From assembly GCF_001984575.1 (NCBI RefSeq), contig NZ_LZNS01000001.1:3469881-3533880 (forward strand): DNA of 64,000 nt. The letters are read 5' to 3'. Positions within the stretch are counted from its first letter, which is position 1. Each line of letters begins with the position of its first letter. Both the position numbers and the translations under genes were made by a program. Source of the stretch: Streptomyces sp. MP131-18. GTDB taxonomy: Bacteria; Actinomycetota; Actinomycetes; Streptomycetales; Streptomycetaceae. The notes under the pieces were generated by a model, which was given only the letters and a program-made list of their open reading frames with translations, was not told the DNA's origin and ran no database searches. Of the stretch, positions 1-64,000 are shown one piece after another.

Positions 1-546
1 GTGGCGCGGGCCGAGGCGCTGGTCACCGGCGACCCGCGGGACGACCGCACGGAGATCGGGCCGATCATCAACGACCGCCAGCTCGCCTCCGTCCGCGAGA
101 AGGTGCAGCGCGCCGTTCAGCAGGGCGGGCGGCTGCTGGTCTCGGGCGAGCCCTCGGGGCCCACCGGACGGGTGCTGCCGCCCCACCTCCTCGTCGGCGG
201 GCAGCACCTCGCCACCGCGTCGGAGGAGGTCTTCGGCCCGGTCGCGACGATCATCGAGGCCCGCGACGAGGACGACGCCCTGGCCCTGGCGAACCAGACC
301 GAGTACGGCCTGTCCAGCGGCGTCTTCACGCGCGACGTGGAGCGCGGCCTGCGGTTCGCGCGGCACGTCGAGGCGGGCATGACGCACGTGAACGACACCA
401 CGGTGCACGACGACGTGAACGCGGCGTTCGGCGGCGAGAAGGACTCCGGGCTCGGGCGGTTCGGCGGCGGCTGGGTGTTCGACGAGTTCACCAGCGAGCA
501 CTGGATCAGCATTCAGCGCACCCCGCGGGAGCTGCCCGTCCGGTGA
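1..546 (+). CDS. Aldehyde dehydrogenase, C-terminal part (5' truncated by window edge)
   Basis: The C-terminal ~181 residues of an NAD(P)-dependent aldehyde dehydrogenase, which oxidises an aldehyde to the acid. Visible family features are the EEVFGPV motif with the Glu-Phe pair that contacts the cofactor ribose (about residue 76 of the visible part), the NQTEYGLSSGVFT segment and the C-terminal GGEKDSGLGRFGG block. The catalytic Cys and the Rossmann fold lie upstream of base 1. The GTG at position 1 is therefore probably an internal codon, since a whole enzyme would be ~480-500 residues. The C-terminal wording (DVNAAFGGEKDSGLGRFGG) is like the benzaldehyde/vanillin dehydrogenase branch, but the substrate cannot be told. 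The following methyltransferase is probably separately expressed. Confidence 0.9.
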   Translation: MARAEALVTGDPRDDRTEIGPIINDRQLASVREKVQRAVQQGGRLLVSGEPSGPTGRVLPPHLLVGGQHLATASEEVFGPVATIIEARDEDDALALANQTEYGLSSGVFTRDVERGLRFARHVEAGMTHVNDTTVHDDVNAAFGGEKDSGLGRFGGGWVFDEFTSEHWISIQRTPRELPVR

Positions 547-689
547 CCTGCCCGCGGGCCTGCGATCGCGCGGGGCGCGCCGCGAACCTGCGCGCGTGCC
601 ACGTGCGGGGCCGGCCGATACCGCGCATCCGCGCTGGACCTGCCCGCACCTTCTTTACCGTGGCGCTCACCCCTGGTTCCGTGCATAGC

Positions 690-1529
690 GTGACGACTCA
701 AGGCGCTTCGCACGCTCCCCACCCGACCATCGAGCCGACCGCGGAGATCGATACCACGCTGAGAAGTCAGGCGCGCACCTGGAACCACTGGCTTGGCGGC
801 ATGCACAGCTTCGCCGTGGACCGTGAAGCGGGGAACAAATTTGCGGTGACCTACCCCGGGCTGCTGGAAAGGGTGCGCACCACCCGGCACTTCCTGGGCC
901 GCACCGTGCGTTACCTCGCGCGCGACGTGGGCATCAGGCAGTTCCTGGACGTGGGCTCCGGCCTGCCCACGGCGGGCAACACGCACGAGATCGCGCAGCA
1001 GGTGGCCCCCGGATCACGCGTCGTCTACGCCGACAACGACCCGCAGACGGTGCTGTACGCCCGCCAGCTCCTCGGCTCCATTCCCGCGGGAGCCGTCTCC
1101 TACCACGAGGCCAGCCTGCACGAGCCCGAGGCGGTCCTCGCCGCCGCGAAGGAGACGCTCGACCTGTCGCGGCCGGTCGCGCTCGTGCTGAGCGGCATCC
1201 TCGGCCACGTGCCCGACGACGACGAGGCACGCGCCATCGTGCGGGAACTGCTGGCCGCCCTGCCGAGCGGCAGTTACCTGATGTCCCACGACATCTGCGA
1301 TACGGAGGCGGACTGGCGTGACATCCAGAGCCGGCACAACAGGATCGCCCCGCTCGCCTACCACCTGCGCTCGCCGGCGCAGATCGCCGGCTTCTTCGAG
1401 GGGCTTGAGCTCGTCGAGCCGGGGGTGGTCGCGCTGACCTCCTGGCGCCCGGACCCCGGCGGCCGGTACTCGCCCGAGTGGGCGGCGCTGGTGGCGGACC
1501 TGGTGGGCGGCGTCGGCCGCAAGAGCTGA
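690..1529 (+). CDS. SAM-dependent methyltransferase, DUF574 family
   Basis: A ~279-residue class I methyltransferase of the actinobacterial DUF574 family, a group with many paralogues per Streptomyces genome and few known substrates. The SAM-binding motif I is FLDVGSGLPTAGNTHE, followed by the acidic motif II strand VVYADNDP. An N-terminal ARTWNHWLGG box is typical of the family, as is the C-terminal SWRPD stretch. The open frame extends further upstream, but family similarity begins near the GTG at 690 (GTGACGACTC); a GTG at 681 is an alternative. No Shine-Dalgarno is obvious at either. Cytosolic; substrate unknown. Confidence 0.85.
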   Translation: MTTQGASHAPHPTIEPTAEIDTTLRSQARTWNHWLGGMHSFAVDREAGNKFAVTYPGLLERVRTTRHFLGRTVRYLARDVGIRQFLDVGSGLPTAGNTHEIAQQVAPGSRVVYADNDPQTVLYARQLLGSIPAGAVSYHEASLHEPEAVLAAAKETLDLSRPVALVLSGILGHVPDDDEARAIVRELLAALPSGSYLMSHDICDTEADWRDIQSRHNRIAPLAYHLRSPAQIAGFFEGLELVEPGVVALTSWRPDPGGRYSPEWAALVADLVGGVGRKS

Positions 1530-1563
1530 GCCCGCCCGGCCCACGGGGGCGGCGTCCGGGGCG

Positions 1564-1794
1564 TCACCAGTTCTCCGCGTCCCGCACGTTCTGGATGAAC
1601 GCGTTGGCGGACGCCCCCTCGTCCACCAGATCGGGGACCAGGTCGACCGAGCTGAGCAGCGAGGCGCCCGCCCCCTCCGTCTCCCGCCACTCCTCGGCGA
1701 TGGCCTGCTGGGTGTCGGCGGGCCGGGTCTCCAGCCACCGCCGGTTCTCGGGACTGAGCTGCCGCAGGAAATGGGCGAGCAGATCGGTAACCAT
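1564..1794 (-). CDS. Small hypothetical protein (76 aa)
   Basis: A 76-residue acidic protein starting MVTDLLAHFLRQLSPENRRW and ending NVRDAENW. The ATG at 1794 is preceded by GGGAGA about 7 nt upstream, a good ribosome binding site. It has no signal peptide, membrane segment or metal motif, and looks alpha-helical throughout. The function is unknown. It reads toward the methyltransferase gene and is separated from it by 34 bp; on its other side lies the terminator of the SLT-domain gene. The ribosome site and codon use favour a real gene. Confidence 0.6.
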   Translation of the reverse strand: MVTDLLAHFLRQLSPENRRWLETRPADTQQAIAEEWRETEGAGASLLSSVDLVPDLVDEGASANAFIQNVRDAENW

Positions 1795-1880
1795 GCCGTC
1801 GTCTCCCGGACGTGGGGTGGCGGCCGGCGGCCGCCCGTGACAGCACCAGTCTGCGAGAGGAACGGGCGGGGCGCACGACG

Positions 1881-1920
1881 CGGCCCCGTTCCGGAACGTG
1901 ATCGTTCCGGAACGGGGCCG
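1881..1920 (-). terminator. Strong hairpin terminator after the SLT-domain gene
   Basis: A perfect 18-bp stem (1881-1898 pairing with 1903-1920) with a TGAT loop lies 20 bp past the stop codon of the transglycosylase-like gene. There is no U-run, as is usual for Streptomyces terminators. It should stop transcripts entering from 1940 and separates that gene from the small gene at 1564-1794. Confidence 0.85.
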
Positions 1921-1939
1921 GGTGGCCGGCGGGCGCCGG

Positions 1940-2716
1940 TCAGTACGCGCTGTCGACGTTGTCCATGGAGCCGTAGCGCTCGGCGGCGTAGTTGCAGGCC
2001 GCGGCGATGTTGGCGACCGGGTCGTAGATGTTCTTGCTGGTGCCCTCGACGTGGTACTGCTCGAAGGTCGGGTCGATGACCTGGAGCAGACCCTTGGACG
2101 GGATGTTCTCCTGGGCGTTGGTGTCCCACAGGTTGATCGTCTGCGGGTCACCGCTGGACTCGCGCATCAGGTTGCGGTGGATGCCCTCGTAGGAGCCGGG
2201 GATGTCCTTCTCGTCCAGGACCTCGAGCGCCTCGTCGATCCAGCGGTCGATGTCCTCGTCCGAGGCGGGCTGGGGCTCGGGCTGCTCGTGGCGGGGGATG
2301 GTGACCAGCGTGCCGTCCTCGCGGTACTCCGCGCCGCGGCCGCGGTCCGCGACCTCAGTGGCGCCGTCGTCGCCGTCGCCGCCGCGGTCGTCACGGCTCG
2401 CGCCGTCGTCGGCACGCTCGGTGTGCTCGGCGCTCTCGGCGTTCTCGGTGTTCTCAGCGTTCTCGTCGTTTCCGTCGTTCTCGTCGTTCTCGGCGCCGGG
2501 GGCCTTCCCGATGACCCCGTCGGAGTCGTTCGGGGCGAAGGCTGCCGGGGCCGCGGTCCGCTCGGCGGCCTCGGTGACACCGTGGGCCGCCGCGTCGTCG
2601 GCGGCCGCGGTGGGCGCGAAGGGCAGGGTGAGGGCCGCGGCGCCGGCGGTCACGATGCCGGCCAGCGCGACGGTGCGGGTCACGGTGGTGCGGGTGTCGT
2701 TGGTGCTGGCGGTCAT
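1940..2716 (-). CDS. Secreted lytic transglycosylase-like (SLT domain) protein
   Basis: A 258-residue exported protein. Residues 1-45 form a Sec-type signal (TVALAGIVTAGAAALTLPFAPTAA, then AAADD). Residues ~50-165 are a low-complexity linker rich in Glu, Asn, Asp and Ala. The C-terminal ~85 residues are an SLT fold: the presumed catalytic Glu lies in LMRESSGDP, followed by NLWDTNAQ, SKGLLQVIDPTFEQYH and the family ending YGSMDNVDSAY. Such enzymes cleave peptidoglycan glycan strands during growth or germination. The ATG at 2716 is chosen because the signal peptide begins there; the frame continues upstream without similarity. It is followed by a strong terminator. Confidence 0.9.
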   Translation of the reverse strand: MTASTNDTRTTVTRTVALAGIVTAGAAALTLPFAPTAAADDAAAHGVTEAAERTAAPAAFAPNDSDGVIGKAPGAENDENDGNDENAENTENAESAEHTERADDGASRDDRGGDGDDGATEVADRGRGAEYREDGTLVTIPRHEQPEPQPASDEDIDRWIDEALEVLDEKDIPGSYEGIHRNLMRESSGDPQTINLWDTNAQENIPSKGLLQVIDPTFEQYHVEGTSKNIYDPVANIAAACNYAAERYGSMDNVDSAY

Positions 2717-3058
2717 GAAGACGTACCTCGTTCCTTGGGCGAACGGGAGGGAGATGGGTGCCGCGGATGGCGACGTGGCCCAGCATGGGAACTGCCGTGG
2801 CGCCCCTGCAAAGACCCCTTCTGCGATCCCGCTTCGTAGGCCACGAACGGCGCCGCACCGCCGTCCGGAGGGGCGGCCCGCGGCCTGCCCGGGGGCGGGG
2901 CGCGGCCCGCTCCTATTCCCCTTCGGATGTGACGGGCGTCTCGTGCCGGGCATCACGTGAGGGCCCCCGCCCGTTCACCCCCGGGATCGGCGCCCGGTAC
3001 GCAGCGTCACGCGGCGCCCGCCCCGCGCCAGGCGGTCGGAACGGTGTTGTATGGGCTC
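2717..3058. other. Divergent intergenic region, SLT-domain gene / ROK regulator
   Basis: 342 bp with no gene. It should hold the promoters of both flanking genes. A 15-bp interrupted palindrome, TTCGT-AGGCC-ACGAA (2833-2847), lies ~117 bp before the SLT start and could be an operator or the base of a leader hairpin. I compared the leader with what I remember of the c-di-AMP (ydaO) riboswitch found before some actinobacterial cell-wall hydrolases and could not match it. The ROK start has no clear Shine-Dalgarno. Confidence 0.35.
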
Positions 3059-5233
3059 ATGCCCGACCTCCCGGAGTTCTCCCTCACCCGCGCCCAGCAG
3101 GAGGCGTTGCGCAGGTGGTCGCGGGAACGGCCGGACCGGGACGTCCGCGCGCGGATCATCCTGGACGCGGCAGCCGGCGTCTCGGTCTCCGACAGTGCCC
3201 GCACGCTGGGCGTCTCCCGCCCCACCGTGTCGTCCTGGCGCAGCCGTTACGCCGCGCAGGGCCTCGGTGGCCTGGAGCACCGGCCGCGCAGCGGCCGGCC
3301 GCCGCGCATCGACGAGGCGGACGTGATCGCCTCGACCCTGGCGGGGCCGCCCCCGCCGCGCCGGGCGTGGTCGGCCCGCGCGCTCGCCGACCACCTCGGC
3401 ATATCCCACACGGCGCTGGGCGCGGTGTGGCGCCGCTGGGGCGTGGCCGGCGGCGATGCCGCCGCCGTCACGCTGCCCACCGCCCCGCCGCTGCCGCTGC
3501 GCCGTCCGCGGCTGCTCGGCCTGTGGCGCGCGGCGGACGCCGCCGTGATCCTGCTGGCCGAGCCCCCCGAGCCCGCGGCCGGCGCGCTGCCTGCCGTGCC
3601 CGCGCCCGCCGAGGAGCGGCGGGCACTGAACGGCGCGCTGAACGCCGCGCTGGGCACGGCGCTGACGGCCGAGGGGCCGCGGGCCGAGGCCCTGCCCGCG
3701 CTCGCGGAGCTGCTGGCCGAGGTGGGCGCGGCGCACCGGGCGCCGGGCGTGCACGCCGTGGCGTTCGGCGGCGCCGGGGCGCCGGCGGAAGACGAGGGCG
3801 GGCCGGCCGCCGCGGGCGTCGCCTGGCACACCGCGCCCGAGTTCATGAGCTGGCCCGCCACCCTGGGCGTCGTCTGCCAGCTCCAGCTGCGCCACCGCCC
3901 GGCCGCCGCGGCGGCCACGCACGGTTCGCTGCTCGACGCGCTGCGCGCCGGTCAGGCGGCGCCGCTGGTCTGGCGGTGCCCCGCGGAGGGCGCGGCGCCC
4001 GAGCCGCCGGCGCGAACGCCCCGCGCGTTCGACCAGCTGGCGCTCGGCTCGTTCAACGAGAAGCTGGTCATCGAGAGCATCAGGGAGGCGGGCTCGCTCA
4101 GCCGCGTGGAGATCGCGCAGCGCACCGGGCTCACCCCGCAGGCGGTCTCCCGCATCACGCGCAACCTGCTCACCTCGGCCTTCCTGGTCGAGGACTCCGT
4201 GCTTCCCGGCGGCAAGGGCAAGCCGCGGGTGCCGTTGCGGCTGCGCGCGGACGCGGCCTGCGCCATCGGCATCCACCTCGACCCGGAGATGATCACGCAG
4301 GTCGTCGTCGACCTGTGCGGCGGCGTGCTCGACCAGCGGGTGCTGCCGCTGCACGAAGGGGCGGACCCCGCCTCGGTGATCGACAGCATGACGCGCATGG
4401 CGCGGGAGGCCGTCGCCGCCTCGCGGGCCGTGTCCGACACCCTGCTCGGCGTCGGCATCGCGGTGCCGGGTCCGCTGGACGCGGGCGCCGGGGTGCTGTA
4501 CGACCCGCCGCTGTTCAGCGGCTGGCACGACGTTCCGCTGCGGGCCCCGCTCGCCGAACGGCTCGGCGTGCCGGTCACCGTCGAGAAGGACGCGACCGCG
4601 GCGGCCATCGGCGAACGCTGGATCGGCGCCGCCGCCCGCACCGGCGACTTCGTCTACCTGTACCTGGGCGCGGGCGCCGGGGCCGGGGCGTTCCTCAACG
4701 GCGACGTGTACCGCGGCAGGACGGGCAACGCCGGGGAGTTCGGCGAACTGTGCGCGTTTGCGCTCGGGCACGTCACGCCCGAGGGCGGGCCAGGCCGGGT
4801 GCCGGAGTGCGCGCCCATGTCATCGGCGCTGGACAAGGCCGCCGCGGCCGGGCTGACGTGGCCGCAGGCACCGGGCGCGTACGAGTCGCTGTGCGCCGCG
4901 GCGGCGGCGGGGGACGCGCGGGCCGTACGGGCGTTCCGTGAAGTCGCGCGGGTTGTCGCCCGGGGCGCGACCGGCGTGACCGACCTGCTGGACACGACCC
5001 TGCTGATCGTCGGCGGCCCGGCCGTTCCGGCACCGGTCGCCGGTCTCTTCCTGTCCGAGATCTCCGCAGCGGTCAACCGGTACCCGCTGGCCAGCAGGCT
5101 GCGGCGGGTCCACGTCGAACACTCGCTGCTGAACGAGTCGGCGGCGGCGGTCGGCGCGGCCTCCGGCGTGTTCCACGCCTCCTTCGCGCCCCGCCTGCGC
5201 ACCCACGCCCGCGCCGGGGCGCGGGCCACCTGA
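3059..5233 (+). CDS. ROK-family regulator fused to a degenerate IS630-transposase-like N-terminus
   Basis: A 724-residue two-part protein. Residues ~320-724 are a ROK repressor: winged helix (SLSRVEIAQRTGLTPQAVSRI, ~340-362), then the sugar-kinase-like fold with GVGIAVPGPLDAG, EKDATAAAIGE and GNAGEFGE; the usual Cys-rich zinc motif is missing. Residues 1-~310 follow the plan of an IS630-family transposase: helix-turn-helix plus GRPPRI (30-84), then LLGLWRAADAAVILLAEPPE (~153-172), HAVAFGGAGAP (~231) and a WHTAPEFMSW block (~256) matching the HFTPTSASWLN region. The three catalytic acids appear lost, so it is probably a DNA-binding leftover, not a transposase. It likely controls the adjacent alpha-mannosidase by sensing a sugar. 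The ATG at 3059 is chosen because the HTH begins just after it. Confidence 0.85.
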   Translation: MPDLPEFSLTRAQQEALRRWSRERPDRDVRARIILDAAAGVSVSDSARTLGVSRPTVSSWRSRYAAQGLGGLEHRPRSGRPPRIDEADVIASTLAGPPPPRRAWSARALADHLGISHTALGAVWRRWGVAGGDAAAVTLPTAPPLPLRRPRLLGLWRAADAAVILLAEPPEPAAGALPAVPAPAEERRALNGALNAALGTALTAEGPRAEALPALAELLAEVGAAHRAPGVHAVAFGGAGAPAEDEGGPAAAGVAWHTAPEFMSWPATLGVVCQLQLRHRPAAAAATHGSLLDALRAGQAAPLVWRCPAEGAAPEPPARTPRAFDQLALGSFNEKLVIESIREAGSLSRVEIAQRTGLTPQAVSRITRNLLTSAFLVEDSVLPGGKGKPRVPLRLRADAACAIGIHLDPEMITQVVVDLCGGVLDQRVLPLHEGADPASVIDSMTRMAREAVAASRAVSDTLLGVGIAVPGPLDAGAGVLYDPPLFSGWHDVPLRAPLAERLGVPVTVEKDATAAAIGERWIGAAARTGDFVYLYLGAGAGAGAFLNGDVYRGRTGNAGEFGELCAFALGHVTPEGGPGRVPECAPMSSALDKAAAAGLTWPQAPGAYESLCAAAAAGDARAVRAFREVARVVARGATGVTDLLDTTLLIVGGPAVPAPVAGLFLSEISAAVNRYPLASRLRRVHVEHSLLNESAAAVGAASGVFHASFAPRLRTHARAGARAT

Positions 5234-5335
5234 CGACTCATCCGGCAGGAAAAACCTTTTACACTCTGCCCGTCCCCGGTCCTGGTCAACCGCGATCCAT
5301 ACCGGGCTGCGCCGATTTCTGAGGCATGCACGGCG

Positions 5336-5367
5336 TTGACTTCATCCATCCATTGGATTTTCATAAT
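5336..5367 (+). promoter_or_regulatory. Promoter and candidate ROK operator before the alpha-mannosidase
   Basis: TTGACT (5336-5341) is a good -35 box; TTTCAT or the overlapping CATAAT (5359-5367) is the likely -10. Between them is an 11-bp palindrome ATCCA-T-TGGAT (5348-5358), placed where a repressor would block polymerase. The region is unusually A/T-rich for this genome. A second A/T-rich patch, AAAAACCTTTT, lies near 5251-5261. The adjacent ROK protein is the natural candidate to bind here; that is inference. Confidence 0.55.
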
Positions 5368-5419
5368 AGGTCGGTTCGCACGTTGCCGCGGGCCGCACCC
5401 GCCACCCCACGGAGTACCG

Positions 5420-8400
5420 ATGCACCGCGACCCCGCCCAGACCGAACGACGCCTGCACCGCGTCCTGACCCAGCGCCTGTGGCCCGCCGTCCACCGGCCG
5501 GGCATCCCCCTCGACGTCGCCGGCTGGGCCGCACCGGGCGAGCCGGTGCCGGTCGCCGACGGCATCGCCGCGCCGTACCGGCCCATGCGCGTCGGCGAGC
5601 CCTGGGGCCCCGCCTGGGCCACGCACTGGTTCCGCATCTCCGGCACGGTGCCGCGCGAGTGGGCGGGGCGGCGCGTCGAGGCCGTCGTCGACCTCGGCTT
5701 CGACGGCACCAAGGCCGGTTTCTCCGCGGAGGGCCTGGTCCACCTCCCGGACGGCACGCCCCTGAAGGCGCTGAACCCGCGCAACGCGTGGCTGACCGTG
5801 GCCGAGAAGGCGGCGGGCGGCGAGGAGTTCACGTTCCACGTCGAGGCCGCCGCCAACCCGCTGATCCTCGACAGCGGCCCCGGCGGCGTGCCGTTCCTGC
5901 CGACCGGCCTCGGCGCACGCGCCGCCTGGCTGGAGGGCGCGGCGGACGAGGCGGGCGCGCCGCTCTACCGGCTGGCCCGGGCCGAACTGACCGTGTTCCA
6001 GCGGGACGTGTGGGAGCTGTGCCAGGATCTCGACGTGCTGTCCGGCCTGGTGGCCGAGCTGCCCGCGGAGTCCACCCGCCGTTGGCAGGTTCTGCACGCC
6101 GTGGAACGCGCCCTGGACGCGGTCGACCTCCAGGACATCCCCGGCACCGCCCCCGCCGCGCGCGACGCGCTGGCCGCGGTCCTCGCCGCGCCCGCCCCGG
6201 CCGACGCGCACCGCATATCGGCGGTCGGCCACGCGCATATCGACACCGCCTGGCTGTGGCCGCTGCGCGAAACGGTCCGCAAGGCCGCGCGCACCGTCGC
6301 CAACGTGACCGCGCTGATGGACGACCACCCGGCGTTCCGCTTCGTGATGTCGCAGGCCCAGCAGCTGGCCTGGCTGAAGGAGCAGCGGCCCGAGGTGTAC
6401 CGGCGGGCGCAGGAGAAGGCGACGGCCGGGCAGTTCCTGCCGGCCGGCAGCCTGTGGGTGGAGCCCGACACCAACCTGACCGGCGGTGAGTCCCTGGCCC
6501 GCCAGTTCGTCCACGGCAAGCGGTTCTACCTGGAGGAGTTCGGCGTCGAGACCGAGGAGATGTGGCTGCCGGACACGTTCGGCTACAACGCCGCCCTGCC
6601 GCAGCTGATGAAGCTGGCGGGCGTGCGCTGGTTCATGACGCAGAAGATCTCGTGGAACAGGACGAACACCTTCCCGCACCACACCTTCTGGTGGGAGGGC
6701 ATCGACGGCACCCGCGTTTTCAGCCACTTCCCGCCCGTCGACACCTACAACGCCGAGCTGTCGGGGCAGGAGATCGCCCACAGCGAGCGGAACTTCAAGG
6801 AGAAGGGCCCGGCGGGCCGCTCGCTGGTGCCGTTCGGCTGGGGCGACGGCGGTGGCGGCCCGACCCGCGAGATGCTGGGGCGCGCGGAACGGCTCGCCGA
6901 CCTGGCCGGTTCGCCGCGGGTGACCGTCGAAGGACCGGCGGACTTCTTCGAGGCCGCGCACCGCGAGTACGGCGCGCAGGCGCCGGTGTGGTCGGGCGAG
7001 CTGTACCTGGAGCTGCACCGCGGCACACTGACGACGCAGCTCGCCACCAAGCAGGGCAACCGCCGCGCCGAACACCTGCTGCGCGAGGCCGAGTTGTGGT
7101 CGGCAACGGCCGCCCTGCGCGTCGGCGCGCCCTACCCGTACGAGGATCTGGACCGGCTGTGGAAGACGGTGCTGACGCACCAGTTCCACGACATCCTGCC
7201 CGGCTCGTCCATCGCCTGGGTGCACCGCGAGGCGGAGGCCACGTACGCCGAGGTCGCCGCCGAGCTGAACGGCCTGGTCGAACGGGCGCTGCGGGCCGTG
7301 GCCGGCCCGGCGGACGGGGACGGGGACGGCGGCGGTTCGGTCGCCTTCAACGCCGCGCCGCACGCCCGCGGCGGCGTGCCCGCGCTGGGCGGCGCGGTCG
7401 CGGACCCGGCCGCGGACCCGGCCGCGGCGGAAGGGCCGGTGGCGGCCGAACGGGGTACGGACGGCGAGCTGTTGCTGGACAACGGGCTGCTGCGCGTGAC
7501 GGTCGACGAGCGCGGTCTGGTCACCTCGCTGAAGGACCTGACCACGGGCCGGGAGGCGCTGCCGCCCGGGTCGCCCGCCAACCTGCTCCAGCTGCACCAG
7601 GACTTCCCCAACCAGTGGGACGCCTGGGACATCGACGACTTCTACCGCAACACGGTCCGCGACCTGACGGAGGCCGACGAGGTCGCGCCCGCGGCCGACG
7701 GCATCCGCGTCGTCCGCACCTTCGGCGACTCCCGCGTCGAGCAGCTGCTGACGCTGCGGCGCGGCACGCGGCGGCTGGACGTGGACACGGTGATCGACTG
7801 GCAGGAGCGGGAGAAGCTGCTGAAGGCGGCGTTCCCCCTCGATCTGCGGGCGGAACACTCGCGCGGGGAGATCCCGTTCGGCCACCAGGTGCGCCCGACC
7901 CACGCCAACACCAGCTGGGACGCGGCGAAGTTCGAGTTCTGCGCGCACCGCTGGCTGCACGTCGAGGAGCCCGGGTTCGGCGTGGCGCTCGTCAACGACT
8001 CCAGCTACGGCCACGAGGTGACCCGCGACGTCCGGGCGGACGGCGGCACCACCACGACGCTGCGCCTCTCGCTGCTGCGCGCGCCCAGGTTCCCCGACCC
8101 GGACGCCGACCGGGGCCGCCACCGCCTGGCGTACGCGCTGGTGGTGGGCGCCTCGCTCGCGGACGCCGTCCGCGAGGGCTACCGGTTCAACCTGCCGGAA
8201 CGCCGCGTGCCCGGCGCGTCGGCCGTCCCGCCGGTGGCCGTCACCGACCACGAGGCGGTCGTGATCGAGGCGGTCAAGCTCGCCGACGACCGGTCGGGCG
8301 ACCTGGTGGTCCGCCTGTACGAGGCGCTGGGCGGCCGGGCCACGGCCACGCTGCGGGTGGACGTCCCCGGGGCGGTGGCCGTCCCCGTCGACCTGCTGGA

Positions 8401-8497
8401 GCGCCCACTCCCCGGCACCGCACCGCTGCCGGGCCCGGAAGTCCCCCTGGCCCTGCGCCCGTTCGAGATCCTGACCCTGCGCATCACAACGGCCTGA
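5420..8497 (+). CDS. Alpha-mannosidase, glycoside hydrolase family 38
   Basis: A 1025-residue GH38 exo-alpha-mannosidase, removing mannose from the non-reducing end of mannosides by a retaining, zinc-dependent mechanism. Zinc-site motif HAHIDTAWLWP is at ~residue 270 and the nucleophile Asp is in WLPDTFGYNAALPQL (~383). The middle three-helix domain and the large C-terminal beta domain are full length. There is no signal peptide, so it acts in the cytosol on imported oligosaccharides. The ATG at 5420 has GGAG 5 nt upstream (5411-5414). It lies 186 bp after the ROK regulator, with its own promoter, and is followed by a strong terminator. No mannoside transporter is encoded nearby. Confidence 0.93.
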   Translation: MHRDPAQTERRLHRVLTQRLWPAVHRPGIPLDVAGWAAPGEPVPVADGIAAPYRPMRVGEPWGPAWATHWFRISGTVPREWAGRRVEAVVDLGFDGTKAGFSAEGLVHLPDGTPLKALNPRNAWLTVAEKAAGGEEFTFHVEAAANPLILDSGPGGVPFLPTGLGARAAWLEGAADEAGAPLYRLARAELTVFQRDVWELCQDLDVLSGLVAELPAESTRRWQVLHAVERALDAVDLQDIPGTAPAARDALAAVLAAPAPADAHRISAVGHAHIDTAWLWPLRETVRKAARTVANVTALMDDHPAFRFVMSQAQQLAWLKEQRPEVYRRAQEKATAGQFLPAGSLWVEPDTNLTGGESLARQFVHGKRFYLEEFGVETEEMWLPDTFGYNAALPQLMKLAGVRWFMTQKISWNRTNTFPHHTFWWEGIDGTRVFSHFPPVDTYNAELSGQEIAHSERNFKEKGPAGRSLVPFGWGDGGGGPTREMLGRAERLADLAGSPRVTVEGPADFFEAAHREYGAQAPVWSGELYLELHRGTLTTQLATKQGNRRAEHLLREAELWSATAALRVGAPYPYEDLDRLWKTVLTHQFHDILPGSSIAWVHREAEATYAEVAAELNGLVERALRAVAGPADGDGDGGGSVAFNAAPHARGGVPALGGAVADPAADPAAAEGPVAAERGTDGELLLDNGLLRVTVDERGLVTSLKDLTTGREALPPGSPANLLQLHQDFPNQWDAWDIDDFYRNTVRDLTEADEVAPAADGIRVVRTFGDSRVEQLLTLRRGTRRLDVDTVIDWQEREKLLKAAFPLDLRAEHSRGEIPFGHQVRPTHANTSWDAAKFEFCAHRWLHVEEPGFGVALVNDSSYGHEVTRDVRADGGTTTTLRLSLLRAPRFPDPDADRGRHRLAYALVVGASLADAVREGYRFNLPERRVPGASAVPPVAVTDHEAVVIEAVKLADDRSGDLVVRLYEALGGRATATLRVDVPGAVAVPVDLLERPLPGTAPLPGPEVPLALRPFEILTLRITTA

Positions 8498-8510
8498 CCG
8501 GCCCCGAACG

Positions 8511-8544
8511 CCGCCCACCGCCCGGGGTGGTGGGCGGTGGGCGG
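8511..8544. terminator. Bidirectional hairpin terminator between GH38 and MFS genes
   Basis: A perfect 13-bp GC stem (8511-8523 with 8532-8544) and an 8-nt loop lie between two convergent genes, 13 bp after the mannosidase stop and 15 bp after the exporter stop. It can serve both directions. Confidence 0.8.
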
Positions 8545-8559
8545 CGGGGGGCCGGGGGC

Positions 8560-10035
8560 TCAGACCAGTGCGGGCTCGGTCGGCCGGCGTTCCGGGGTGG
8601 TTTCGGCCGGGGCCGGGGGCTGTTGCCTGGCCCGGTGCGGGAGCAGGAAGCCGAGCGCGAAGGCGGCGACGGTGAGGGCCAGGGAGAGCAGGGTGACGTG
8701 GCGGGCCGCGCCGACGAAGTCGGCCACCGCGGGGGCGGCGCCGACGCCGGAGAAGAAAACGGTGCCGAGGACCGCGACGCCCAGGCTGCCGCCGAGTTGC
8801 TGGAACGACTCCAGCAGGCCGGACGCGGACCCGACCTCCTGGTCGTCGACGTCGCCCATGATGATGTCGAACAGCGGCACGAAGATCATGCCCATGCCGA
8901 AGCCGTAGAGGACCAGCGGCAGCGCCAGGTCTCCGCCGTCCACGCCGGTCCCGGCGCGGCCGAGCACGAGGTGCGTTCCGGCGAGTCCCGCGGTCATCAG
9001 CGCCAGGCCCAGGTGCAGGATGCGGCGGCCGAGGCGCGCCATCGCCATCGCGCCGAACGCGGAGCCGAAGAACGCACCGACCGCCCAGCTCGCCATGGTC
9101 ACGCTCGCCCGCAGCGGCCCGAAGCCGAGCCCCATTTGCAGGAAGAGGCCCATGGCCAGCGAGAATCCGACGATGGAGCCGAAGAAGACGACGACGAACG
9201 CGACGCCCGAGGTGTAGGAGCGCTTCGCCAGCACGCTGAACTCCACCAGCGGCGTGCGCCCCGACCGCTTGCGCCGCAGCTGCTGGGCGACGAAGACCGC
9301 GAGGGCCGCCGCGCCGCCCGCGGCTACCGCGAACAGCCAGGCGGGCCAGCCCAGTTCGCGGCCCTGCACCAGCGGGTGGACCAGCAGGAAGATCGCGACG
9401 CCCGCCACCAGCGCGCCGGTCACGTCCAGCCGCACGTCCCGCCTGCGGCGCCCGCGGGGCAGCGCCGCGGAGCCGGCGAGCAGGGTGAACGCGCCGATCG
9501 GCAGGTTGATGAGGAAGACCATCCGCCAGCCGGTGCCCAGTACGTCGGCGTCGACGAGCAGGCCCGCGACGACGGGGCCGAGGATCGTGGACAGTCCGAT
9601 GACGGGGCCGAGCGCGCCGAAGGCCCGGCCGATCTCCTGCGGCGGGAACAGGTCGCGGATCAGGCCGAACGCCTGCGGGATCATCACCGCGCCGAACAGC
9701 CCCTGCGCGACGCGGGCGCCGATGAGGGTGCCGGGGGACCAGGCGAGCGCGCACGCCGCCGAGGCCAGGACGAAACCGGCGACGCCGATCAGCAGCATCC
9801 GCCTGCGGCCGAACATGTCGCCGAACCTGCCGCCGGTCAGCAGGCCGACCGCGAGGGCCAGGGTGTAGGAGGCCGCGATCCACTGGAGGCTGGTCTCCGT
9901 GCCGCCGATATCGGCCTGGATCGAGGGGGCGGCCACGTTGACCACCGTGGCGTCCAGCAGGTTCATGATCATCGCGCCGAGTATCGCGAAGAGACCGAGC
10001 CAGCGCCGGTCGCGGGGGGCAGTGGTGTTGTCCAT
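8560..10035 (-). CDS. MFS multidrug exporter, DHA2 (14-TM, EmrB/QacA) family
   Basis: A 491-residue proton-driven drug exporter in the membrane. The N-terminal helix carries the DHA2 signature LDATVVNVAAPSIQADI and is followed by GGRFGDMFGRRRML, the loop 2-3 motif A of the superfamily. Hydrophobic stretches are consistent with 14 helices and both termini inside. The substrate cannot be told. The ATG at 10035 lies just downstream of a perfect 23-bp palindrome, typical of TetR control, but no regulator gene is adjacent. The C-terminal tail is short and proline-rich. Confidence 0.92.
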   Translation of the reverse strand: MDNTTAPRDRRWLGLFAILGAMIMNLLDATVVNVAAPSIQADIGGTETSLQWIAASYTLALAVGLLTGGRFGDMFGRRRMLLIGVAGFVLASAACALAWSPGTLIGARVAQGLFGAVMIPQAFGLIRDLFPPQEIGRAFGALGPVIGLSTILGPVVAGLLVDADVLGTGWRMVFLINLPIGAFTLLAGSAALPRGRRRRDVRLDVTGALVAGVAIFLLVHPLVQGRELGWPAWLFAVAAGGAAALAVFVAQQLRRKRSGRTPLVEFSVLAKRSYTSGVAFVVVFFGSIVGFSLAMGLFLQMGLGFGPLRASVTMASWAVGAFFGSAFGAMAMARLGRRILHLGLALMTAGLAGTHLVLGRAGTGVDGGDLALPLVLYGFGMGMIFVPLFDIIMGDVDDQEVGSASGLLESFQQLGGSLGVAVLGTVFFSGVGAAPAVADFVGAARHVTLLSLALTVAAFALGFLLPHRARQQPPAPAETTPERRPTEPALV

Positions 10036-10055
10036 GACGACGACGATGCCGGACT

Positions 10056-10078
10056 TTTAGGAACGGTCCGTTCCTAAA
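10056..10078. promoter_or_regulatory. TetR-type operator before the MFS exporter
   Basis: A perfect inverted repeat with 11-bp arms, TTTAGGAACGG and CCGTTCCTAAA, around a single central T. It lies 20 bp upstream of the exporter start codon, where a bound repressor would block its promoter. The form is typical of TetR/AcrR-family operators. The cognate regulator must be encoded elsewhere. Confidence 0.75.
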
Positions 10079-10196
10079 CGCTCTCCCGTCGGCATTTCTC
10101 TTTCGCCTCACCCCGCATGCGCCCCACCGGGCGCCGCCGCATCATCGTCACAGGCCGGAAAGGCCGAAAGCGGCACAAAAGGAGGGATGGCGGGCG

Positions 10197-13100
10197 ATGG
10201 GCGTGCGCACCTGGATTCAGGACTGGCCCGTGTACCGGCAGCTGACGGGCCAGGACCCGCTCGGCCGCGGCGCGGCGGCCCGTTCGCGCCGCACCGCCGG
10301 GCTGCGGCCCCGCACGGACACCGCCGACCGCGTGGTGGACTCCATCTGCCCCTACTGCGCGGTCGGCTGCGGCCAGCAGATCTACGTCAAGGACGAGCGG
10401 ATCATCCAGATCGAGGGCGACCCGGCCTCCCCCGTCAGCCGCGGGCGCCTGTGCCCCAAGGGGTCCGCCACCCTCCAGCTCGTCACCGGCGACGCCCGCC
10501 GCCACCAGGTGCTGTACCGCCGCCCGCACGGCACCGGCTGGGAGCCGATCGGCCTGGACGAAGCGATGGACATGGTCGCGGACCGCGTCATCCGCACCCG
10601 GCGCGAGACGTGGCAGTGGGAGGAAGAGGGCGCCCGCGTGGCCCGCACCCTCGGCATCGCCAGCCTCGGCGGCGCGGTGCTGGACAACGAGGAGAACTAC
10701 CTGCTGAAGAAGCTGTTCACGGGTCTTGGCATCATCCAGATCGAGAACCAGGCCCGCGTCTGCCACAGCTCCACCGTGGCGGGCCTCGGCACCTCCTTCG
10801 GCCGCGGCGGCGCCACCACCTTCATGCAGGACCTCCAGAACGCCGACTGCATCGTCATCCAGGGCTCCAACTACGCCGAGGCACACCCCGTCGGCTTCCA
10901 GTGGGTCATGGAGGCCAAGGCGCGCGGCGCCACCATCGTGCACGTCGACCCGCGCTTCACGCGCACCAGCGCCCTGGCCGACCTGCACGTCGGCATCCGC
11001 GCGGGCAGCGACATCGCGTTCCTCGGCGGGATCATCAACCATGTCCTCACCCGCGGCAAGGAGTTCCGCGAGTACGTGCTCGCCTACACCAACGCGGCCA
11101 CGATCGTCGGCGAGGACTACCGCGACACCGAGGACCTGGCCGGCGTCTTCTCCGGCCTCGACGAGGAGGGGCGCCGCTACGACCCGGCGAGCTGGCAGTA
11201 CGAGGGCGCGGCGGTCCGTTCGCTGGCCGGGGAGCCGGACCCGCACCGCAACCTGCGGCTGGACGACATCGCGGTCGAGCACGGCGCGGGCGGCTCGGAG
11301 TCCCACGGCTCCGGCGGCCAGGACGTACCGCCCCGCCCCCGGCGGGACGAGACGCTGACCCACCCGCGCTGCGTCTTCCAGATCCTCAAGCGCCACTACG
11401 CCCGCTACACCCCCGAGCTGGTCGAACGGGTCTGCGGCGTCCCGCCGGAGCGGTTCGCCCAGGTGTGCGATGCCCTGACCCGCAACTCGGGTCCCGAACG
11501 CACCAGCGCGTTCGTGTACGCGGTCGGCTGGACGCAGCACACCGTCGGCTCGCAGTACATCCGCGCCGCCTCCGTGCTCCAGCTGCTGCTCGGCAACATC
11601 GGCCGCCCCGGCGGCGGCATCCAGGCGCTGCGCGGCCACGCCAGCATCCAGGGGTCGAGCGACATCCCGACCCTGTTCAACCTGCTGCCCGGCTACCTGC
11701 CGATGCCGCACGCCCAGGCCCACCAGGACCTGGAGTCGTTCGTCGCCGCCGTCCGCACCCGCAAGGGCTACTGGTCCGAGATGGGCGCCTACATGGTCAG
11801 CCTGCTCAAGGCGTACTACGGCGACGCCGCCACCGCGGACAACGGCTTCTGCTTCGACCACCTGCCGCGCCTCACCGGCTCGCACAGCACCTACGACACC
11901 GTCATGGCCCAGCTGGACGGCGTCTGCAAGGGCTACTTCCTGCTCGGCGAGAACCCGGCCGTCGGCTCGGCGAACGCCCGCCTCCAGCGCCTCGGCATGG
12001 CCCACCTCGACTGGCTCGTCGTGCGCGACTTCTCCCTCATCGAATCCGCCACCTGGTGGCAGGACGGCCCCGAGATCGACACCGGCGAACTGCGCACCGA
12101 GGACATCGGCACCGAGGTGTTCTTCTTCCCCGCGGCCGCGCACGCCGAGAAGTCCGGCTCGTTCACCAACACCAACCGCTGGCTCCAGTGGCACCACGCC
12201 GCCGTCGAGCCGCGGGGCGACGCGCGCAGCGAACTGTGGTTCGCCCACCACCTGGCCCTGCGCATCCGCGAGAAGCTGGCCGGCTCCGACCGGCCGGAGG
12301 ACCGGCTCTTCCTCGACCTGGCCTGGGACTACGCGGAGACAGGACCGCACCGCGAACCGGTCGCCGATGCCGTGCTCGCCGAGATCAACGGCCGCGGCCC
12401 CGACGGCGCCCCGCTGTCGGCGTACACGGAGCTGAAGGACGACGGGTCCACCTCGTGCGGCTGCTGGATCTACTGCGGCGTCTACGCCGACGGCGTCAAC
12501 CAGGCCGCGCGGCGCAAACCGCACACCGAGCAGGACTGGGTCGCCGCCGAGTGGGCCTGGGCCTGGCCCGCCAACCGCCGCGTGCTGTACAACCGCGCCT
12601 CCGCCGCGCCCGACGGCACGCCGTGGAGCGAACGCAAGGCGTACGTGTGGTGGGACGCGGCGGCGGGCCGCTGGACCGGCCACGACGTGCCGGACTTCCC
12701 CGCCGCCTGCCCGCCGGATCACGTGCCGGAGGCGGACGCGTGGGGCGTGGCGGCGCTCCGCGGCGACGACGCGTTCATCATGCAGGGCGACGGCAAGGGC
12801 TGGCTCTACGCCCCGGCGGGCCTCGTCGACGGACCGATGCCGACGCACTACGAGCCGCAGGACTCGCCGTTCGGCAACGCGCTGCACCCGCGCCACCGCC
12901 GTTCACCCGTGCGGCTGACGTTCCCCCGCGAGGGCAACGCCTACCATCCCTCGGACGGGGCCGCCGGCGTCTACCCCTACGTCGTCACGACCTACCGCCT
13001 CACCGAGCACTTCACGGCGGGCGGCATGAGCCGCTGGTCGCCCTACCTCGCCGAACTCCAGCCGGAGCTTTTCGTCGAGGTCTCCCCGGAACTGGCCGCG

Positions 13101-13448
13101 GAGCGCGGCCTCACGCACGCCGGATGGGCGACCGTCATCACCGCGCGGAACGCGATCGAGGCGCGCGTCCTCGTCACGCGCCGCATGGCGCCGCTGCGCG
13201 CGGACGGCCGCACCGTGCACCAGATCGGGCTGCCCTACCACTGGGGCCCCAACGGGTACACCCGCGGCGACGCGGCGAACGAACTGTCCTCGATCGTTCT
13301 CGACCCCAACGTGCACATCCAGGAGGTCAAGGCGCTGTCCGCGGACATCCGCCCCGGGCGCCGCCCCCGCGGCCCGGCGCTGCGTGCATTGGTCGAGGAC
13401 TACCGCGGACGCGCCGGATCGGACGAGCAGACAGGCATGGAGGTCTGA
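10197..13448 (+). CDS. fdnG: Formate dehydrogenase catalytic (molybdopterin) subunit, FdnG-like
   Basis: A 1083-residue molybdo-bis(MGD) oxidoreductase that would oxidise formate to CO2. An N-terminal [4Fe-4S] site is formed by CPYCAVGC (~51-58) with GRLCPKG further on. The Mo ligand position is Cys in QARVCHSS (~187), where FdnG-type enzymes often carry selenocysteine; the codon here is TGC. VHVDPRFTRTSALAD and the C-terminal cofactor-binding domain (QIGLPYHWGPNGYTRGDAAN) are clear. Unlike E. coli FdnG there is no Tat signal: the first 45 residues contain no RRxFLK and no hydrophobic stretch. GGAGGG stands 10 nt before the ATG. It is the first gene of an operon with the next two genes. Confidence 0.9.
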   Translation: MGVRTWIQDWPVYRQLTGQDPLGRGAAARSRRTAGLRPRTDTADRVVDSICPYCAVGCGQQIYVKDERIIQIEGDPASPVSRGRLCPKGSATLQLVTGDARRHQVLYRRPHGTGWEPIGLDEAMDMVADRVIRTRRETWQWEEEGARVARTLGIASLGGAVLDNEENYLLKKLFTGLGIIQIENQARVCHSSTVAGLGTSFGRGGATTFMQDLQNADCIVIQGSNYAEAHPVGFQWVMEAKARGATIVHVDPRFTRTSALADLHVGIRAGSDIAFLGGIINHVLTRGKEFREYVLAYTNAATIVGEDYRDTEDLAGVFSGLDEEGRRYDPASWQYEGAAVRSLAGEPDPHRNLRLDDIAVEHGAGGSESHGSGGQDVPPRPRRDETLTHPRCVFQILKRHYARYTPELVERVCGVPPERFAQVCDALTRNSGPERTSAFVYAVGWTQHTVGSQYIRAASVLQLLLGNIGRPGGGIQALRGHASIQGSSDIPTLFNLLPGYLPMPHAQAHQDLESFVAAVRTRKGYWSEMGAYMVSLLKAYYGDAATADNGFCFDHLPRLTGSHSTYDTVMAQLDGVCKGYFLLGENPAVGSANARLQRLGMAHLDWLVVRDFSLIESATWWQDGPEIDTGELRTEDIGTEVFFFPAAAHAEKSGSFTNTNRWLQWHHAAVEPRGDARSELWFAHHLALRIREKLAGSDRPEDRLFLDLAWDYAETGPHREPVADAVLAEINGRGPDGAPLSAYTELKDDGSTSCGCWIYCGVYADGVNQAARRKPHTEQDWVAAEWAWAWPANRRVLYNRASAAPDGTPWSERKAYVWWDAAAGRWTGHDVPDFPAACPPDHVPEADAWGVAALRGDDAFIMQGDGKGWLYAPAGLVDGPMPTHYEPQDSPFGNALHPRHRRSPVRLTFPREGNAYHPSDGAAGVYPYVVTTYRLTEHFTAGGMSRWSPYLAELQPELFVEVSPELAAERGLTHAGWATVITARNAIEARVLVTRRMAPLRADGRTVHQIGLPYHWGPNGYTRGDAANELSSIVLDPNVHIQEVKALSADIRPGRRPRGPALRALVEDYRGRAGSDEQTGMEV

Positions 13449-13451
13449 CCC

Positions 13452-14303
13452 ATGACCACGCACGAACCGCACCTGCTGCACGGCCCCGAGCCGGACGTCG
13501 CCGACGCGGGCCACCCGCGGCCGCCCGAACGCGTCGGCTTCTTCACCGACACCTCCGTGTGCATCGGCTGCAAGGCGTGCGAAGTGGCCTGCAAGGAGTG
13601 GAACGCCGTCCCCGAGGACGGCCTCGACCTCACCGGCATGAGCTACGACAACACCGGCGCGCTCGGCGCCTCCTCGTGGCGGCACGTCGCGTTCATCGAG
13701 CAGGACAAGCCGCTCGGCGGCCAGCAGACGCAGCCCGAGCTGCGCTGGCTGATGGCCTCCGACGTGTGCAAGCACTGCACGCACGCCGCCTGCCTCGACG
13801 TGTGCCCGACCGGCTCGCTGTTCAGGACCGAGTTCGGCACCGTCGTCGTCCAGGAGGACATCTGCAACGGGTGCGGCTACTGCGTGCCCGCCTGCCCCTA
13901 CGGGGTGATCGAGCAGCGGGAGGGCGACGGCAGGGCCTGGAAGTGCACCCTGTGCTACGACCGGCTCGGCGCCGGGCAGGAACCGGCCTGCGCGAAAGCC
14001 TGCCCCACCGAATCGATCCAGTTCGGGCCGCTGGACGACCTGCGCGAGAAGGCGGCGGCGCGCGTTGAGCAGCTGCACGCCACCGGCGTTCCCGACGCGC
14101 GCCTGTACGGCGAGGACCCGGCGGACGGCGTGGGCGGCGCGGGCGCGTTGTTCCTGCTGCTCGACGAGCCAGAGGTGTACGGGCTGCCGCCCGACCCGGT
14201 CGTCACCACACGCGACCTGCCGGCGATGTGGCGGCACGCGGGCGTCGCCGCGGCGGCGCTGCTCACCGGCCTGGCGGCCGTCTTCGCGGGAGGCAGGCGA
14301 TGA
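13452..14303 (+). CDS. fdnH: Formate dehydrogenase iron-sulfur subunit, FdnH-like
   Basis: A 283-residue electron-transfer subunit with four ferredoxin-type [4Fe-4S] clusters: [14 protein letters not shown] (~37-50), [32 protein letters not shown] and CTLCYDRL...CAKACP. The C-terminal ~25 residues ([19 protein letters not shown]) form one membrane helix, as in FdnH. It passes electrons from the catalytic subunit to the membrane partner. It starts 3 bp after the catalytic gene and overlaps the next by ATGA, so the three are translationally linked. Confidence 0.92.
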
Positions 14304-15337
14304 GCGGGGCGGAGGTCACCAGGGCCGGGCTGCGGGGCGAACGGCCGGGCAGCGAGGCCCTGTTCGGCAACGGCATGAACGGCGGTCCGGGCGGTGGCCC
14401 GGACGGCGGGCCCGCGGGCGGGCGGCGCCGCGGTGCCCGGGAGGCCGAGTTCACCTCGTACTACGGGCGGCCGGTGCTGAAGGTGCCGCACTGGGCGGCC
14501 ACGGATATCGCCGGGTACCTCTTTCTCGGCGGGCTCGCCGGGGCCGGCTCCGTGCTCGCGGCCGGCGCGGAACTGACCGGCAGGCGCGGCACCGCGCGGG
14601 CCATGAAACTCAGCTCCCTCGGCGCGGTCTCGCTGTCGGCCGCCGCGCTGATCCACGACCTCGGCCGCCCCGAACGCTTCCTCAACATGCTGCGGGTCTT
14701 CAAGCCGACCTCCCCCATGAGCATCGGCTCCTGGCTGCTCGTCGGCTACGGCCCGCTGGCCGGGGCCGCCGCGGCGGCCGACGTGACCGGCCGCTTCCCG
14801 CGGGCCGGCCGCGCCGCGGCCTGCGGGGCGGCCGTGTTCGGCCCGGCGGTCGCCGCGTACACCGGCGTGCTGATCGCCGACACGGCGGTGCCCGCCTGGC
14901 ACGAGGGCCACCGCGAACTGCCCTACCTGTTCACCGGCTCCGCCGCCGCGGCGGCGGCCGGCATGGCGCTGCTGACGGGCCCGCTGCCGGAGAACCGCCC
15001 CGCCCGCCGGGCCGCCGTGCTCGGCACGGCGGCCGAACTCGCCGCCATGCACGCCCTGCGCCGCCGCACCGGAATGATCGCGGAGACCTACCGGCAGGGC
15101 ACGGCCGGCCGCCTGCTGCGCGCCGCCGAGGTCCTGGGCACGGCGGGCGCGGCCGGCGCGGCGCTGCTGTCAGGCCGCAGCCGGCGGGCGGCGACGCTCA
15201 GCGGCGCGGCGCTGCTCGCCGCGTCGGTGTGCACCCGCTTCGGCCTCTTCCACGCGGGCCTCGCCTCGGCCCGCGACCCCAAGTACACCGTCGAGCCGCA
15301 GCGTTCCCGCCCCGGAGGTGTGGGCCGAACGGGGTGA
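14300..15337 (+). CDS. NrfD/PsrC-type membrane subunit of the formate dehydrogenase
   Basis: A 345-residue polytopic membrane protein of the NrfD/polysulfide reductase anchor family. A Gly/Arg-rich cytosolic N-terminus (~50 residues) precedes the family motif [12 protein letters not shown] and a membrane core of about eight helices, including [24 protein letters not shown], the stretch conserved around the quinone site. It would hand electrons from the Fe-S subunit to menaquinone, replacing the cytochrome b (FdnI) of enteric enzymes. The ATG at 14300 overlaps the previous stop as ATGA. Confidence is high for the family, lower for the exact electron acceptor. Confidence 0.88.
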
Positions 15338-15428
15338 ATCGTGGCCTGCCGCGAGCGCCGGGACCCGTTGCGGGGAACGCCTGCGACGGGCCGCCCGGAC
15401 GGGTGCCCGGCATACGGAAGGACGCGCG

Positions 15429-15479
15429 ATGCCACAACACCCCAGAACCGCAGAACCGAACTCCGGAGCCGGCCGGTGA
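15429..15479 (+). CDS. Possible 16-codon leader ORF coupled to crtI
   Basis: [16 protein letters not shown], preceded by GGAAGGA (15416-15422) at an ideal 6-nt spacing. Its TGA overlaps the GTG of crtI as GTGA. Either it is a leader peptide that feeds ribosomes to crtI, or it is chance. It is not an N-terminal extension, being in a different frame. Confidence 0.45.
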
Positions 15480-16999
15480 GGCGGCTGGCCGGGCCCACCG
15501 GCCACGTCGTCGTGGTGGGCGCGGGTCTCTCCGGGCTCGCCGCGGCGCTGCACCTGCTCGGGGCGGGGCGCCGCGTCACCGTCGTGGAGCGGTCCCCGGC
15601 ACCCGGCGGCCGGGCCGGGCGGCTCGACCTGGGCGGCTACCGCATCGACACCGGGCCGACCGTGCTCACCATGCCGGAGCTGATCGACGAGGCGTTCGCG
15701 GCCGTCGGGACCTCGCTGCGCGACCGCCTCGACCTCGTTCCGCTGCACCCCGCCTACCGGGCGCGGTTCGCCGACGGCAGCCGCATCGACGTGCACACCG
15801 GCGCGGAGGCGATGGAGGCCGAGGTCCGCAGGTGCGCGGGCCCGCGCGAAGCCGCGGGCTACCTGCGGCTGCGGCGGTGGCTCGAAGCGCTGTACCGCGC
15901 CCAGCGGCGGCGCTTCATCGACGCCAATTTCGACTCGCCGCTCCAGCTGCTCCACCCCGACCTCGCCCGCCTCGCGGCCCTCGGCGGATTCGGCCGCCTC
16001 GACCGGCAGATCGGCCGCTTCCTGAACGACGAACGGCTGCGGCGCATCTTCACCTTCCAGTCGTTGTACGCGGGCGTGCCGCCGGCCCGCGCGCTCGCGG
16101 CGTACGCGGTCATCGCCTACATGGACACGGTCGCCGGCGTGTACTTCCCGCGCGGCGGCGTGCACGCCCTGCCGCGCGCGCTGGCCGAGGCGGCGGCCGA
16201 GGCGGGCGGCACGTTCCACTGGGCGCAGGAGGTCACCCGGCTCGAACGCGCCGCCGACCGCGTCACCGCCGTGCACACCGCCGCGGGGCCGCGCATCCCC
16301 TGCGACGCCGTCGTCCTCAGCTGCGAACTCCCCACCGCCTACCGGCTGCTCGGCCGCGTCCCGCGCCGCCCGCTGCCGCTGCGCCACGCGCCGTCCGCGG
16401 TCGTGCTGCACGCCGGAACCTCCCGCACCTGGCCGGAACTCGGCCACCACACCCTGTCGTTCGGCCGCGCCTGGCGCCGCACCTTCGAGGAGCTGACCCG
16501 CGGCGGGCGGCTGATGACCGACCCGTCGCTGCTCATCACCCGCCCCACCACGCACGACCCGTCCCTCGCCCCGCCGGGCAAGCACCTGCACTACGTGCTC
16601 GCCCCCTGCCCCCACACCGGCATCGGCCCGGGCCCCGACACCTGGCAGGCGCTCGGCCCGCGCTACCGCGACGAGCTGGTGGCCGAGCTGGAGCACCGCG
16701 GGCTCACCGGCCTCGGCGGCGCGATCGAACAGGCGCACCTGGTCACCCCCGCCGACTGGGCGCGGCAGGGGCACGCCGCCGGAACGCCGTTCTCCGCCGC
16801 GCACACCTTCGCGCAGACCGGCCCGTTCCGGCCGCGGAACCTGGTGCGCGGACTCGCGAACGCCGTGCTCGCCGGCTGCGGCACCACGCCGGGCGTGGGC
16901 GTGCCGCCCGTGCTTCTCTCCGGGAAGCTGGCCGCGGCCCGCGTCACCGGGCTCCGCGGCGGCGACCGGTCCCGCACGACCATCGCGCTCGCGTCGTGA
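15476..16999 (+). CDS. crtI: Phytoene desaturase CrtI
   Basis: A 507-residue FAD-dependent desaturase that introduces the double bonds turning phytoene into lycopene at the membrane. The FAD-binding motif [16 protein letters not shown] is at the N-terminus, and the family block [15 protein letters not shown] follows. The C-terminal CrtI signature [26 protein letters not shown] is intact. The GTG at 15476 has GGAG 7 nt upstream; the longer frame upstream has no similarity. It overlaps the leader ORF and crtB (GTGA), giving an operon crtI-crtB-Rieske. In S. griseus crtE precedes crtI; here a formate dehydrogenase gene does. Confidence 0.93.
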
Positions 17000-18000
17000 C
17001 CGCCCGCGAACTCGACGCCGCCGGCATCACCGGGCCGGGACTGCGCGCCGCCTACGCGCAGTGCCGGCGGCTCAACGCCCGGCACGGCAAGACCTACTTC
17101 CTCGCCACGCGCCTGCTGCCCGCCGACCGCCGCCCCGCGGTGCACGCCCTGTACGGATTCGCGCGCTGGGCCGACGACATCGTCGACGACCTGGGCCGGG
17201 AGACAGCGCCGCGGGAGCGCGCGCGGGCCCTGGACGCGCTCGCCACGCGCCTCGCGGCCCGCCTCGCCACCGGGCCCGCCCAGGGGAGCGGAACGGACGA
17301 GGAGTTCCCCGTGGTGCGCGCCCTGGCGCACACCACCGCGCGCTACGGCATCGACCCCGGCTACTTCACCGCGTTCCTTGGCTCGATGCGCAGCGACCTG
17401 GTCGTCACCGACTACCCCACCTACGCGGACCTGCGCCGCTACATGTACGGCTCGGCCGCCGTCATCGGGCTCCAGATGCTGCCGGTGCTCGGCACGGCCG
17501 TGCCGCGCGCCGAGGCCGCGCCGCACGCCGCCGCGCTCGGCGAGGCGTTCCAGCTGACGAACTTCCTGCGCGACGTCGGCGAGGACCTCGACCGCGGCCG
17601 GGTGTACCTGCCCGCCGACCTGCTCGCCGCGCACGGCGCCGACCGCGAACTGCTGTGCTGGAGCCGCAGGACGGGTTCGCGGGACCGGCGCATCACCGCC
17701 GCGCTGATGGCCGCCGCCGCGCTGACCCGCGGCGTCTACCGCGAGGCCGCGCCCGGCGTCGCGATGCTCGATCCGGTGGCGCGGCCCTGCATCCGCACCG
17801 CCCTGACCCTGTACGGCGGCATCCTCGACGCCGTCGCCGCGGACGGCTGGTCCGTGCTGCACCGCCGCGCCGCCGTGCCGCGGCACCGGCGCGCCGCCGT
17901 CGCGTTCGACGGCCTCGCCCGCGCCCTGGCCGCCCGGCGGCGCGCGCGGGCCGCCGACCGCGCCCCGGCGCTCGCACCGGCGGAACGGAGCCCCGCATGA
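16996..18000 (+). CDS. crtB: Phytoene synthase CrtB
   Basis: A 334-residue squalene/phytoene synthase family enzyme that condenses two geranylgeranyl diphosphates to phytoene. Both Asp-rich Mg-diphosphate motifs are present: DDIVDD (~55) and DVGED (~195), with [11 protein letters not shown] and RGRVYLP as expected. The C-terminal ~45 residues are an Arg/Ala-rich tail. The GTG start overlaps the crtI stop and the last codon overlaps the next ATG. The GGPP it needs must come from a crtE gene outside this window. Confidence 0.93.
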
Positions 18001-18974
18001 CCGCCCGCGCCCCCTACCCGCTGCGCCTGCGCCGCCGCGCCGCCTGGGAGGACCAGCGCCCCACCTGGCGCGCCGCCGGGCCCGCCCTCATCGCCGAGGC
18101 GCTGGCCCGCGCCACGGCCAGGACCGCGGGCAACTGGTACGTGCTCGCGGGGTCCGCGGACATCGCGGCGGGACGCCCCTTCGGCCGGACGGTCGGCGGC
18201 GTGGAGGTCGTCGCCTGGCGCGACCGGGCCGGCCGGCTGCTGGCCGGGCAGGGGGCGTGCCCGCATCTGGGTGCGCCCCTGAAGGACAGCCGGGTCCGCT
18301 GCGGCCGGCTGCTGTGCCACTGGCACGGACTCGCCCTGGACGGCAGGCCGTTCGCCGGCTGGGAGCCGTTCCCCGCGCATGACGACGGCGTGCTGGCCTG
18401 GGTGCGCCTGGACGGGCTCGGCGGCGAGGAACCGCTGGCCGCGCCGCCGGTGCCCGCCCGCCCCGGGCCCGCGGGCACGCTGCACTCCGTGTTCACCGGC
18501 ACCGGCAGGTGCGAGCCGGCTGACGTGGTCGCCAACCGCCTCGACCCGTGGCACGGCGCCTGGTTCCACCCGTACTCCTTCGTGGACCTGACCGTCGTGG
18601 CGGACGCGCCCGACCGCCTCGCCGTCGACGTCTCCTTCCGCGTCGCGGGGCGCGCCGTGGTGCCGGTGCGCGCGGTCTTCACCGCCCCTGGACCGCGCAC
18701 CGTCACCATGCTGATCGAGGAGGGCGAGGGCCGCGGCTCGGTCGTGGAGACGCATGCCACCCCGCTGGGCCCGGGCCCCGACGGCGCGCCGCGGACCGCC
18801 GTGATCGAGGCCGTCGTCGCGACCTCGCACCGCCCCGGCTTCGCGCTCGCCCGCGCCGCGGCCCCGCTGGCCAGGCCGCTGATGCGGGCCGCGGCGGCGC
18901 GGCTGTGGCGGGACGACCTGGCCTACGCGGAGCGCCGCTGGGCGCTGCGCGAACGCGGCGCGTTCCCGGGCTGA
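17997..18974 (+). CDS. Rieske [2Fe-2S] protein of the carotenoid operon (DUF5914-like)
   Basis: A 325-residue protein with one Rieske domain (~45-140): CPHLGAP and CHWHG supply the C-x-H and C-x2-H ligands. The C-terminal half has no mononuclear iron site that I can see, but contains [18 protein letters not shown], and resembles actinobacterial Rieske proteins with a DUF5914 tail found beside carotenoid genes. It stands where crtV would be in S. griseus. It could supply electrons for CrtU ring desaturation or hydroxylate a carotenoid; that is inference. It starts by ATGA overlap with crtB, and its 3' end overlaps crtU by 52 bp, convergently. Confidence 0.8.
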
Positions 18975-20512
18975 ACGGGCTGAACGGGCCGGCCGAGCGC
19001 GGCCAGCGCCCGGAAGGCGGCGGACCGCCCGCGCCGCGGCACCGTCCGCAGCGGGTGGCCGCGCACGCCCCAGCGCGCGAGCAGCGCGTTCGCGGCCAGG
19101 AAGCCGGTGGTGGCGGCGCGTTCCATCAGCGCGACCGGCAGCGGGGTGCGCACCAGGTCGCCCGCGAGCATCACCGCCGGGTGGGGGGTGCGCACGGTCG
19201 GCCGCCCGGCGTGGCCGCCGACGGGGAACAGCGGGCAGTCGGCGCGCCATTCGTGCCGCGCGTCGACGGTCCGTGCGCCGCGCAGCTCCGGGTACACCTC
19301 GTGCGCCGCGGCCAGCAGCCGGCGCCGCTCGGCCCGCGGGTCCGCGCCCACCGGCCGGGCGTAGCCGTGGAGTTCGAGCACGCAGCCGCCGGTGCGGGCG
19401 GCCCACCGCGCGGCCTCGCCCTCGAAGGCGTTCAGCACGGTGATGTTGTCGAGCGCGCCGTAGCCCGCGGTGCCGAGGAACCCGGGCCGGTCGCGGGCCA
19501 CCGGCCGGTCCAGCCAGTACCGCGACACCAGGAACGGCGGCGCGGTGCGCAGTTTGCCGACGCGCGCCCGCCACTCGGCGTCGCCGAGCGCGGGCGAGCG
19601 TGCCACGAGGCCGCGCAGGCCCTCGGTGTCGAGGGCGAGCACCGCCGCGTCGAACCGTTCCGCCGGCGCGTCCGCCGTCACGTCGAGGCCGTCCCCTGCC
19701 GGGGTGACCCGTTCGGCGGCGGCGCCGGTGCGCAACTCGGCGCCGAGCCGCGCGAGGTAGGCGGCCAGCGGCTCCCACAGGGCCTGGGGGAACGGCTCGG
19801 ACGGCACGTCGAACAGCAGGCCCTCGGCGGAGCCGAGGAAGTAGATGTGGAACATGAGGGCCATCTCTGCGGCGGACAGTTCGCGCGGGTCGGCGAAGAA
19901 GCTGCGGGAGAAGACCTCGAACGCCAGATGCCGGGCGGCGGCGGGGAACCCGATGCCGGCCAGGAAGTCGTGCGCGCTGGTCCCGTCGAGGCGCCGGTAG
20001 ACGTCCGGCACCCGCACGTCCAGCAGCGGCAGCGCCGCGGCCGTCCGCATCCCGGCGAGGTCCAGGACGTGGAAGGAAGGGCTGAGCGCGACGAAGCCGA
20101 GCGCGTTCCACGGCGGGGTGCGCGGCACGCGGGCGAAGCCGTCGCGGGCGCCGTCGCGGTGCTGGAGCGGGTAGTCGGGCAGGCCGGTCAGCATGCGCAG
20201 CCCCGGATCGGCGCGGCGCAGCAGCTGCCGCAGGTTGTAGTACTGACGGAAGAACGCGTGGAAGCCGCGCGTCATCGTGGCGGCCGAGCCGTCGGCCAGC
20301 GTCACGGGGTGGCCGGCGAGGCGGCCGCCGAGACCGGCATCGCGTTCGAACAGCGTGACGCGGACGCCGCGTTCCGCCAGGGCCGTGGCGGCGGCGAGCC
20401 CGGCGATGCCGCCGCCGATCACGGCGGTGCGCGGCGGCGTCCCCGCCACCCGCGCGCGCCCGCCGGCCGCCGGCAGCACCGCGGCGCGCCGGTCGCGGCC
20501 GGGGCCGGTCAC
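18923..20512 (-). CDS. crtU: Carotenoid ring desaturase/methyltransferase CrtU
   Basis: A 529-residue FAD enzyme of the CrtU family, which turns the beta-ionone rings of beta-carotene into aromatic phi rings (isorenieratene). The FAD motif TAVIGGGIAGLAAATALAE begins at ~30. The TRGFHAFFRQYYNLR block and LFDVPSEPFPQALW, both family-typical, follow; the C-terminal FAD block AVMLAGDLVRTPLPVALMERA is intact. The GTG at 20512 overlaps the crtT stop as GTGA. It is the last gene of the crtY-crtT-crtU operon. Its 3' end runs 52 bp into the Rieske gene on the other strand. Confidence 0.88.
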   Translation of the reverse strand: MTGPGRDRRAAVLPAAGGRARVAGTPPRTAVIGGGIAGLAAATALAERGVRVTLFERDAGLGGRLAGHPVTLADGSAATMTRGFHAFFRQYYNLRQLLRRADPGLRMLTGLPDYPLQHRDGARDGFARVPRTPPWNALGFVALSPSFHVLDLAGMRTAAALPLLDVRVPDVYRRLDGTSAHDFLAGIGFPAAARHLAFEVFSRSFFADPRELSAAEMALMFHIYFLGSAEGLLFDVPSEPFPQALWEPLAAYLARLGAELRTGAAAERVTPAGDGLDVTADAPAERFDAAVLALDTEGLRGLVARSPALGDAEWRARVGKLRTAPPFLVSRYWLDRPVARDRPGFLGTAGYGALDNITVLNAFEGEAARWAARTGGCVLELHGYARPVGADPRAERRRLLAAAHEVYPELRGARTVDARHEWRADCPLFPVGGHAGRPTVRTPHPAVMLAGDLVRTPLPVALMERAATTGFLAANALLARWGVRGHPLRTVPRRGRSAAFRALAALGRPVQPVQPGNAPRSRSAQRRSA

Positions 20513-21222
20513 GGGGCGGTCCCGACGAGGGTGTGCACGATGCCGCGCTGCCAGCCCGGCATGGTCCCGGCGCGCACGCCGTGGAAGCCGGCGCGCACCA
20601 TGCGGTCCGCGAAGGCCGCGGCCGTGTCGAAGCCGGCGACGCTGTGCCACAGGTGCCGGTACAGCAGCCGGTCGCCGGTGAGGGCGCCGACCGGGCAGAC
20701 GAGGCCGCGGCAGACGGCGGTCCACACCGCGCGGTGCAGCGGCCGGCCGCTGAGCGTGTACTCGTGCACCGCGAGCCGCCCGCCGGGCGCGAGCAGCCGC
20801 CGCACGGCGGTCAGCAGCCCGTCCGGGTCGGTGACGTTGCGGAAGAGGTAGGCGGCGAGGACGCCGTCGAACGGGCCGGTGACGCCCGCGCGTTCGAGGT
20901 GTTCCGCCGGGGCGTGCACGAACGCGACGCCGGGGGGCCACCGTTTGGCCGCGGCCCGCGCCAGCATGCCGGCCGAGGCGTCCACCGCGGTGATCCGCGC
21001 GCCGGGGTGGGCGGCGAGCAGCGCGGCCGTGGAGGCCCCGGTGCCGCAGCCCAGGTCGAGCAGCCGCGGCCGCCCGCCGCCCGGGGCCTGCCGCGGCCCG
21101 AGGCGGCGCGCGGAGCGGCGCAGGTGGGCGTGGTAGCCGGGGTTGACGGCGACCAGCCGGTCGTAGCCGACGGCGGCGCGGTCGAAGGCCGCGGCGAGTT
21201 CGCGGTCGCGAAGCAGCGTCAT
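20509..21222 (-). CDS. crtT: CrtT-like SAM methyltransferase
   Basis: A 237-residue class I methyltransferase in the position of crtT in Streptomyces carotenoid clusters. Motif I LLDLGCGTGASTAALL and the following ITAVDAS strand bind SAM. It resembles the UbiE/demethylmenaquinone type (FRNVTDPDGLLTAVRRLLAPGG). Its exact role in carotenoid synthesis is not settled. It starts 11 bp after crtY and ends in a GTGA overlap with crtU, so co-translation is likely. Confidence 0.87.
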   Translation of the reverse strand: MTLLRDRELAAAFDRAAVGYDRLVAVNPGYHAHLRRSARRLGPRQAPGGGRPRLLDLGCGTGASTAALLAAHPGARITAVDASAGMLARAAAKRWPPGVAFVHAPAEHLERAGVTGPFDGVLAAYLFRNVTDPDGLLTAVRRLLAPGGRLAVHEYTLSGRPLHRAVWTAVCRGLVCPVGALTGDRLLYRHLWHSVAGFDTAAAFADRMVRAGFHGVRAGTMPGWQRGIVHTLVGTAP

Positions 21223-21233
21223 GGGGTGTTCCC

Positions 21234-22412
21234 TCACTTTCCCGAAGCGTTCCGGCGCGGGCGGAACGGCAGTTCCGCCGCGGTGCGCAGCATGGGTCCT
21301 ACCGGCATGCGCAGTCCGACCGCGGCGTCCTCCCACCAGCGGGTGCGCCCGTCGAGGAACCGCAGCAGGCGTTCCGTCGGCACCTCGTGGAAGAGCCGGG
21401 TCAGCACGTCGGGTCCGCTGACCCGCCCGGCGTCGAGGGCGGCGAGCAGCACCGCGTCCATGCCGCGGGAGCGTGCCGAGTGCGGGGGCGGCGGCACCGG
21501 CGGCCGGCCGCGCCGGAAGGCGTCGGCGATGGCGCGGCTCTGCCGCTGCACGGCGGCGAACGCGTAGCCGGTCGCGGGCCGCGCGGCCCCGCCCGCGACG
21601 CCGATGCGGAACACCGACCGCCCGGCACGGCGCGGGAAGGTGCCGTCCGTCATCGGGATGACGCCCTGTTCGACGGCGGTGACGTGCGGGTCGGCGAGCC
21701 CGAGCACGTGCCGCGTGTAGTGCCGCAGCGCGCGGTCGTAGGCGGCGTCGGCGAGCGGGGCGGGCGAGAACTCGGTGTACTCGACCAGTGCTTCGCGCTC
21801 CCCGAGCGGCAGCAGGTAGCCGAACGACAGGCCGCGCGGCGGCTGCGGGGTTCTGAAGTCCATCAGTTCGGCCACGCCCGGCTCGAACGCGCCGCGCCCC
21901 GCCCGCACGAACCAGCCGCGGAAGTGCTGGAGCAGCGTGGTGCGGGCGGGCGGCAGGTGCCGCGGCGGTCTCGAGTCGAACGCCCAGCGGGCGCGCAGCA
22001 CGACGGGCCGCCCGTCGGGCGCGGTCCCGCGCACCTCGGCGCCGCCGCCCGGCGCGTCCCGCACGGAGCTGACCGCCGCCGTCACGGCCCTGAACCCGGC
22101 CCGTTCCGCGAGCCGCCCGCGGATCAGCGCCTCGAAGCCGCCGGACCGCAGCATCTTGTAACGCAGCGCCCCCGGGCGCCTTTCGGCGACGTCCCCGGCC
22201 CGGCCGCGGACGCGCAGCCGCGGGAAGGCGGCGACCACGGCCTCGTCGTACTCCCCGGGACCTGCCTCCCACCAGCACCAGGTCCGTTCGGCCGGGCGCA
22301 GCGGGCCCTCGGGCGCCGTCACGAGCACCACGTCCGCCCCGGCCGCGCCGGTGAGCCGGTGCGCGAGGGAGAGCCCGGCCGCACCGGCCCCGACGACTAC
22401 GGCATCCACCAC
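21234..22412 (-). CDS. crtY: Lycopene beta-cyclase CrtY
   Basis: A 392-residue FAD-containing cyclase that folds the ends of lycopene into beta rings. VVVGAGAAGLSLAHRL is the dinucleotide-binding motif; LRYKMLRSGGFEALI, LMDFRTPQ, FGYLLPLG and GYAFAAVQRQS are family blocks. The GTG at 22412 has GGAG 8 nt upstream; the adjacent GTG at 22409 is equally in frame. It is the first gene of the crtYTU operon, divergent from an IclR gene 81 bp away, so the two promoters share one short region. Confidence 0.92.
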   Translation of the reverse strand: MVDAVVVGAGAAGLSLAHRLTGAAGADVVLVTAPEGPLRPAERTWCWWEAGPGEYDEAVVAAFPRLRVRGRAGDVAERRPGALRYKMLRSGGFEALIRGRLAERAGFRAVTAAVSSVRDAPGGGAEVRGTAPDGRPVVLRARWAFDSRPPRHLPPARTTLLQHFRGWFVRAGRGAFEPGVAELMDFRTPQPPRGLSFGYLLPLGEREALVEYTEFSPAPLADAAYDRALRHYTRHVLGLADPHVTAVEQGVIPMTDGTFPRRAGRSVFRIGVAGGAARPATGYAFAAVQRQSRAIADAFRRGRPPVPPPPHSARSRGMDAVLLAALDAGRVSGPDVLTRLFHEVPTERLLRFLDGRTRWWEDAAVGLRMPVGPMLRTAAELPFRPRRNASGK

Positions 22413-22480
22413 CCCCCGATGCTCCACCAGCCGGCCAGGACCGCTGCCGCCCGACACGGGTCCACCGGGGTGACGGCGCC

Positions 22481-22486
22481 TACGAT
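22481..22486 (+). promoter_or_regulatory. -10 box of a leaderless iclR transcript
   Basis: TACGAT ends 7 nt before the ATG at 22494, the spacing at which transcription would begin on or next to the start codon. No Shine-Dalgarno stands before this ATG, which supports a leaderless mRNA. Confidence 0.5.
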
Positions 22487-22493
22487 TGGGCCC

Positions 22494-23279
22494 ATGACAG
22501 ACGGTGATGACGGGCGGCGGGGGGTGGCCGGGTCCCTTCAGTCGGTGGACCGGGCCGTGAGCGTGCTCGAGGTACTGGCGAGGAACGGCGGGGCCGGGGT
22601 CACCGAGATCGCGGACGAGCTGGGCGTGCACAAGTCGACCGCGTCGCGCCTGCTCTGGGCGCTGGAGAGCCGCGGTCTCGTGGACCAGGAGAAGGAGCGC
22701 GGCAAGTACTACCTGGGGGCCGGGATCCTGCGGCTGGCGGGGGCCGCCGCGATCCGGCTCGACATCTCGCAGGAGAGCGCGCCGGTCTGCCGGTGGCTCG
22801 CGGACGAATCCGGCGAGACGGCCAACGTCGCGGTGCTCGACGGGGATGCCGCGGTCAACATCATGCAGGCCAGGGGCACGGCCGAGGTGGCGGCATACAA
22901 CTGGCTCGGGCGGCGCACCCCGTTGCACGCGACGGCCAGCGGGAAGGTGCTGCTCGCCGCGCTGCCGACGCCCGTCAGGGAGACCCTGCTCGCGCAGGAG
23001 CAGGAGCGGTTCACCGAGCGCACGGTGACCGCGCCCGCGGCGCTGCGGGCGGAGGCGGACGCGGTGGCGGCCGACGGCTTCGCGGTCACGCAGCAGGAGC
23101 TGGAGGACGGGCTGAACGCGGTGGCCGCGCCCGTGCGCAGGTACGACGGGACGGTGATCGGGGCGATCGGCGTCTCGGGCCCCGTGTACCGGATGGGCGG
23201 GGACCGGCTGTCGGCGCTGGCCGAAAGCTGCATGGCGGCGGCGGCCGAACTGTCCAGGCGCCTGGGCTACGGCAGTTGA
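22494..23279 (+). CDS. IclR-family regulator of the betaine-demethylation operon
   Basis: A 261-residue IclR protein. Residues ~15-75 are the winged helix (GVTEIADELGVHKSTASRLLWALESRGLV); residues ~85-255 are the effector-binding domain with TPLHATASGKVLLAALP, the hallmark of the family. It is followed after 140 bp by an operon for sequential N-demethylation and that gap holds strong inverted repeats, so it probably represses or activates that operon in response to a methylated amine such as glycine betaine or dimethylglycine. It reads divergently from crtY; a role in carotenoid control cannot be excluded. Confidence 0.9.
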   Translation: MTDGDDGRRGVAGSLQSVDRAVSVLEVLARNGGAGVTEIADELGVHKSTASRLLWALESRGLVDQEKERGKYYLGAGILRLAGAAAIRLDISQESAPVCRWLADESGETANVAVLDGDAAVNIMQARGTAEVAAYNWLGRRTPLHATASGKVLLAALPTPVRETLLAQEQERFTERTVTAPAALRAEADAVAADGFAVTQQELEDGLNAVAAPVRRYDGTVIGAIGVSGPVYRMGGDRLSALAESCMAAAAELSRRLGYGS

Positions 23280-23332
23280 TTTCCGGCCATTTTCGGTTCG
23301 TTTTCCGTTGTGTGCGCCGTGCCTTCTCCCCC

Positions 23333-23400
23333 TTGACAGTGCCCGGAGCGCTTCTCACCATGTCCCACATGGCGCAACGCAGCGCGCCATGCGCAACGCA
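23333..23400 (+). promoter_or_regulatory. Promoter with clustered IclR-type operators
   Basis: A consensus -35 TTGACA (23333-23338) and a -10 CACCAT (23356-23361) are 17 bp apart. A 15-bp palindrome CCATGTCCCACATGG (23358-23372) overlaps the -10. Next come a pair of arms ATGGCGC/GCGCCAT (23369-23390) and a direct repeat GCGCAACGCA (23372-23381 and 23391-23400). The crowding implies tight control of the operon at 23420, most simply by the IclR protein encoded just upstream. Confidence 0.65.
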
Positions 23401-23407
23401 TCGGTGA

Positions 23408-25846
<2,439 letters not shown>

Positions 25847-25858
25847 GGCGGGCCGCGC

Positions 25859-25892
25859 GCGGCCGCCACGACCGCGCGGCCGCCACGACCGC
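25859..25892. repeat. Tandem 17-bp duplication
   Basis: GCGGCCGCCACGACCGC occurs twice, head to tail and without change, in the 73-bp gap between the dimethylglycine oxidase and sarcosine oxidase genes. It probably arose by slippage; no function is evident. Confidence 0.8.
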
Positions 25893-25919
25893 GGGGACAG
25901 GACGCGAGAAGGGAGAGGC

Positions 25920-27071
25920 ATGGCTTCCCGTTACGACGTCATCGTGCTCGGCCTGGGCGGCATGGGCAGCGCCGCCGCCGACCACCTCGCCGCGCGCGGC
26001 GCCCGCGTGCTCGGCCTCGAACGCTTCGGCCCGGTCCACGACCGCGGCTCGAGCCACGGCGGTTCGCGCATCACGCGGCAGTCCTACTTCGAGGGCCCCG
26101 ACTACGTTCCGCTGCTGCTGCGCGCCTACGAGCTGTACGAACGTCTCGAACGCGAGGCGGGCCGCGACATCGCGCTGCTGTGCGGCGGCCTCATGATCGG
26201 CCGCCCGGACAGCACGACCGTGGCGGGCAGCCTGCGCTCGGCCACGGCCCACGGGCTGCCGCACGAGCTGCTCGATGCCAAGGAGATCCGCGCCCGCTTT
26301 CCCACCCTCGCCCCGCAGGACGACGAGATCGCGCTGTACGAGGCCAGGGCCGGGCTGCTGCGCCCGGAGGCCACGGTCGCCGCGCAGCTGAAGCTGGCCG
26401 CGGCGGCGGGCGCCGAGCTGCACTACCAGGAGCCGGTCACCGACTGGACGGCGCTGCCCGGCGGGCGCGGCGTGCGCGTCACGACCCCGGACGACGTGTA
26501 CACCGCCGGCCATCTGGTGGTCTGCCCCGGCGCCTGGGCGCCGGAGCAACTGGCGGACCTCGGCGTGCCGTTCACCATCGAACGGCAGGTCATGTACTGG
26601 TTCGCGCCGGTCGGCGGCACCGCGCCGTTCGAGCCGGAGCGGCACCCCGTCTACATCTGGGAGGACGCGGCCGGCACCCAGATCTACGGCTTCCCCGCGA
26701 TCGAGGGCCCCGACGGCGGCGCGAAGGTCGCGTTCTTCCGCAAGGGCAGCGTCTGCACGCCCGACACCATCGACCGCACGGTGCACCCCCGGGAGGCGCG
26801 CGAGATGGCCGCGCACGCCGGCGCCCGGCTGCCTGACCTGCCCGGCCGTCTGCTGCGCGCCGTGACGTGCATGTACACCACCACCCCCGACGAGCACTTC
26901 GTGATCGCCCCGCACCCGGCGCACGAACAGGTCACCGTGGCCTGCGGATTCTCCGGCCACGGCTTCAAATTCGTCCCCGTCGTCGGCGAGATCCTCGCCG
27001 ACCTCGCCCTCACCGGCACCACGCCCCACCCCATCGAGCTGTTCCGCCCGAGCCGGCTGGGAGGCCGGTAG
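25920..27071 (+). CDS. Monomeric sarcosine oxidase / N-methyl amino acid oxidase
   Basis: A 383-residue flavoenzyme of the MSOX/SolA family, oxidising the N-methyl group of sarcosine to give glycine, formaldehyde and H2O2. The FAD motif is [34 protein letters not shown] is the family block after it. [17 protein letters not shown] near residue 320 contains the Cys that binds FAD covalently in [19 protein letters not shown] closes the flavin site. GGGAGAGG precedes the ATG. It follows the dimethylglycine oxidase and is 2 bp before the Rieske oxygenase gene. Confidence 0.88.
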
Positions 27072-27073
27072 CC

Positions 27074-28195
27074 ATGACGACGACGCCGATCACCCGAGCC
27101 GGCCTGCTCCCGACCCTGCCCGGCTCCGCCTACACCGACCCCGCCACGTTCCGCCGCGAGCAGGAACTGATCTTCGAGACCCGCTGGTTCTGCGCCGTGC
27201 GCGCCGGCGACCTGCTGACGCCCGGCTCCTTCCGCACGGTCACCGTGGGGCGCGAGAACGTGCTGATCACCCGCGCGCGCGACGGCGCCCTGCGCGCGTT
27301 CCTCAACGTCTGCCGCCACCGGGGCGCCCGGTTGTGCACCGAGGAGTCGGGCCAGGTGCGGCGCAACCTCCGCTGCCCGTATCACGCCTGGACCTACGGG
27401 CTCGACGGCCGCCTGGTCGCCGCGCCCAACCTCCGCGACGTGCCCGGCGTGGACCGCGCCGAGTACGGCCTGATCGGCGTCGCGCTGCGCGAATGGCTCG
27501 GCTACGCGTGGGTGTGCCTGGCCGAGACGCCGCCGTCGTTCGAGGAGACCGTCATCGGCTCCGTCACCGCCCGCCTGGGCGATCCGGAGGCCGTCGAACG
27601 CTACCGGCCCGCCGATCTGGTGCTCGGGCGGCGCATCGGCTACGAAGTGCGCGCCAACTGGAAACTGATCGTCGAGAACTTCATGGAGTGCTATCACTGC
27701 GCCTCGATCCACCCCGAACTGGTGCAGGTGCTCCCCGAGTTCGCCGGCGGGTACGCGGCGCAGTCCTACGTGGGGCACGGCGCCGAGTTCTCCGGCGACG
27801 CCGAAGGCTTCACCGTGGACGGCCAAGCCGGCTTCGGCCGCCTGCCCGGCCTCGCCGAAGAACAGGACCGGCGCTACTTCGCCACCACGGTCCGCCCGCA
27901 GGTCTTCCTCAACCTCGTGCCCGACCACGTCATCCTGCACCGCATGTTCCCCCTGGCCCCCGACCTGACCCGGGTGGAGTGCGACTGGCTGTACGCGGCC
28001 GACGTCATCGACTCCGGCGCCGACATATCCGCCTCCGTGGAGCTGTTCCACCGCGTCAACGAACAGGACTTCGCCGCCTGCGAACGCACCCAGCCCGCGA
28101 TGCACTCCCGCGCCTACGGAACGGGCGGCGTGCTGGTGCCGACCGAACACCACATCACCGAATTCCACCACTGGGTGACATCCCTGCTCCGATGA
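27074..28195 (+). CDS. gbcA: Rieske oxygenase alpha subunit, glycine betaine monooxygenase-like (GbcA)
   Basis: A 373-residue ring-hydroxylating-type oxygenase. The Rieske centre uses CRHRGARLC (~77-85) and CPYHAW (~97). The mononuclear iron site is in NFMECYHCASIHPEL (~198-212). GbcA removes one methyl group from glycine betaine, giving dimethylglycine, and the upstream genes continue to sarcosine and glycine, which is why this substrate is favoured. Its usual partner, a GbcB ferredoxin reductase, is not in the window and must be supplied from elsewhere. Stachydrine or another betaine is possible. Confidence 0.85.
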   Translation: MTTTPITRAGLLPTLPGSAYTDPATFRREQELIFETRWFCAVRAGDLLTPGSFRTVTVGRENVLITRARDGALRAFLNVCRHRGARLCTEESGQVRRNLRCPYHAWTYGLDGRLVAAPNLRDVPGVDRAEYGLIGVALREWLGYAWVCLAETPPSFEETVIGSVTARLGDPEAVERYRPADLVLGRRIGYEVRANWKLIVENFMECYHCASIHPELVQVLPEFAGGYAAQSYVGHGAEFSGDAEGFTVDGQAGFGRLPGLAEEQDRRYFATTVRPQVFLNLVPDHVILHRMFPLAPDLTRVECDWLYAADVIDSGADISASVELFHRVNEQDFAACERTQPAMHSRAYGTGGVLVPTEHHITEFHHWVTSLLR

Positions 28196-28634
28196 CGCCC
28201 CCGCCGGGGACGTTCCCCCCGCCGGCCGGACGACGGCCCGCCCCGGCCCTCAGGACCGAACTGCCGGAAGCCGTGAGTCCGTGAGTCCGTGAGTCCGGAT
28301 ATGTGGGCTGCCCGTCTTGAGGCCGCGCCGGGCGGCACACGGACTGTGAGACGTGGAAGCCACGGCTGACGTGACCGTCGTCGTGGGTGACGGGGTCGTG
28401 TTGCCGGTCGTGGCCGGGCCGGTACAGGTGCTGCACGGCGTCGGGTACCTGGTCCGGCGCGCCTCGCCCGGCGGGCGGACGGTGGTCAGCGGCACCGGTC
28501 GCACGCTGGCCGCAGGCCGCCTCGCCGGTGTCGGCTTGCCCCTCGGCCCGGTGCCCGCCCGGCACGGGCGTGGGGCACCGGGAGCCGGACCGGCCTCGGT
28601 GCCGTAGGGCGCCGGGGCCGGTCCGTGGGCCAGG
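28196..28634. other. Intergenic region with triplicated 8-mer; one weak ORF
   Basis: 439 bp between convergent genes. GTGAGTCC is repeated three times in tandem (28273-28296). An 84-codon frame on the + strand (28353-28607, GTG start, MEATADVTVVVGDGVV...) has G/C-rich third positions but no ribosome binding site and no resemblance I know; it may be a gene remnant. No clear terminator hairpin was found. Confidence 0.35.
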
Positions 28635-29369
28635 TCAGATCCCGCAGCTGGGGGCCGACCAGTAGCGGGAGGAGCGGGTCGAGAGGTGTACGTGGTCGTT
28701 GTGGCCCGAGTAACCGGGGCCCAGGATCGAGGCGAAGCCGTGGTTGCGGGCCTGCCGGGCGAGCGTGCAGAACGAGTGGCTGCCGACCAGGTCGACGCCG
28801 TCACCGTACATGTGGCGGCTGTTGGAGGCACCGCCCGCGGCATCGTTGCACGCGCGGGAGCGGAAGCCGCTGCTGACTTGGAGCGGACGGTCGTTGAGGG
28901 CGTGCCGCATGGCCTCCAGCTTCCACATGCTGACCAGGGCGTTGGCCCGGGCCGTGGAAGCGCTCACGGCACCGCCGGACCAGCTGGAGTTGCACTTGTT
29001 CATTTCGCTGTAGGTGAAGTGGATCGGGGTGCAGTCGTTGTCCTGGAGGGCGTAGATCCGGTTGAACGTGTTGGGCCCGGCGACGCCGTCGGCCGCCAGC
29101 CCGTACGCCCGCTGGAAGCGGGTGACGGCCGCCTCCGTGGCCGGCCCGAACTTGCCGTCCAGGGCCAGAACGTTGCCGTAGCCGGGGTAACCGGACACCC
29201 GGATCTGGAGCTGGCGGACGTCCGAGCCCTCCATCCCCTCCTTGAGGGTGCGGTTCCAGGTGTAGCAGCCGTCGGCGTGGGCGGTACCGGCGGTGGCGAC
29301 CGTACCGACCACCGCTGCTGACGAGATCATGACAATAGCCAGTAGGACACGCACAACGCGCGCGAACAT
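28635..29369 (-). CDS. Secreted zinc D-Ala-D-Ala carboxypeptidase with peptidoglycan-binding domain
   Basis: A 244-residue exported DD-peptidase of the M15 type known from Streptomyces albus G, trimming the terminal D-Ala of cell-wall stem peptides. Residues 1-32 are a Sec signal ending THAHAD-like (GTAHADG). Residues ~38-105 are a PG-binding repeat (GSDVRQLQIRVSGYPGYGN...LDGKFGPATEAAVTRFQ). The catalytic domain has SSGFRSRACN, SRHMYGDGVDL (His and Asp zinc ligands) and NDHVHL (third ligand). Several Cys residues suggest disulfides. GGAGGA stands 4-6 nt before the ATG at 29369. Confidence 0.92.
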   Translation of the reverse strand: MFARVVRVLLAIVMISSAAVVGTVATAGTAHADGCYTWNRTLKEGMEGSDVRQLQIRVSGYPGYGNVLALDGKFGPATEAAVTRFQRAYGLAADGVAGPNTFNRIYALQDNDCTPIHFTYSEMNKCNSSWSGGAVSASTARANALVSMWKLEAMRHALNDRPLQVSSGFRSRACNDAAGGASNSRHMYGDGVDLVGSHSFCTLARQARNHGFASILGPGYSGHNDHVHLSTRSSRYWSAPSCGI

Positions 29370-29490
29370 ACTTCCTCCGTTGATAACGAGGGACGGACCT
29401 CATGAGAGTGACCGACGCAGTCAACGCGCGTCAACCCGGCGTATCGCGCAGCATCACGGCCGCCTGCCGCCGCTCGGCCCGTCCGGCCGC

Positions 29491-29533
29491 CGTCCGGCTT
29501 CGGCGTGACGGTCGTCCGGCTTCGGCGTGACGG
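29491..29533. repeat. Two-copy 21-bp direct repeat
   Basis: A 21-bp unit beginning CGTCCGGCTTCGGCGTGACG occurs at 29491-29511 and 29513-29533 (period 22) in the space between the DD-peptidase and methyltransferase genes, just before the regulator-tail remnant. Confidence 0.8.
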
Positions 29534-29704
29534 AGGGTGGTGCTGTCCGGCTCGGCCGCGCCGCCGCCGCCCGCAACGCCGTCGGTGCACCGCTCCCCCC
29601 CGGCCGAACGCACCGACGTCGACCGCATCGCGGCGGCGGCCCGCCGCGCCCTGGGCGCCGCCGCGTTCGCCCGCCGCCTCGCCGTCGGGTCAGCCGGCCC
29701 CTGA
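29534..29704 (+). pseudogene. Possible remnant: C-terminal tail of an AfsR/LuxR-type regulator
   Basis: One + strand frame ends ERTDVDRIAAAARRALG, AAAFARRLAVGSAGP and a TGA at 29702-29704. That wording (paired Ala/Arg-rich helices with ALGxxAF) is how many large TPR-containing LuxR/AfsR-type regulators end. There is a stop in frame just upstream (near 29528), so only ~55 codons remain and the rest of the gene is absent. It overlaps the 3' end of the methyltransferase by 15 bp. The identification rests on one short motif. Confidence 0.35.
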
Positions 29705-30460
29705 GGGGGCCGGTGCCCAGTCGCCGTCCGGCAGCCGGTAGACGGAGACGTGGGACCTCGACTCGGCGGTGAACTCCGCGCCCTGCCAGTCCGCGTGCCG
29801 GAACTCCAGCTCGAACCCGGCCAGTTGGGCCATGAGGTCCAGCTCGGCCGGCCAGACGTAGCGGTGCGGGCTGCGGAACACCCGCGCCCGCTCGCCTTCC
29901 TCGAACCAGATGTTGTGGGACACGACCTGCTGGCGCAGGACGTCGAAGGTGTCCAGGCAGACGTACCCCTCCTCGGACTGCGAGACCACCGCCTGCCGGC
30001 CGGGCGGCAGCTCCCTCAGCTGGGGCACCCACAGCTCGATGACCAGCCGTCCGCCCGGCGCGAGATGACGGGCGGCGTTCCGGAAGCACGCGACCTGTTC
30101 CGGCTGGGTGAGCAGGTTGGAGACCGCGTTGTAGACGAGGTAGACGAGTTGGAACACCCCCGGTACGCGGGCGGTCGCCATATCGCCGACGACGACCGGG
30201 ATCGTCGCCTCGTCCGCCTTCGTGCGCAGTTGGCCGAGCATCGGCCGCGACAACTCGACACCGGCGACCGGCACTCCGCGTCGCGCCAGCGGGACGGCCA
30301 CCCGGCCCGTTCCGATGGCGAACTCCAGCGCCCGTCCTCCGGCGGCGAGTTCGGCGAGGCGGTCCACCGCCGGCTCCAGGACCTCGGGGGCGAACATGCC
30401 CGCGCCCGGCGTGTCGTAACTCTGGGCAACCTGGACGTTCCAGACGTCTTCGTGTCGCAT
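29690..30460 (-). CDS. Class I SAM-dependent methyltransferase
   Basis: A 256-residue cytosolic methyltransferase. The SAM site is ALEFAIGTGRVAVPLARRG, followed by VAGVELSRPML and IPVVVGDMAT; the typical post-motif strand is FQLVYLVYNAVSNLLTQPEQ. It belongs with stand-alone methyltransferases of unknown substrate. The ATG at 30460 begins MRHEDVWNVQVAQSYD and has GGAA about 9 nt upstream; the frame continues 5' without similarity. It is divergent from the GH16 gene, sharing a 242-bp promoter region. Confidence 0.85.
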   Translation of the reverse strand: MRHEDVWNVQVAQSYDTPGAGMFAPEVLEPAVDRLAELAAGGRALEFAIGTGRVAVPLARRGVPVAGVELSRPMLGQLRTKADEATIPVVVGDMATARVPGVFQLVYLVYNAVSNLLTQPEQVACFRNAARHLAPGGRLVIELWVPQLRELPPGRQAVVSQSEEGYVCLDTFDVLRQQVVSHNIWFEEGERARVFRSPHRYVWPAELDLMAQLAGFELEFRHADWQGAEFTAESRSHVSVYRLPDGDWAPAPSGAG

Positions 30461-30531
30461 GCCGCCGAACGATTCCGGAAGCGGTCCCCGGTGTCGACCG
30501 GTTTTCGTCCACCCCGCTCGATGAACGCAAC

Positions 30532-30551
30532 TGATTGTTTGTGATTGCTTG
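30532..30551. promoter_or_regulatory. DeoR-type direct-repeat operator candidate
   Basis: TGATTGTTTG and TGATTGCTTG stand head to tail, differing at one base, in an A/T-rich island of the divergent promoter region. Tandem TGATTG-type repeats are what DeoR-family sugar regulators bind. It lies 151 bp before the GH16 start and 71 bp before the methyltransferase start. No DeoR gene is in the window. Confidence 0.5.
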
Positions 30552-30702
30552 AGTTGGGGCCGATTGACGCGGTATCGCGGCGGGACGACGGTGACATCGC
30601 ATCCGAACGAACGAACGACCGGCCGACCGGCCGGCTGCGCGGTTTCACGGGCGGCGCGAGTATTCCGCGCCGCCCGGTACCTGACGAGAAGGGTGAAACG
30701 GC

Positions 30703-31515
30703 ATGGCGCACAACAGACGACGTTTCCTGGTGGCCGGCGGCGCCGGACTGGCCGGCACGGCGCTCGGCCTGGCACGGCCCGCCACGGCGGCCACGGCGGC
30801 CGCCTGGGAAACGGTCATCAACGACTCGTTCACGAGCTACGCGTCGCTTGAGGCGACGTGGAACTACCGCTACCCGTGGGGCTCCGACCACAACGGCACC
30901 GCCCGGATGTACGCGTCCAGCACCGACCACAACCACGTCTATCTGGACGGCAATGCCCTGACGCTCAAGGCGACCCGCATCAACTGGGACGAGGGAAACA
31001 GCTCGGCCGACCCGTATTTGCCGATCCGCTACCACTCCGGCGCGGTGCACGCCAAACAGCACGTCGTGGTCAGCGACGAATTTCCCCAGTGGGAGGTGAA
31101 GGGGGAGTTCCAGGCCCCGTCCGGGCGCGGCACCTGGCCGGCGTTCTGGCTGACCGGCGTCAACAGCTGGCCGCCGGAAAGCGACATCCTGGAGTACAAG
31201 GGAGACGCACGGAACTGGTTCAACACCTATAAGAACGCCTCCGGTGGCTGGTCCAACACCATCGTCAACGTCTCCGACCCGGGCTCCTGGCACGGCTACC
31301 GCGCCTGGATCTCCAAGGCCGGCGCCACCGACGTCGACATCCACTACTACCTCGACGACCAGTGGGTCGGACAGCACCGGGGCGCCGACTTCGTCGGCAG
31401 GCCGATGTGGATCATCATCAACCTTCAGATGGAAGGCTCGTCGGGCTCCTCGGGACCCACCACCGACACCCACTACCGCGCACGCAACATCTACGTCGGC
31501 CGCTCCCGGGCCTGA
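30703..31515 (+). CDS. Tat-exported GH16 family endo-glucanase-like hydrolase
   Basis: A 270-residue secreted enzyme. The N-terminus NRRRFLVAGGAGLAGTALGLARPATA is a twin-arginine signal with cleavage near residue 30. The catalytic motif of GH16, E-x-D-x-x-E, is present as PPESDILEYKG (~residue 166), with GTWPAFWLTG just before it, and WIIINLQMEGSSG closing the fold. Members cleave beta-1,3/1,4-glucans or galactans; the substrate cannot be chosen by eye. It has no carbohydrate-binding module. A GC-hairpin follows the stop. Confidence 0.88.
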   Translation: MAHNRRRFLVAGGAGLAGTALGLARPATAATAAAWETVINDSFTSYASLEATWNYRYPWGSDHNGTARMYASSTDHNHVYLDGNALTLKATRINWDEGNSSADPYLPIRYHSGAVHAKQHVVVSDEFPQWEVKGEFQAPSGRGTWPAFWLTGVNSWPPESDILEYKGDARNWFNTYKNASGGWSNTIVNVSDPGSWHGYRAWISKAGATDVDIHYYLDDQWVGQHRGADFVGRPMWIIINLQMEGSSGSSGPTTDTHYRARNIYVGRSRA

Positions 31516-31524
31516 CACCCGCGG

Positions 31525-31562
31525 CGGGCGGGGCCGGGTGCCGAGGCGGCCGGCCCCGCCCG
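31525..31562 (+). terminator. Hairpin terminator after the GH16 gene
   Basis: A perfect 13-bp stem, CGGGCGGGGCCGG (31525-31537) with CCGGCCCCGCCCG (31550-31562), begins 10 bp past the stop codon. No U-run follows. Confidence 0.75.
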
Positions 31563-31733
31563 TGCCAGCCGTGGGGCCGGCCGGCGGAGGCGGTACGTTC
31601 CGGAGCGGCGCAGGCCCGGGCCCACGAGCACCCGCAGGAGGGCGAACTTCTCACGGCCGCCCTCCGCGGCGCTGGTCTCCGTGATCGAGGCCGTCCCCGC
31701 CCGGGACCGGACGCCGCTGGAGCGAGGGGCCGT

Positions 31734-32108
31734 TCAGGAGGACGGGGGTGTGTCCGCGGGGTCCAGCCTGTCCACCACGCCCTGAACCGCGCCTTGGGCC
31801 GAGCCGACCTTCAGCGCGAAGCGCGCGTGGGAGAGCGGGCGCGTCAGGGGGTTGCGGCGGTGGGCGCGTGCCGCCTTCTGCGCGGCCTTGATGGCTTTGA
31901 CGGCCAGGGCGAGCCGCTGTAGGTTCTCGGGCTCCGTGACATCGACCAGCTCAGCGGCGGAGGAGACCACCTTGTCGACGGCGCCCTCCAGTGCGGGGGC
32001 ACGGCGGATGTCGGCAGGTTCGTGGAAGGATTCGAGCAGCACGAGGACTTCACGCAGCCGGGCTATGGGTTCTGCTATGGGTTCTGCTATGGATTCTGCT
32101 GTCGACAT
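31734..32108 (-). CDS. Small alpha-helical hypothetical protein with IAEP repeats (124 aa)
   Basis: A 124-residue soluble protein, MSTAESIAEPIAEPIARLREV..., predicted helical, with no motif I recognise. The N-terminal IAEP repeats are encoded by a 12-bp tandem repeat (32063-32098). A -10-like CATACT lies 6 nt before the ATG at 32108, which favours this start and a leaderless mRNA; a GTG six bases upstream (32114) is also in frame. Divergent from the BtrH_N-domain gene. Confidence 0.65.
   Translation of the reverse strand: MSTAESIAEPIAEPIARLREVLVLLESFHEPADIRRAPALEGAVDKVVSSAAELVDVTEPENLQRLALAVKAIKAAQKAARAHRRNPLTRPLSHARFALKVGSAQGAVQGVVDRLDPADTPPSS
32063..32098. repeat. 12-bp tandem repeat inside the small protein gene
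   Basis: Three copies of CTATGGGTTCTG (the last with one change) encode the repeated Ile-Ala-Glu-Pro/Ser. Being a multiple of three, copy-number change would only lengthen or shorten the N-terminus. The repeat is distinctly A/T-richer than the surroundings. Confidence 0.8.
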
Positions 32109-32170
32109 CCGCACAGTATGCCGTGCCGCCGCACGCCCAGCCGCGGCGCTGTCGTCCGGTGAGGGGGAGA

Positions 32171-33163
32171 ATGAGCTGCATGGCCATGGTGAAAGACGTC
32201 GATGTCCGCGGTATGCAGCACTGCGAGACGACGGCGCTCGGCGTGCTCCTGCGGCATGAGGGACTCGACTTGTCCGAGCCCATGCTGTTCGGTCTCGGCT
32301 CCGGGCTGTCCTTCATCTACTGGGACAGCAAAGCCATGGGCTTCCCCTTCCTGGGCGGCCGGGTCAAGCCGTTCGTGCTCACCAGGAACGTGGCCGCCGC
32401 ACTCGGACTCGAGCTCCGGGTCGGGGAGACCACCTCACCGCGCAAGGCATGGCAGCACGTGGCGGCGCCCATCGACGCCGGCCGGCCGGTCGGCCTTCAG
32501 CTCGACAGCTACCACCTGGACTACTTCGGCACCAGGGTGCACTTCGGCGGGCACGTCGTGGCCATGTACGGCTACGACGAAGAGAACGCCTACCTGGTGG
32601 ACACCGCCCCGCAGGGCGGCGCCGTCTCGACCAGCCTCACCGGCCTGGCCAAAGCCAGGGCCGAACGCGGCCCGATGACCGCCAGGCACCGCTCCTTCAC
32701 CCTCACGGCACCCGGCGGCCCGGCAGCACCGCAGGACCGCATCATCCCCGCGATCAAGACCTGCGCCGACGCCTTCCTGAACCCGCCCATCGCGAACCTG
32801 GGCCACCGCGGCATCGAGAAGGCCGCCAGGCAGGTGCCGAAGTGGCTGACGCGCAGCGACAATCCGCGGGAGGACCTGCCACGGGCCGCACTTCTCATGG
32901 AGCAGGCCGGCACCGGCGGCGCCCTGTTCCGCAATCTTTACCGGGACTTCCTCGCCGAGTGTGTCCGGCTGATCGACAGCAGCCACCTGCGCACGGGCCA
33001 TCGCCTGTACACCGAGGCCGCCACCCGCTGGACACAGGTGGCCGCACTCGTCGCGGCAGCAGGCGAATCCGGCGACGCGGAGAACCTCGTGCAGGCCGGT
33101 GCCATCCTCCACGAGCTCTCGCGCATCGAACGCGACGCGATGCAGGCACTCAGCATGCTCTAG
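32171..33163 (+). CDS. BtrH_N / DUF4872 domain protein (cysteine-peptidase-like acyltransferase)
   Basis: A 330-residue protein. Residues ~15-145 are a BtrH N-terminal domain: MQHCETTALGVLLRH carries the Cys of the papain/C39-like fold, and RVHFGGHVVAMYGYDEENAYLVDTA carries the His and Asp. The rest matches the DUF4872 region. BtrH itself moves an acyl chain from an acyl carrier protein to an aminoglycoside; other members are uncharacterised and often belong to natural-product loci. No carrier protein or aminoglycoside genes are nearby, so the substrate is unknown. The ATG at 32171 follows AGGGGG closely; ATGs at 32180 and 32186 are alternatives. Confidence 0.75.
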   Translation: MSCMAMVKDVDVRGMQHCETTALGVLLRHEGLDLSEPMLFGLGSGLSFIYWDSKAMGFPFLGGRVKPFVLTRNVAAALGLELRVGETTSPRKAWQHVAAPIDAGRPVGLQLDSYHLDYFGTRVHFGGHVVAMYGYDEENAYLVDTAPQGGAVSTSLTGLAKARAERGPMTARHRSFTLTAPGGPAAPQDRIIPAIKTCADAFLNPPIANLGHRGIEKAARQVPKWLTRSDNPREDLPRAALLMEQAGTGGALFRNLYRDFLAECVRLIDSSHLRTGHRLYTEAATRWTQVAALVAAAGESGDAENLVQAGAILHELSRIERDAMQALSML

Positions 33164-33214
33164 CCCGGCGCCCGCCGCCCGGGCCCGGGCGTGACCGCCG
33201 GCGTGCGGAGTGGT

Positions 33215-33868
33215 GTGATTCCTTGCGTGCACGGACACCGACTTCTGCGGGCCACGCTCCTCGCCCTGCTGCTCGTGGGGGGCGCCTGTGCCGCGTTCGT
33301 GGTCGGTGACGGGGTGCCGGGGCGGGGAACGGCGTGGCCGTTGTTCGTGGCCGGGTATGCGCTGGGGACGCTGGTGTTCGTGCCCAAGCCGGCGCTCAGC
33401 GCCGCCGCGGGCGCGGCATTCGGGATCGGGCCAGGACTCGCCGTGGCCGCCGCGGGCACCACGCTCGGTGCCCTGGCGGCGTTCGCCACCGGGCGGTTCG
33501 CGCTGCGCCCGCTGCTGCCGCGACACGGTGTCGTCGCGGCGCTCGAACGGCGGCTGTCGGAGCGGGCGTTCACCGGCGTGCTGGTGCTGCGGCTGCTTCC
33601 GGTGGTGCCGTTCGCGGCCGTGAACCTGGGTGCCGCGGCCTGCCGGGTGGGGTGGCTGCCGTTCGCCGCCGCGACGCTGCTCGGCACCGTGCCGGGCAAC
33701 GCGGCCGCCGTGCTGGCCGGGGCGGCGGCGGCCTCGCCGTCCTCGCCCGCGCTGTGGCTCGCCGCCGCCGCGGGCCTCGCCGTGACCGGCGCGGCGGCGG
33801 TGTGGCGGCGTGCCCGTCCGCGGGCTCGGGCGGCCGGCAGGTCGGCCGCGGCCACCAGGGCGGATTAG
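33215..33868 (+). CDS. TVP38/TMEM64-family membrane protein
   Basis: A ~217-residue integral membrane protein of the TVP38/DedA-like group. It has about five hydrophobic helices with the family pattern FVPKPALSAAAGAAFGIGPG, LVLRLLPVVPFAAVNLGAA and TLLGTVPGNAAAVLAG. Members are linked to lipid scrambling and membrane homeostasis; the function here is not defined. The start is uncertain: GTGs at 33191, 33215 and 33227 are in frame, and 33215 has GGAG 4 nt upstream. Its stop overlaps the stop of the convergent phosphoribosyltransferase pseudogene. Confidence 0.8.
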   Translation: MIPCVHGHRLLRATLLALLLVGGACAAFVVGDGVPGRGTAWPLFVAGYALGTLVFVPKPALSAAAGAAFGIGPGLAVAAAGTTLGALAAFATGRFALRPLLPRHGVVAALERRLSERAFTGVLVLRLLPVVPFAAVNLGAAACRVGWLPFAAATLLGTVPGNAAAVLAGAAAASPSSPALWLAAAAGLAVTGAAAVWRRARPRARAAGRSAAATRAD

Positions 33869-34355
33869 GTCCCGAGCGCTTCCCGGGCCGCGGGCCGCAC
33901 TTCGTCGACGACGGCGGCGCAGCCGACGAACGGCGCGCCGGTGGCGGCGACCAGCTCGCGGACGGCGAGGGCCTGGCCGCCGGTCCCGATCCAGTCGTCC
34001 ACGAACAGCACCACGTCCCCCGGGCCGAGCGCGGACCGCCGCATCCGCAGCTCGTGCCGCAGCCCGCGGTAATCCGGCCGCGTGCGCACCGTCAGCTTCG
34101 CGCCGGGGAACAGCCCGTCTCCCTTGCGCACGGCGGCGAACCCGGCGCCGAGCGCCAGTGCCGCCGCCCCGCCCAGCAGGAACCCGCGGGATTCGATGCC
34201 GCAGACCGCGGTGACGCCCACACCGCGGAACGGCGCCACCAGCTCGCGGATCAGGCGGCGAACGTGTCGGCGTCCCGGAACGCCGGCCAGATATCCGCAT
34301 GGCCGTCAACCCAGCCGAACCGGCTCAGCAGCAGCTCGCGCGCAGAAGCGGTCAT
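33865..34355 (-). pseudogene. Phosphoribosyltransferase (APRT-like) broken by a 1-nt frameshift
   Basis: The intact part (34239 down to 33865) encodes a PRPP-dependent transferase: VCGIESRGFLLGG, then the PRPP motif VLFVDDWIGTGGQALAV, ending with TAA. The N-terminus is in another frame: from ATG 34355 it reads MTASARELLLSRF, GWVDGHADIWPAFRDADTFAA and stops at TGA (34251-34253). Adding one G to the GG at 34254-34255 would join the two as FAALIRELVAPFRGVGV, the expected sequence. Either the gene is inactive or the assembly has a homopolymer error. An alternative is a shortened protein from the GTG at 34239. An intact protein would be ~162 residues. Confidence 0.8.
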
Positions 34356-34414
34356 GCCCCGGCATCCTGCCGCGCCACCCCCCACGGGCCGAACGTTTTC
34401 CCCTCACCGCCACC

Positions 34415-35914
34415 TCAGCCCACCGGCTCCGCGGAGCGTGGCCCGCGCCTTGACCTGGTGCTCAGGAGTGCCACGAGGCAGGCGGCGGCCAGCAGGATGG
34501 CGAGGGCCACGGTCAGCGCGGTCGTGTAGCCGTGCACGGTTGCGGCGTCCGGCGTGGTGTCCGGGTGTGCGGTGAAGTGGGCGGCGGTGGCGCTCGCCGC
34601 GACGGTGTTGAGGAGTGCGGTGCCGAGTGCCGCGCCGAGTTGCTGGGACGCGTGGTAGGCGGCCGAGGCGGCGCCGATGTCGTGGTGGTCCATGCCCGCG
34701 GTGGCCAGGCCCGCGGTCGGCGGCATGACGCAGCCGAGGCCGAGGCCGGTGAGGACGAGCGCGGGCACCAGGTACAGGGCCAGGACGTGGCTGCTGTCCG
34801 CACTCAGGCGGGTCAGGATGGCGAGACCGGCGGCGGCGGCGAGCAGTCCGGGAACGATGAGCGCCACCGGCGGGACGCGGCCGTGCAGCCGTCCGGCGAT
34901 CAGCGTCGAACCGGCCAGCGCGGCCAGCGCGTTGATGATGAGCGTCAGTCCGGCCTGCACCGGCGTGTAGCCGAGCACCGTCTGCGTGTAGTAGCTCATG
35001 AAGAGGTAGAAGCCGAACATCGCCACGAACATCAGCGAGATGGCGAGGAACGCGCCGCCCCTGGCGCGGTACAGGACGACGCGCATCGGCAGCAGCGGGC
35101 CCCGGCTCCGCAGCTCGACGGCGGCGAACGCGGCCAGCAGCAGGACGCCCGCGGCGAGCAGGGCGTGCACCCGCGGCGCGCCCCAGCCGTGCGGTTCGGC
35201 CTCGTTGAACGCGTACACCAGCGAGGCGAAGCCTGCGGTGCTCAGCAGGGCCCCGGGCACGTCGAGCCGCCCGCCGCCGCGGCCCGGCGGGTCCGCGGGC
35301 ACCAGGGCGGTGCCGAGCACGGCGAGCAGCGCGACGGGCACGTTGATGTAGAGGCACCAGCGCCAGTTGGCGTACTCGGTCAGCAGGCCCCCGGCGACGA
35401 GGCCGATGGCCGAGCCGGCGGCGCCGACCGCGGCGAACACGCCCAGGGCCCGGCCGCGTTCGCGGGTGCCGGTGAACGTGGTGGTCAGCAGCGAGAGTCC
35501 GGCGGGCGCGAGCAGGGCGGCGAAGACGCCCTGGAGGGCGCGCGCGGCGAACAGCGTTCCGGGGTTGGGGGCCGCGCCGCCGAGGGCGGACGCGGCGGCG
35601 AAGCCGGCGAGACCGATGGCGAACGCGCGCCGGTGGCCGAGTGCGCCGCTGACCCGGCCGCCGATCAGCAGCAGCCCGCCGAACGCCAGCGCGTAGGCGG
35701 TGATCGCCCACTGCCGGTTGGCGTCGGACATGCCGAGTGCCTGCTGCGCGGAGGGCAGCGCGATGTTGACGATCGTCCCGTCGAGCACGACCAGCAGCTG
35801 GGCCGCGCTCACCGCGAGCAGCGTCCACCGCCGTTGCCGCCCGAAAGCCCCCGACTGCGACTCCGACTCCGACTCCGACTGTGACTCCTGTGATTCCTGC
35901 GTCGTGTCCGCCAC
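34415..35914 (-). CDS. MFS multidrug exporter, DHA2 (14-TM) family
   Basis: A 499-residue drug exporter, second of its family in the window. VVLDGTIVNIALPSAQQAL is the helix-1 signature and GGRVSGALGHRRAF the loop 2-3 motif; ~14 hydrophobic helices follow. The N-terminal ~25 residues are a Ser/Glu/Gln tract (QESQSESESESQS) written by a hexanucleotide repeat. The GTG at 35914 has GGGG 7 nt before it. It is divergent from a TetR regulator with a tet-like operator between them, the usual arrangement for a self-controlled efflux pair. Confidence 0.92.
   Translation of the reverse strand: MADTTQESQESQSESESESQSGAFGRQRRWTLLAVSAAQLLVVLDGTIVNIALPSAQQALGMSDANRQWAITAYALAFGGLLLIGGRVSGALGHRRAFAIGLAGFAAASALGGAAPNPGTLFAARALQGVFAALLAPAGLSLLTTTFTGTRERGRALGVFAAVGAAGSAIGLVAGGLLTEYANWRWCLYINVPVALLAVLGTALVPADPPGRGGGRLDVPGALLSTAGFASLVYAFNEAEPHGWGAPRVHALLAAGVLLLAAFAAVELRSRGPLLPMRVVLYRARGGAFLAISLMFVAMFGFYLFMSYYTQTVLGYTPVQAGLTLIINALAALAGSTLIAGRLHGRVPPVALIVPGLLAAAAGLAILTRLSADSSHVLALYLVPALVLTGLGLGCVMPPTAGLATAGMDHHDIGAASAAYHASQQLGAALGTALLNTVAASATAAHFTAHPDTTPDAATVHGYTTALTVALAILLAAACLVALLSTRSRRGPRSAEPVG
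35853..35888. repeat. Hexanucleotide repeat in the exporter N-terminus
   Basis: Six successive 6-bp units of the GACTCC type (GACTGC, GACTCC x3, GACTGT, GACTCC) encode alternating Ser and Glu/Gln. Slippage would change the length of the cytosolic tail without breaking the frame. Confidence 0.8.
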
Positions 35915-35927
35915 CGGCCACCCCTGT

Positions 35928-35959
35928 CTAACGTGATTCGATTTCCCTAACATCGTTAG
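35928..35959. promoter_or_regulatory. Tet-like operator between the MFS and TetR genes
   Basis: CTAAC-ATC-GTTAG (35947-35959) is a perfect palindrome of the size and form of tet operators; a further half site CTAACG lies at 35928-35933, close to the exporter start. The flanks are A/T-rich. The TetR protein encoded 70 bp away should bind it and control both genes. Confidence 0.7.
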
Positions 35960-36029
35960 AGATGGCGAACACGCTACTACACTGGCGCCACCGGTGGACG
36001 GGCACGGATCAGGAGTCGGGTGAGGCGCG

Positions 36030-36737
36030 ATGGCCAAGGCGGGCGACGTGCGGAGCGTGTGGCTGCGGCCGCGCCGCGCCACCAGGGGCGAGCCGCCGCT
36101 GACGGTCACGCGCATCGTCGAGGCGGCCGTCGCGCTCCTCGACGAGGAGGGCATCGACCGGCTCACCATGCGCAGACTCGCCGACCGGCTCGCCGTCGTC
36201 GCCCCGTCCCTCTACTGGCACGTCGACACGAAGGACGACGTCATCGACCTGGCCGTCGACGCCGTCTTCGGCGAGGTGCCGGCGGGCACAGGACACGCCG
36301 CCCACTGGCGCGAGGACGTCACCACCGTGCTGACGGCTTGGCGCACCGCGCTGCTGCGCCACCCCTGGGCCGCGGCCGTCCCCGCCCGTCGGCGGCCGAC
36401 CATCGGGCCCAACTTCCTGGCCTGGATGGAGGTCCTCCAGTCCACGCTGGCCCGCGCCGGGTTCGCGGGGCCCGCCCTCTCGGCCGCGACCTGGGCCCTG
36501 TACAACCACGTGATGGGCAGCGCCTCCACCGAGACCGCCCTGCACATCACCGACGAGGAACGCCGCATCGGCCAGGAGCAGTTGCTGACGCACCGCGACC
36601 GCTACCCCACCCTGGCCGCGAACGGATACCTGTACGACGACGACTGGACGGGCAGCTTCACCGCCGGGCTCGCCTACCTGCTCGACGGCCTCGAAGCGCG
36701 ACTAGGGTCCGTCTTCAAAGGGGCGTCCGATCAGTGA
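36030..36737 (+). CDS. TetR-family repressor (TetR_C type) of the adjacent exporter
   Basis: A 235-residue repressor. Residues ~22-70 hold the HTH (IVEAAVALLDEEGIDRLTMRRLADRLAVVAPSLYWHVDTKDDVIDL), whose SLYWHV wording is that of true TetR relatives. The rest is the ligand-binding, dimerising domain. AGGAG lies before the ATG at 36030. Residues ~226-235 (GSVFKGASDQ) and the stop codon are provided by a MITE-like element inserted at the 3' end, so the original C-terminus is lost but the core domain is complete. Confidence 0.9.
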   Translation: MAKAGDVRSVWLRPRRATRGEPPLTVTRIVEAAVALLDEEGIDRLTMRRLADRLAVVAPSLYWHVDTKDDVIDLAVDAVFGEVPAGTGHAAHWREDVTTVLTAWRTALLRHPWAAAVPARRRPTIGPNFLAWMEVLQSTLARAGFAGPALSAATWALYNHVMGSASTETALHITDEERRIGQEQLLTHRDRYPTLAANGYLYDDDWTGSFTAGLAYLLDGLEARLGSVFKGASDQ

Positions 36738-36868
36738 GCGGCGGATGGCGCCCCTCTGGCAAGGCGCCGGATCGCCCTCGTACTGGGCGTACTTGGGTGA
36801 TTCGGCAACGCAGCCAGAGGGGATGCCAGTCGTCGCGAGCCGGGCAGCCCCTTTGAAGACGGGCCCTA
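36703..36868. mobile_element. MITE-like element with 20-bp inverted ends
   Basis: GGTCCGTCTTCAAAGGGGC at the left (from 36706) and its reverse complement at the right (to 36865) differ at one base. Both ends abut CTAG, giving either a 4-bp CTAG or a 2-bp TA target duplication; CTAG fits the YTAR target of IS5-type elements. A second nested pair, CCCCTCTGGC (36751-36760) and GCCAGAGGGG (36813-36822), lies inside. At ~160 bp there is no transposase. It supplies the end of tetR and touches the stop codon of the ATPase gene. Confidence 0.8.
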
Positions 36869-38803
36869 GCGACCGCGGCCCGCGGTAACGCCCACGCCCG
36901 GGTCCCAGGCGTTCCGGCGCAGCAGGCGCAGCCCGTTGAGGCCGACGAGTACGGTGGAGCCCTCGTGCCCGGCGACGCCGAGCGGCAGCGGCAGGTGGCC
37001 GGCCAGGTCCCAGGTCACCAGCACGGCGATGAACGTGCCCGCGATGACGAGGTTCTGCACGACGAGGCGGCGTGCGGAGCGCGCGAGGGACAGCACGGCG
37101 GGAACGGCGGCGAGCTCGTCGCGGACCACGACCGCGTCCGCGGTCTCCAGGGCCAGGTCCGCCCCGGTCCCGCCCATGGCGATACCGGTGTGCGCGGCGG
37201 CCAGGGCGGGGGCGTCGTTGACACCGTCGCCGACGTGCAGCACCTTCCGCCCGGCCGCCCGGGCCTGCGCGACCGCCGCCACTTTGTCCTGCGGGAGCAG
37301 CCCGGCGCGGACGTCGGCGATCCCGGCCTCCGCGGCCAGCCGCGCGGCGGCCCGTTCGTTGTCACCGGTCAGCAGCGCGGGCGGCGCGCCGGTGAGCGCG
37401 GTCAGCGCGGCCACGGCACCGGCCGCATCGGGGCGCAGCCGGTCCGCGAGGCCGATCACCCCGGCCGGTACGCCGTCGCGCAGCACGACGACGGCGGTGT
37501 GGCCCCGTTCCTCCAGGTCCGCCGCCGCGGCGGGCACGGCGGGCAGGAGCGCTGCCGGGGCACCGACGCGCACGGTGACGCCGTCCACGGTGGCGGTGAC
37601 CCCGACGCCGGGGACGGCGGCGAAGTCCGCCGCCGCGGCGAGGCGCAGGCCGCGGGCACGCGCCTCGCCGACGACGGCGCGGGCGAGCGGGTGTTCGCTG
37701 GGACGTTCGGCCGCGGCGGCGAGGGCCAGCAGCGCGTCGGCGCCGATGCCGGCGCCGTCGAGCGGGTGGACGCCGGTGACGCGGGGCGTGCCCTCGGTCA
37801 GGGTGCCCGTCTTGTCGAACGTGACGGCGTCGACCTGTGCGAGGCGTTCCATCACGACGGCGGACTTGACCAGCACGCCATGCCGGCCGGCGTTCGCGAT
37901 GGCCGAGAGCAAGGGCGGCATCGTCGCCAGGACGACGGCGCACGGGGAGGCGACGATCATGAACGTCATGGCCCTGAGGAGGGACGACTCCAGGTCGGCG
38001 CCCAGCGCGGGCGGCACGAGCAGGAGGACGAGGGTGGCGGCCACCATGCCGACGGAGTAGCGCCGTTCGATTTTCTCGATGAACAGCTGGGTCGGCGCCT
38101 TGGTCGCGGAGGCCGACTCGACCAACCGCACGATGCGCGCGACGACCCAGTCGGCGGGGTCGCGTTCGACGCGGACGCGCAGGGCGCCGGTGCCGTTGAC
38201 CGTTCCTGCGAAGACCTCGTCGCCCGGCACCTTGGCCGCGGGCAGCGGCTCCCCGGTGACGGTGGCCTGGTCGACGTCGCTGCGCCCGTCCAGGACCCGG
38301 CCGTCGGCGCCGACGCGCTCACCCGGCCTGACCAGGATCGCGTCGCCGACGGCCAGCGCCTCCGCGGGAACGGTCTCCTCGCCGCCGTCGGGCAGCAGCC
38401 GGGTGGCGGTGGCCGGGGCCAGGTCGAGCAGCCCGCGCACGGAGTCCGCGGTACGGGCGGTGGCCATCGCCTCCAGCGCCCCGGAGGTGGCGAAGATGAC
38501 GATCAGCAGCGCCCCGTCGCGCACCTGCCCGATCGACGCGGCGCCCAGGGCGGCGACGACCATCAGCAGGTCGACGTCCAGGGTCCGGTTCCCGAGCGCT
38601 TTGAGCCCTTCCAGACCCGGCCCCCAGCCGCCGGTGACGTAGGTGGCGGCGTAGAGGGCGCCGCAGAGCGGGGCCGGGGCGCCGAGCAGGTCGAGCGGCA
38701 GCGCGAGGAGGAACAGCAGCAGCGCCGCCGAGGCCCAGCGCGCTTCGGGGAGCCCGAGTATGCGGGTGCGGCGGCGCGGGGCGGCGGTCATGGCAACAGT
38801 CAT
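36866..38803 (-). CDS. P1B-4-type heavy-metal ATPase (Co/Zn/Fe-class exporter)
   Basis: A 645-residue metal-pumping P-type ATPase. Key motifs in order: TGEPLP of the actuator domain, the transmembrane SPC triplet (IVASPCAVVLATMPP), the phosphorylated Asp in TFDKTGTLTEG, a nucleotide domain, GDGVNDAPAL, and HEGSTVLVGLNGLRLL near the C-terminus. SPC plus HEGxT is the mark of the P1B-4 subgroup, which exports Co(II), Fe(II) or Zn(II). There is no N-terminal metal-binding domain. The ATG at 38803 (MTVAMTAAPRRR) is preferred; 38791 is possible. The TAG stop lies at the edge of the MITE. Divergent ArsR regulator. Confidence 0.9.
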   Translation of the reverse strand: MTVAMTAAPRRRTRILGLPEARWASAALLLFLLALPLDLLGAPAPLCGALYAATYVTGGWGPGLEGLKALGNRTLDVDLLMVVAALGAASIGQVRDGALLIVIFATSGALEAMATARTADSVRGLLDLAPATATRLLPDGGEETVPAEALAVGDAILVRPGERVGADGRVLDGRSDVDQATVTGEPLPAAKVPGDEVFAGTVNGTGALRVRVERDPADWVVARIVRLVESASATKAPTQLFIEKIERRYSVGMVAATLVLLLVPPALGADLESSLLRAMTFMIVASPCAVVLATMPPLLSAIANAGRHGVLVKSAVVMERLAQVDAVTFDKTGTLTEGTPRVTGVHPLDGAGIGADALLALAAAAERPSEHPLARAVVGEARARGLRLAAAADFAAVPGVGVTATVDGVTVRVGAPAALLPAVPAAAADLEERGHTAVVVLRDGVPAGVIGLADRLRPDAAGAVAALTALTGAPPALLTGDNERAAARLAAEAGIADVRAGLLPQDKVAAVAQARAAGRKVLHVGDGVNDAPALAAAHTGIAMGGTGADLALETADAVVVRDELAAVPAVLSLARSARRLVVQNLVIAGTFIAVLVTWDLAGHLPLPLGVAGHEGSTVLVGLNGLRLLRRNAWDPGVGVTAGRGR

Positions 38804-38864
38804 GGCGGCGGAGGCCCTTCGGGAGGCGGGCGGAGGACTGGCTCCCGGGGCACCATACAGGAAA

Positions 38865-38903
38865 GAATGAACAACCATTCATGCGAATGGTGCTCCGTAG
38901 GAT
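38865..38903. promoter_or_regulatory. ArsR-type operator and leaderless arsR promoter
   Basis: ACCATTC-atgc-GAATGGT (38874-38891) is a perfect 7+7 palindrome; an overlapping pair GAATG/CATTC lies at 38865-38880. Then TAGGAT (38898-38903) stands 6 nt before the ATG of the regulator, as in leaderless genes. The operator sits between both divergent genes, so metal sensing should release both. Confidence 0.7.
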
Positions 38904-38909
38904 GGGCCC

Positions 38910-39287
38910 ATGGGCCACGGAGCGAAACCCGCCACGGACCGCACCGCGGCGCCGCACAGCCGCCTGACCGCCGAGAACGCGCCGAAGGTAGCCAGCACCC
39001 TCCAGGCCCTGGCGACCCCCTCCCGCCTGCTGATCCTGGCCCGGCTACGCGAAGGCCCGTGCGCCGCGACGGAGTTGGCCGCCGCGGTCGGCATGGAGCA
39101 GTCCGCCTGCTCGCACCAACTGCGCCTGCTGCGCAACCTCGGCCTGGTCACCGGCACCCGCCGGGGCCGTTCCGTGGTGTACGCGCTCCACGACGACCAC
39201 GTCGCCGAGTTGCTCGACCAGGCCCTCTACCACGTCGAACACCTCAGCCTCGGCCTCACCGACCCCCCGCCGCCGCGGGAGGCGTGA
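38910..39287 (+). CDS. ArsR/SmtB-family metal sensor
   Basis: A 125-residue winged-helix repressor. LQALATPSRLLILARLREGPCAATELAAAVGMEQSACSHQLRLLRNLGLV is the ArsR DNA-binding domain. The C-terminal helix DDHVAELLDQALYHVEH holds Asp, His, His and Glu/His in the spacing of alpha-5 metal sites of Ni/Co and Zn sensors (NmtR/SmtB type). It lies divergent to the P1B-4 ATPase and should repress it until metal binds. Cys-based arsenic sites (CxC) are missing, so arsenic is unlikely. Confidence 0.9.
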   Translation: MGHGAKPATDRTAAPHSRLTAENAPKVASTLQALATPSRLLILARLREGPCAATELAAAVGMEQSACSHQLRLLRNLGLVTGTRRGRSVVYALHDDHVAELLDQALYHVEHLSLGLTDPPPPREA

Positions 39288-39384
39288 CAGGAACGGCATC
39301 GAGGGAGGGCATTCAGGAACGTGGCCCGGCTGACCGTGGTGCCCCGCGCGCGGGGGGAGCCGGTGTGATCGGTATGGTCGTCCT

Positions 39385-39426
39385 ATGGCCTACAACTTCG
39401 TCTTCGTCCGCGTCCGGACCGCCTGA
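39385..39426 (+). CDS. Possible 13-codon leaderless leader peptide
   Basis: MAYNFVFVRVRTA. The -10-like TATGGT (39373-39378) ends 6 nt before the ATG, so the mRNA would start on it. It precedes the alpha/beta hydrolase by 247 nt, the layout of ribosome-controlled attenuators. No family match is known to me. Confidence 0.4.
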   Translation: MAYNFVFVRVRTA

Positions 39427-39673
39427 GACGTGACCCTGCCGGTCGAGTGACCCCACGGCGCCGCCGTGTGCGTGACGCTCGGCCCTGCCTGTCGACGCGC
39501 ACCGACACCGGCTGACGCGGCGGCTGCTTCGCGCTGCCGCCGGCCTTTCCGTGCCCGTCACCGAAGCCCGACGCACCACCCCGTGGCGGGTGGGTCGGCC
39601 TTCTTCTCGCACGACCTTCTCGCACAACGGCGGCCGCACCGCGCATGCCGCCTTCGGAATTGGACTTTTTCTC
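39427..39673 (+). promoter_or_regulatory. Long 5' leader of the alpha/beta hydrolase
   Basis: 247 nt between the short leader ORF and the hydrolase ATG. It contains a hairpin (39570-39600 region) with inner stem CCACCC/GGGTGG, loop CGTGGC and outer CGAC/GTCG, then a pyrimidine-rich TTTTTCTC directly before the start codon (39667-39673). The start has no Shine-Dalgarno, so a structural switch is possible. No known riboswitch class was recognised. Confidence 0.35.
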
Positions 39674-40567
39674 ATGGCTTCTGTCTCAAGCGACTCCCGT
39701 TCGCGACGGGCCGGCGATGCCGGCACCACCTTCGTCCTCGTGCACGGCTCCGGCTCCAACTCGTTCATGTGGAGCCCGGTCCAGCGCGAACTGGCGCTGC
39801 TCGGCCACCGCAGCCTCGCGGTCGACCTGCCGGGGCACGGCTTCGACGCCCAGTACCCGGTCGCCTACCAGGCCCCGCAGGATCTCGACGCCTGGGCCGC
39901 CGAGCCGTCGGCCCTGGCCGGAGTCACCCTCCAGGACAACGTCGACATGGTCGTCGACGTCGTCCGCCGGGTGGCCGAGCACGGGCCGGTCGTCCTGGTG
40001 GGCGCCAGCCTCGGCGGAACCACCATCACCGGAGTGGGGAACGCCGTTCCCGAGCTGGTGAACCGGCTCGTGTACATCTCCGCCTGGTCGTGCGTGCAAC
40101 GGCCGAGCCCCGTCGCGTACATGCAGGAACCCGAGTTCGCCGGCAGCCTGCTGGCCCCCTTGCAGGCGCTGAACGTCGGGGACCCCGCCGCGCTCGGCGT
40201 CGGCCGGGCCAACTACCGCACCGCCGACCCGGCCCTGCTCGCCGCGCTCAAGGCGGCGATCATGGCGGATGGCACGGATGAGCAGTTCCGCGCCTTCCTC
40301 AGCATTCTCCAGCCGGACGAGTCCCTGGCGGTGATGACGGCCGACGCCCGGGGGCACGCGGAGACCTGGGGCACGATCCCGCGCACCTACATCCGGCTCA
40401 CCGGCGACCGGTCGCTGCCGGTCGCCATGCAGGACCGGCTGATCGCCGAGGCGGACGCCCTGACGCCCGGCAACCCCTACGAGGTGCACACCCTGGACAC
40501 CAGCCATGCCGGATTCCTGCTCCGGCCGGCGGGGCCGGCCGGCATCCTCGACCGGCTGACCGTCTGA
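39674..40567 (+). CDS. Alpha/beta hydrolase (esterase / MES-HNL-like)
   Basis: A 297-residue soluble hydrolase. FVLVHGSGSNSFMW holds the oxyanion loop, VLVGASLGGTTITG the nucleophile Ser (~residue 115), and LDTSHAGFLLRP the catalytic His near the C-terminus. The fold resembles the small plant-like methylesterase/hydroxynitrile lyase group common in actinobacteria. No signal peptide. Substrate unknown; the unusual leader suggests it may be induced by something that affects translation, which would fit a detoxifying esterase, but this is speculative. Confidence 0.82.
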   Translation: MASVSSDSRSRRAGDAGTTFVLVHGSGSNSFMWSPVQRELALLGHRSLAVDLPGHGFDAQYPVAYQAPQDLDAWAAEPSALAGVTLQDNVDMVVDVVRRVAEHGPVVLVGASLGGTTITGVGNAVPELVNRLVYISAWSCVQRPSPVAYMQEPEFAGSLLAPLQALNVGDPAALGVGRANYRTADPALLAALKAAIMADGTDEQFRAFLSILQPDESLAVMTADARGHAETWGTIPRTYIRLTGDRSLPVAMQDRLIAEADALTPGNPYEVHTLDTSHAGFLLRPAGPAGILDRLTV

Positions 40568-40597
40568 CCGTCCGAGCCGCGGGGTGGCGGCGCGCCG

Positions 40598-41332
40598 TCA
40601 CCCCTTCTCGGTCCCGGAGGCCACCACCGCCTCGGCGATGGTGGCCTCCGCGGCCGCCTTGTCGACGCCGAGGCCGCCGAGCAGGCCGGTGCCGCCCTCG
40701 AACTCCAGCAGGGCCAGCAGGATGTGCTCGGTGCCGACGTGGGGGTGGCCCATCCGCAGGGCCTCGCGGAAGGTGAGCTCCAGCACCTTCTTGGCGCCGG
40801 GGTCGAAGGGAACGAGGTCGGGCACCTCATCGGCCGCCGGCGGCAGCGCGGCGGTCCCGGCCCGGCGGACGGCTTCCGGCGCGACACCCTGCGCGGTGAT
40901 CGCCCGCACCGCGGTGGCGTCCGGCTCGACGAGGAGGCCGAGCGCCAGGTGCTCGGGGCGGATCAGGTCGTTGCCCGCGGCGTGGGCCTCGTTCTGCGCC
41001 GCCATGACGACGTTCCTGGCCGCCTCGGTGAACCGGCTGAAGCCCTGGGCGGGGTCGAGGTCCCCGGCTTCGCCCGGGCCCTTGGCGACGAAGCGCTTCT
41101 GGGCGGCCTGCCGGGTGACGCCCATGCTGCGGCCGATGTCCGTCCAGGAGGCGCCTGAACGCCGTGCCTGGTCCACGAAATGGCCGATGAGGTGGTCGGC
41201 GACGTCGCCGAGGTGCTCGGCGGCGACGACGGCGCCGGACAACTGGTCCAGGGCGTCGGTGTGCACTTTCTTGATGGCTTCGATCAGGTCGTCGAGCCGG
41301 ACGGGCTGGGTCGTGCGGACTGGATTCGCCAT
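40598..41332 (-). CDS. HTH protein with Clp N-terminal repeat domain
   Basis: A 244-residue protein combining an N-terminal helical/HTH part (SWTDIGRSMGVTRQAAQKRF, ~65-84) with two Clp_N repeats (FTEAARNVVMAAQNEAHAAGNDLIRPEHLALGLL and VLELTFREALRMGHPHVGTEHILLALLEFE). The Clp_N domain in ClpA/ClpC binds adaptors and substrates, but there is no ATPase here. A regulator that links to proteostasis is plausible. It has a leaderless promoter inside two identical palindromes, so it probably controls itself. Downstream of the SARP gene on the same strand. Confidence 0.85.
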   Translation of the reverse strand: MANPVRTTQPVRLDDLIEAIKKVHTDALDQLSGAVVAAEHLGDVADHLIGHFVDQARRSGASWTDIGRSMGVTRQAAQKRFVAKGPGEAGDLDPAQGFSRFTEAARNVVMAAQNEAHAAGNDLIRPEHLALGLLVEPDATAVRAITAQGVAPEAVRRAGTAALPPAADEVPDLVPFDPGAKKVLELTFREALRMGHPHVGTEHILLALLEFEGGTGLLGGLGVDKAAAEATIAEAVVASGTEKG

Positions 41333-41334
41333 GC

Positions 41335-41380
41335 GTCAACCGTAGGTTGACGCTCGACCGAGTGTCAACCCTGGGTTGAC
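41335..41380 (-). promoter_or_regulatory. Twin palindromic operators and leaderless promoter of the Clp_N protein
   Basis: GTCAACC-GTA-GGTTGAC (41335-41351) and GTCAACC-CTG-GGTTGAC (41364-41380) are two copies of one operator. Reading leftward, TTGACA (41363-41368) is the -35 and TACGGT (41339-41344) the -10, 18 bp apart, with the ATG six bases on. A protein bound at both copies would cover the whole promoter. The right copy also encodes the last codons and stop of the SARP gene. Confidence 0.75.
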
Positions 41381-43407
41381 GGCGGTGCCGGTCCGGTGTC
41401 CCCGAGCGCCGCCGCCAGGGCGTCGAGGTGGTCCGCGACCGGGCCCAGGGTGAGCACCCCGCTGCCCGCGCCGGCCAGCTCGCCCGCCGCGGGGGCGAGC
41501 GCCTGCTGGGCGCGGATCATCGTCCGCCGGTCGCCGACGGCGATCGCGGCCCGCGCGGCGAGCGCCCACAGGGCCTCGAACAGCAGGTCGTGCGGCGGGT
41601 CCGGGAGCGCGCGCAGGGCCGCCGCGGCGCAGGCCGCGCGGTCCTCGGCGAGCAGCAGCAGCGGGCGCGCCCACGGTTCGTAGGGCCCGAAGTCGGTGTC
41701 CCGGCCGGTGTCCCGGCCGACGCGGGCCGGCCGGCCGTGCCGCACGCGCAGGCACAGCAGGGCCAGCGGCAGCAGACCGCGTTCCAGGCCAGGCATGCCC
41801 GCGCCGTCCAGCAGCGCGGCGGCGTCCCGGTAGGCCGCCTCCGCCGCCTCCGCCGCCTCCGCTACCTCCGCCGACGCAGGCGTCCGGCAGGTCGCGGCGA
41901 GCCGCAGCGCGCCGTACCACGCGGTGAACACGCCCACGAGCGGCAGTTCGTGCCGTTCCGCCAGGCGCTCGGCAGCGCCCGCGTGGCGGTCGGCCCCGGG
42001 GAAGTCGGCGAGCGCCGCGCGCGCCTGGAGCCGGATCAGGTGCCCCAGCACCTCGTAGGTGACCAGGCCGTTCCGGCCGGCCAGCGCCACCAGCTCGGCG
42101 CCGACCGCGTCCCGGCGCGGCGCCAGGCCCGCGCGGTGGCAGCTCTGCATGAACACCCCGTTGAGGGCGAACGCCAGCAGCCCCTGGTCACCGAGGCGGC
42201 GCGCGATCTCCTCCGCCTCCCCGGCGGCGCGCGCCCCGCGCGCGCCGCCCGTGCCGCGGGATTCCAGCGCGATCGTCGCCAGCAGACGGGCCCGCGCCGC
42301 CGGGTGCGCGTCCGGTGGCAGCGCGGCCAGCGTCCGTTCGGCCGCGGCCACCACGCGCGACGCGAGACGCGGGTCGTCGGAACGGGTCCAGATCGCCGGA
42401 ACGTCGTAGGCGCCGATCACGCGGGCCGTCAGTACCGCGTCGCCCAGCTCCTCGGCCGCCGCGATGGCCGCCTCGCGGTGCTCGCGCGCCGCGGCGAGCC
42501 CGCCGCCGCCGGTCACCGCCAGGTTCCGCAGCAGGCCGACCGTCGATTCGAGCCGGGCGCGCGCCCCGGGCGCAACGGCGCGGTCGTAGGCGGCGGCCGT
42601 CCGCGTCCACACCCGTTCCGCCCGGTCCTCCGGCCCGTGCGGGGCGTCGAGGTGACCGGCGTGCGCCAGGATGTCGGTCTCCAGGCGCAGCAGCCGCGGC
42701 CCCGGGTCCACGCCCAGCTGCTCGACCAGCAGCGTTCTGGCCCGGCGCAGCACCGCGAGCGCGTCCCCCTGGCGGCCGGTGCGGTACAGCGCGAGCGCCA
42801 GCAGGCGCCACGCGTCCTCGCGCCACGGGTGCTCCGCCACGTGCGCGTCCAGGTCCGGCACCGCCTCGGCGTCCCGGCCCAGGCCGAGCAGGGTCTCGGC
42901 GCGGCGCTCCACCGCGTGCAGCCGCAGCTCGCCGAGCCGGGACCGTTCGGCCCCGGCCCAGCCCTCGCCGGCGAAGTCGGCGTAGGCGGGGCCGCGCCAC
43001 AGCGCCAGCGCCTCGTCCAGCACACCGAGCACCTGACCGGGTGCCCGCGCGCCGGGCGCCAGCGCCTGCTCGAAGCGCCAGGCGTCCACCGTTCCCCGGT
43101 CCGCGCGCAGCGCGTACCCCGGGCCCTCCGTGACCAGCAGCCGGGCCGGCGCCCGCGGTGGCCGGTCCGGCTCAAGAGCCCGGCGCAGCGCGGCGACGAA
43201 GGTGCGCACCGCCGGGACCGCCCCCTCGGGCGGCTGCGCCCACAGGTCGCCGACCAGCACCGGAACGGGAACGACGCGGCGGCGGGCGACGATCAGCCGG
43301 GCCAGCACGGCGCGGTGCCGCGGCCCCTTCAGCGGGATGGCGTTCCCGGCGCCGTCCCAGGCCGTCACCGGACCCAGCACCCCGAACGCGACCCGCACCG
43401 TCGCCAT
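41365..43407 (-). CDS. SARP/AfsR-type regulator (OmpR-like wHTH + BTAD + TPR)
   Basis: A 680-residue regulator. Residues 1-~95 are the OmpR_C winged helix (FGVLGPVTAWDGAGNAIPLKGPRHRAVLARLI), ~100-245 the bacterial transcriptional activation domain (LDEALALWRGPAYADFAGEGWAGAERSRLGELRLHAVERR; GRQGDALAVLRRARTLLVEQLGVDPGP), and the remainder are helical TPR-like repeats without the NB-ARC ATPase of AfsR. SARPs usually activate natural-product clusters; none is evident beside it. It is divergent from the dehalogenase-like hydrolase, and its stop codon lies inside the operator of the next gene. Confidence 0.88.
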   Translation of the reverse strand: MATVRVAFGVLGPVTAWDGAGNAIPLKGPRHRAVLARLIVARRRVVPVPVLVGDLWAQPPEGAVPAVRTFVAALRRALEPDRPPRAPARLLVTEGPGYALRADRGTVDAWRFEQALAPGARAPGQVLGVLDEALALWRGPAYADFAGEGWAGAERSRLGELRLHAVERRAETLLGLGRDAEAVPDLDAHVAEHPWREDAWRLLALALYRTGRQGDALAVLRRARTLLVEQLGVDPGPRLLRLETDILAHAGHLDAPHGPEDRAERVWTRTAAAYDRAVAPGARARLESTVGLLRNLAVTGGGGLAAAREHREAAIAAAEELGDAVLTARVIGAYDVPAIWTRSDDPRLASRVVAAAERTLAALPPDAHPAARARLLATIALESRGTGGARGARAAGEAEEIARRLGDQGLLAFALNGVFMQSCHRAGLAPRRDAVGAELVALAGRNGLVTYEVLGHLIRLQARAALADFPGADRHAGAAERLAERHELPLVGVFTAWYGALRLAATCRTPASAEVAEAAEAAEAAYRDAAALLDGAGMPGLERGLLPLALLCLRVRHGRPARVGRDTGRDTDFGPYEPWARPLLLLAEDRAACAAAALRALPDPPHDLLFEALWALAARAAIAVGDRRTMIRAQQALAPAAGELAGAGSGVLTLGPVADHLDALAAALGDTGPAPPSTQG

Positions 43408-43512
43408 CCTTCCCTCGGCACCGCCCCGGCCACGGTAACGCGCTCACCGGCTGCTCATCCGGGCCCGACAGGCTGGAAACATCCAGTTCGGCCACCAGGA
43501 AGGACCAAGACC

Positions 43513-44400
43513 GTGACGCCTGTCATCGAGGGTTTCGACCGGCTGCGGGTGCCCGTCGCCGAGGGCGTGTCCCTGCACGCCGCCGTGGGCGGCTCGGGGC
43601 CGCCGCTCGTGCTGCTGCACGGCTTCCCGCAGACCCACCTCATGTGGCGGCACGTCGCCCCCGCGCTCGCCGCCGACCACACCGTCATCTGCCCCGACCT
43701 GCGCGGCTACGGGGCGAGCGACAAGCCCGCCGCGGCCGACGACACCACCTACGCCAAGCGCACGATGGGACACGACGTCGTCGCGCTGGCCCGCGCCCTC
43801 GGCCACGAGCGCTTCGCACTGGCCGGGCACGACCGCGGCGCCCTCGTCGCCTTCCGCGCCGCGCTCGACCATCCGGCCGCGATCACGCACCTGGCCTGCC
43901 TCGACGTGCTGCCCACCCCCGACATGTGGGACGTGATGCACGGCGTCACCGCGGCCGTCGGCTTCCACCTCTACCTGCTGGCGCAGCCGCCCGGCCTGCC
44001 GGAGGAGCTGATCGCGGGCGCCCCCGACGCGTTCTTCGGCCACTTCCTCGACGTCTGGTCGAACGACTCGGACGCGATCCCCGCCGCCGTTCGCGCGGCC
44101 TACCTGGACGCCTGCCGCCGCGCGGTGCCGTCCATCGTCGCCGACTACCGCGCCTCCGCGGGCATCGACCTCGCCCACGACCTGGCCGACCGGGACGGCG
44201 GCAACCGGCTGCGGATGCCGGTCACCGTGCTCCAGCAGGACTGGGGCGCCGCACTCGGCTACGACGCGGCGGCGCTGTGGCGCGCCTGGGCACCCGGCCT
44301 GCGGCACGTCTCCGTCGACTGGGGCCACTTCATGGCCGAGGCGGCGCCCGCCGGGGTCGCCGCGGAGCTGCGCGCGCTCCTCGCCCGGTCTCCGAGCTGA
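43513..44400 (+). CDS. Alpha/beta hydrolase, haloacetate dehalogenase / epoxide hydrolase-like
   Basis: A 295-residue hydrolase. HGFPQTHLMWRHVAPALA and CPDLRGYGASDKP are the marks of the fluoroacetate dehalogenase/epoxide hydrolase branch, and the nucleophile is Asp in AGHDRGALVAFRAALDHP (~residue 115). The catalytic His is in VDWGHFMAEAAP near the end. The GTG at 43513 has AGGAAGGA 8-9 nt upstream. Divergent from the SARP gene over 105 bp. Whether it cleaves a C-halogen bond or an epoxide cannot be decided. Confidence 0.83.
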   Translation: MTPVIEGFDRLRVPVAEGVSLHAAVGGSGPPLVLLHGFPQTHLMWRHVAPALAADHTVICPDLRGYGASDKPAAADDTTYAKRTMGHDVVALARALGHERFALAGHDRGALVAFRAALDHPAAITHLACLDVLPTPDMWDVMHGVTAAVGFHLYLLAQPPGLPEELIAGAPDAFFGHFLDVWSNDSDAIPAAVRAAYLDACRRAVPSIVADYRASAGIDLAHDLADRDGGNRLRMPVTVLQQDWGAALGYDAAALWRAWAPGLRHVSVDWGHFMAEAAPAGVAAELRALLARSPS

Positions 44401-44467
44401 GCGGGGGCGCGCTGCCTGGACGTGACACACCCGGGCAGGGCGCCCCGGCCGCCCGTAGCCTTGGGGC

Positions 44468-45295
44468 ATGGCCGACAACCACCTGGGGGAGTTCCTGCGC
44501 AGCCGCCGGTCGGGCCTCGGACCCGAGGAGGCCGGCATGGCGAGTTACGGCGCGCGCCGGGTCCCGGGGCTGCGCCGCGAGGAAGTGGCGGTGCTCGCCG
44601 GCATCAACGCCGACTACTACGCGCGCCTGGAGCAGGGGCGCGAACGGCACCCCTCGCCCCAGGTGCTCGACGCGCTCGGCCGCGCCCTCCGGCTCGGCGC
44701 CGACGCCAGGGCGCACCTGCACCGGCTGGCGGGGGCGGTGGCCGCGGGCCCGGCGGAGCCCGTGCCCGACCGGGTCGGCGCGGGGCTGCGGCAGCTGATG
44801 GACTGCTGGCCGGGCACCCCGGCCCTGGTGCTGAACCGGACGCTGGACATCCTCGCCACCAACGCCCTGGCCGCCGCGCTCTACGTGCCTTTCCGGCCCG
44901 CGGACAATCTGGTGCGCATGACCTTCGCGGACCCGGCGGCCCGCGCTTTCCACCGGGACTGGGCCCTGGCCGCCGAGGCGGTCGTGGCCCACCTGCGCCA
45001 CGCCGCGGGCCACGACCCGGACAGCCGGCGGCTGCACCGCCTCGTGCATGAAATGTCCGCGCACAGCGAGGACTTCACCCGCCTGTGGCGCAGCCACACG
45101 GTGCGCGGCAAGACGCAGGAAGCCAAGCGGCTCCGCCATCCCGACGTGGGGCCGCTCACCCTCGCCTACCAGACGTTCGACGTCCGCGAGGCGCCCGGCC
45201 GGCAGCTCGTGGTGTACCACGCGGAGCCGGGCACCCCGAGCGCCGAGGCCCTGCGCCTGCTCGGCACCGCCCGCGCGACACCGGCCCCCGCCTGA
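44468..45295 (+). CDS. XRE-type regulator with MmyB-like ligand-binding domain
   Basis: A 275-residue regulator. The N-terminal HTH is RVPGLRREEVAVLAGINADYYARLEQGRERHPSPQVLDALGRAL (~32-76); the C-terminal ~170 residues are the MmyB-like ligand-binding domain that binds small molecules, possibly fatty acids (VLNRTLDILATNALAAALY; VHEMSAHSEDFTRLWRSHTV). A -10-like TAGCCT (44456-44461) stands 6 nt before the ATG, suggesting a leaderless mRNA. It converges on an SDR gene whose own MmyB-like regulator lies beyond it; the two proteins are paralogues. Confidence 0.9.
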   Translation: MADNHLGEFLRSRRSGLGPEEAGMASYGARRVPGLRREEVAVLAGINADYYARLEQGRERHPSPQVLDALGRALRLGADARAHLHRLAGAVAAGPAEPVPDRVGAGLRQLMDCWPGTPALVLNRTLDILATNALAAALYVPFRPADNLVRMTFADPAARAFHRDWALAAEAVVAHLRHAAGHDPDSRRLHRLVHEMSAHSEDFTRLWRSHTVRGKTQEAKRLRHPDVGPLTLAYQTFDVREAPGRQLVVYHAEPGTPSAEALRLLGTARATPAPA

Positions 45296-45310
45296 ACGGG
45301 CTCCCGCACG

Positions 45311-46078
45311 TCAGTCCCGCAACGCCGCGGGAGCCGAGGCGACGAGCCCGCCGTCGATGACGAGATCCTGCCCGGTGATGTACGAGGCATCGTCCGAGGC
45401 CAGGAAGGCGACGGCCGCCGCGACGTCGTCCGGGTGGCCGAGCAGGCCGAGCGGCACCTCCGCCGTGATGCGCGGCTCAGCGCCGGGATCGGTGACGACG
45501 CCGCGGTACATGTCGGTGTCGATGTAGCCGGGGCTGACGGAGTTGACGCGGATGCCGCGCGGCGCGAGCCCGGTCCCGAGCGTGCGGGCGAGATTGTGCA
45601 CGGCCGCCTTGCTCGCGGCGTACACCGAGGCCGCGGGCAGGCCGCGGTGGAGCGTCCAGGAGGCGTTGATGACGACCGAGCCGCCCTCCCGCAGCAGCGG
45701 CAGCGCCTTGGTCACGGTGAAGAACACGCCCTTGAAGTTGACATCGACGGTGTGGTCGAAGTCGGCTTCCGTGACCGAGTCGCCCGGCACGAACGACGCC
45801 ACGCCCGCGTTGGCGAACACGGCGTCGAGGCTGCCGCGCCACTCCCCGGCCCGGCGCATGAGCAGGTCGAGGTCGGCCTGCGCCCCGGCGTCCGCGCGGA
45901 CGGCGAGGACCCGTTCCGTTCCGGAGCCGAGGCGGTCGGCCGCGGCGTCGAGCCGGGGCTGGTCGCGGCCGGTGATGATGACGTGGGCGCCCTCGTCGAG
46001 CAGCCTGCGCGCGGCCGAGAAGCCGATGCCGCTGGTGCCGCCGGTGATCAGGACCGTCTTGTTGGTGAATCGCTTCAT
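45311..46078 (-). CDS. Short-chain dehydrogenase/reductase (SDR)
   Basis: A 255-residue classical SDR oxidoreductase. VLITGGTSGIGFSAARRLL binds the cofactor, FANAGVAS is the NAG motif, VVINASW carries the active Ser, and YAASKAA the Tyr and Lys. An Arg in ITGRDQP after strand 2 suggests NADP(H). Substrate unknown. Its ATG overlaps the stop of the upstream MmyB-like regulator gene (ATGA), so regulator and enzyme form one operon; such SDRs are often the target of the linked regulator. Confidence 0.9.
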   Translation of the reverse strand: MKRFTNKTVLITGGTSGIGFSAARRLLDEGAHVIITGRDQPRLDAAADRLGSGTERVLAVRADAGAQADLDLLMRRAGEWRGSLDAVFANAGVASFVPGDSVTEADFDHTVDVNFKGVFFTVTKALPLLREGGSVVINASWTLHRGLPAASVYAASKAAVHNLARTLGTGLAPRGIRVNSVSPGYIDTDMYRGVVTDPGAEPRITAEVPLGLLGHPDDVAAAVAFLASDDASYITGQDLVIDGGLVASAPAALRD

Positions 46079-46995
46079 ACCGGAGAGCGTCGGACGTCCG
46101 GCGCGGACGCGGCAGTGCCGACCGGGCCTGGGTCCGGCACCACCACCCTCGCGTCCCGCGCCAGCAGCGCCGCGAGCCTGGCCTCCGTGCCCGTGCCCGG
46201 CACGGGGGTGTGCAGCAGCAGCCGGTCGCCCGGCAGTTCGGGCAGGGGCAGCGCCGTGTACTCGAAGGTCAGCGTCCCGTGCCCGGGGATGTCCAGCGCC
46301 TTGGTGCCGTGGGTGGAGCTGCCCACGGGGAGTTCCGCCCAGATCGCGGCGAAGTCGGGGCTGACGGCGCACATGTCGGCGGCCAGGCGGCCGAACTCCG
46401 GGTCGTCCGGGTACCGGGCGGCGTCCGCCCGGAACTGGCCGACGATCTCCCGCGCCGCCTCCCGCCAGTGCGCGAGCGCCGCGCGGTAGCGGGCGCTGGT
46501 GAAGAAGGTGACCAGGCAGTTGTAGTCGTTCTCGTCGCACAGGAACGCCTGCGCAGCGGCGCGGTTGAACGCCACCACGTTCCAGTGCCGGTCGATGACG
46601 TACGCGGGCCGCGGCAGCCAGCCGTCCAGCAGCCGCCGCAGCGGCTCGGGAACCGGCCGACCGGACGGCGCCGACCGCGGCGGGTTGAGACCGGCGAGGA
46701 GATACAGGTGCTCCCGCTCCGCGGCGTCGAGCCGGAGCACCCGTGCGATGGCGTCCAGCACGTCGGCCGACACGTTGATGTCGCGCCCCTGCTCCAGCCA
46801 CGTGTACCAGGAGACCCCCACCCCGGCGAGCACCGCCACCTCTTCCCGCCGCAGTCCCGGCGTCCGGCGCCCTCCGCCCCCGGGCATGCCCACGTCCTTC
46901 GGCGTCAGCCGGGCCCGCCGCGACCGCAGGAACTCCCGCATCTCGGCCCTGCGCCGCTGCCGCGCGTCGGCGGAAAGCTCTGACCTGCTGCCCAT
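46075..46995 (-). CDS. XRE-type regulator with MmyB-like domain, linked to the SDR
   Basis: A 306-residue paralogue of the regulator at 44468. The HTH is RRTPGLRREEVAVLAGVGVSWYTWLEQGRDINVSADVLDAIARVL; the ligand domain includes AYVIDRHWNVVAFNRAAAQAFL and SSTHGTKALDIPGHGTLTFEY. A -10-like TACCAT (47002-47007) stands 6 nt before the ATG at 46995, a leaderless arrangement. The SDR gene follows by ATGA overlap and is the likely target. Divergent from the ABC exporter genes by 99 bp. Confidence 0.9.
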   Translation of the reverse strand: MGSRSELSADARQRRRAEMREFLRSRRARLTPKDVGMPGGGGRRTPGLRREEVAVLAGVGVSWYTWLEQGRDINVSADVLDAIARVLRLDAAEREHLYLLAGLNPPRSAPSGRPVPEPLRRLLDGWLPRPAYVIDRHWNVVAFNRAAAQAFLCDENDYNCLVTFFTSARYRAALAHWREAAREIVGQFRADAARYPDDPEFGRLAADMCAVSPDFAAIWAELPVGSSTHGTKALDIPGHGTLTFEYTALPLPELPGDRLLLHTPVPGTGTEARLAALLARDARVVVPDPGPVGTAASAPDVRRSPV

Positions 46996-47094
46996 CCGCC
47001 CATGGTAGGCAGGGGCTCACTACCGCCGCAGGGCCGCATGGGGGAGCATCGGTGCGCAGGCCGGGAGGGGCGGGCGGGACACGAGAGGCGGGAC

Positions 47095-48813
47095 GTGAAA
47101 GATCTGCACGCCGAGCCGGGCACTCCGGATCTCCGGGGCCCCGCGCGTTTCCTGTGGTGGCTGGTGGTCCGTCAGCGCCGTCGCGTGCTGGCGGGGTCGG
47201 CGTTCGCCACGCTGTGGATGACCGGCCTCGCCCTCCCGCCCCTCCTGCTGTCCCGAGCGATCGACGAGGGCCTGCGGCCCGGCCGTACGGAGACCCTGGC
47301 CGGCTGGTCAGGGGCACTCATCGCGGTCGGAGGGGTGAACGCCTGGCTGGCCATCGCGCGGCACCGCACCATGACGCGGGTGCGCCTGAACGCCACCTAC
47401 CGCACGTCGCGGCTGATCGTGGCGCACACCACGCGACTGGGCTCGTCCCTGTCGCGGCGGCTGACGGCGGGGGAGGTCGTCACCCTGGGGCTCGGCGACG
47501 TGGCGGCGATCAGCAACACCCTGACGATCACGGGGCCCGGGGTCGGCGCCGTGATCGCCTACCTGACGGTGGCCGTTCTGCTGCTGTCCGTCTCGGTGCC
47601 CCTGGCTCTGATCGTCCTGGTGGGCGTGCCGGTCCTGGCACTGCTGCTCGGGCCGCTCCTCGGCAGGCTGCGGAGCGCGGAGTCCGCCTACCGGGAGCAG
47701 CAGGGGATGGTCGCGGCCCGCCTGGTGGACATGGTCGGCGGGCTGCGGGTTCTCAACGGGCTGGGCGGCAAGGCCGTGTTCGCGGCCCACTACCGGCGGG
47801 AGTCCCAGGAGCTGCGCGCCCGGGGCTACCGGGTCGGTGCGGTGACCAGCTGGGTCACGGCGCTCGGAGTCGGCATGCCGACGCTGTTCCTCGCCTGCGT
47901 GTCGTGGCAGGCGGCACGGCTCGCCGCCGAGGGGGACATCACCGTGGGCGAGCTGGTGGCGGTCTACGGATACGTGGCGGTTCTCGTGGTGCCCGTGTCG
48001 TTCTTCATCGAGGGCGCGTACGACCTGAGCCGCGGTCTGGTGGCGGCGCGCCAAGTGGTGCGGTTCCTCGGCATGGCGCCGGACGCGGCGGGGGGACCTT
48101 CGCCCGTGGATGCCCCGGCGGGGCCGGCCGCGCTCCACGACCCGGACTCGGGCGTGACCCTCGCCCCCGGCGAGCTGACCGCTCTGGTCAGCGCGCGCCC
48201 GGCCGAATCCGCCGCGGTGGCCGACCGGCTCGGCCGCTTCACCGGCTCGGCGGTGCGCTGGGGTGCCGTGCTCCTCGGCGAGGTCGCGCCGGCGCAGGTC
48301 CGCGGCCGGATACTCCTGGCGGACCAGGAGGCTCATCTGTTCGCCGGCCCGCTGCGGGACGCGATTCCGGGGCGCCACGACGCGGACGAGGCGGCCGTCG
48401 CGGCGGCGATCGAAGCGGCGCTGGCCGAGGACGTCGTGCGGGGCCTGCCCGGCGGGCTCGACGGGGCCCTCACCGACGACGCCCGCAATCTGTCCGGCGG
48501 GCAACGCCAGCGGGTCCGCCTGGCCAGAGCGCTGTTCGCGAAGCCGGACGTGCTGCTGCTGACGGAGCCCACCTCCTCGCTGGACGCCCACACGGAGGCC
48601 GAAGTGGCGGCCCGGCTGCGCGCGGCCAGGTCCGGGCACACCACTCTGGTCACCACCACCTCGCCCCTGCTCCTGGACCGGGCGGACACCGTGTACTTCC
48701 TGGTCGACGGGCGGACGGCCGCCCGGGGCAGCCACCGCGGCCTGCTGGCGAGCCGCCCGGACTACGCACGGCTGGTGTCGCGCGGCGGGCCGGCGGCGGA
48801 GGTGCCGCGATGA
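47095..48813 (+). CDS. ABC exporter half, ATPase with degenerate Walker A
   Basis: A 572-residue ABC exporter half: six-helix membrane domain (~1-320) and a C-terminal ATPase. The signature NLSGGQRQRVRLARAL is perfect, but the Walker A loop reads ELTALVSARPAESAAV with no GxGKST, Walker B is VLLLTEPTSSLD (Asp to Thr), and the switch His is absent (VTTTSP). It can bind the LSGGQ side of ATP but should not hydrolyse it itself. The GTG at 47095 has GAGAGG 6 nt upstream. It overlaps its partner gene by ATGA, forming a heterodimer. Cargo unknown. Confidence 0.9.
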   Translation: MKDLHAEPGTPDLRGPARFLWWLVVRQRRRVLAGSAFATLWMTGLALPPLLLSRAIDEGLRPGRTETLAGWSGALIAVGGVNAWLAIARHRTMTRVRLNATYRTSRLIVAHTTRLGSSLSRRLTAGEVVTLGLGDVAAISNTLTITGPGVGAVIAYLTVAVLLLSVSVPLALIVLVGVPVLALLLGPLLGRLRSAESAYREQQGMVAARLVDMVGGLRVLNGLGGKAVFAAHYRRESQELRARGYRVGAVTSWVTALGVGMPTLFLACVSWQAARLAAEGDITVGELVAVYGYVAVLVVPVSFFIEGAYDLSRGLVAARQVVRFLGMAPDAAGGPSPVDAPAGPAALHDPDSGVTLAPGELTALVSARPAESAAVADRLGRFTGSAVRWGAVLLGEVAPAQVRGRILLADQEAHLFAGPLRDAIPGRHDADEAAVAAAIEAALAEDVVRGLPGGLDGALTDDARNLSGGQRQRVRLARALFAKPDVLLLTEPTSSLDAHTEAEVAARLRAARSGHTTLVTTTSPLLLDRADTVYFLVDGRTAARGSHRGLLASRPDYARLVSRGGPAAEVPR

Positions 48814-50636
48814 CCTCCCGCCCGGAGCCCGCGGGCCCGGCGGCCCTGCCCGTCGCCGGGCCGGCCAGGCTGCGCCGGGCGGCATGGCACCTGATCCGGC
48901 TGGACGGCCGCGCCTTCGCCCTCGTGCTCCTGCTCAACGCGCTCGCCGCCGCGGCGGGGCTCGTGGCGCCCTGGCTGCTTGGCGCCATTGTCGACGAGGT
49001 GGAGGCCGGGTCGGGGACGGCGGCGGTCGACCGGCTGGCATGGACGATCCTGGGCTTCGCGCTGGCGCAGTTCCTCCTCGCCCGGTACGCGGCCCACGTG
49101 GGGCACCGTTTCGGGGAACGGACCCTGGCCCGCATCCGTGAACAGTACGTGGACCGGGCCCTGGCACTGCCCGCGTCGGCGGTGGAACGTGCGGGCACGG
49201 GCGATCTCGCGGCGCGTGGCGCGGGGGACATCGCGGCGGTGGGCACCACGCTGCGCGACGCCGGGCCCGATCTGCTCATCGCCGCGATTCAGGCGGTGTT
49301 CATCATCGGGGCGGTCTTCGTGCTCTCCCCGGTGCTCGGACTGTGCGGGGTCGCCGGTCTCACCGGCATCTGGTTCGCGCTGCGCTGGTACCTGCGCCGT
49401 GCGCACGGCGCCTACCTGGCCGAGGGGGCGGCGAACTCCGAGCTGGCCGAGGTCATCGCCGCCACCGCGGCGGGCGCCCGCACGGTCGAGGCGTTCGGCC
49501 TGGAGCAGCGCCGGAACGACGCCTGCGCCGACGCGATCGAACGGGGCTACCGCAGCCGGATGCGGACCCTGTACCTGCGCAGCGTGCTGTTCCCGGTCAT
49601 GGACGTGTCGTACGCCCTGCCCGTCGTCGGAGTGCTCCTGGCCGGCGGCGTGCTGTACGACCGCGGAGTGGTCAGCCTCGGCGCCGTGATCGCCGCCGCT
49701 CTCTACCTGCGGCAGCTGTCGCAGCCGCTGGACGTGATCCTCATGCGGATCGAGCAACTTCAGAGCAGCATGGCGTCCTTCGCGCGGGTCGAAGGGCTGG
49801 CGGAAGCGGACGGGCCGGTCCCGGCGCCGCGTCCTGAGCCGGTCCCCGGGCCGCATGGAGACGCCGACGGCAGGATCGAAGTGGCCGGGGTCCGCTTCGC
49901 CTACGCCGGATCGCCCGACGTGCTCAACGGCGTCGACCTGTCCGTGCGGCCGGGCGAACGCCTGGCCGTCGTCGGCCCCTCCGGCGCCGGCAAGACGACG
50001 CTCGGCCGTCTGCTGGCGGGCCTCGACACCCCGCGCGCCGGTGCGGTCACCGTGGGAGGCGTTCCGGTGTCGGACCTGTCCCCGGGCCGGCTGCGCCGGC
50101 AGATCGTCCTCGTCACCCAGGAGCACCACGTCTTTCTGGGGTCCGTGCGGGACAACGTACGGATCGCCGCGCCGGACGCCCCGGACTCCGAGTTGCGGGT
50201 GGCTCTGGCCGCCGTGGGGGCCGAGGAGTGGGCCGACGGGCTTCCTGACGGTCTGGACACGGAGCTGGGCGACGCCGGGCACCGGATCGACGGGACCAGG
50301 GCGCAGCAACTGGCGCTCGCCCGCGTCGTGCTGGCCGACCCGCACACCGTGATACTCGACGAGGCGACGGCCCTGCTCGACCCGGCGACCGCACGCCACA
50401 CGGAGCGGGCGCTGGCCGCTCTCCTGGCAGGCCGCACGGTGATCGCCATCGCCCACCGCCTGCACACGGCCCGCGATGCCGACCGGGTGGCGGTGATGGA
50501 GGGCGGCCGTATCACCGAGTGCGGCACCCACGAGGCTCTCGTCGCCTCGGGAGGTGCCTACGCGGCGCTGTGGCGGTCGTGGCAGGGCCTGCCCCCTCCC
50601 GGCGGGGCCGGGAGGGCGGGGCTCATCGGTCGGTGA
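48810..50636 (+). CDS. ABC exporter half, ATPase with degenerate signature motif
   Basis: A 608-residue ABC exporter half. Six membrane helices are followed by an ATPase with an intact Walker A (VVGPSGAGKTTLGRLLAG), Walker B (HTVILDEATALLD) and switch His (IAIAHRLH), but the LSGGQ signature is replaced by RIDGTRAQQLALA. This is the mirror of the defect in its partner, so together they make one complete ATP site (Walker A/B from here, LSGGQ from the other). The last 14 bp overlap the 3' end of nicD on the opposite strand. Substrate not predictable. Confidence 0.9.
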   Translation: MTSRPEPAGPAALPVAGPARLRRAAWHLIRLDGRAFALVLLLNALAAAAGLVAPWLLGAIVDEVEAGSGTAAVDRLAWTILGFALAQFLLARYAAHVGHRFGERTLARIREQYVDRALALPASAVERAGTGDLAARGAGDIAAVGTTLRDAGPDLLIAAIQAVFIIGAVFVLSPVLGLCGVAGLTGIWFALRWYLRRAHGAYLAEGAANSELAEVIAATAAGARTVEAFGLEQRRNDACADAIERGYRSRMRTLYLRSVLFPVMDVSYALPVVGVLLAGGVLYDRGVVSLGAVIAAALYLRQLSQPLDVILMRIEQLQSSMASFARVEGLAEADGPVPAPRPEPVPGPHGDADGRIEVAGVRFAYAGSPDVLNGVDLSVRPGERLAVVGPSGAGKTTLGRLLAGLDTPRAGAVTVGGVPVSDLSPGRLRRQIVLVTQEHHVFLGSVRDNVRIAAPDAPDSELRVALAAVGAEEWADGLPDGLDTELGDAGHRIDGTRAQQLALARVVLADPHTVILDEATALLDPATARHTERALAALLAGRTVIAIAHRLHTARDADRVAVMEGGRITECGTHEALVASGGAYAALWRSWQGLPPPGGAGRAGLIGR

Positions 50637-51468
50637 GGACCTTGGCCAGCGCGGTGCGGGTGGCCGCCAGGGCGGTGGGCGGGGTGTCCCAGAAGACCAT
50701 GTGGCCGGCGCCCGGAACGGCGGTCACGGTGGCCGCCGGGTTGGCCCCGGCCGCTTCCGCGGCGCCGTCCGCGGTGACGACCGGGCTGTCCGCGCCGTAC
50801 AGGAGCACGCTCGGCGCGGGGACCGAGGGCCAGGTGGCGAAGAAGTCCTCGCGTTCGAACCCGGCGTGCGCCGCCGTCACCGCCGCCTCGGCGCAGCCGG
50901 CGAGCCAGCGGGCCCGCAGGGCCTGTTCGCGCGCGGGCCAGCGCGGCCAGGCCCTGGCGACCTCCTCGGCCGTGGTGCCGCGCCGCGCCTGCGCCAGCTG
51001 GTCGAGGAACGTCGCGAGCGGCGTCGGGTAGGGGCCACGGCCCGGGCCGCTCATCGGCGGGTCGACGAGGACGGTGCCGCGCACCGCGCCGCCGGGCCGC
51101 GCCGCGGCCACGGCGGCGATGCGCGCGCCCATGGAGTGGCCGAGCAGCGCGGGGCGGCCGAGGCCGAGGCCGTCCGCCACGGCCTCGACGTCGTCGGCGT
51201 GGGCGTCGAGGTCCCCGGGGCCGTCGTCGGACAGGCCGCGGCCGCGGGTGTCGAGGACGAGCGGCCGGACGAGGCCGGTGAGTTCGCGGGCGACGAAGTC
51301 CATGCCGACGGCCGGGGTGGTGATGCCCGGCAGCACCAGCAGCGGCGGTGCGTCGCCGCCGTAGTCGAGCACGTGCAGGCGCAGCGCGCCGGAGCGCACC
51401 CAGCGGCTGGTGGCGGGCACGTCGGCCAGGTCGGCCAGGGCCCGTTGGGTGAGGAGGCGGCCGGTCAC
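50623..51468 (-). CDS. nicD: N-formylmaleamate deformylase, NicD-like alpha/beta hydrolase
   Basis: A 281-residue hydrolase, last gene of the nicotinate-type operon. LGHSMGARIAAVAAARP carries the nucleophile Ser, VLLYGADSPVV the Asp region and VPGAGHMVFWDTPP the His. By position next to NicF, NicE and NicX it should release formate from N-formylmaleamate, giving maleamate. The GTG at 51468 overlaps the nicF stop (GTGA). Alone, the fold would only say alpha/beta hydrolase; the neighbourhood gives the function. Confidence 0.82.
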   Translation of the reverse strand: MTGRLLTQRALADLADVPATSRWVRSGALRLHVLDYGGDAPPLLVLPGITTPAVGMDFVARELTGLVRPLVLDTRGRGLSDDGPGDLDAHADDVEAVADGLGLGRPALLGHSMGARIAAVAAARPGGAVRGTVLVDPPMSGPGRGPYPTPLATFLDQLAQARRGTTAEEVARAWPRWPAREQALRARWLAGCAEAAVTAAHAGFEREDFFATWPSVPAPSVLLYGADSPVVTADGAAEAAGANPAATVTAVPGAGHMVFWDTPPTALAATRTALAKVLTDR

Positions 51469-52136
51469 GTCGCGTTCTCCCTGGTCGTGAGTGCGGTCAG
51501 GTGGCCGAGTGCCTCGTCGAGGGGAACGACGTCGGCGTACTTGGCCGCGAGGTCGAAGAGCGCCGCGTCGTGCGGGCCACGCGCGCGGTCGCCGGTGCAT
51601 TCGCGGACGACGAGGGTGTCGAACCCGGCCTGGACGGCGTCGACCGCGGTGGCGCGGACGCAGCCGCTGGTCGTGGCGCCGCAGACGAGGACCGAGTCGC
51701 AGCCCGCCGCGGTGAGCAGCGCGGCCAGCGGGGTGCCGGCGAAGGCGGAGGCGCCCTTCTTGACGAGGAGGTGGTCCTCCGGCAGCACCGGCAGCCGCGG
51801 GTCGAGGGCGACGGCTTCGCCGCCCTCGACGAGGCTCCGCAGCCCCGGCGCCTTGCGGAGCCAGGCGACGGTGTCGCCGCGGGCCTCCGCCGGCCGGTAG
51901 GCGATGGCGGTGAACACGGTGAACACCCCGGCCGCTCGGGCCGCTTCGATCAGCCGCCCCGTTGCCGCGACCACGTCGGTGAGGTCGCTGCCGGTGGGGA
52001 ACCGGTCCTCGGTGAACCCGCGGGTGAGGTCGACGACCACGAGCCCCGGGCGCCGGCCGCGCGGCACCGCCGCGCCGAACCCGGCTGTCCGGTAGAGCTG
52101 TTCGACGTCCGCCCCGTGCGGGCCCGCCCCGGTCAC
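51465..52136 (-). CDS. nicF: Maleamate amidohydrolase, NicF-like (isochorismatase fold)
   Basis: A 223-residue cysteine hydrolase of the isochorismatase-like family. Its triad is visible: Asp in LVVVDLTRGF, Lys in LLVKKGASAF and Cys in CGATTSGCVRATAVDA. In nicotinate degradation it deamidates maleamate to maleate and ammonia. The GTG at 52136 overlaps the nicE stop, and its own stop overlaps the nicD start, both as GTGA. Confidence 0.86.
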   Translation of the reverse strand: MTGAGPHGADVEQLYRTAGFGAAVPRGRRPGLVVVDLTRGFTEDRFPTGSDLTDVVAATGRLIEAARAAGVFTVFTAIAYRPAEARGDTVAWLRKAPGLRSLVEGGEAVALDPRLPVLPEDHLLVKKGASAFAGTPLAALLTAAGCDSVLVCGATTSGCVRATAVDAVQAGFDTLVVRECTGDRARGPHDAALFDLAAKYADVVPLDEALGHLTALTTRENAT

Positions 52137-52900
52137 GCGGCGGCCCCGGCGAGTTCGCCGCCGAGCAGCCGCCCCGCGCCCGGCACGTAGGGCCGCAGCC
52201 CCAGCTCGGTGAGGATGCGGTGGCAGGTGGCGGTGGCCGCGGAGAGCACCGGGATGCCGAGGGCGTCCTCCACGGGCTGAACGGCGGGCAGCGAGGGCAT
52301 CTGCACGCAGGCGGAGAGCACCAGTGCGTCGGCCCGCGACAGGTCCAGCTTTCCGGCGTGCGCGCGGAGTTCCGCTGGGTCGAGGCGGGCGACGGCGAGG
52401 TTGTCCGGCACTTCGAGCGAGAGCGCGTCGACGACCTCGGTCCCGGCGTCCTCCAGGTACGCGGCGACGGCGCGGGTGAGCGGCTTCATATAGGGGGTGA
52501 TGATCGCGACGCGGCGGGCGCCGAGGGCGGCGATGCCGCTGAGCAGCGCCCCGGCGGAGGAGACGACGGGCGCGGTGGCGTTCTCCGCCGCCAGGACCTC
52601 GGCGATGGCGTCCTCCGCGGTGCAGTGGTAGCCGGGGCCCTGGGCCATGATGGCGACGAGGCAGGCGGTGGTGACGAGGTCGGGCCGCGCGTCGGCGAGT
52701 TCGGCGGCGGCCCGGCGGGTCTGGCCGTTCATGGCGGCCAGTTCTTCGGGCGTGACGTGCCGCATGCGGGCGCGCGCGGCGTGGTGGACGAACCGTTCGC
52801 CCGGCACGGCGGCCTCGCGGGCCAGGAACATCCGCGGCAGCTCGGTCTCCATGGTCAGGTTGGAACTCGGCACGATCATGCCGATGCGGTAGTCGGTCAT
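52133..52900 (-). CDS. nicE: Maleate cis-trans isomerase, NicE-like
   Basis: A 255-residue Asp/Glu racemase-superfamily enzyme converting maleate to fumarate, which enters the citric acid cycle. GMIVPSSNLTMETELP is the family start. The two catalytic Cys are present: C80 in TTACLVAIM and C198 in LSACVQMPS. The ATG overlaps the nicX stop (ATGA). Confidence 0.9.
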   Translation of the reverse strand: MTDYRIGMIVPSSNLTMETELPRMFLAREAAVPGERFVHHAARARMRHVTPEELAAMNGQTRRAAAELADARPDLVTTACLVAIMAQGPGYHCTAEDAIAEVLAAENATAPVVSSAGALLSGIAALGARRVAIITPYMKPLTRAVAAYLEDAGTEVVDALSLEVPDNLAVARLDPAELRAHAGKLDLSRADALVLSACVQMPSLPAVQPVEDALGIPVLSAATATCHRILTELGLRPYVPGAGRLLGGELAGAAA

Positions 52901-53943
52901 CGCCGCACCGCCGGCTTCATCTCCGGAACGGTGAGTTCGCCCGCGTCGACGATGAGTTCGTCGTCGAGGTAGAGGCTGTTGCCGCGCATCGGGATGTCGA
53001 AGTGGCAGGCGGTGTCGTTGGGCCCGCCGAGTTCGTTGTTGGGGCCGATGGAAAACATCACGTTGCCGTAGAAGCTGCGCAGTTCCATGCCCATACCGCC
53101 GCCGAACTGGGTGAGCCCGTGCCAGTGCGCGCGCTCGTCAAGACCCCACCCGACGTGGCTCATGCCGTAGCCGCGCGGGTCGTCGAAGCTCTCGATGTAG
53201 GAGTTGAGCAGGTCGGCGTCCAGGCTCGGCGCGCCGCCCGCGCCGCGGATGTCGCGGATGAAGCCCTGTTCGATGGTCAGCTCGACGGGCGTGTGCACGT
53301 AGGTGTTGAACGGCAGCAGCACGTCGCCTGGCGCGAGGACGATCCGGCCGTCGACGCCGTCGTCCGCGCCGCCGGTGAACACGAACGCCGCGGGCCAGTG
53401 GTCCCAGCGGCCCGGGGTGTCGGTGTAGCCGTATTCGCTCAGGGTCGGGTAGACGCCGAGCCGGTAGGTGACGTCGGTGCCGTGCGGGCTGGTGATGCGC
53501 ATGGTGCGCGCCTTGGCGAGGAGTTCCGCGCCGGTCTCGACGCGTTCGCGCAGCTCGGGCGTCGGCATCAGCCGGGCGAGCAGCGGGGCGGGCTCTACGG
53601 CGGTGAGGATGCGGGTGCCCGCGGCCTGGATCTCGAACTGTTCGGCGGAGAACAGCAGGAAGGTGCAGTCGACGACCATGTCGACGCTCTTGAGCGCCGC
53701 CACGGCGTGCCGGTTGCCCGCAAGCCCCGAGTCGCCGACGGCCCAGGCGCCGGACGCGCTCACCGGGGACGGCAGCCGCAGATGGAACGCCTGGGCGCCG
53801 AGTTGCCCCGCCGCCAGAAGGAACGCGTCGGCGTAGGCGCCGCGTTCGTTGCCGCGGGTCAGGACGGCGACGGTCTCGCCCTCGTGCACGGCCGACAGGG
53901 TCAATTGCTTGAGGCAGATGTCGTTGAACAGGTTCTGGTCCAT
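52897..53943 (-). CDS. nicX: 2,5-Dihydroxypyridine 5,6-dioxygenase, NicX-like
   Basis: A 348-residue extradiol-type ring-opening enzyme with an aminopeptidase-like fold, turning 2,5-dihydroxypyridine plus O2 into N-formylmaleamate. Candidate iron ligands lie in MSHVGWGLDERAHWH and GGPNDTACHFDIPMRG (His and Asp of HFD), as in Pseudomonas NicX. It starts with MDQNLFNDICLKQLTLS and is of full family length. It follows the permease gene by 45 bp and overlaps nicE by ATGA. It is the most diagnostic gene of the cluster. Confidence 0.88.
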   Translation of the reverse strand: MDQNLFNDICLKQLTLSAVHEGETVAVLTRGNERGAYADAFLLAAGQLGAQAFHLRLPSPVSASGAWAVGDSGLAGNRHAVAALKSVDMVVDCTFLLFSAEQFEIQAAGTRILTAVEPAPLLARLMPTPELRERVETGAELLAKARTMRITSPHGTDVTYRLGVYPTLSEYGYTDTPGRWDHWPAAFVFTGGADDGVDGRIVLAPGDVLLPFNTYVHTPVELTIEQGFIRDIRGAGGAPSLDADLLNSYIESFDDPRGYGMSHVGWGLDERAHWHGLTQFGGGMGMELRSFYGNVMFSIGPNNELGGPNDTACHFDIPMRGNSLYLDDELIVDAGELTVPEMKPAVRR

Positions 53944-53988
53944 GATGGCTTCCCTCCTCGGGAGGCGTGCGTGCGGGAGTTGAGCGGT

Positions 53989-54816
53989 TCAGTGGGGCAG
54001 GGGCCGGTCGAGGCGGCGCAGCGCGAGCACTTCGATCACGCGCATGAGGACGGTGAACACCAGCGCGCAGGCGATCATGTCCTCGGGCCGCAGGAAGCGG
54101 AACGCCTCGTAGATCCGGGCGCCGACGCCATCGGGACGGGTCATGGTCTCCATGAGGACGACGAGCTTCCAGGAGAACGCGAACGACGTCCGCAACGCGC
54201 CGACCACCGCGGGCCGCACCTGCGCCGCCAGGACGTGCCGCGCGTAGGCGGCGGGCCCGAGCCGGTAGGTGCGGGCCATCTCGTCGAGGCTGTGGTCACG
54301 GGCGAGGACGGCGCCGCTGACGACGTTGGCCACCAGGGGCGTGATCGCCACGACGAGCGCGACCACGCCCGAGGTCTCGGAGATGCCCATGATGAGGATG
54401 GTCAGGATGATGTAGACGGGGTCGGGGATGGCCAGGCCGATCACCAGGATCGGCCGCAGGAACGCCTCCGCGTACCGGCTGAGTCCGGCGGCAATCCCGA
54501 TCAGCAGCCCGGCCAGCACGGACGCGGCGAGCACGGTCAGCACGCGGCGCAGCGACAGCCATGCGTCGCCGTAGAAGCCGGAGTCGGTGAGCACGTCGGC
54601 GGTGGCCGCCGCGACCTCCCCGGCGCCCGGCATCCAGCCGTCGGAGAACAGGCTGAGCACCTGCCAGGCGGCGACGCCCAGGGCCGCGGCGGTGAGCCCG
54701 GAGGCGAGCCGTCCGAGCCAGGTGACGCGCGGCCCGTTCCCTTCCGGGCCGGGGGGCGGCCCGGCGGGGCGCCGGCCCGGGGGCTTGCGGAGGCGGGCGG
54801 GGAGCACGGCCGTCAT
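53989..54816 (-). CDS. NitT/TauT-type ABC importer permease (second)
   Basis: A 275-residue membrane permease of the SsuC/TauC group, about six helices after a Pro/Arg-rich cytosolic N-terminus. The EAA-like loop that docks the ATPase is MARTYRLGPAAYARHVLAAQVRPAVVGALRTSFAFSWKLVVL. It overlaps the ATPase gene by ATGA. It differs clearly from the other permease of the operon (55637-56434), so the membrane part is probably a heterodimer, in contrast to the homodimers usual for this class. Confidence 0.9.
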   Translation of the reverse strand: MTAVLPARLRKPPGRRPAGPPPGPEGNGPRVTWLGRLASGLTAAALGVAAWQVLSLFSDGWMPGAGEVAAATADVLTDSGFYGDAWLSLRRVLTVLAASVLAGLLIGIAAGLSRYAEAFLRPILVIGLAIPDPVYIILTILIMGISETSGVVALVVAITPLVANVVSGAVLARDHSLDEMARTYRLGPAAYARHVLAAQVRPAVVGALRTSFAFSWKLVVLMETMTRPDGVGARIYEAFRFLRPEDMIACALVFTVLMRVIEVLALRRLDRPLPH

Positions 54817-55634
54817 GACGCGGGCCCTTCCGTGAGGTCCCACTCGCGCAGCACGTCGGCGACGGTCTCCGCCTCCAGGCGGGCCAGGGCGGGGTCCTCG
54901 TGGCGCCTCGGGCGGGCCAGCGGGACGTCGAGCGTCTTCAGCACGCGGGCAGGACCGTGGCTGAGGATGACGACCCGGTCGGCGAGGAACAGCGCCTCGC
55001 GGATGGAGTGGGTGACGAACAGGGTGGGCACGGACGCGACTTCGTGCAGCCGGGTCAGCTCCTGACGCATCGCCCGGCCGGTGACCTCGTCGAGGCCGCT
55101 GAACGGCTCGTCCATCAGCACGACGTCGGGCTCGACGGCGAGCGCCCTGGCGATCGACACCCGCTGGCGCTGGCCGCCGGAGAGCCGCATGGGCCAGGAG
55201 CCGCGGTACTCGGCCACCCGCAGCATGCCGAGGAACCGTTCGATCCGCTCGTCCCACTCGGCCGCCGGGACGCCCGCGGCCTTCATGGCGATCTCGATGT
55301 TCTGGCCGACGGTGCGCCAGGGCAGCAGCCGGTGGTCCTGGAAGACGTAGCCGACCCTGACCCGGCCGCGGAGCCCGTCGGTGGCCTCGTCGCCGCGGTG
55401 GCGCAGCGCGCCGCCCGCGACGGGGGCGAGCCCGGCGAGCACGTGCAGCAGGCTCGACTTGCCGCAGCCGCTCGGCCCGAGCAGGGCGACGAACTCCCCC
55501 GGCCGCAGGGCGAGGTCGATTCCGGAGACGACGGTCCGGTCGGCGTGCTTGACGGTGACGCCCCGCAGTTCGAGGTAGGGGTCGCCGTCCGCGGGCCCGC
55601 TGGCGGGGACCGTTCCGCGCATGGTTTCGCTCAT
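54813..55634 (-). CDS. NitT/TauT-type ABC importer ATPase
   Basis: A 273-residue ATP-binding subunit of the SsuB/TauB type. Walker A LLGPSGCGKSSLLHVLAGL, the Q-loop in YVFQDHRLLPW, the signature MRLSGGQRQRVSIARAL, Walker B VVLMDEPFSGLD and the switch His in FVTHSIREA are all intact. It powers import by the two flanking permeases and the lipoprotein binder. ATG at 55634; a GTG two codons upstream (55640) is also in frame. Confidence 0.92.
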   Translation of the reverse strand: MSETMRGTVPASGPADGDPYLELRGVTVKHADRTVVSGIDLALRPGEFVALLGPSGCGKSSLLHVLAGLAPVAGGALRHRGDEATDGLRGRVRVGYVFQDHRLLPWRTVGQNIEIAMKAAGVPAAEWDERIERFLGMLRVAEYRGSWPMRLSGGQRQRVSIARALAVEPDVVLMDEPFSGLDEVTGRAMRQELTRLHEVASVPTLFVTHSIREALFLADRVVILSHGPARVLKTLDVPLARPRRHEDPALARLEAETVADVLREWDLTEGPAS

Positions 55635-55636
55635 GT

Positions 55637-56434
55637 TCACAACACCCGCCAGGAGAGGACGTACCGTTCGATGGTTCGGAAGACGAGGTACTCGCCGGCC
55701 AGGAGGATCGCGACGAAGACCAGCAGCCAAAGGAGCACCTCGGTCAGCAGGAAGTGGTCGAACGCCTGCGAGAACTCGTAGCCCATGCCGCTGTTGACGA
55801 TGAACAGCTCGGCCAGGACGACGACCTTCCAGGCGTGCGCGTACTCGTTGCGCGTGGCCGCGAAGACGTAGGGGACCAGCTGCGGCAGCACGACGTGGCG
55901 GGCCCTGGCCGTTCCGGACAAGCCGTAGACGTCGCTCATCTCGCCGATGTTCCGGTCCAGTTCGCGCATCCCCTGGCGCAGCATGGTGGCCACGAAGGGG
56001 AAGCAGATGAACGTCACCACCGCGTACACCCCGAGCGGGTCGCGGCGGAAGAGGTAGAGGGCGAGCAGCGCCGCGACTGTGCTCGGGACGGCGATCGCGA
56101 ACGCGGTGAGGGAGGCGGTCACCCGGCTCCAGAAGCCGTCGCGGCGCATCACCCAGGCCGCCGCCGTGCCGAGCACGAGCGCGACGGCCAGGGACCACAG
56201 CACGCGCTGGGTCGTGGTGCCCACGGCCACCCAGGTGCTCGACTGTCCGAGGAAGTGCGGGAGTTCGCCGGCCACTTCGCCGATGGGCGGCACGTAGCGG
56301 GTGGCGGAGCCGCCCACCCACCACAGGGCGAGCACGCCGCCGACCCCGGCGGCGGACAGGGCCCACCGGCCGGCCGCGGCCCGCAGGCGCGTCCCGACGG
56401 CGGTGGGGGCGGCCGGTGTGGTCACAGAGGTCAT
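55637..56434 (-). CDS. NitT/TauT-type ABC importer permease (first)
   Basis: A 265-residue permease with about six helices. Its docking loop is MSDVYGLSGTARARHVVLPQLVPYVFAATRNEYAHAWKVVVL. It follows the binding-protein gene by 38 bp, and the ATPase gene starts 2 bp after its stop. In a nicotinate-type cluster its cargo is expected to be a pyridine carboxylate; no sequence feature proves that. Confidence 0.9.
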   Translation of the reverse strand: MTSVTTPAAPTAVGTRLRAAAGRWALSAAGVGGVLALWWVGGSATRYVPPIGEVAGELPHFLGQSSTWVAVGTTTQRVLWSLAVALVLGTAAAWVMRRDGFWSRVTASLTAFAIAVPSTVAALLALYLFRRDPLGVYAVVTFICFPFVATMLRQGMRELDRNIGEMSDVYGLSGTARARHVVLPQLVPYVFAATRNEYAHAWKVVVLAELFIVNSGMGYEFSQAFDHFLLTEVLLWLLVFVAILLAGEYLVFRTIERYVLSWRVL

Positions 56435-56472
56435 GTCGGGTCTCCTTGTCCTGCTGGTCGTCGCCACGGCGG

Positions 56473-57504
56473 TCAGTCCGCCCGGACGACCTCGTCGAGG
56501 ACGGCGACGGGATCGGAGTCCGGCAGCCGGTCGAGCGAGCCCTGCTCGACGAGCAGCCGCAGGTACTCCATCTGCTGCGCGGTGTCCTCCTCGGTCCACT
56601 CGTCCGCGTAACAGGGCAGTCCGGCGCAGTAGTCGGCCAGCGCCCGCAGCTCCGCCTCGCTCTCGCGGTCGAGGAACGCGGCGTACGGCTCGTCGAGGAA
56701 CATCCGGTAGTCGCTCGCGACGACCTCCCGCACGGCTTCCCGCCAGGCGTCCTGCACGGCCAGGGCGAGGTCGGCGTTGTCCCCGAGCCAGTCCCGGCCG
56801 GCGGTCAGCATGGCGAGCGGCGGGGCCCAGTCGGTGGTCTGCTGCCAGTGGTCGGCGACGCTGAAGAGGTAGCGTCCCGGGACCTGTTCGACGGCGCGCA
56901 GGCCGTAGGGCTCGTAGTCGAAGATCGCGTCGACCTCGCCGCTGGCGAGCAGTTCCGGCAGGGCGGCCGGGGAGGACTGGACCATCTCGTAGTCCTCCAG
57001 CGGGTCGATGCCCGCGGCCTGGCGGAGGGACACGGAGATGGCCTGGGTGGTGCCGGAGTCGTCCCCGAAGTGCCCGACGCGCTTGCCCACGAGGTCCTCA
57101 GGGGACTCGTAGGGGCTGTCCTCCGGCACGACGACGGAGGCGGTGTTGATGAGGGCCGGGTAGAAGGAGACGACCTCGCTGCCCTCGTTGTTGGCGATGG
57201 CCGCGCTGGTGGCGTCCTGGTCGACGGCGATGTCGCTCTCGCCCAGCAGGAAGGTGCTGGTGGAGGCGTCGGGGTCGACCTCGACGAACTCGGCGCTGAA
57301 GCCGTGCCGTTCATCGAGGCCGAGTTCCTGCATGACGAGAACGGGCAGCGGGGCCGGGTCGGGGAGGCCGGAGAAGCGCACGATCGGCAGCCCGTCCTCG
57401 GCGCTCGCGCGCTGGTTGCCGATGTCGCCGCAGGCGGTCAGGGTGAGCGCCGTGGCGAGGGCGGCGGCGGCGGCCGGGCGCGCGCCGCGGATGGTCGATG
57501 GCAT
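56473..57504 (-). CDS. Substrate-binding lipoprotein of the NitT/TauT-type importer
   Basis: A 343-residue periplasmic-type binding protein. The signal peptide ends in the lipobox LTAC (Cys ~25), so it is anchored to the outside of the membrane by lipid. The mature part is of the NMT1/TauA fold (VDQDATSAAIANNEGSEVVSFYPALINTASVVVPEDSPYESPEDLVGKRVG...). It should capture the substrate of the pathway, by context nicotinate, 6-hydroxynicotinate or a related ring acid. Two Cys in YCAGLPCYADEW may form a disulfide. Confidence 0.9.
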   Translation of the reverse strand: MPSTIRGARPAAAAALATALTLTACGDIGNQRASAEDGLPIVRFSGLPDPAPLPVLVMQELGLDERHGFSAEFVEVDPDASTSTFLLGESDIAVDQDATSAAIANNEGSEVVSFYPALINTASVVVPEDSPYESPEDLVGKRVGHFGDDSGTTQAISVSLRQAAGIDPLEDYEMVQSSPAALPELLASGEVDAIFDYEPYGLRAVEQVPGRYLFSVADHWQQTTDWAPPLAMLTAGRDWLGDNADLALAVQDAWREAVREVVASDYRMFLDEPYAAFLDRESEAELRALADYCAGLPCYADEWTEEDTAQQMEYLRLLVEQGSLDRLPDSDPVAVLDEVVRAD

Positions 57505-57750
57505 GGGTGGTCCTCTCGGGGGCGGGGACGGGGGACGGCAGGTCGGCATGGTGGGCAGTGCGGGCCTTCGGTGCGGGGGCCTCCGGCCGGGACGGGCCGG
57601 GACGTGCTGGGTCGTGCTGGATCGGGGTCGGGATCGGGACCGGGATCGGGACCGCGGGTAACAACCGAGGTCAGGGCCAGGAGGCAGGACCGTGGGGTGC
57701 GGTCGGGGAATCCGGGCCGGAGGACCGGGGCCGACGGCGGCGGTCGGGGG
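57505..57750. other. Operon-internal gap with GGGATC/GGGACC repeats
   Basis: 246 bp between the monooxygenase and binding-protein genes, long for an otherwise tightly packed operon. Alternating GGGATC and GGGACC hexamers run from about 57620 to 57656. No gene; a processing site or internal promoter could lie here, but I see no clear -35/-10 pair. Confidence 0.4.
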
Positions 57751-58947
57751 TCAGCTGTGGGTGGGGAGTGGGCCGATGTAGCGGGTCGCGAAGCTTCTGG
57801 CGTAGTGCTCGGAGTTGGCGAGCTGAGCGAGCCTGGACTGCTGGAGCCGCTGGCGGAAGGCGGCGTCGGGGGCACCCGGCGGGTAGGTGTGCATCATGTG
57901 CAGCAGGGCGTGGCTGAACTCCTGCGCCTGCCATACGTCGGGGACCCGGCGCGCGCTGTAGGCGGCGAGCGGGCCGGGGTCCGTTCCGTCGCCCGCCCGG
58001 TCGTACTCGGCGAGCACGCGGTCGAGTTCGACGGCGTCGGCCACCGCCAGGTTGAGGCCCTTGCCGCCGGAGGGGCTGATGATGTGCGCGGCGTCGCCGA
58101 GCAGGAACACCCGGCCGTACTGCATGGGTTCGGCCACGCGGCTGCGCATGTCCAGCATGTTCTTGCTGATGACCGGGCCCTCGTGGAGCGTCCAGCCGGG
58201 GTGGGCGAGCCGGGCGCGCAGCTCCGCCCAGATCCGGTCGTCCGGCCACATCTCCACCGTGTCGCCCACGGAGACCTGGAGGTGGAAGCGGGTGACGGTG
58301 TCGCTGCGCAGCAGGTGCCCGGCGAAGCCGCGTTCGTGCTGGGCGTAGATGGTCCACTCGGCGGAGGGCGCGGCCGTGGCGATGAGCGTGAGCCACTGGA
58401 ACTCGTGCACCATCTCGTACTCGGTCACCGCGCCGGGCGGGGTGCTCGCCCGTGCCACGCCGTGCTGGCCGTCGGCCCCGGCGACGAACGCGCCGTGCAG
58501 GACCGAACCGTCGGCGAGGTGGACGGTCACGCCGTCGCCGTTCTGTTCGAGGCTTTCCGCGGCGACGCCGAGCCGTACGTCGCCGCCGGCGCGCAGCAGC
58601 CCGTCGAGCAGGTCCGCGACCACTTCCTGCTGCGGGTAGACGTGGTGCGAACGCCCCTCGTACAGCTCGGAGAAGTCGGTGTACGTGCGGCGGCCGGTGA
58701 ACCGGAACTCGCAGCCGGTGTGCCGGTGGCCCTCCTTGAGCAGGCGGTCGGCCAGGCCCATGCGGCGCATCGTCTCGACCGTGCGGTACTCAAGGAGCCC
58801 GGCCCTGGTGCGGCCGAGCAGTTGTTCTTTGTCGAACTTGTCGACGACGACGCACGGGATGCCGCGCGCGTGCAGCAGGTTGCCGAGGGTCAGTCCTGCG
58901 GGTCCCGCGCCGAGGATCACGACGCGGGTGGTGGTCTCGTACGGCAT
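57751..58947 (-). CDS. PobA-like flavin monooxygenase, candidate 6-hydroxynicotinate 3-monooxygenase
   Basis: A 398-residue single-component FAD monooxygenase aligning end to end with p-hydroxybenzoate hydroxylase (PobA, ~394 aa). FAD motifs: VVILGAGPAGLTLGNLL, ADGQHGVARAS and GRVFLLGDAAHIISPSGGKGLNLA. Residue numbers match PobA: Tyr201, Arg214 and Arg220 are kept, but PobA Ser212 is Leu and Tyr222 is His, both part of the carboxylate pocket. Within a nicX-nicE-nicF-nicD operon the likely substrate is 6-hydroxynicotinate, shaped like 4-hydroxybenzoate, giving 2,5-dihydroxypyridine. It is first in the operon after the regulator. GGAG is 7 nt before the ATG. A true PobA is the main alternative. 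Confidence 0.8.
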   Translation of the reverse strand: MPYETTTRVVILGAGPAGLTLGNLLHARGIPCVVVDKFDKEQLLGRTRAGLLEYRTVETMRRMGLADRLLKEGHRHTGCEFRFTGRRTYTDFSELYEGRSHHVYPQQEVVADLLDGLLRAGGDVRLGVAAESLEQNGDGVTVHLADGSVLHGAFVAGADGQHGVARASTPPGAVTEYEMVHEFQWLTLIATAAPSAEWTIYAQHERGFAGHLLRSDTVTRFHLQVSVGDTVEMWPDDRIWAELRARLAHPGWTLHEGPVISKNMLDMRSRVAEPMQYGRVFLLGDAAHIISPSGGKGLNLAVADAVELDRVLAEYDRAGDGTDPGPLAAYSARRVPDVWQAQEFSHALLHMMHTYPPGAPDAAFRQRLQQSRLAQLANSEHYARSFATRYIGPLPTHS

Positions 58948-58998
58948 TCTCACGCTCCTCGTGGGCCGCGAACCACTCACCACGGTGACTGGTTCAGT

Positions 58999-59012
58999 GG
59001 TCCTACCTTTCG
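58999..59012 (-). promoter_or_regulatory. Candidate GntR operator before the monooxygenase operon
   Basis: Read on the minus strand: CGAAAGGTAGGACC, 52 bp before the monooxygenase start. It shares AAAGGTAG and the following purine-A-pyrimidine-C with the site before the GntR gene itself (59915-59928), the pattern expected for one regulator controlling both. Confidence 0.45.
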
Positions 59013-59053
59013 GGGTGTCGACGGGCCGTCCGCATACGCGCGGCGGGTCCGTC

Positions 59054-59803
59054 CTACTCGGCCGCGACCTCGCGGGCCGCGGGCCCGCGCAGGTCACCCG
59101 CCACGTCGGCGAGGTGCTCCCGCATGACCCGGCCGGCCAGGTCGGGGTCGCGGGCGACGATGGCGTCGTACACGGCACGGTGGCCGGCGACGGTCTTGTC
59201 GTGGGGGTGGTAGCTCGACCTGTCCAGCCGGCTCCGCATGTCGTGCAGCAGCTGGTAGACGGCCGTGTGAACGGCGAGCACGGTCGTGTTGCCGGTCACC
59301 CTCGCCACGGCGAGGTGGAAGTCCGCGTCGACGGTCTCGACCGGACCGCCGTCATCGACGGCCCGCTCGAACGCCAGCAGCGCGGTGGTCAGCATCTCCT
59401 CGCCGTCCGGCGTCAGGTTGGCCGCCGCGAGCGAGGCCACGCCCGGCTCGAACGCCATCCGGAACTCCATCACCGAGTCAACGGCGGGCGTGGACAGCTC
59501 GATGACCGCCTGGAAGGGCGCCATGAGCTGCGAAGCGGTGGGCTGCCTGACGAACGTGCCCTCGCCGTGCCTGCTTTCCACCAGGCCCAGCATGTCGAGT
59601 TGGCGCAGTGCCTCGCGTACCGAGTTGCGGCTCACGCTGAACTGCTCGGCCAGCTCTCGCTCCGCCGGGAGCTTGTCCCCGTGGTGGAGGACGCCCTCCC
59701 GCATCATCTGCTGGAACTGCTGGACGACCCGCTGCGAGATGCGCTCCGAACTCACCTGCGTGAAGCGCCTCGCGGTCCTGGCACGCCCATCGTCCGACGC
59801 CAC
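59054..59803 (-). CDS. GntR/FadR-family regulator of the nic-type operon
   Basis: A 249-residue regulator. Residues ~20-85 are the winged helix (DKLPAERELAEQFSVSRNSVREALRQLDMLGLVESRHGEGTFV); the remaining ~150 residues form an all-helical FCD effector domain with metal-binding-type residues (DADFHLAVARVTGNT; GHRAVYDAIVARD). Members sense organic acids. It starts the block of same-strand genes and is 106 bp from the monooxygenase, so it most likely represses the pathway until its substrate is present. A second copy of its likely site precedes its own start. Confidence 0.9.
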   Translation of the reverse strand: MASDDGRARTARRFTQVSSERISQRVVQQFQQMMREGVLHHGDKLPAERELAEQFSVSRNSVREALRQLDMLGLVESRHGEGTFVRQPTASQLMAPFQAVIELSTPAVDSVMEFRMAFEPGVASLAAANLTPDGEEMLTTALLAFERAVDDGGPVETVDADFHLAVARVTGNTTVLAVHTAVYQLLHDMRSRLDRSSYHPHDKTVAGHRAVYDAIVARDPDLAGRVMREHLADVAGDLRGPAAREVAAE

Positions 59804-59914
59804 GTCTCACCACTTTCGGGAACGGAACCGCCGGCCGGTCGGCTGCGGTTACGGAGAACAGCCAACAGGCCGGTCGTTACCGCGGCGGGTCCTCATGTGT
59901 CGTTGTGGTTAAAA

Positions 59915-59928
59915 GATTCTACCTTTGG
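59915..59928 (-). promoter_or_regulatory. Candidate autoregulatory site before the GntR gene
   Basis: Read on the minus strand: CCAAAGGTAGAATC. It contains TAGAAT, which can be the -10 of the gene, and it sits in an A/T-rich island. The core AAAGGTAG is shared with the site at 58999-59012. Wider half sites GTGGT/ACCAC flank it. Confidence 0.45.
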
Positions 59929-59964
59929 ACCACGGCGTCAAGAGTCGTGCACGGACCGAATGAA

Positions 59965-60001
59965 CCGTGCGCGGCCCCGGGGGTACCGGGGCCGCGCACG
60001 G
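59965..60001 (-). terminator. Strong hairpin terminator after the chitinase gene
   Basis: A perfect 16-bp GC stem (59965-59980 with 59986-60001) around a GGGTA loop lies 43 bp after the chitinase stop codon, ahead of the GntR promoter. Confidence 0.85.
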
Positions 60002-60043
60002 CCTGCTTCGCCGGCTGGTCTCCGGCCGGTCTCGGCAGCAGTG

Positions 60044-60811
60044 TCAGCAGTAGAGGTTGCCGCCCGGGCCGACGCCCAGGATCTGCGTGAACTGCTGGTA
60101 CTTGTTCACCCGGTTCTGGACCGTGCCCGGGTTGCCGCCGTCGCATTCGATCGCGCCGTTGATGGCGCGGATGGTGTGGCCGAAGCCGGCCTGGTTCACC
60201 ATCGCGTTGTGCGCCGTCATGCTGCCGGGGCCGCTCTGCGTGTTCCAGTACCACAGGGCGGTGCGCCAGGCCACGGCCGACTCCTGCTCGACCCGCCAGG
60301 GGTTGTTGAGCAGGTCGATGCCGAGGGCGTCGCCCGCGGCCTTGTAGTTGAAGTTCCAGCTGAGCTGGATCGGTCCGCGCCCGTAATACGCGGACTGCCC
60401 GGCCGGGCAGCCGTACGGCTGGCTCAGGTCGCAGTAGTGGGGGTAGTTGGACTGGTCCTGTTCGACGATGTGGACCAGGCCGCCCGTCTCGTGGTGGACG
60501 TTCGCCAGGAAGGCCGCGGCCTCCTGCCTGCGGACTTCTGCGCTGCCGGTGTTGGCGAACGCCGGGTAGGAGCTGAGCGCCTGGACCAGGCCGCTGTAGG
60601 TGTAGAAGCTGTTGCGGCCCGGGAACATCTGGTTGAACTGGGCCTCGCTGACCACGAATGCCTGCTGCGTCCCCGGGGTGCCGCCGGGAGCGGCGCTCCG
60701 GCCGTCGGCGGCCCCGGCGGGCGTGACGAACAGGGTGGAGAGGACCGCCGCGACGGCGAGCGCGACGACGGACCTGCCGGGCGAGAGGCGGGTGAGCAGT
60801 CTGGTGAGCAT
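60044..60811 (-). CDS. Secreted GH19 chitinase
   Basis: A 255-residue secreted endochitinase, cleaving chitin with inversion. The N-terminus (~1-34, SVVALAVAAVLSTLFVTPAGA) is a Sec signal. The catalytic module has VVSEAQFNQMFPGRNSFYTY, the proton-donor Glu in VHHETGG, the second acid in VEQD, and the GH19 signature YYGRGPIQLSWNFNY. No chitin-binding module is attached. The ATG at 60811 has AGGGG ~8 nt upstream. A DasR dre site lies 124 bp before the start and a strong terminator follows, so it is a single-gene unit controlled by N-acetylglucosamine metabolism. Confidence 0.93.
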   Translation of the reverse strand: MLTRLLTRLSPGRSVVALAVAAVLSTLFVTPAGAADGRSAAPGGTPGTQQAFVVSEAQFNQMFPGRNSFYTYSGLVQALSSYPAFANTGSAEVRRQEAAAFLANVHHETGGLVHIVEQDQSNYPHYCDLSQPYGCPAGQSAYYGRGPIQLSWNFNYKAAGDALGIDLLNNPWRVEQESAVAWRTALWYWNTQSGPGSMTAHNAMVNQAGFGHTIRAINGAIECDGGNPGTVQNRVNKYQQFTQILGVGPGGNLYC

Positions 60812-60931
60812 GGGAGGTTCCCCTTCGTGCCAGGGTGCCGGAACGGAAGGCATCGGACGTGCGGAACGTGCGGAACGTGCCGAGGTGCGATACGGGGGAA
60901 TGCCGGGGCCCTGCTGAGGTGGGGGCGGGCC

Positions 60932-60947
60932 CTAGGTCTAGACCATC
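60932..60947. promoter_or_regulatory. DasR-responsive element (dre) before the chitinase
   Basis: CTAGGTCTAGACCATC has the perfect palindromic core GGTCTAGACC and matches the dre consensus (A-C/G-TGGTCTAGACCA-G/C-T) at 11 of its central positions. DasR, the GntR-type master regulator of chitin use in Streptomyces, binds such sites and is released by glucosamine-6-phosphate. Confidence 0.8.
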
Positions 60948-61096
60948 CCAGGCGCCGGTGCGGGCGTCAATACGCACCGTGGCCCCGGCGGGGAGCCGGG
61001 GCCACGGGGGTGGCGGGGGTCAGCCCGCGCGGGCTGCGGGTGTGCCGTCGATGTTTCCGTACAGCCGGCTGTGCCGCGAGGACAGCGTCAGCTTCG

Positions 61097-61134
61097 CGCG
61101 GCCCGCCGAAGGCGCGGGCCTCCGGCGGGCCGCG
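61097..61134 (-). terminator. Hairpin terminator after the GH87-like gene
   Basis: A perfect 12-bp stem CGCGGCCCGCCG (61097-61108) with CGGCGGGCCGCG (61123-61134) and a 14-nt loop begins 3 bp past the stop codon. Confidence 0.8.
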
Positions 61135-61137
61135 GTG

Positions 61138-64000
61138 CTACTCCTCCCGCAGGTGGAACGTGAAGGTGGACGTCGTGTTTCTGAAGTCCTCGTCGTTGCC
61201 GGTCAGGGTCAGGTTGACGAACGTGGCCTCGCCGACCGCGGGGCCCTGGCCGGGCTCCGCCATCTCGTTCGCCCACACCGCCATGCCCGACTTGTGGTCG
61301 TAGCGGTCGCCGCTGCGCCGCGCGCCGGAGATGGTGACATCCGTCAGGACGGTGTCCGTCACCGGATGCTCCGGCTGCCCGCCCACGTAGTTGGTCTGGA
61401 ACATGATCCCGACGTAGGTGGGATCGACGATGTCGACGTTGCTGATGCGGATGCCCTGGAACTCCTCCGAGGCGGAGAACAGCCAGATGCCGGGGAAGAC
61501 CTGATCGCCCCAGAAGTGGCCGCCGGCCCGTTCGATCGTGATGTCCTCGAAGTTGGTCGGTATCTCGCCGAACCCGTTCATCGGGTAGCCGAAGTCGAGC
61601 GAGCTGATGGTGATGCCCGAGTAGACCAGGGTGTCGGCGATGCGGATGTTGCGGAACGTGTTGTCGTACCCGCCGTAGACGGCGAGGCCCGCGGCCCGCC
61701 AGGTCAGCAGGGACGTCAGGTTCTCGTAGAGGTTGTTCGTCTCGTCCGCGCCGCCCGCGTCGATCGCGGAGAACAGGGCGAAGCTGTCGTCGCCCGTGGC
61801 CCGCGTCTCGTTGTTGACGACGTGGTTGTCCGTACTGCCGTTGGTCATGTTGAGGCCGTCGGCGAACACGTTGCGGATGCGGGAGTCGCTGATGGTGACG
61901 CGGTCGGTGTTGGCGCCCCAGTAGAGGCACACCATGTGCTCGGCCCAGATGTCGTCGATCTCGATATCGGCGACGTTCGAGAAGTCGAAGACCTTGCCCG
62001 GGCCGTCGATCCGCGAGGTGTAGTTGCCGAAGTAGGCGAAGCTCGCGAACCGCGAGCCCGCCGCCGAACTGTCCGCGCGGAAGCCGACGTCGGTGTTCTC
62101 CTGGCCCTCCGGCGCGTGGAAGCGGGTGTACCAGACCCCCGCGCCCACGACCTCCACGGGCTCGCCGTACACCTGGAACTTGGCGGATGTCCGGTAGTCC
62201 CCGGGCGGCAGGTAGACGCCGGTCAGTGTGCCGGTCTCGTCCATCCGGACCCGGTCGAGAGCCGCCTGTACGTCCTGCTGGCCGAAGCCGGCCGGCTCGG
62301 TGTAGCGGGCCGGGTCCGGGTTGGCGGCGGGCGCGACCTGCTCCAGGTTGATGAAGTCGATCGCGTACTCGGTGGTGTTGGCCGCGTCCTTCTGGAGCCG
62401 GATCGTGCTGCCGGCCGGGACCGTCCCGTCCAGCATCAGGTGCGCCTCGTCGTAGATGTGCCGGGGCCCGCCGAGGCCGGGCGAGTTGCCGGGGCTCGCC
62501 TCGGCCCCGTACAGCCAGGCGTAGCGCGAGGTGAGGTCGAGCGCCTGCCGGAACTCGCCGTCCACGTAGACGTTCAGGGTGCTGTCGATGCCGCCGCCGC
62601 CGGGCGCGTCGGGGATCGAGAAACGCGTCACCAGCGTGTTGGTGTCGGCGCGCGTGGTGAACTCGACGTACTCGCCGGTCTCGTCGAGCGTGACCGCGCG
62701 CCGCCCCGACGCCTCGCCCGCCAGGTCGCCGACGTCGCGGTTGGGCCCGACGACCGTGGCGCCGCCGCCGGTTTCCGCGTCCTCCGCCTCGTACATCGCG
62801 TACGGCATCTGGGCGCCGCGGCCGACGGACAGCGGCCGGGTGCCGGTGTTGTTCCCCCGCTTGGCCGGGATCTCGTTGGCGTCCGGCGCGACGGTGGCCG
62901 TCGCGGTGTACGTGCCGTCCGCGGCCGTCCACGAGCCGAGGCCGATGGCGGAGGTCGCGTCCCCGGCCGCCAGCACGCCGTCATGGCGGCCGGTGAGGGT
63001 CGCCACCTCGGCGCCGCCGCCGTCGGTCAGCGTGAGCGTGATGTCGTGCGCCCCCGCGGCGGAGTCCAGGGAGCCGCGGTTCTCCAGGCGGACGGAGAAG
63101 CCGACCTCGTCGCCGCCGGCCGGGTTGGACGGGTCCCAGGCCACCGAGGAGACGACCAGGTCGGAGCTGGGCACCGGCTCCACCACGACCGGCTCTGCGC
63201 TTTCGTGCGCGTTGTTGGTCTCGTCCTGCTCGACGACCGTGTCCGCCGGGTCGACGATGGCGCCCACGGTGTGGCTGCCGGCCGCGTGCACGCCGGTGTC
63301 CGCGGTGACGGTGGCGGTGGCGCCCGGCTCCAGCGCGGGCACCTCGCCGGTGGCACGTTCCTCGCCGTCGACGAGGAAGGTCACCTCGGTCGCCGCGGAG
63401 GCGGCGGGGCCGCCGTTGCGGACCAGGGCCGCCAGGATCAGCGGGTCCGACTCCAGCGGGTCCTGCGGCTCGGCCGTCACCGAGACGACCGAGAGGTCCG
63501 GATTCGGCGCGGGCACGCCCAGCACCCTCAGCTCCGCGACCTGCCCGCCCGGCGCGCCGGTGTTGGCGGTGAACGCCACCTGCACGTCGGCGGCCCTGCC
63601 CTCGACGGGGATGGTGACCGCGTTGCCGGTGGACGGCGAGAAGTCGTAGTCCCGCGCGGCCACCAGGCTGGTGTAGGAGGCGGCGCCCCGGGCGCGGCCG
63701 AGTACCTCGATGCGCTGGGTGCGGTCGCCCCAGACGCCGTCGGGGTTCAGCTGGACGACGACCGAGGAGAGGTCGGCCTCTGCGCCGAGTTCGACGGAGA
63801 GCCGGGCCGGGTAGGCGCCGGGGGCGCTCTCCCAGTACGTCGACCGGTCGCCGTCGTTGGCGTGCCCGGCCACGAAGTCGTGAACGTGCGAGGTGGCGCC
63901 GATGGGCTTGCCCCCGGCCAGTTCGACGGCCTCCTGCGGCTCCTCGCCGCTGCCGCGGCGCGTCACTCTCTCGCTGTCGGCCGACTGGTTGCCGGCCGCG
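61138..64000 (-). CDS. Modular GH87-like alpha-1,3-glucanase/mycodextranase (5' end beyond window)
   Basis: 953 residues are visible and the frame runs off the edge, so signal and start are missing; the GTG at 63966 is probably internal. Domains in order: discoidin (F5/8C)-like (~20-150), two CARDB-type beta domains (~155-385; DLSVVSVTAEP and DLVVSSVAWDP starts), a CBM35-like module (YEAEDAETGGG..., ~390-550), then a right-handed beta-helix of ~390 residues. The helix holds FADGLNMTNGSTDN and TRATGDDSFALFSA, with Asp pairs where GH87 enzymes keep their catalytic acids. It would attack alpha-1,3-glucan of fungal walls or mycodextran. The family call is from overall layout. Confidence 0.8.
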   Translation of the reverse strand, partial: AAGNQSADSERVTRRGSGEEPQEAVELAGGKPIGATSHVHDFVAGHANDGDRSTYWESAPGAYPARLSVELGAEADLSSVVVQLNPDGVWGDRTQRIEVLGRARGAASYTSLVAARDYDFSPSTGNAVTIPVEGRAADVQVAFTANTGAPGGQVAELRVLGVPAPNPDLSVVSVTAEPQDPLESDPLILAALVRNGGPAASAATEVTFLVDGEERATGEVPALEPGATATVTADTGVHAAGSHTVGAIVDPADTVVEQDETNNAHESAEPVVVEPVPSSDLVVSSVAWDPSNPAGGDEVGFSVRLENRGSLDSAAGAHDITLTLTDGGGAEVATLTGRHDGVLAAGDATSAIGLGSWTAADGTYTATATVAPDANEIPAKRGNNTGTRPLSVGRGAQMPYAMYEAEDAETGGGATVVGPNRDVGDLAGEASGRRAVTLDETGEYVEFTTRADTNTLVTRFSIPDAPGGGGIDSTLNVYVDGEFRQALDLTSRYAWLYGAEASPGNSPGLGGPRHIYDEAHLMLDGTVPAGSTIRLQKDAANTTEYAIDFINLEQVAPAANPDPARYTEPAGFGQQDVQAALDRVRMDETGTLTGVYLPPGDYRTSAKFQVYGEPVEVVGAGVWYTRFHAPEGQENTDVGFRADSSAAGSRFASFAYFGNYTSRIDGPGKVFDFSNVADIEIDDIWAEHMVCLYWGANTDRVTISDSRIRNVFADGLNMTNGSTDNHVVNNETRATGDDSFALFSAIDAGGADETNNLYENLTSLLTWRAAGLAVYGGYDNTFRNIRIADTLVYSGITISSLDFGYPMNGFGEIPTNFEDITIERAGGHFWGDQVFPGIWLFSASEEFQGIRISNVDIVDPTYVGIMFQTNYVGGQPEHPVTDTVLTDVTISGARRSGDRYDHKSGMAVWANEMAEPGQGPAVGEATFVNLTLTGNDEDFRNTTSTFTFHLREE

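Follow-up and report, generated by a model that had tools for sequence, protein, structure and literature searches.

A ROK-type sugar regulator with an N-terminus probably derived from an IS630 transposase, encoded beside an alpha-mannosidase gene in Streptomyces

Introduction

Can a bacterial transposase become a lasting part of a sugar regulator? The question is raised by a gene in the stretch of 64,000 nucleotides of Streptomyces sp. MP131-18 that was analysed here (the window). Reading the DNA letters alone, the original prediction took its product for a ROK repressor built on a domesticated IS630-type transposase. The core of that reading, i.e., an IS630-derived N-terminal part, a lost catalytic triad, in-frame joining to a ROK regulator and a GH38 mannosidase gene as neighbour, holds up and turns out to describe a family of proteins. 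How far the likeness to IS630 extends, what became of the catalytic residues, and what the transposase part may contribute to regulation are discussed below.

Architecture of the fusion protein

The gene is a single open frame of 724 aa, with ATG at 3059 and a stop codon ending at 5233, in which the PF00480 domain is preceded by a winged helix-turn-helix (HTH) (Table 1). A gene for an SLT transglycosylase-domain protein lies just upstream and divergent from it (1940–2956, minus strand). The tandem N-terminal HTH pair typical of IS630 is present: NF033545, the IS630 transposase model, matches residues 30–129 with 70 bits, below its full-length cut-off of 100, and Pfam HTH models fall before residue 130. 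One weak HTH match came from PADLOC. Residues 121–324, submitted alone to Pfam, returned no family, and low-complexity insertions of varying length occur in the remnant region. Among PDB sequences, the second half is related to Mlc-like and further ROK proteins; these alignments start at residue 330–332, so that the winged HTH stands directly before the ROK domain, as in solved ROK regulators.

Table 1. Features of the fusion gene and its surroundings (positions in the window)
Feature	Position	Strand	Basis
Fusion gene, IS630-derived N-terminus plus ROK regulator	3059..5233	+	724 aa; Pfam and NCBIfam matches
HTH1, residues 14–72, IS630/paired-like	3098..3274	+	NF033545; superposition on Pax5 1k78
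HTH2, residues 80–128	3296..3442	+	PF13565 HTH_32 over residues 56–123
Degenerate IS630 catalytic-domain remnant (putative), residues 131–312	3449..3994	+	HTH-free profiles; AlphaFold model
ROK winged HTH, residues 326–400	4034..4258	+	PDB ROK alignments; joint with the N-terminal part just before
ROK domain, residues 414–702	4298..5164	+	PF00480, E 9e-33
Promoter-like stretch TTGACT...CATAAT before GH38	5336..5367	+	By eye
Candidate operator palindrome CATCCATTGGATT, family consensus AATCCAWTGGATT	5347..5359		Comparison of clade-A leaders
GH38 alpha-mannosidase, presumed target gene	5420..8497	+	PF01074, E 4.5e-90; start ATG 5420 by eye

Origin of residues 131–312

The region behind the HTH pair was compared by means of remnant profiles from which all HTH columns had been removed. 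Such a profile, built from 19 fusions, matched the IS630 transposase L049, which is intact with D, D and E all present, at 43 bits (E 7.6e-12) over positions 6–188 of 194. The next matches were L056, a dead and standalone relative (E 3.3e-8), and the IS630 frames L081 (1.3e-7) and L067 (1.1e-4), after which the dead L051 and L053 ranked. As controls, reversed decoys did no better than E 0.08 and unrelated forward frames no better than E 0.019, the latter in an antisense frame in L040. Most other IS630 frames scored E 0.001 or worse, which is near noise, so that detection by single sequences is weak.

Since L049, the best intact relative, had first been recruited by a profile that contained the HTH, a scan of 394 genomes of the class serves as the test free of that bias. 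An HTH-free profile of 45 fusions, run against all six frames, matched at least 14 times with E ≤ 0.001, in 10 genomes; these counts are lower bounds because at most eight candidates were scored per genome. Two of the listed matches lie in fusions, and 10 of the 12 non-fusion matches lie in IS630 transposase frames; the remaining two are L190, in a non-IS630 frame, and L193, without a matching frame of 100 aa.

Profile–profile comparison of the remnant with IS630 gave P 1.6e-5 over 171 columns, with two of the 30 IS630 rows omitted (reversed controls, 0.45 and 0.54), and P 1.6e-4 with a different choice of rows. A likeness generic to DDE enzymes was considered and ruled out: against an IS481 profile, made from seven IS481 frames out of 12 fetched loci, the remnant scored P 0.86–0.93, whereas IS630 against IS481 scored 4.3e-6. 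Searched against PDB sequences, the remnant profile found no transposase; the IS630 profile itself reached Sleeping Beauty (5cr4, E 1.9e-4).

The four motif pairs that had been matched by eye (LLGLW..AVILLAEPPE, HAVAFGG, WHTAPEFMSW and PLVWRCPAE) recur in the same order and register in the HTH-free profile–profile alignment. The profile searches thus found the predicted IS630 homology beyond the HTH. The stronger wording, that residues 1 to about 310 follow a whole IS630 transposase, survives in part, as the homology does run on into the catalytic domain, which is eroded rather than intact. A derivation of residues 131–312 from the IS630 catalytic domain is therefore supported at the level of sequence comparison.

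Loss of the catalytic triad

At such divergence, we infer the catalytic register from columns placed by the profile–profile alignment of remnant and IS630. The D-D-E columns then correspond to E168, F236 and G270 in the window. Across 45 fusions, the first column holds T in 21, E in 15, Q in four, G in three, and D and A in one each. The second holds L (30), W (14) or F (1), and the third R (26), C (6), S (5), G (4), A (2), N (1) or T (1). A D-D-E/D triad of the IS630 kind is absent from the window and from all 45 aligned fusions. That all three catalytic acids are gone, as had been proposed, is accurate for the acid-free second and third columns; the first still carries an acid in the window.

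Terminal repeats were also sought. Those of L060 and L187 begin with CTAGTGTC, and a pattern of this type has no match in the window at up to three mismatches; the repeats of the ancestor itself may differ. L049 shows no clear pair of terminal repeats.

Predicted structure

AlphaFold was run on the window protein with 45 family members, giving two models, for the whole N-terminus and for residues 131–316. The mean pLDDT is 87.4 for residues 1–326, and the shorter model appears as a confident domain (pLDDT 88.4, pTM 0.86). In the 1–326 model, two short strands are followed by strands 151–158 and 161–167, helices 184–201 and 211–225, strands 231–237 and 254–258, helices 265–279 and 281–297, and strand 303–306. 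Judged by the IS630 alignment, the first strand pair would lead to the first D and helix 211–225 would precede the second; strand 231–237 would then be the second-D strand, strand 254–258 the HFTP strand, and helix 265–279 the helix of the third residue. In the IS630 topology, two further strands come after the first pair, and the predicted helix 184–201 appears to occupy their place.

Between the two HTH regions, where an RNase H fold had been anticipated, a confident domain is predicted that may or may not have this fold; searches of the PDB did not recognise it. With the remnant model, Foldseek returned no PDB match at E ≤ 0.001, and VIA a single chain at Z ≥ 2 (2.4). Fold searches with the whole N-terminus either retrieved HTH domains or lacked significant matches. 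HTH1 can be superposed on the paired domain of Pax5 (1k78) over 44 residues at 1.4 A, with 39% identity and Z 4.8.

Distribution and history of the family

Relatives of equal length and layout turned up when 61 genomes were searched. A profile made from ten N-termini showed the fusion or pieces of it in at least 18 genomes out of 391 from the order (rows above 190 bits, five candidates scored per genome; in G042 the fusion is split across two contigs). The locus set used below comprises the best 80 of 138 loci. In 50 of them the N-terminal part is present (contig ends truncate four of these); the other 30 encode members of the same ROK subfamily without the fusion, matching neither the HTH nor the remnant. 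The fused loci of this set stem from Streptomyces, Streptacidiphilus, Actinacidiphila, Catenulispora, Nonomuraea and Microtetraspora. The unfused ones comprise 19 from Kribbella, three from Glycomyces, two from Leifsonia, one each from Humibacter and Microlunatus, three metagenome-assembled genomes and one Streptomyces sp. (L149). The survey of ROK proteins proposed at the outset has accordingly found the same fusion many times over. An accident of frame or assembly is ruled out by the 50 loci in six genera, some strains having two. The CxCGxxGC zinc motif is common in the ROK family, yet not universal. It is absent by eye from the window protein and from all 50 fused and 30 unfused proteins of the best 80 of 138 loci, which dates its loss to before the fusion.

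The joint can be placed by comparing the two groups. In fused proteins, the N-terminal part stops at an NQ.DLGSF motif; among the 30 unfused loci (best 80 of 138), 21 have at most 52 residues of open frame ahead of this motif and nine have a longer frame without HTH or remnant match. As unfused frames begin near the point where the N-terminal part ends, the joint is close to where the ROK gene formerly started. The sequence at the joint also separates the fusions into clade A and clades B/C.

A tree of 61 rows (29 of the 45 fusion rows, 27 IS630 and five dead proteins; quick search, midpoint root) unites all 29 fusions used in one clade with SH-aLRT 99. This clade is joined (98) to the five standalone dead IS630-like proteins, and the intact L049 comes next. 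Such a topology fits a history in which catalysis was lost first and one fusion followed.

The five standalone dead proteins lack a ROK part and come from genomes of the same genus as the window, Streptomyces (L050, 1120–2019; L051, 1129–2265; L053, 1327–2523; L056, 1360–2496; L057, 994–2112). They possibly represent a separate instance of dead transposases put to use in regulation.

Association with GH38 mannosidase genes

The regulator adjoins a GH38 mannosidase gene, as had been noted from the letters: a PF01074 gene follows it in the window. In the best 80 of 138 loci, GH38 is found within 8-kb flanks of 45 of the 50 fused loci and of none of the 30 unfused ones. Among the five loci without it, L107, L126 and L129 lie on contigs shorter than 5 kb, and L124 and L137 are full-length misses. 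The 30 unfused loci are mostly Kribbella and do not count as 30 independent cases; likewise, the fused loci are related, so that the GH38 link is an association and not a series of independent events. The arrangement differs between clades, with neighbouring genes called by a GC-based script whose start positions are rough. In clades B/C, the GH38-cluster gene is the nearest same-strand upstream gene in 24 of 31 loci (best 80 of 138), and in 15 of these 24 it ends at most eight bases from the assumed start of the regulator. In clade A, GH38 lies downstream, as in the window, or farther away, and divergent ABC permease and binding-protein genes are often found upstream.

A candidate operator

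The leaders of clade A have a common pattern, TTGAC-N(6–7)-AATCCAWTGGATT-T.CAT, with mismatches. The 11-base core of the palindrome, ATCCAWTGGAT, has a single copy in the whole 7.96-Mb genome of the window, at 5348–5358 before GH38. In the best 80 of 138 loci, the 13-base palindrome occurs with up to two mismatches at 25 sites in 17 of the 19 clade-A loci, and at none of the 31 clade B/C or 30 unfused loci. At no more than one mismatch there are 18 sites, compared with one for 30 shuffled palindromes pooled. TTGAC is found within 14 bases to one side of 24 of the 25 sites. Six of these sites precede GH38 and ten an ABC permease; the rest stand before other genes or no called gene, three of the 25 preceding c4, a gene without Pfam family (one member scanned). 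Eight of the 19 clade-A loci have two copies (up to two mismatches), 2.2–3.6 kb apart and flanking the regulator gene. A promoter-like stretch surrounding the palindrome in the window was noticed by eye, and a strict sigma-70 promoter scan of the window reported nothing. A link between the operator and IS630 terminal repeats was sought without success, the ends of the CTAGTGTC type in L060 and L187 being unlike it.

Two loci, of Nonomuraea and Microtetraspora, bear on the role of the transposase part. Neither L104 (7935–9932) nor L105 (7827–9992) has HTH1 in any frame; both keep HTH2 and the remnant, and each has two perfect copies of the operator. If these proteins read it, then HTH2 or the ROK winged HTH must do so. 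The proposal that the transposase part became a second DNA-binding module loses ground on this comparison, since perfect operators persist where HTH1 is missing.

A different word, GTTGACTTGATA, is common to 19 of the 31 clade B/C loci (best 80 of 138), e.g., at about 4767–4803 in L110, and it sits in the GH38 leader of L110 and five others (six loci matched). This distribution suggests a changed operator in clades B/C. Two further elements were observed. In several clade-A loci, among them L091, L096 and L097, a conserved AGTACTTT-like element precedes the fusion gene by some tens of bases, with none seen in the window. The 11-base word GGAGTTTCAAT is present in seven of the ten unfused loci outside Kribbella (L144, L150, L152, L154, L155, L160 and L164) and may be an operator or coding sequence.

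Proposed role and alternative explanations

The origin of both halves, the loss of the triad, the single fusion clade and the frequent GH38 link are supported by the comparisons above. They are probably best explained by an IS630-type transposase that lost its catalytic triad, was fused, most likely once and in actinobacteria, to the start of a ROK sugar regulator, and was kept as a local regulator of alpha-mannoside use. In such a protein, a dimer would bind the palindrome before GH38, the divergent ABC transporter or other clade-A genes and block transcription, until a mannoside or mannose derivative held in the ROK domain releases it from the DNA. The remnant would most likely act as a dimerisation and architectural module, with HTH2, and usually also HTH1, adding DNA contacts. 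The architectural role is favoured because L104 and L105 keep their operators without HTH1.

The remnant could instead be passive baggage that slowly decays, with a ROK repressor doing all the work through its own winged HTH. We regard this as unlikely, if conceivable. Judged by dN/dS, the remnant is under constraint, but least so of the parts: its values range from 0.15 to 0.95 across the 40 closest pairs, below 1 in all those listed, and in most pairs they exceed those of the HTH region and of both ROK parts (0.76 for the near pair L122/L124). On this ground part of the remnant is perhaps a drifting linker. Both the existence of unfused relatives and the loss of HTH1 with retention of the operator in L104 and L105 fit the passive-baggage reading as well. 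However, the HTH region has dN/dS mostly below 0.3 in the same 40 pairs, the fold of the remnant is predicted with high confidence, and P140, P143, P281 and W305 are invariant in 45 sequences.

The direction of control is not readable from sequence, which leaves room for the protein to activate, and not repress, the mannosidase and transporter genes. This is improbable given that the clade-A palindrome lies between the TTGAC and T.CAT elements, which reads as a repressor position, and that Mlc and NagC, both ROK regulators, act chiefly by repression.

A more elaborate possibility is that the dead transposase still pairs two DNA sites, the step that precedes cutting in transposition, so that the fusion would bridge paired operators, such as those of the eight clade-A loci with two copies, into a sugar-controlled repression loop. 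If true, a transposon synapsis machine would have been turned into a sugar-controlled DNA looper. This is highly doubtful, because the exact 11-base core occurs only once in the genome of the window; weaker copies were searched for within the window.

Finally, that only the HTH pair derives from a transposase and residues 131–312 are an unrelated spacer or domain resembling IS630 by chance would agree with the empty Pfam result over 121–324, the failure of fold searches to find RNase H and the insertions of differing length, but is very improbable when HTH-free profiles draw IS630 transposases from whole genomes in colinear alignment and do not match IS481.

Comparison with known systems

The preferred reading, that of a dead IS630 transposase kept as part of a mannoside regulator, can be set against several known systems. 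The ROK repressors Mlc, NagC and XylR (PF00480; PDB 1z6r and 1z05) are alike in winged HTH and ROK domain, aligned over about 332–701; unlike them, the fusion has an extra IS630-derived N-terminus of 325 residues and no CxCGxxGC motif. With IS630 transposases (NF033545) it has in common the HTH pair and colinear catalytic-domain homology, and it departs from them in its ROK part, its lost triad and the absence of an L060/L187-type terminal repeat from the window. The standalone dead IS630-like proteins, the sister group of the fusions, show similar catalytic erosion but have no ROK part. As unfused, standalone dead and intact relatives are all in hand, the route of domestication can be followed, and the candidate operator together with a likely target gene makes the claim directly testable.

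Among the matches listed for literature on ROK regulators and domesticated transposases, the accessible parts of these sources describe no ROK–IS630 fusion. In a review of prokaryotic mobile-element exaptation (PMC8987985), the accessible portion deals with regulators of the Xre and antitoxin types and describes no ROK–IS630 fusion; the main text of the review nowhere mentions IS630.

Dead mobile-element proteins and transposase fusions serve as regulators elsewhere. Transcription factors formed by fusion of host proteins with transposases exist in animals. TldR descends from TnpB, which is an RNA-guided nuclease and not a DDE transposase, and has no ROK partner. As far as the accessible part of the source goes, TldR proteins are phage-encoded RNA-guided transcription factors (PMC13418256) and resemble the present case in that a mobile-element protein without cutting activity acts as a bacterial regulator. 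The animal fusions and the capture of a Tc1/mariner HTH by F-box genes, as reported in the portion of PMC12062965 available, likewise combine the DNA-binding part of a transposase with a host protein. Those are eukaryotic, whereas the fusion described here is bacterial and appears to have also kept a remnant of the catalytic domain. If the proposed origin is true, the family would parallel, in bacteria, the host–transposase fusions of animals, with the DDE catalytic part and the HTHs built into a metabolic regulator.
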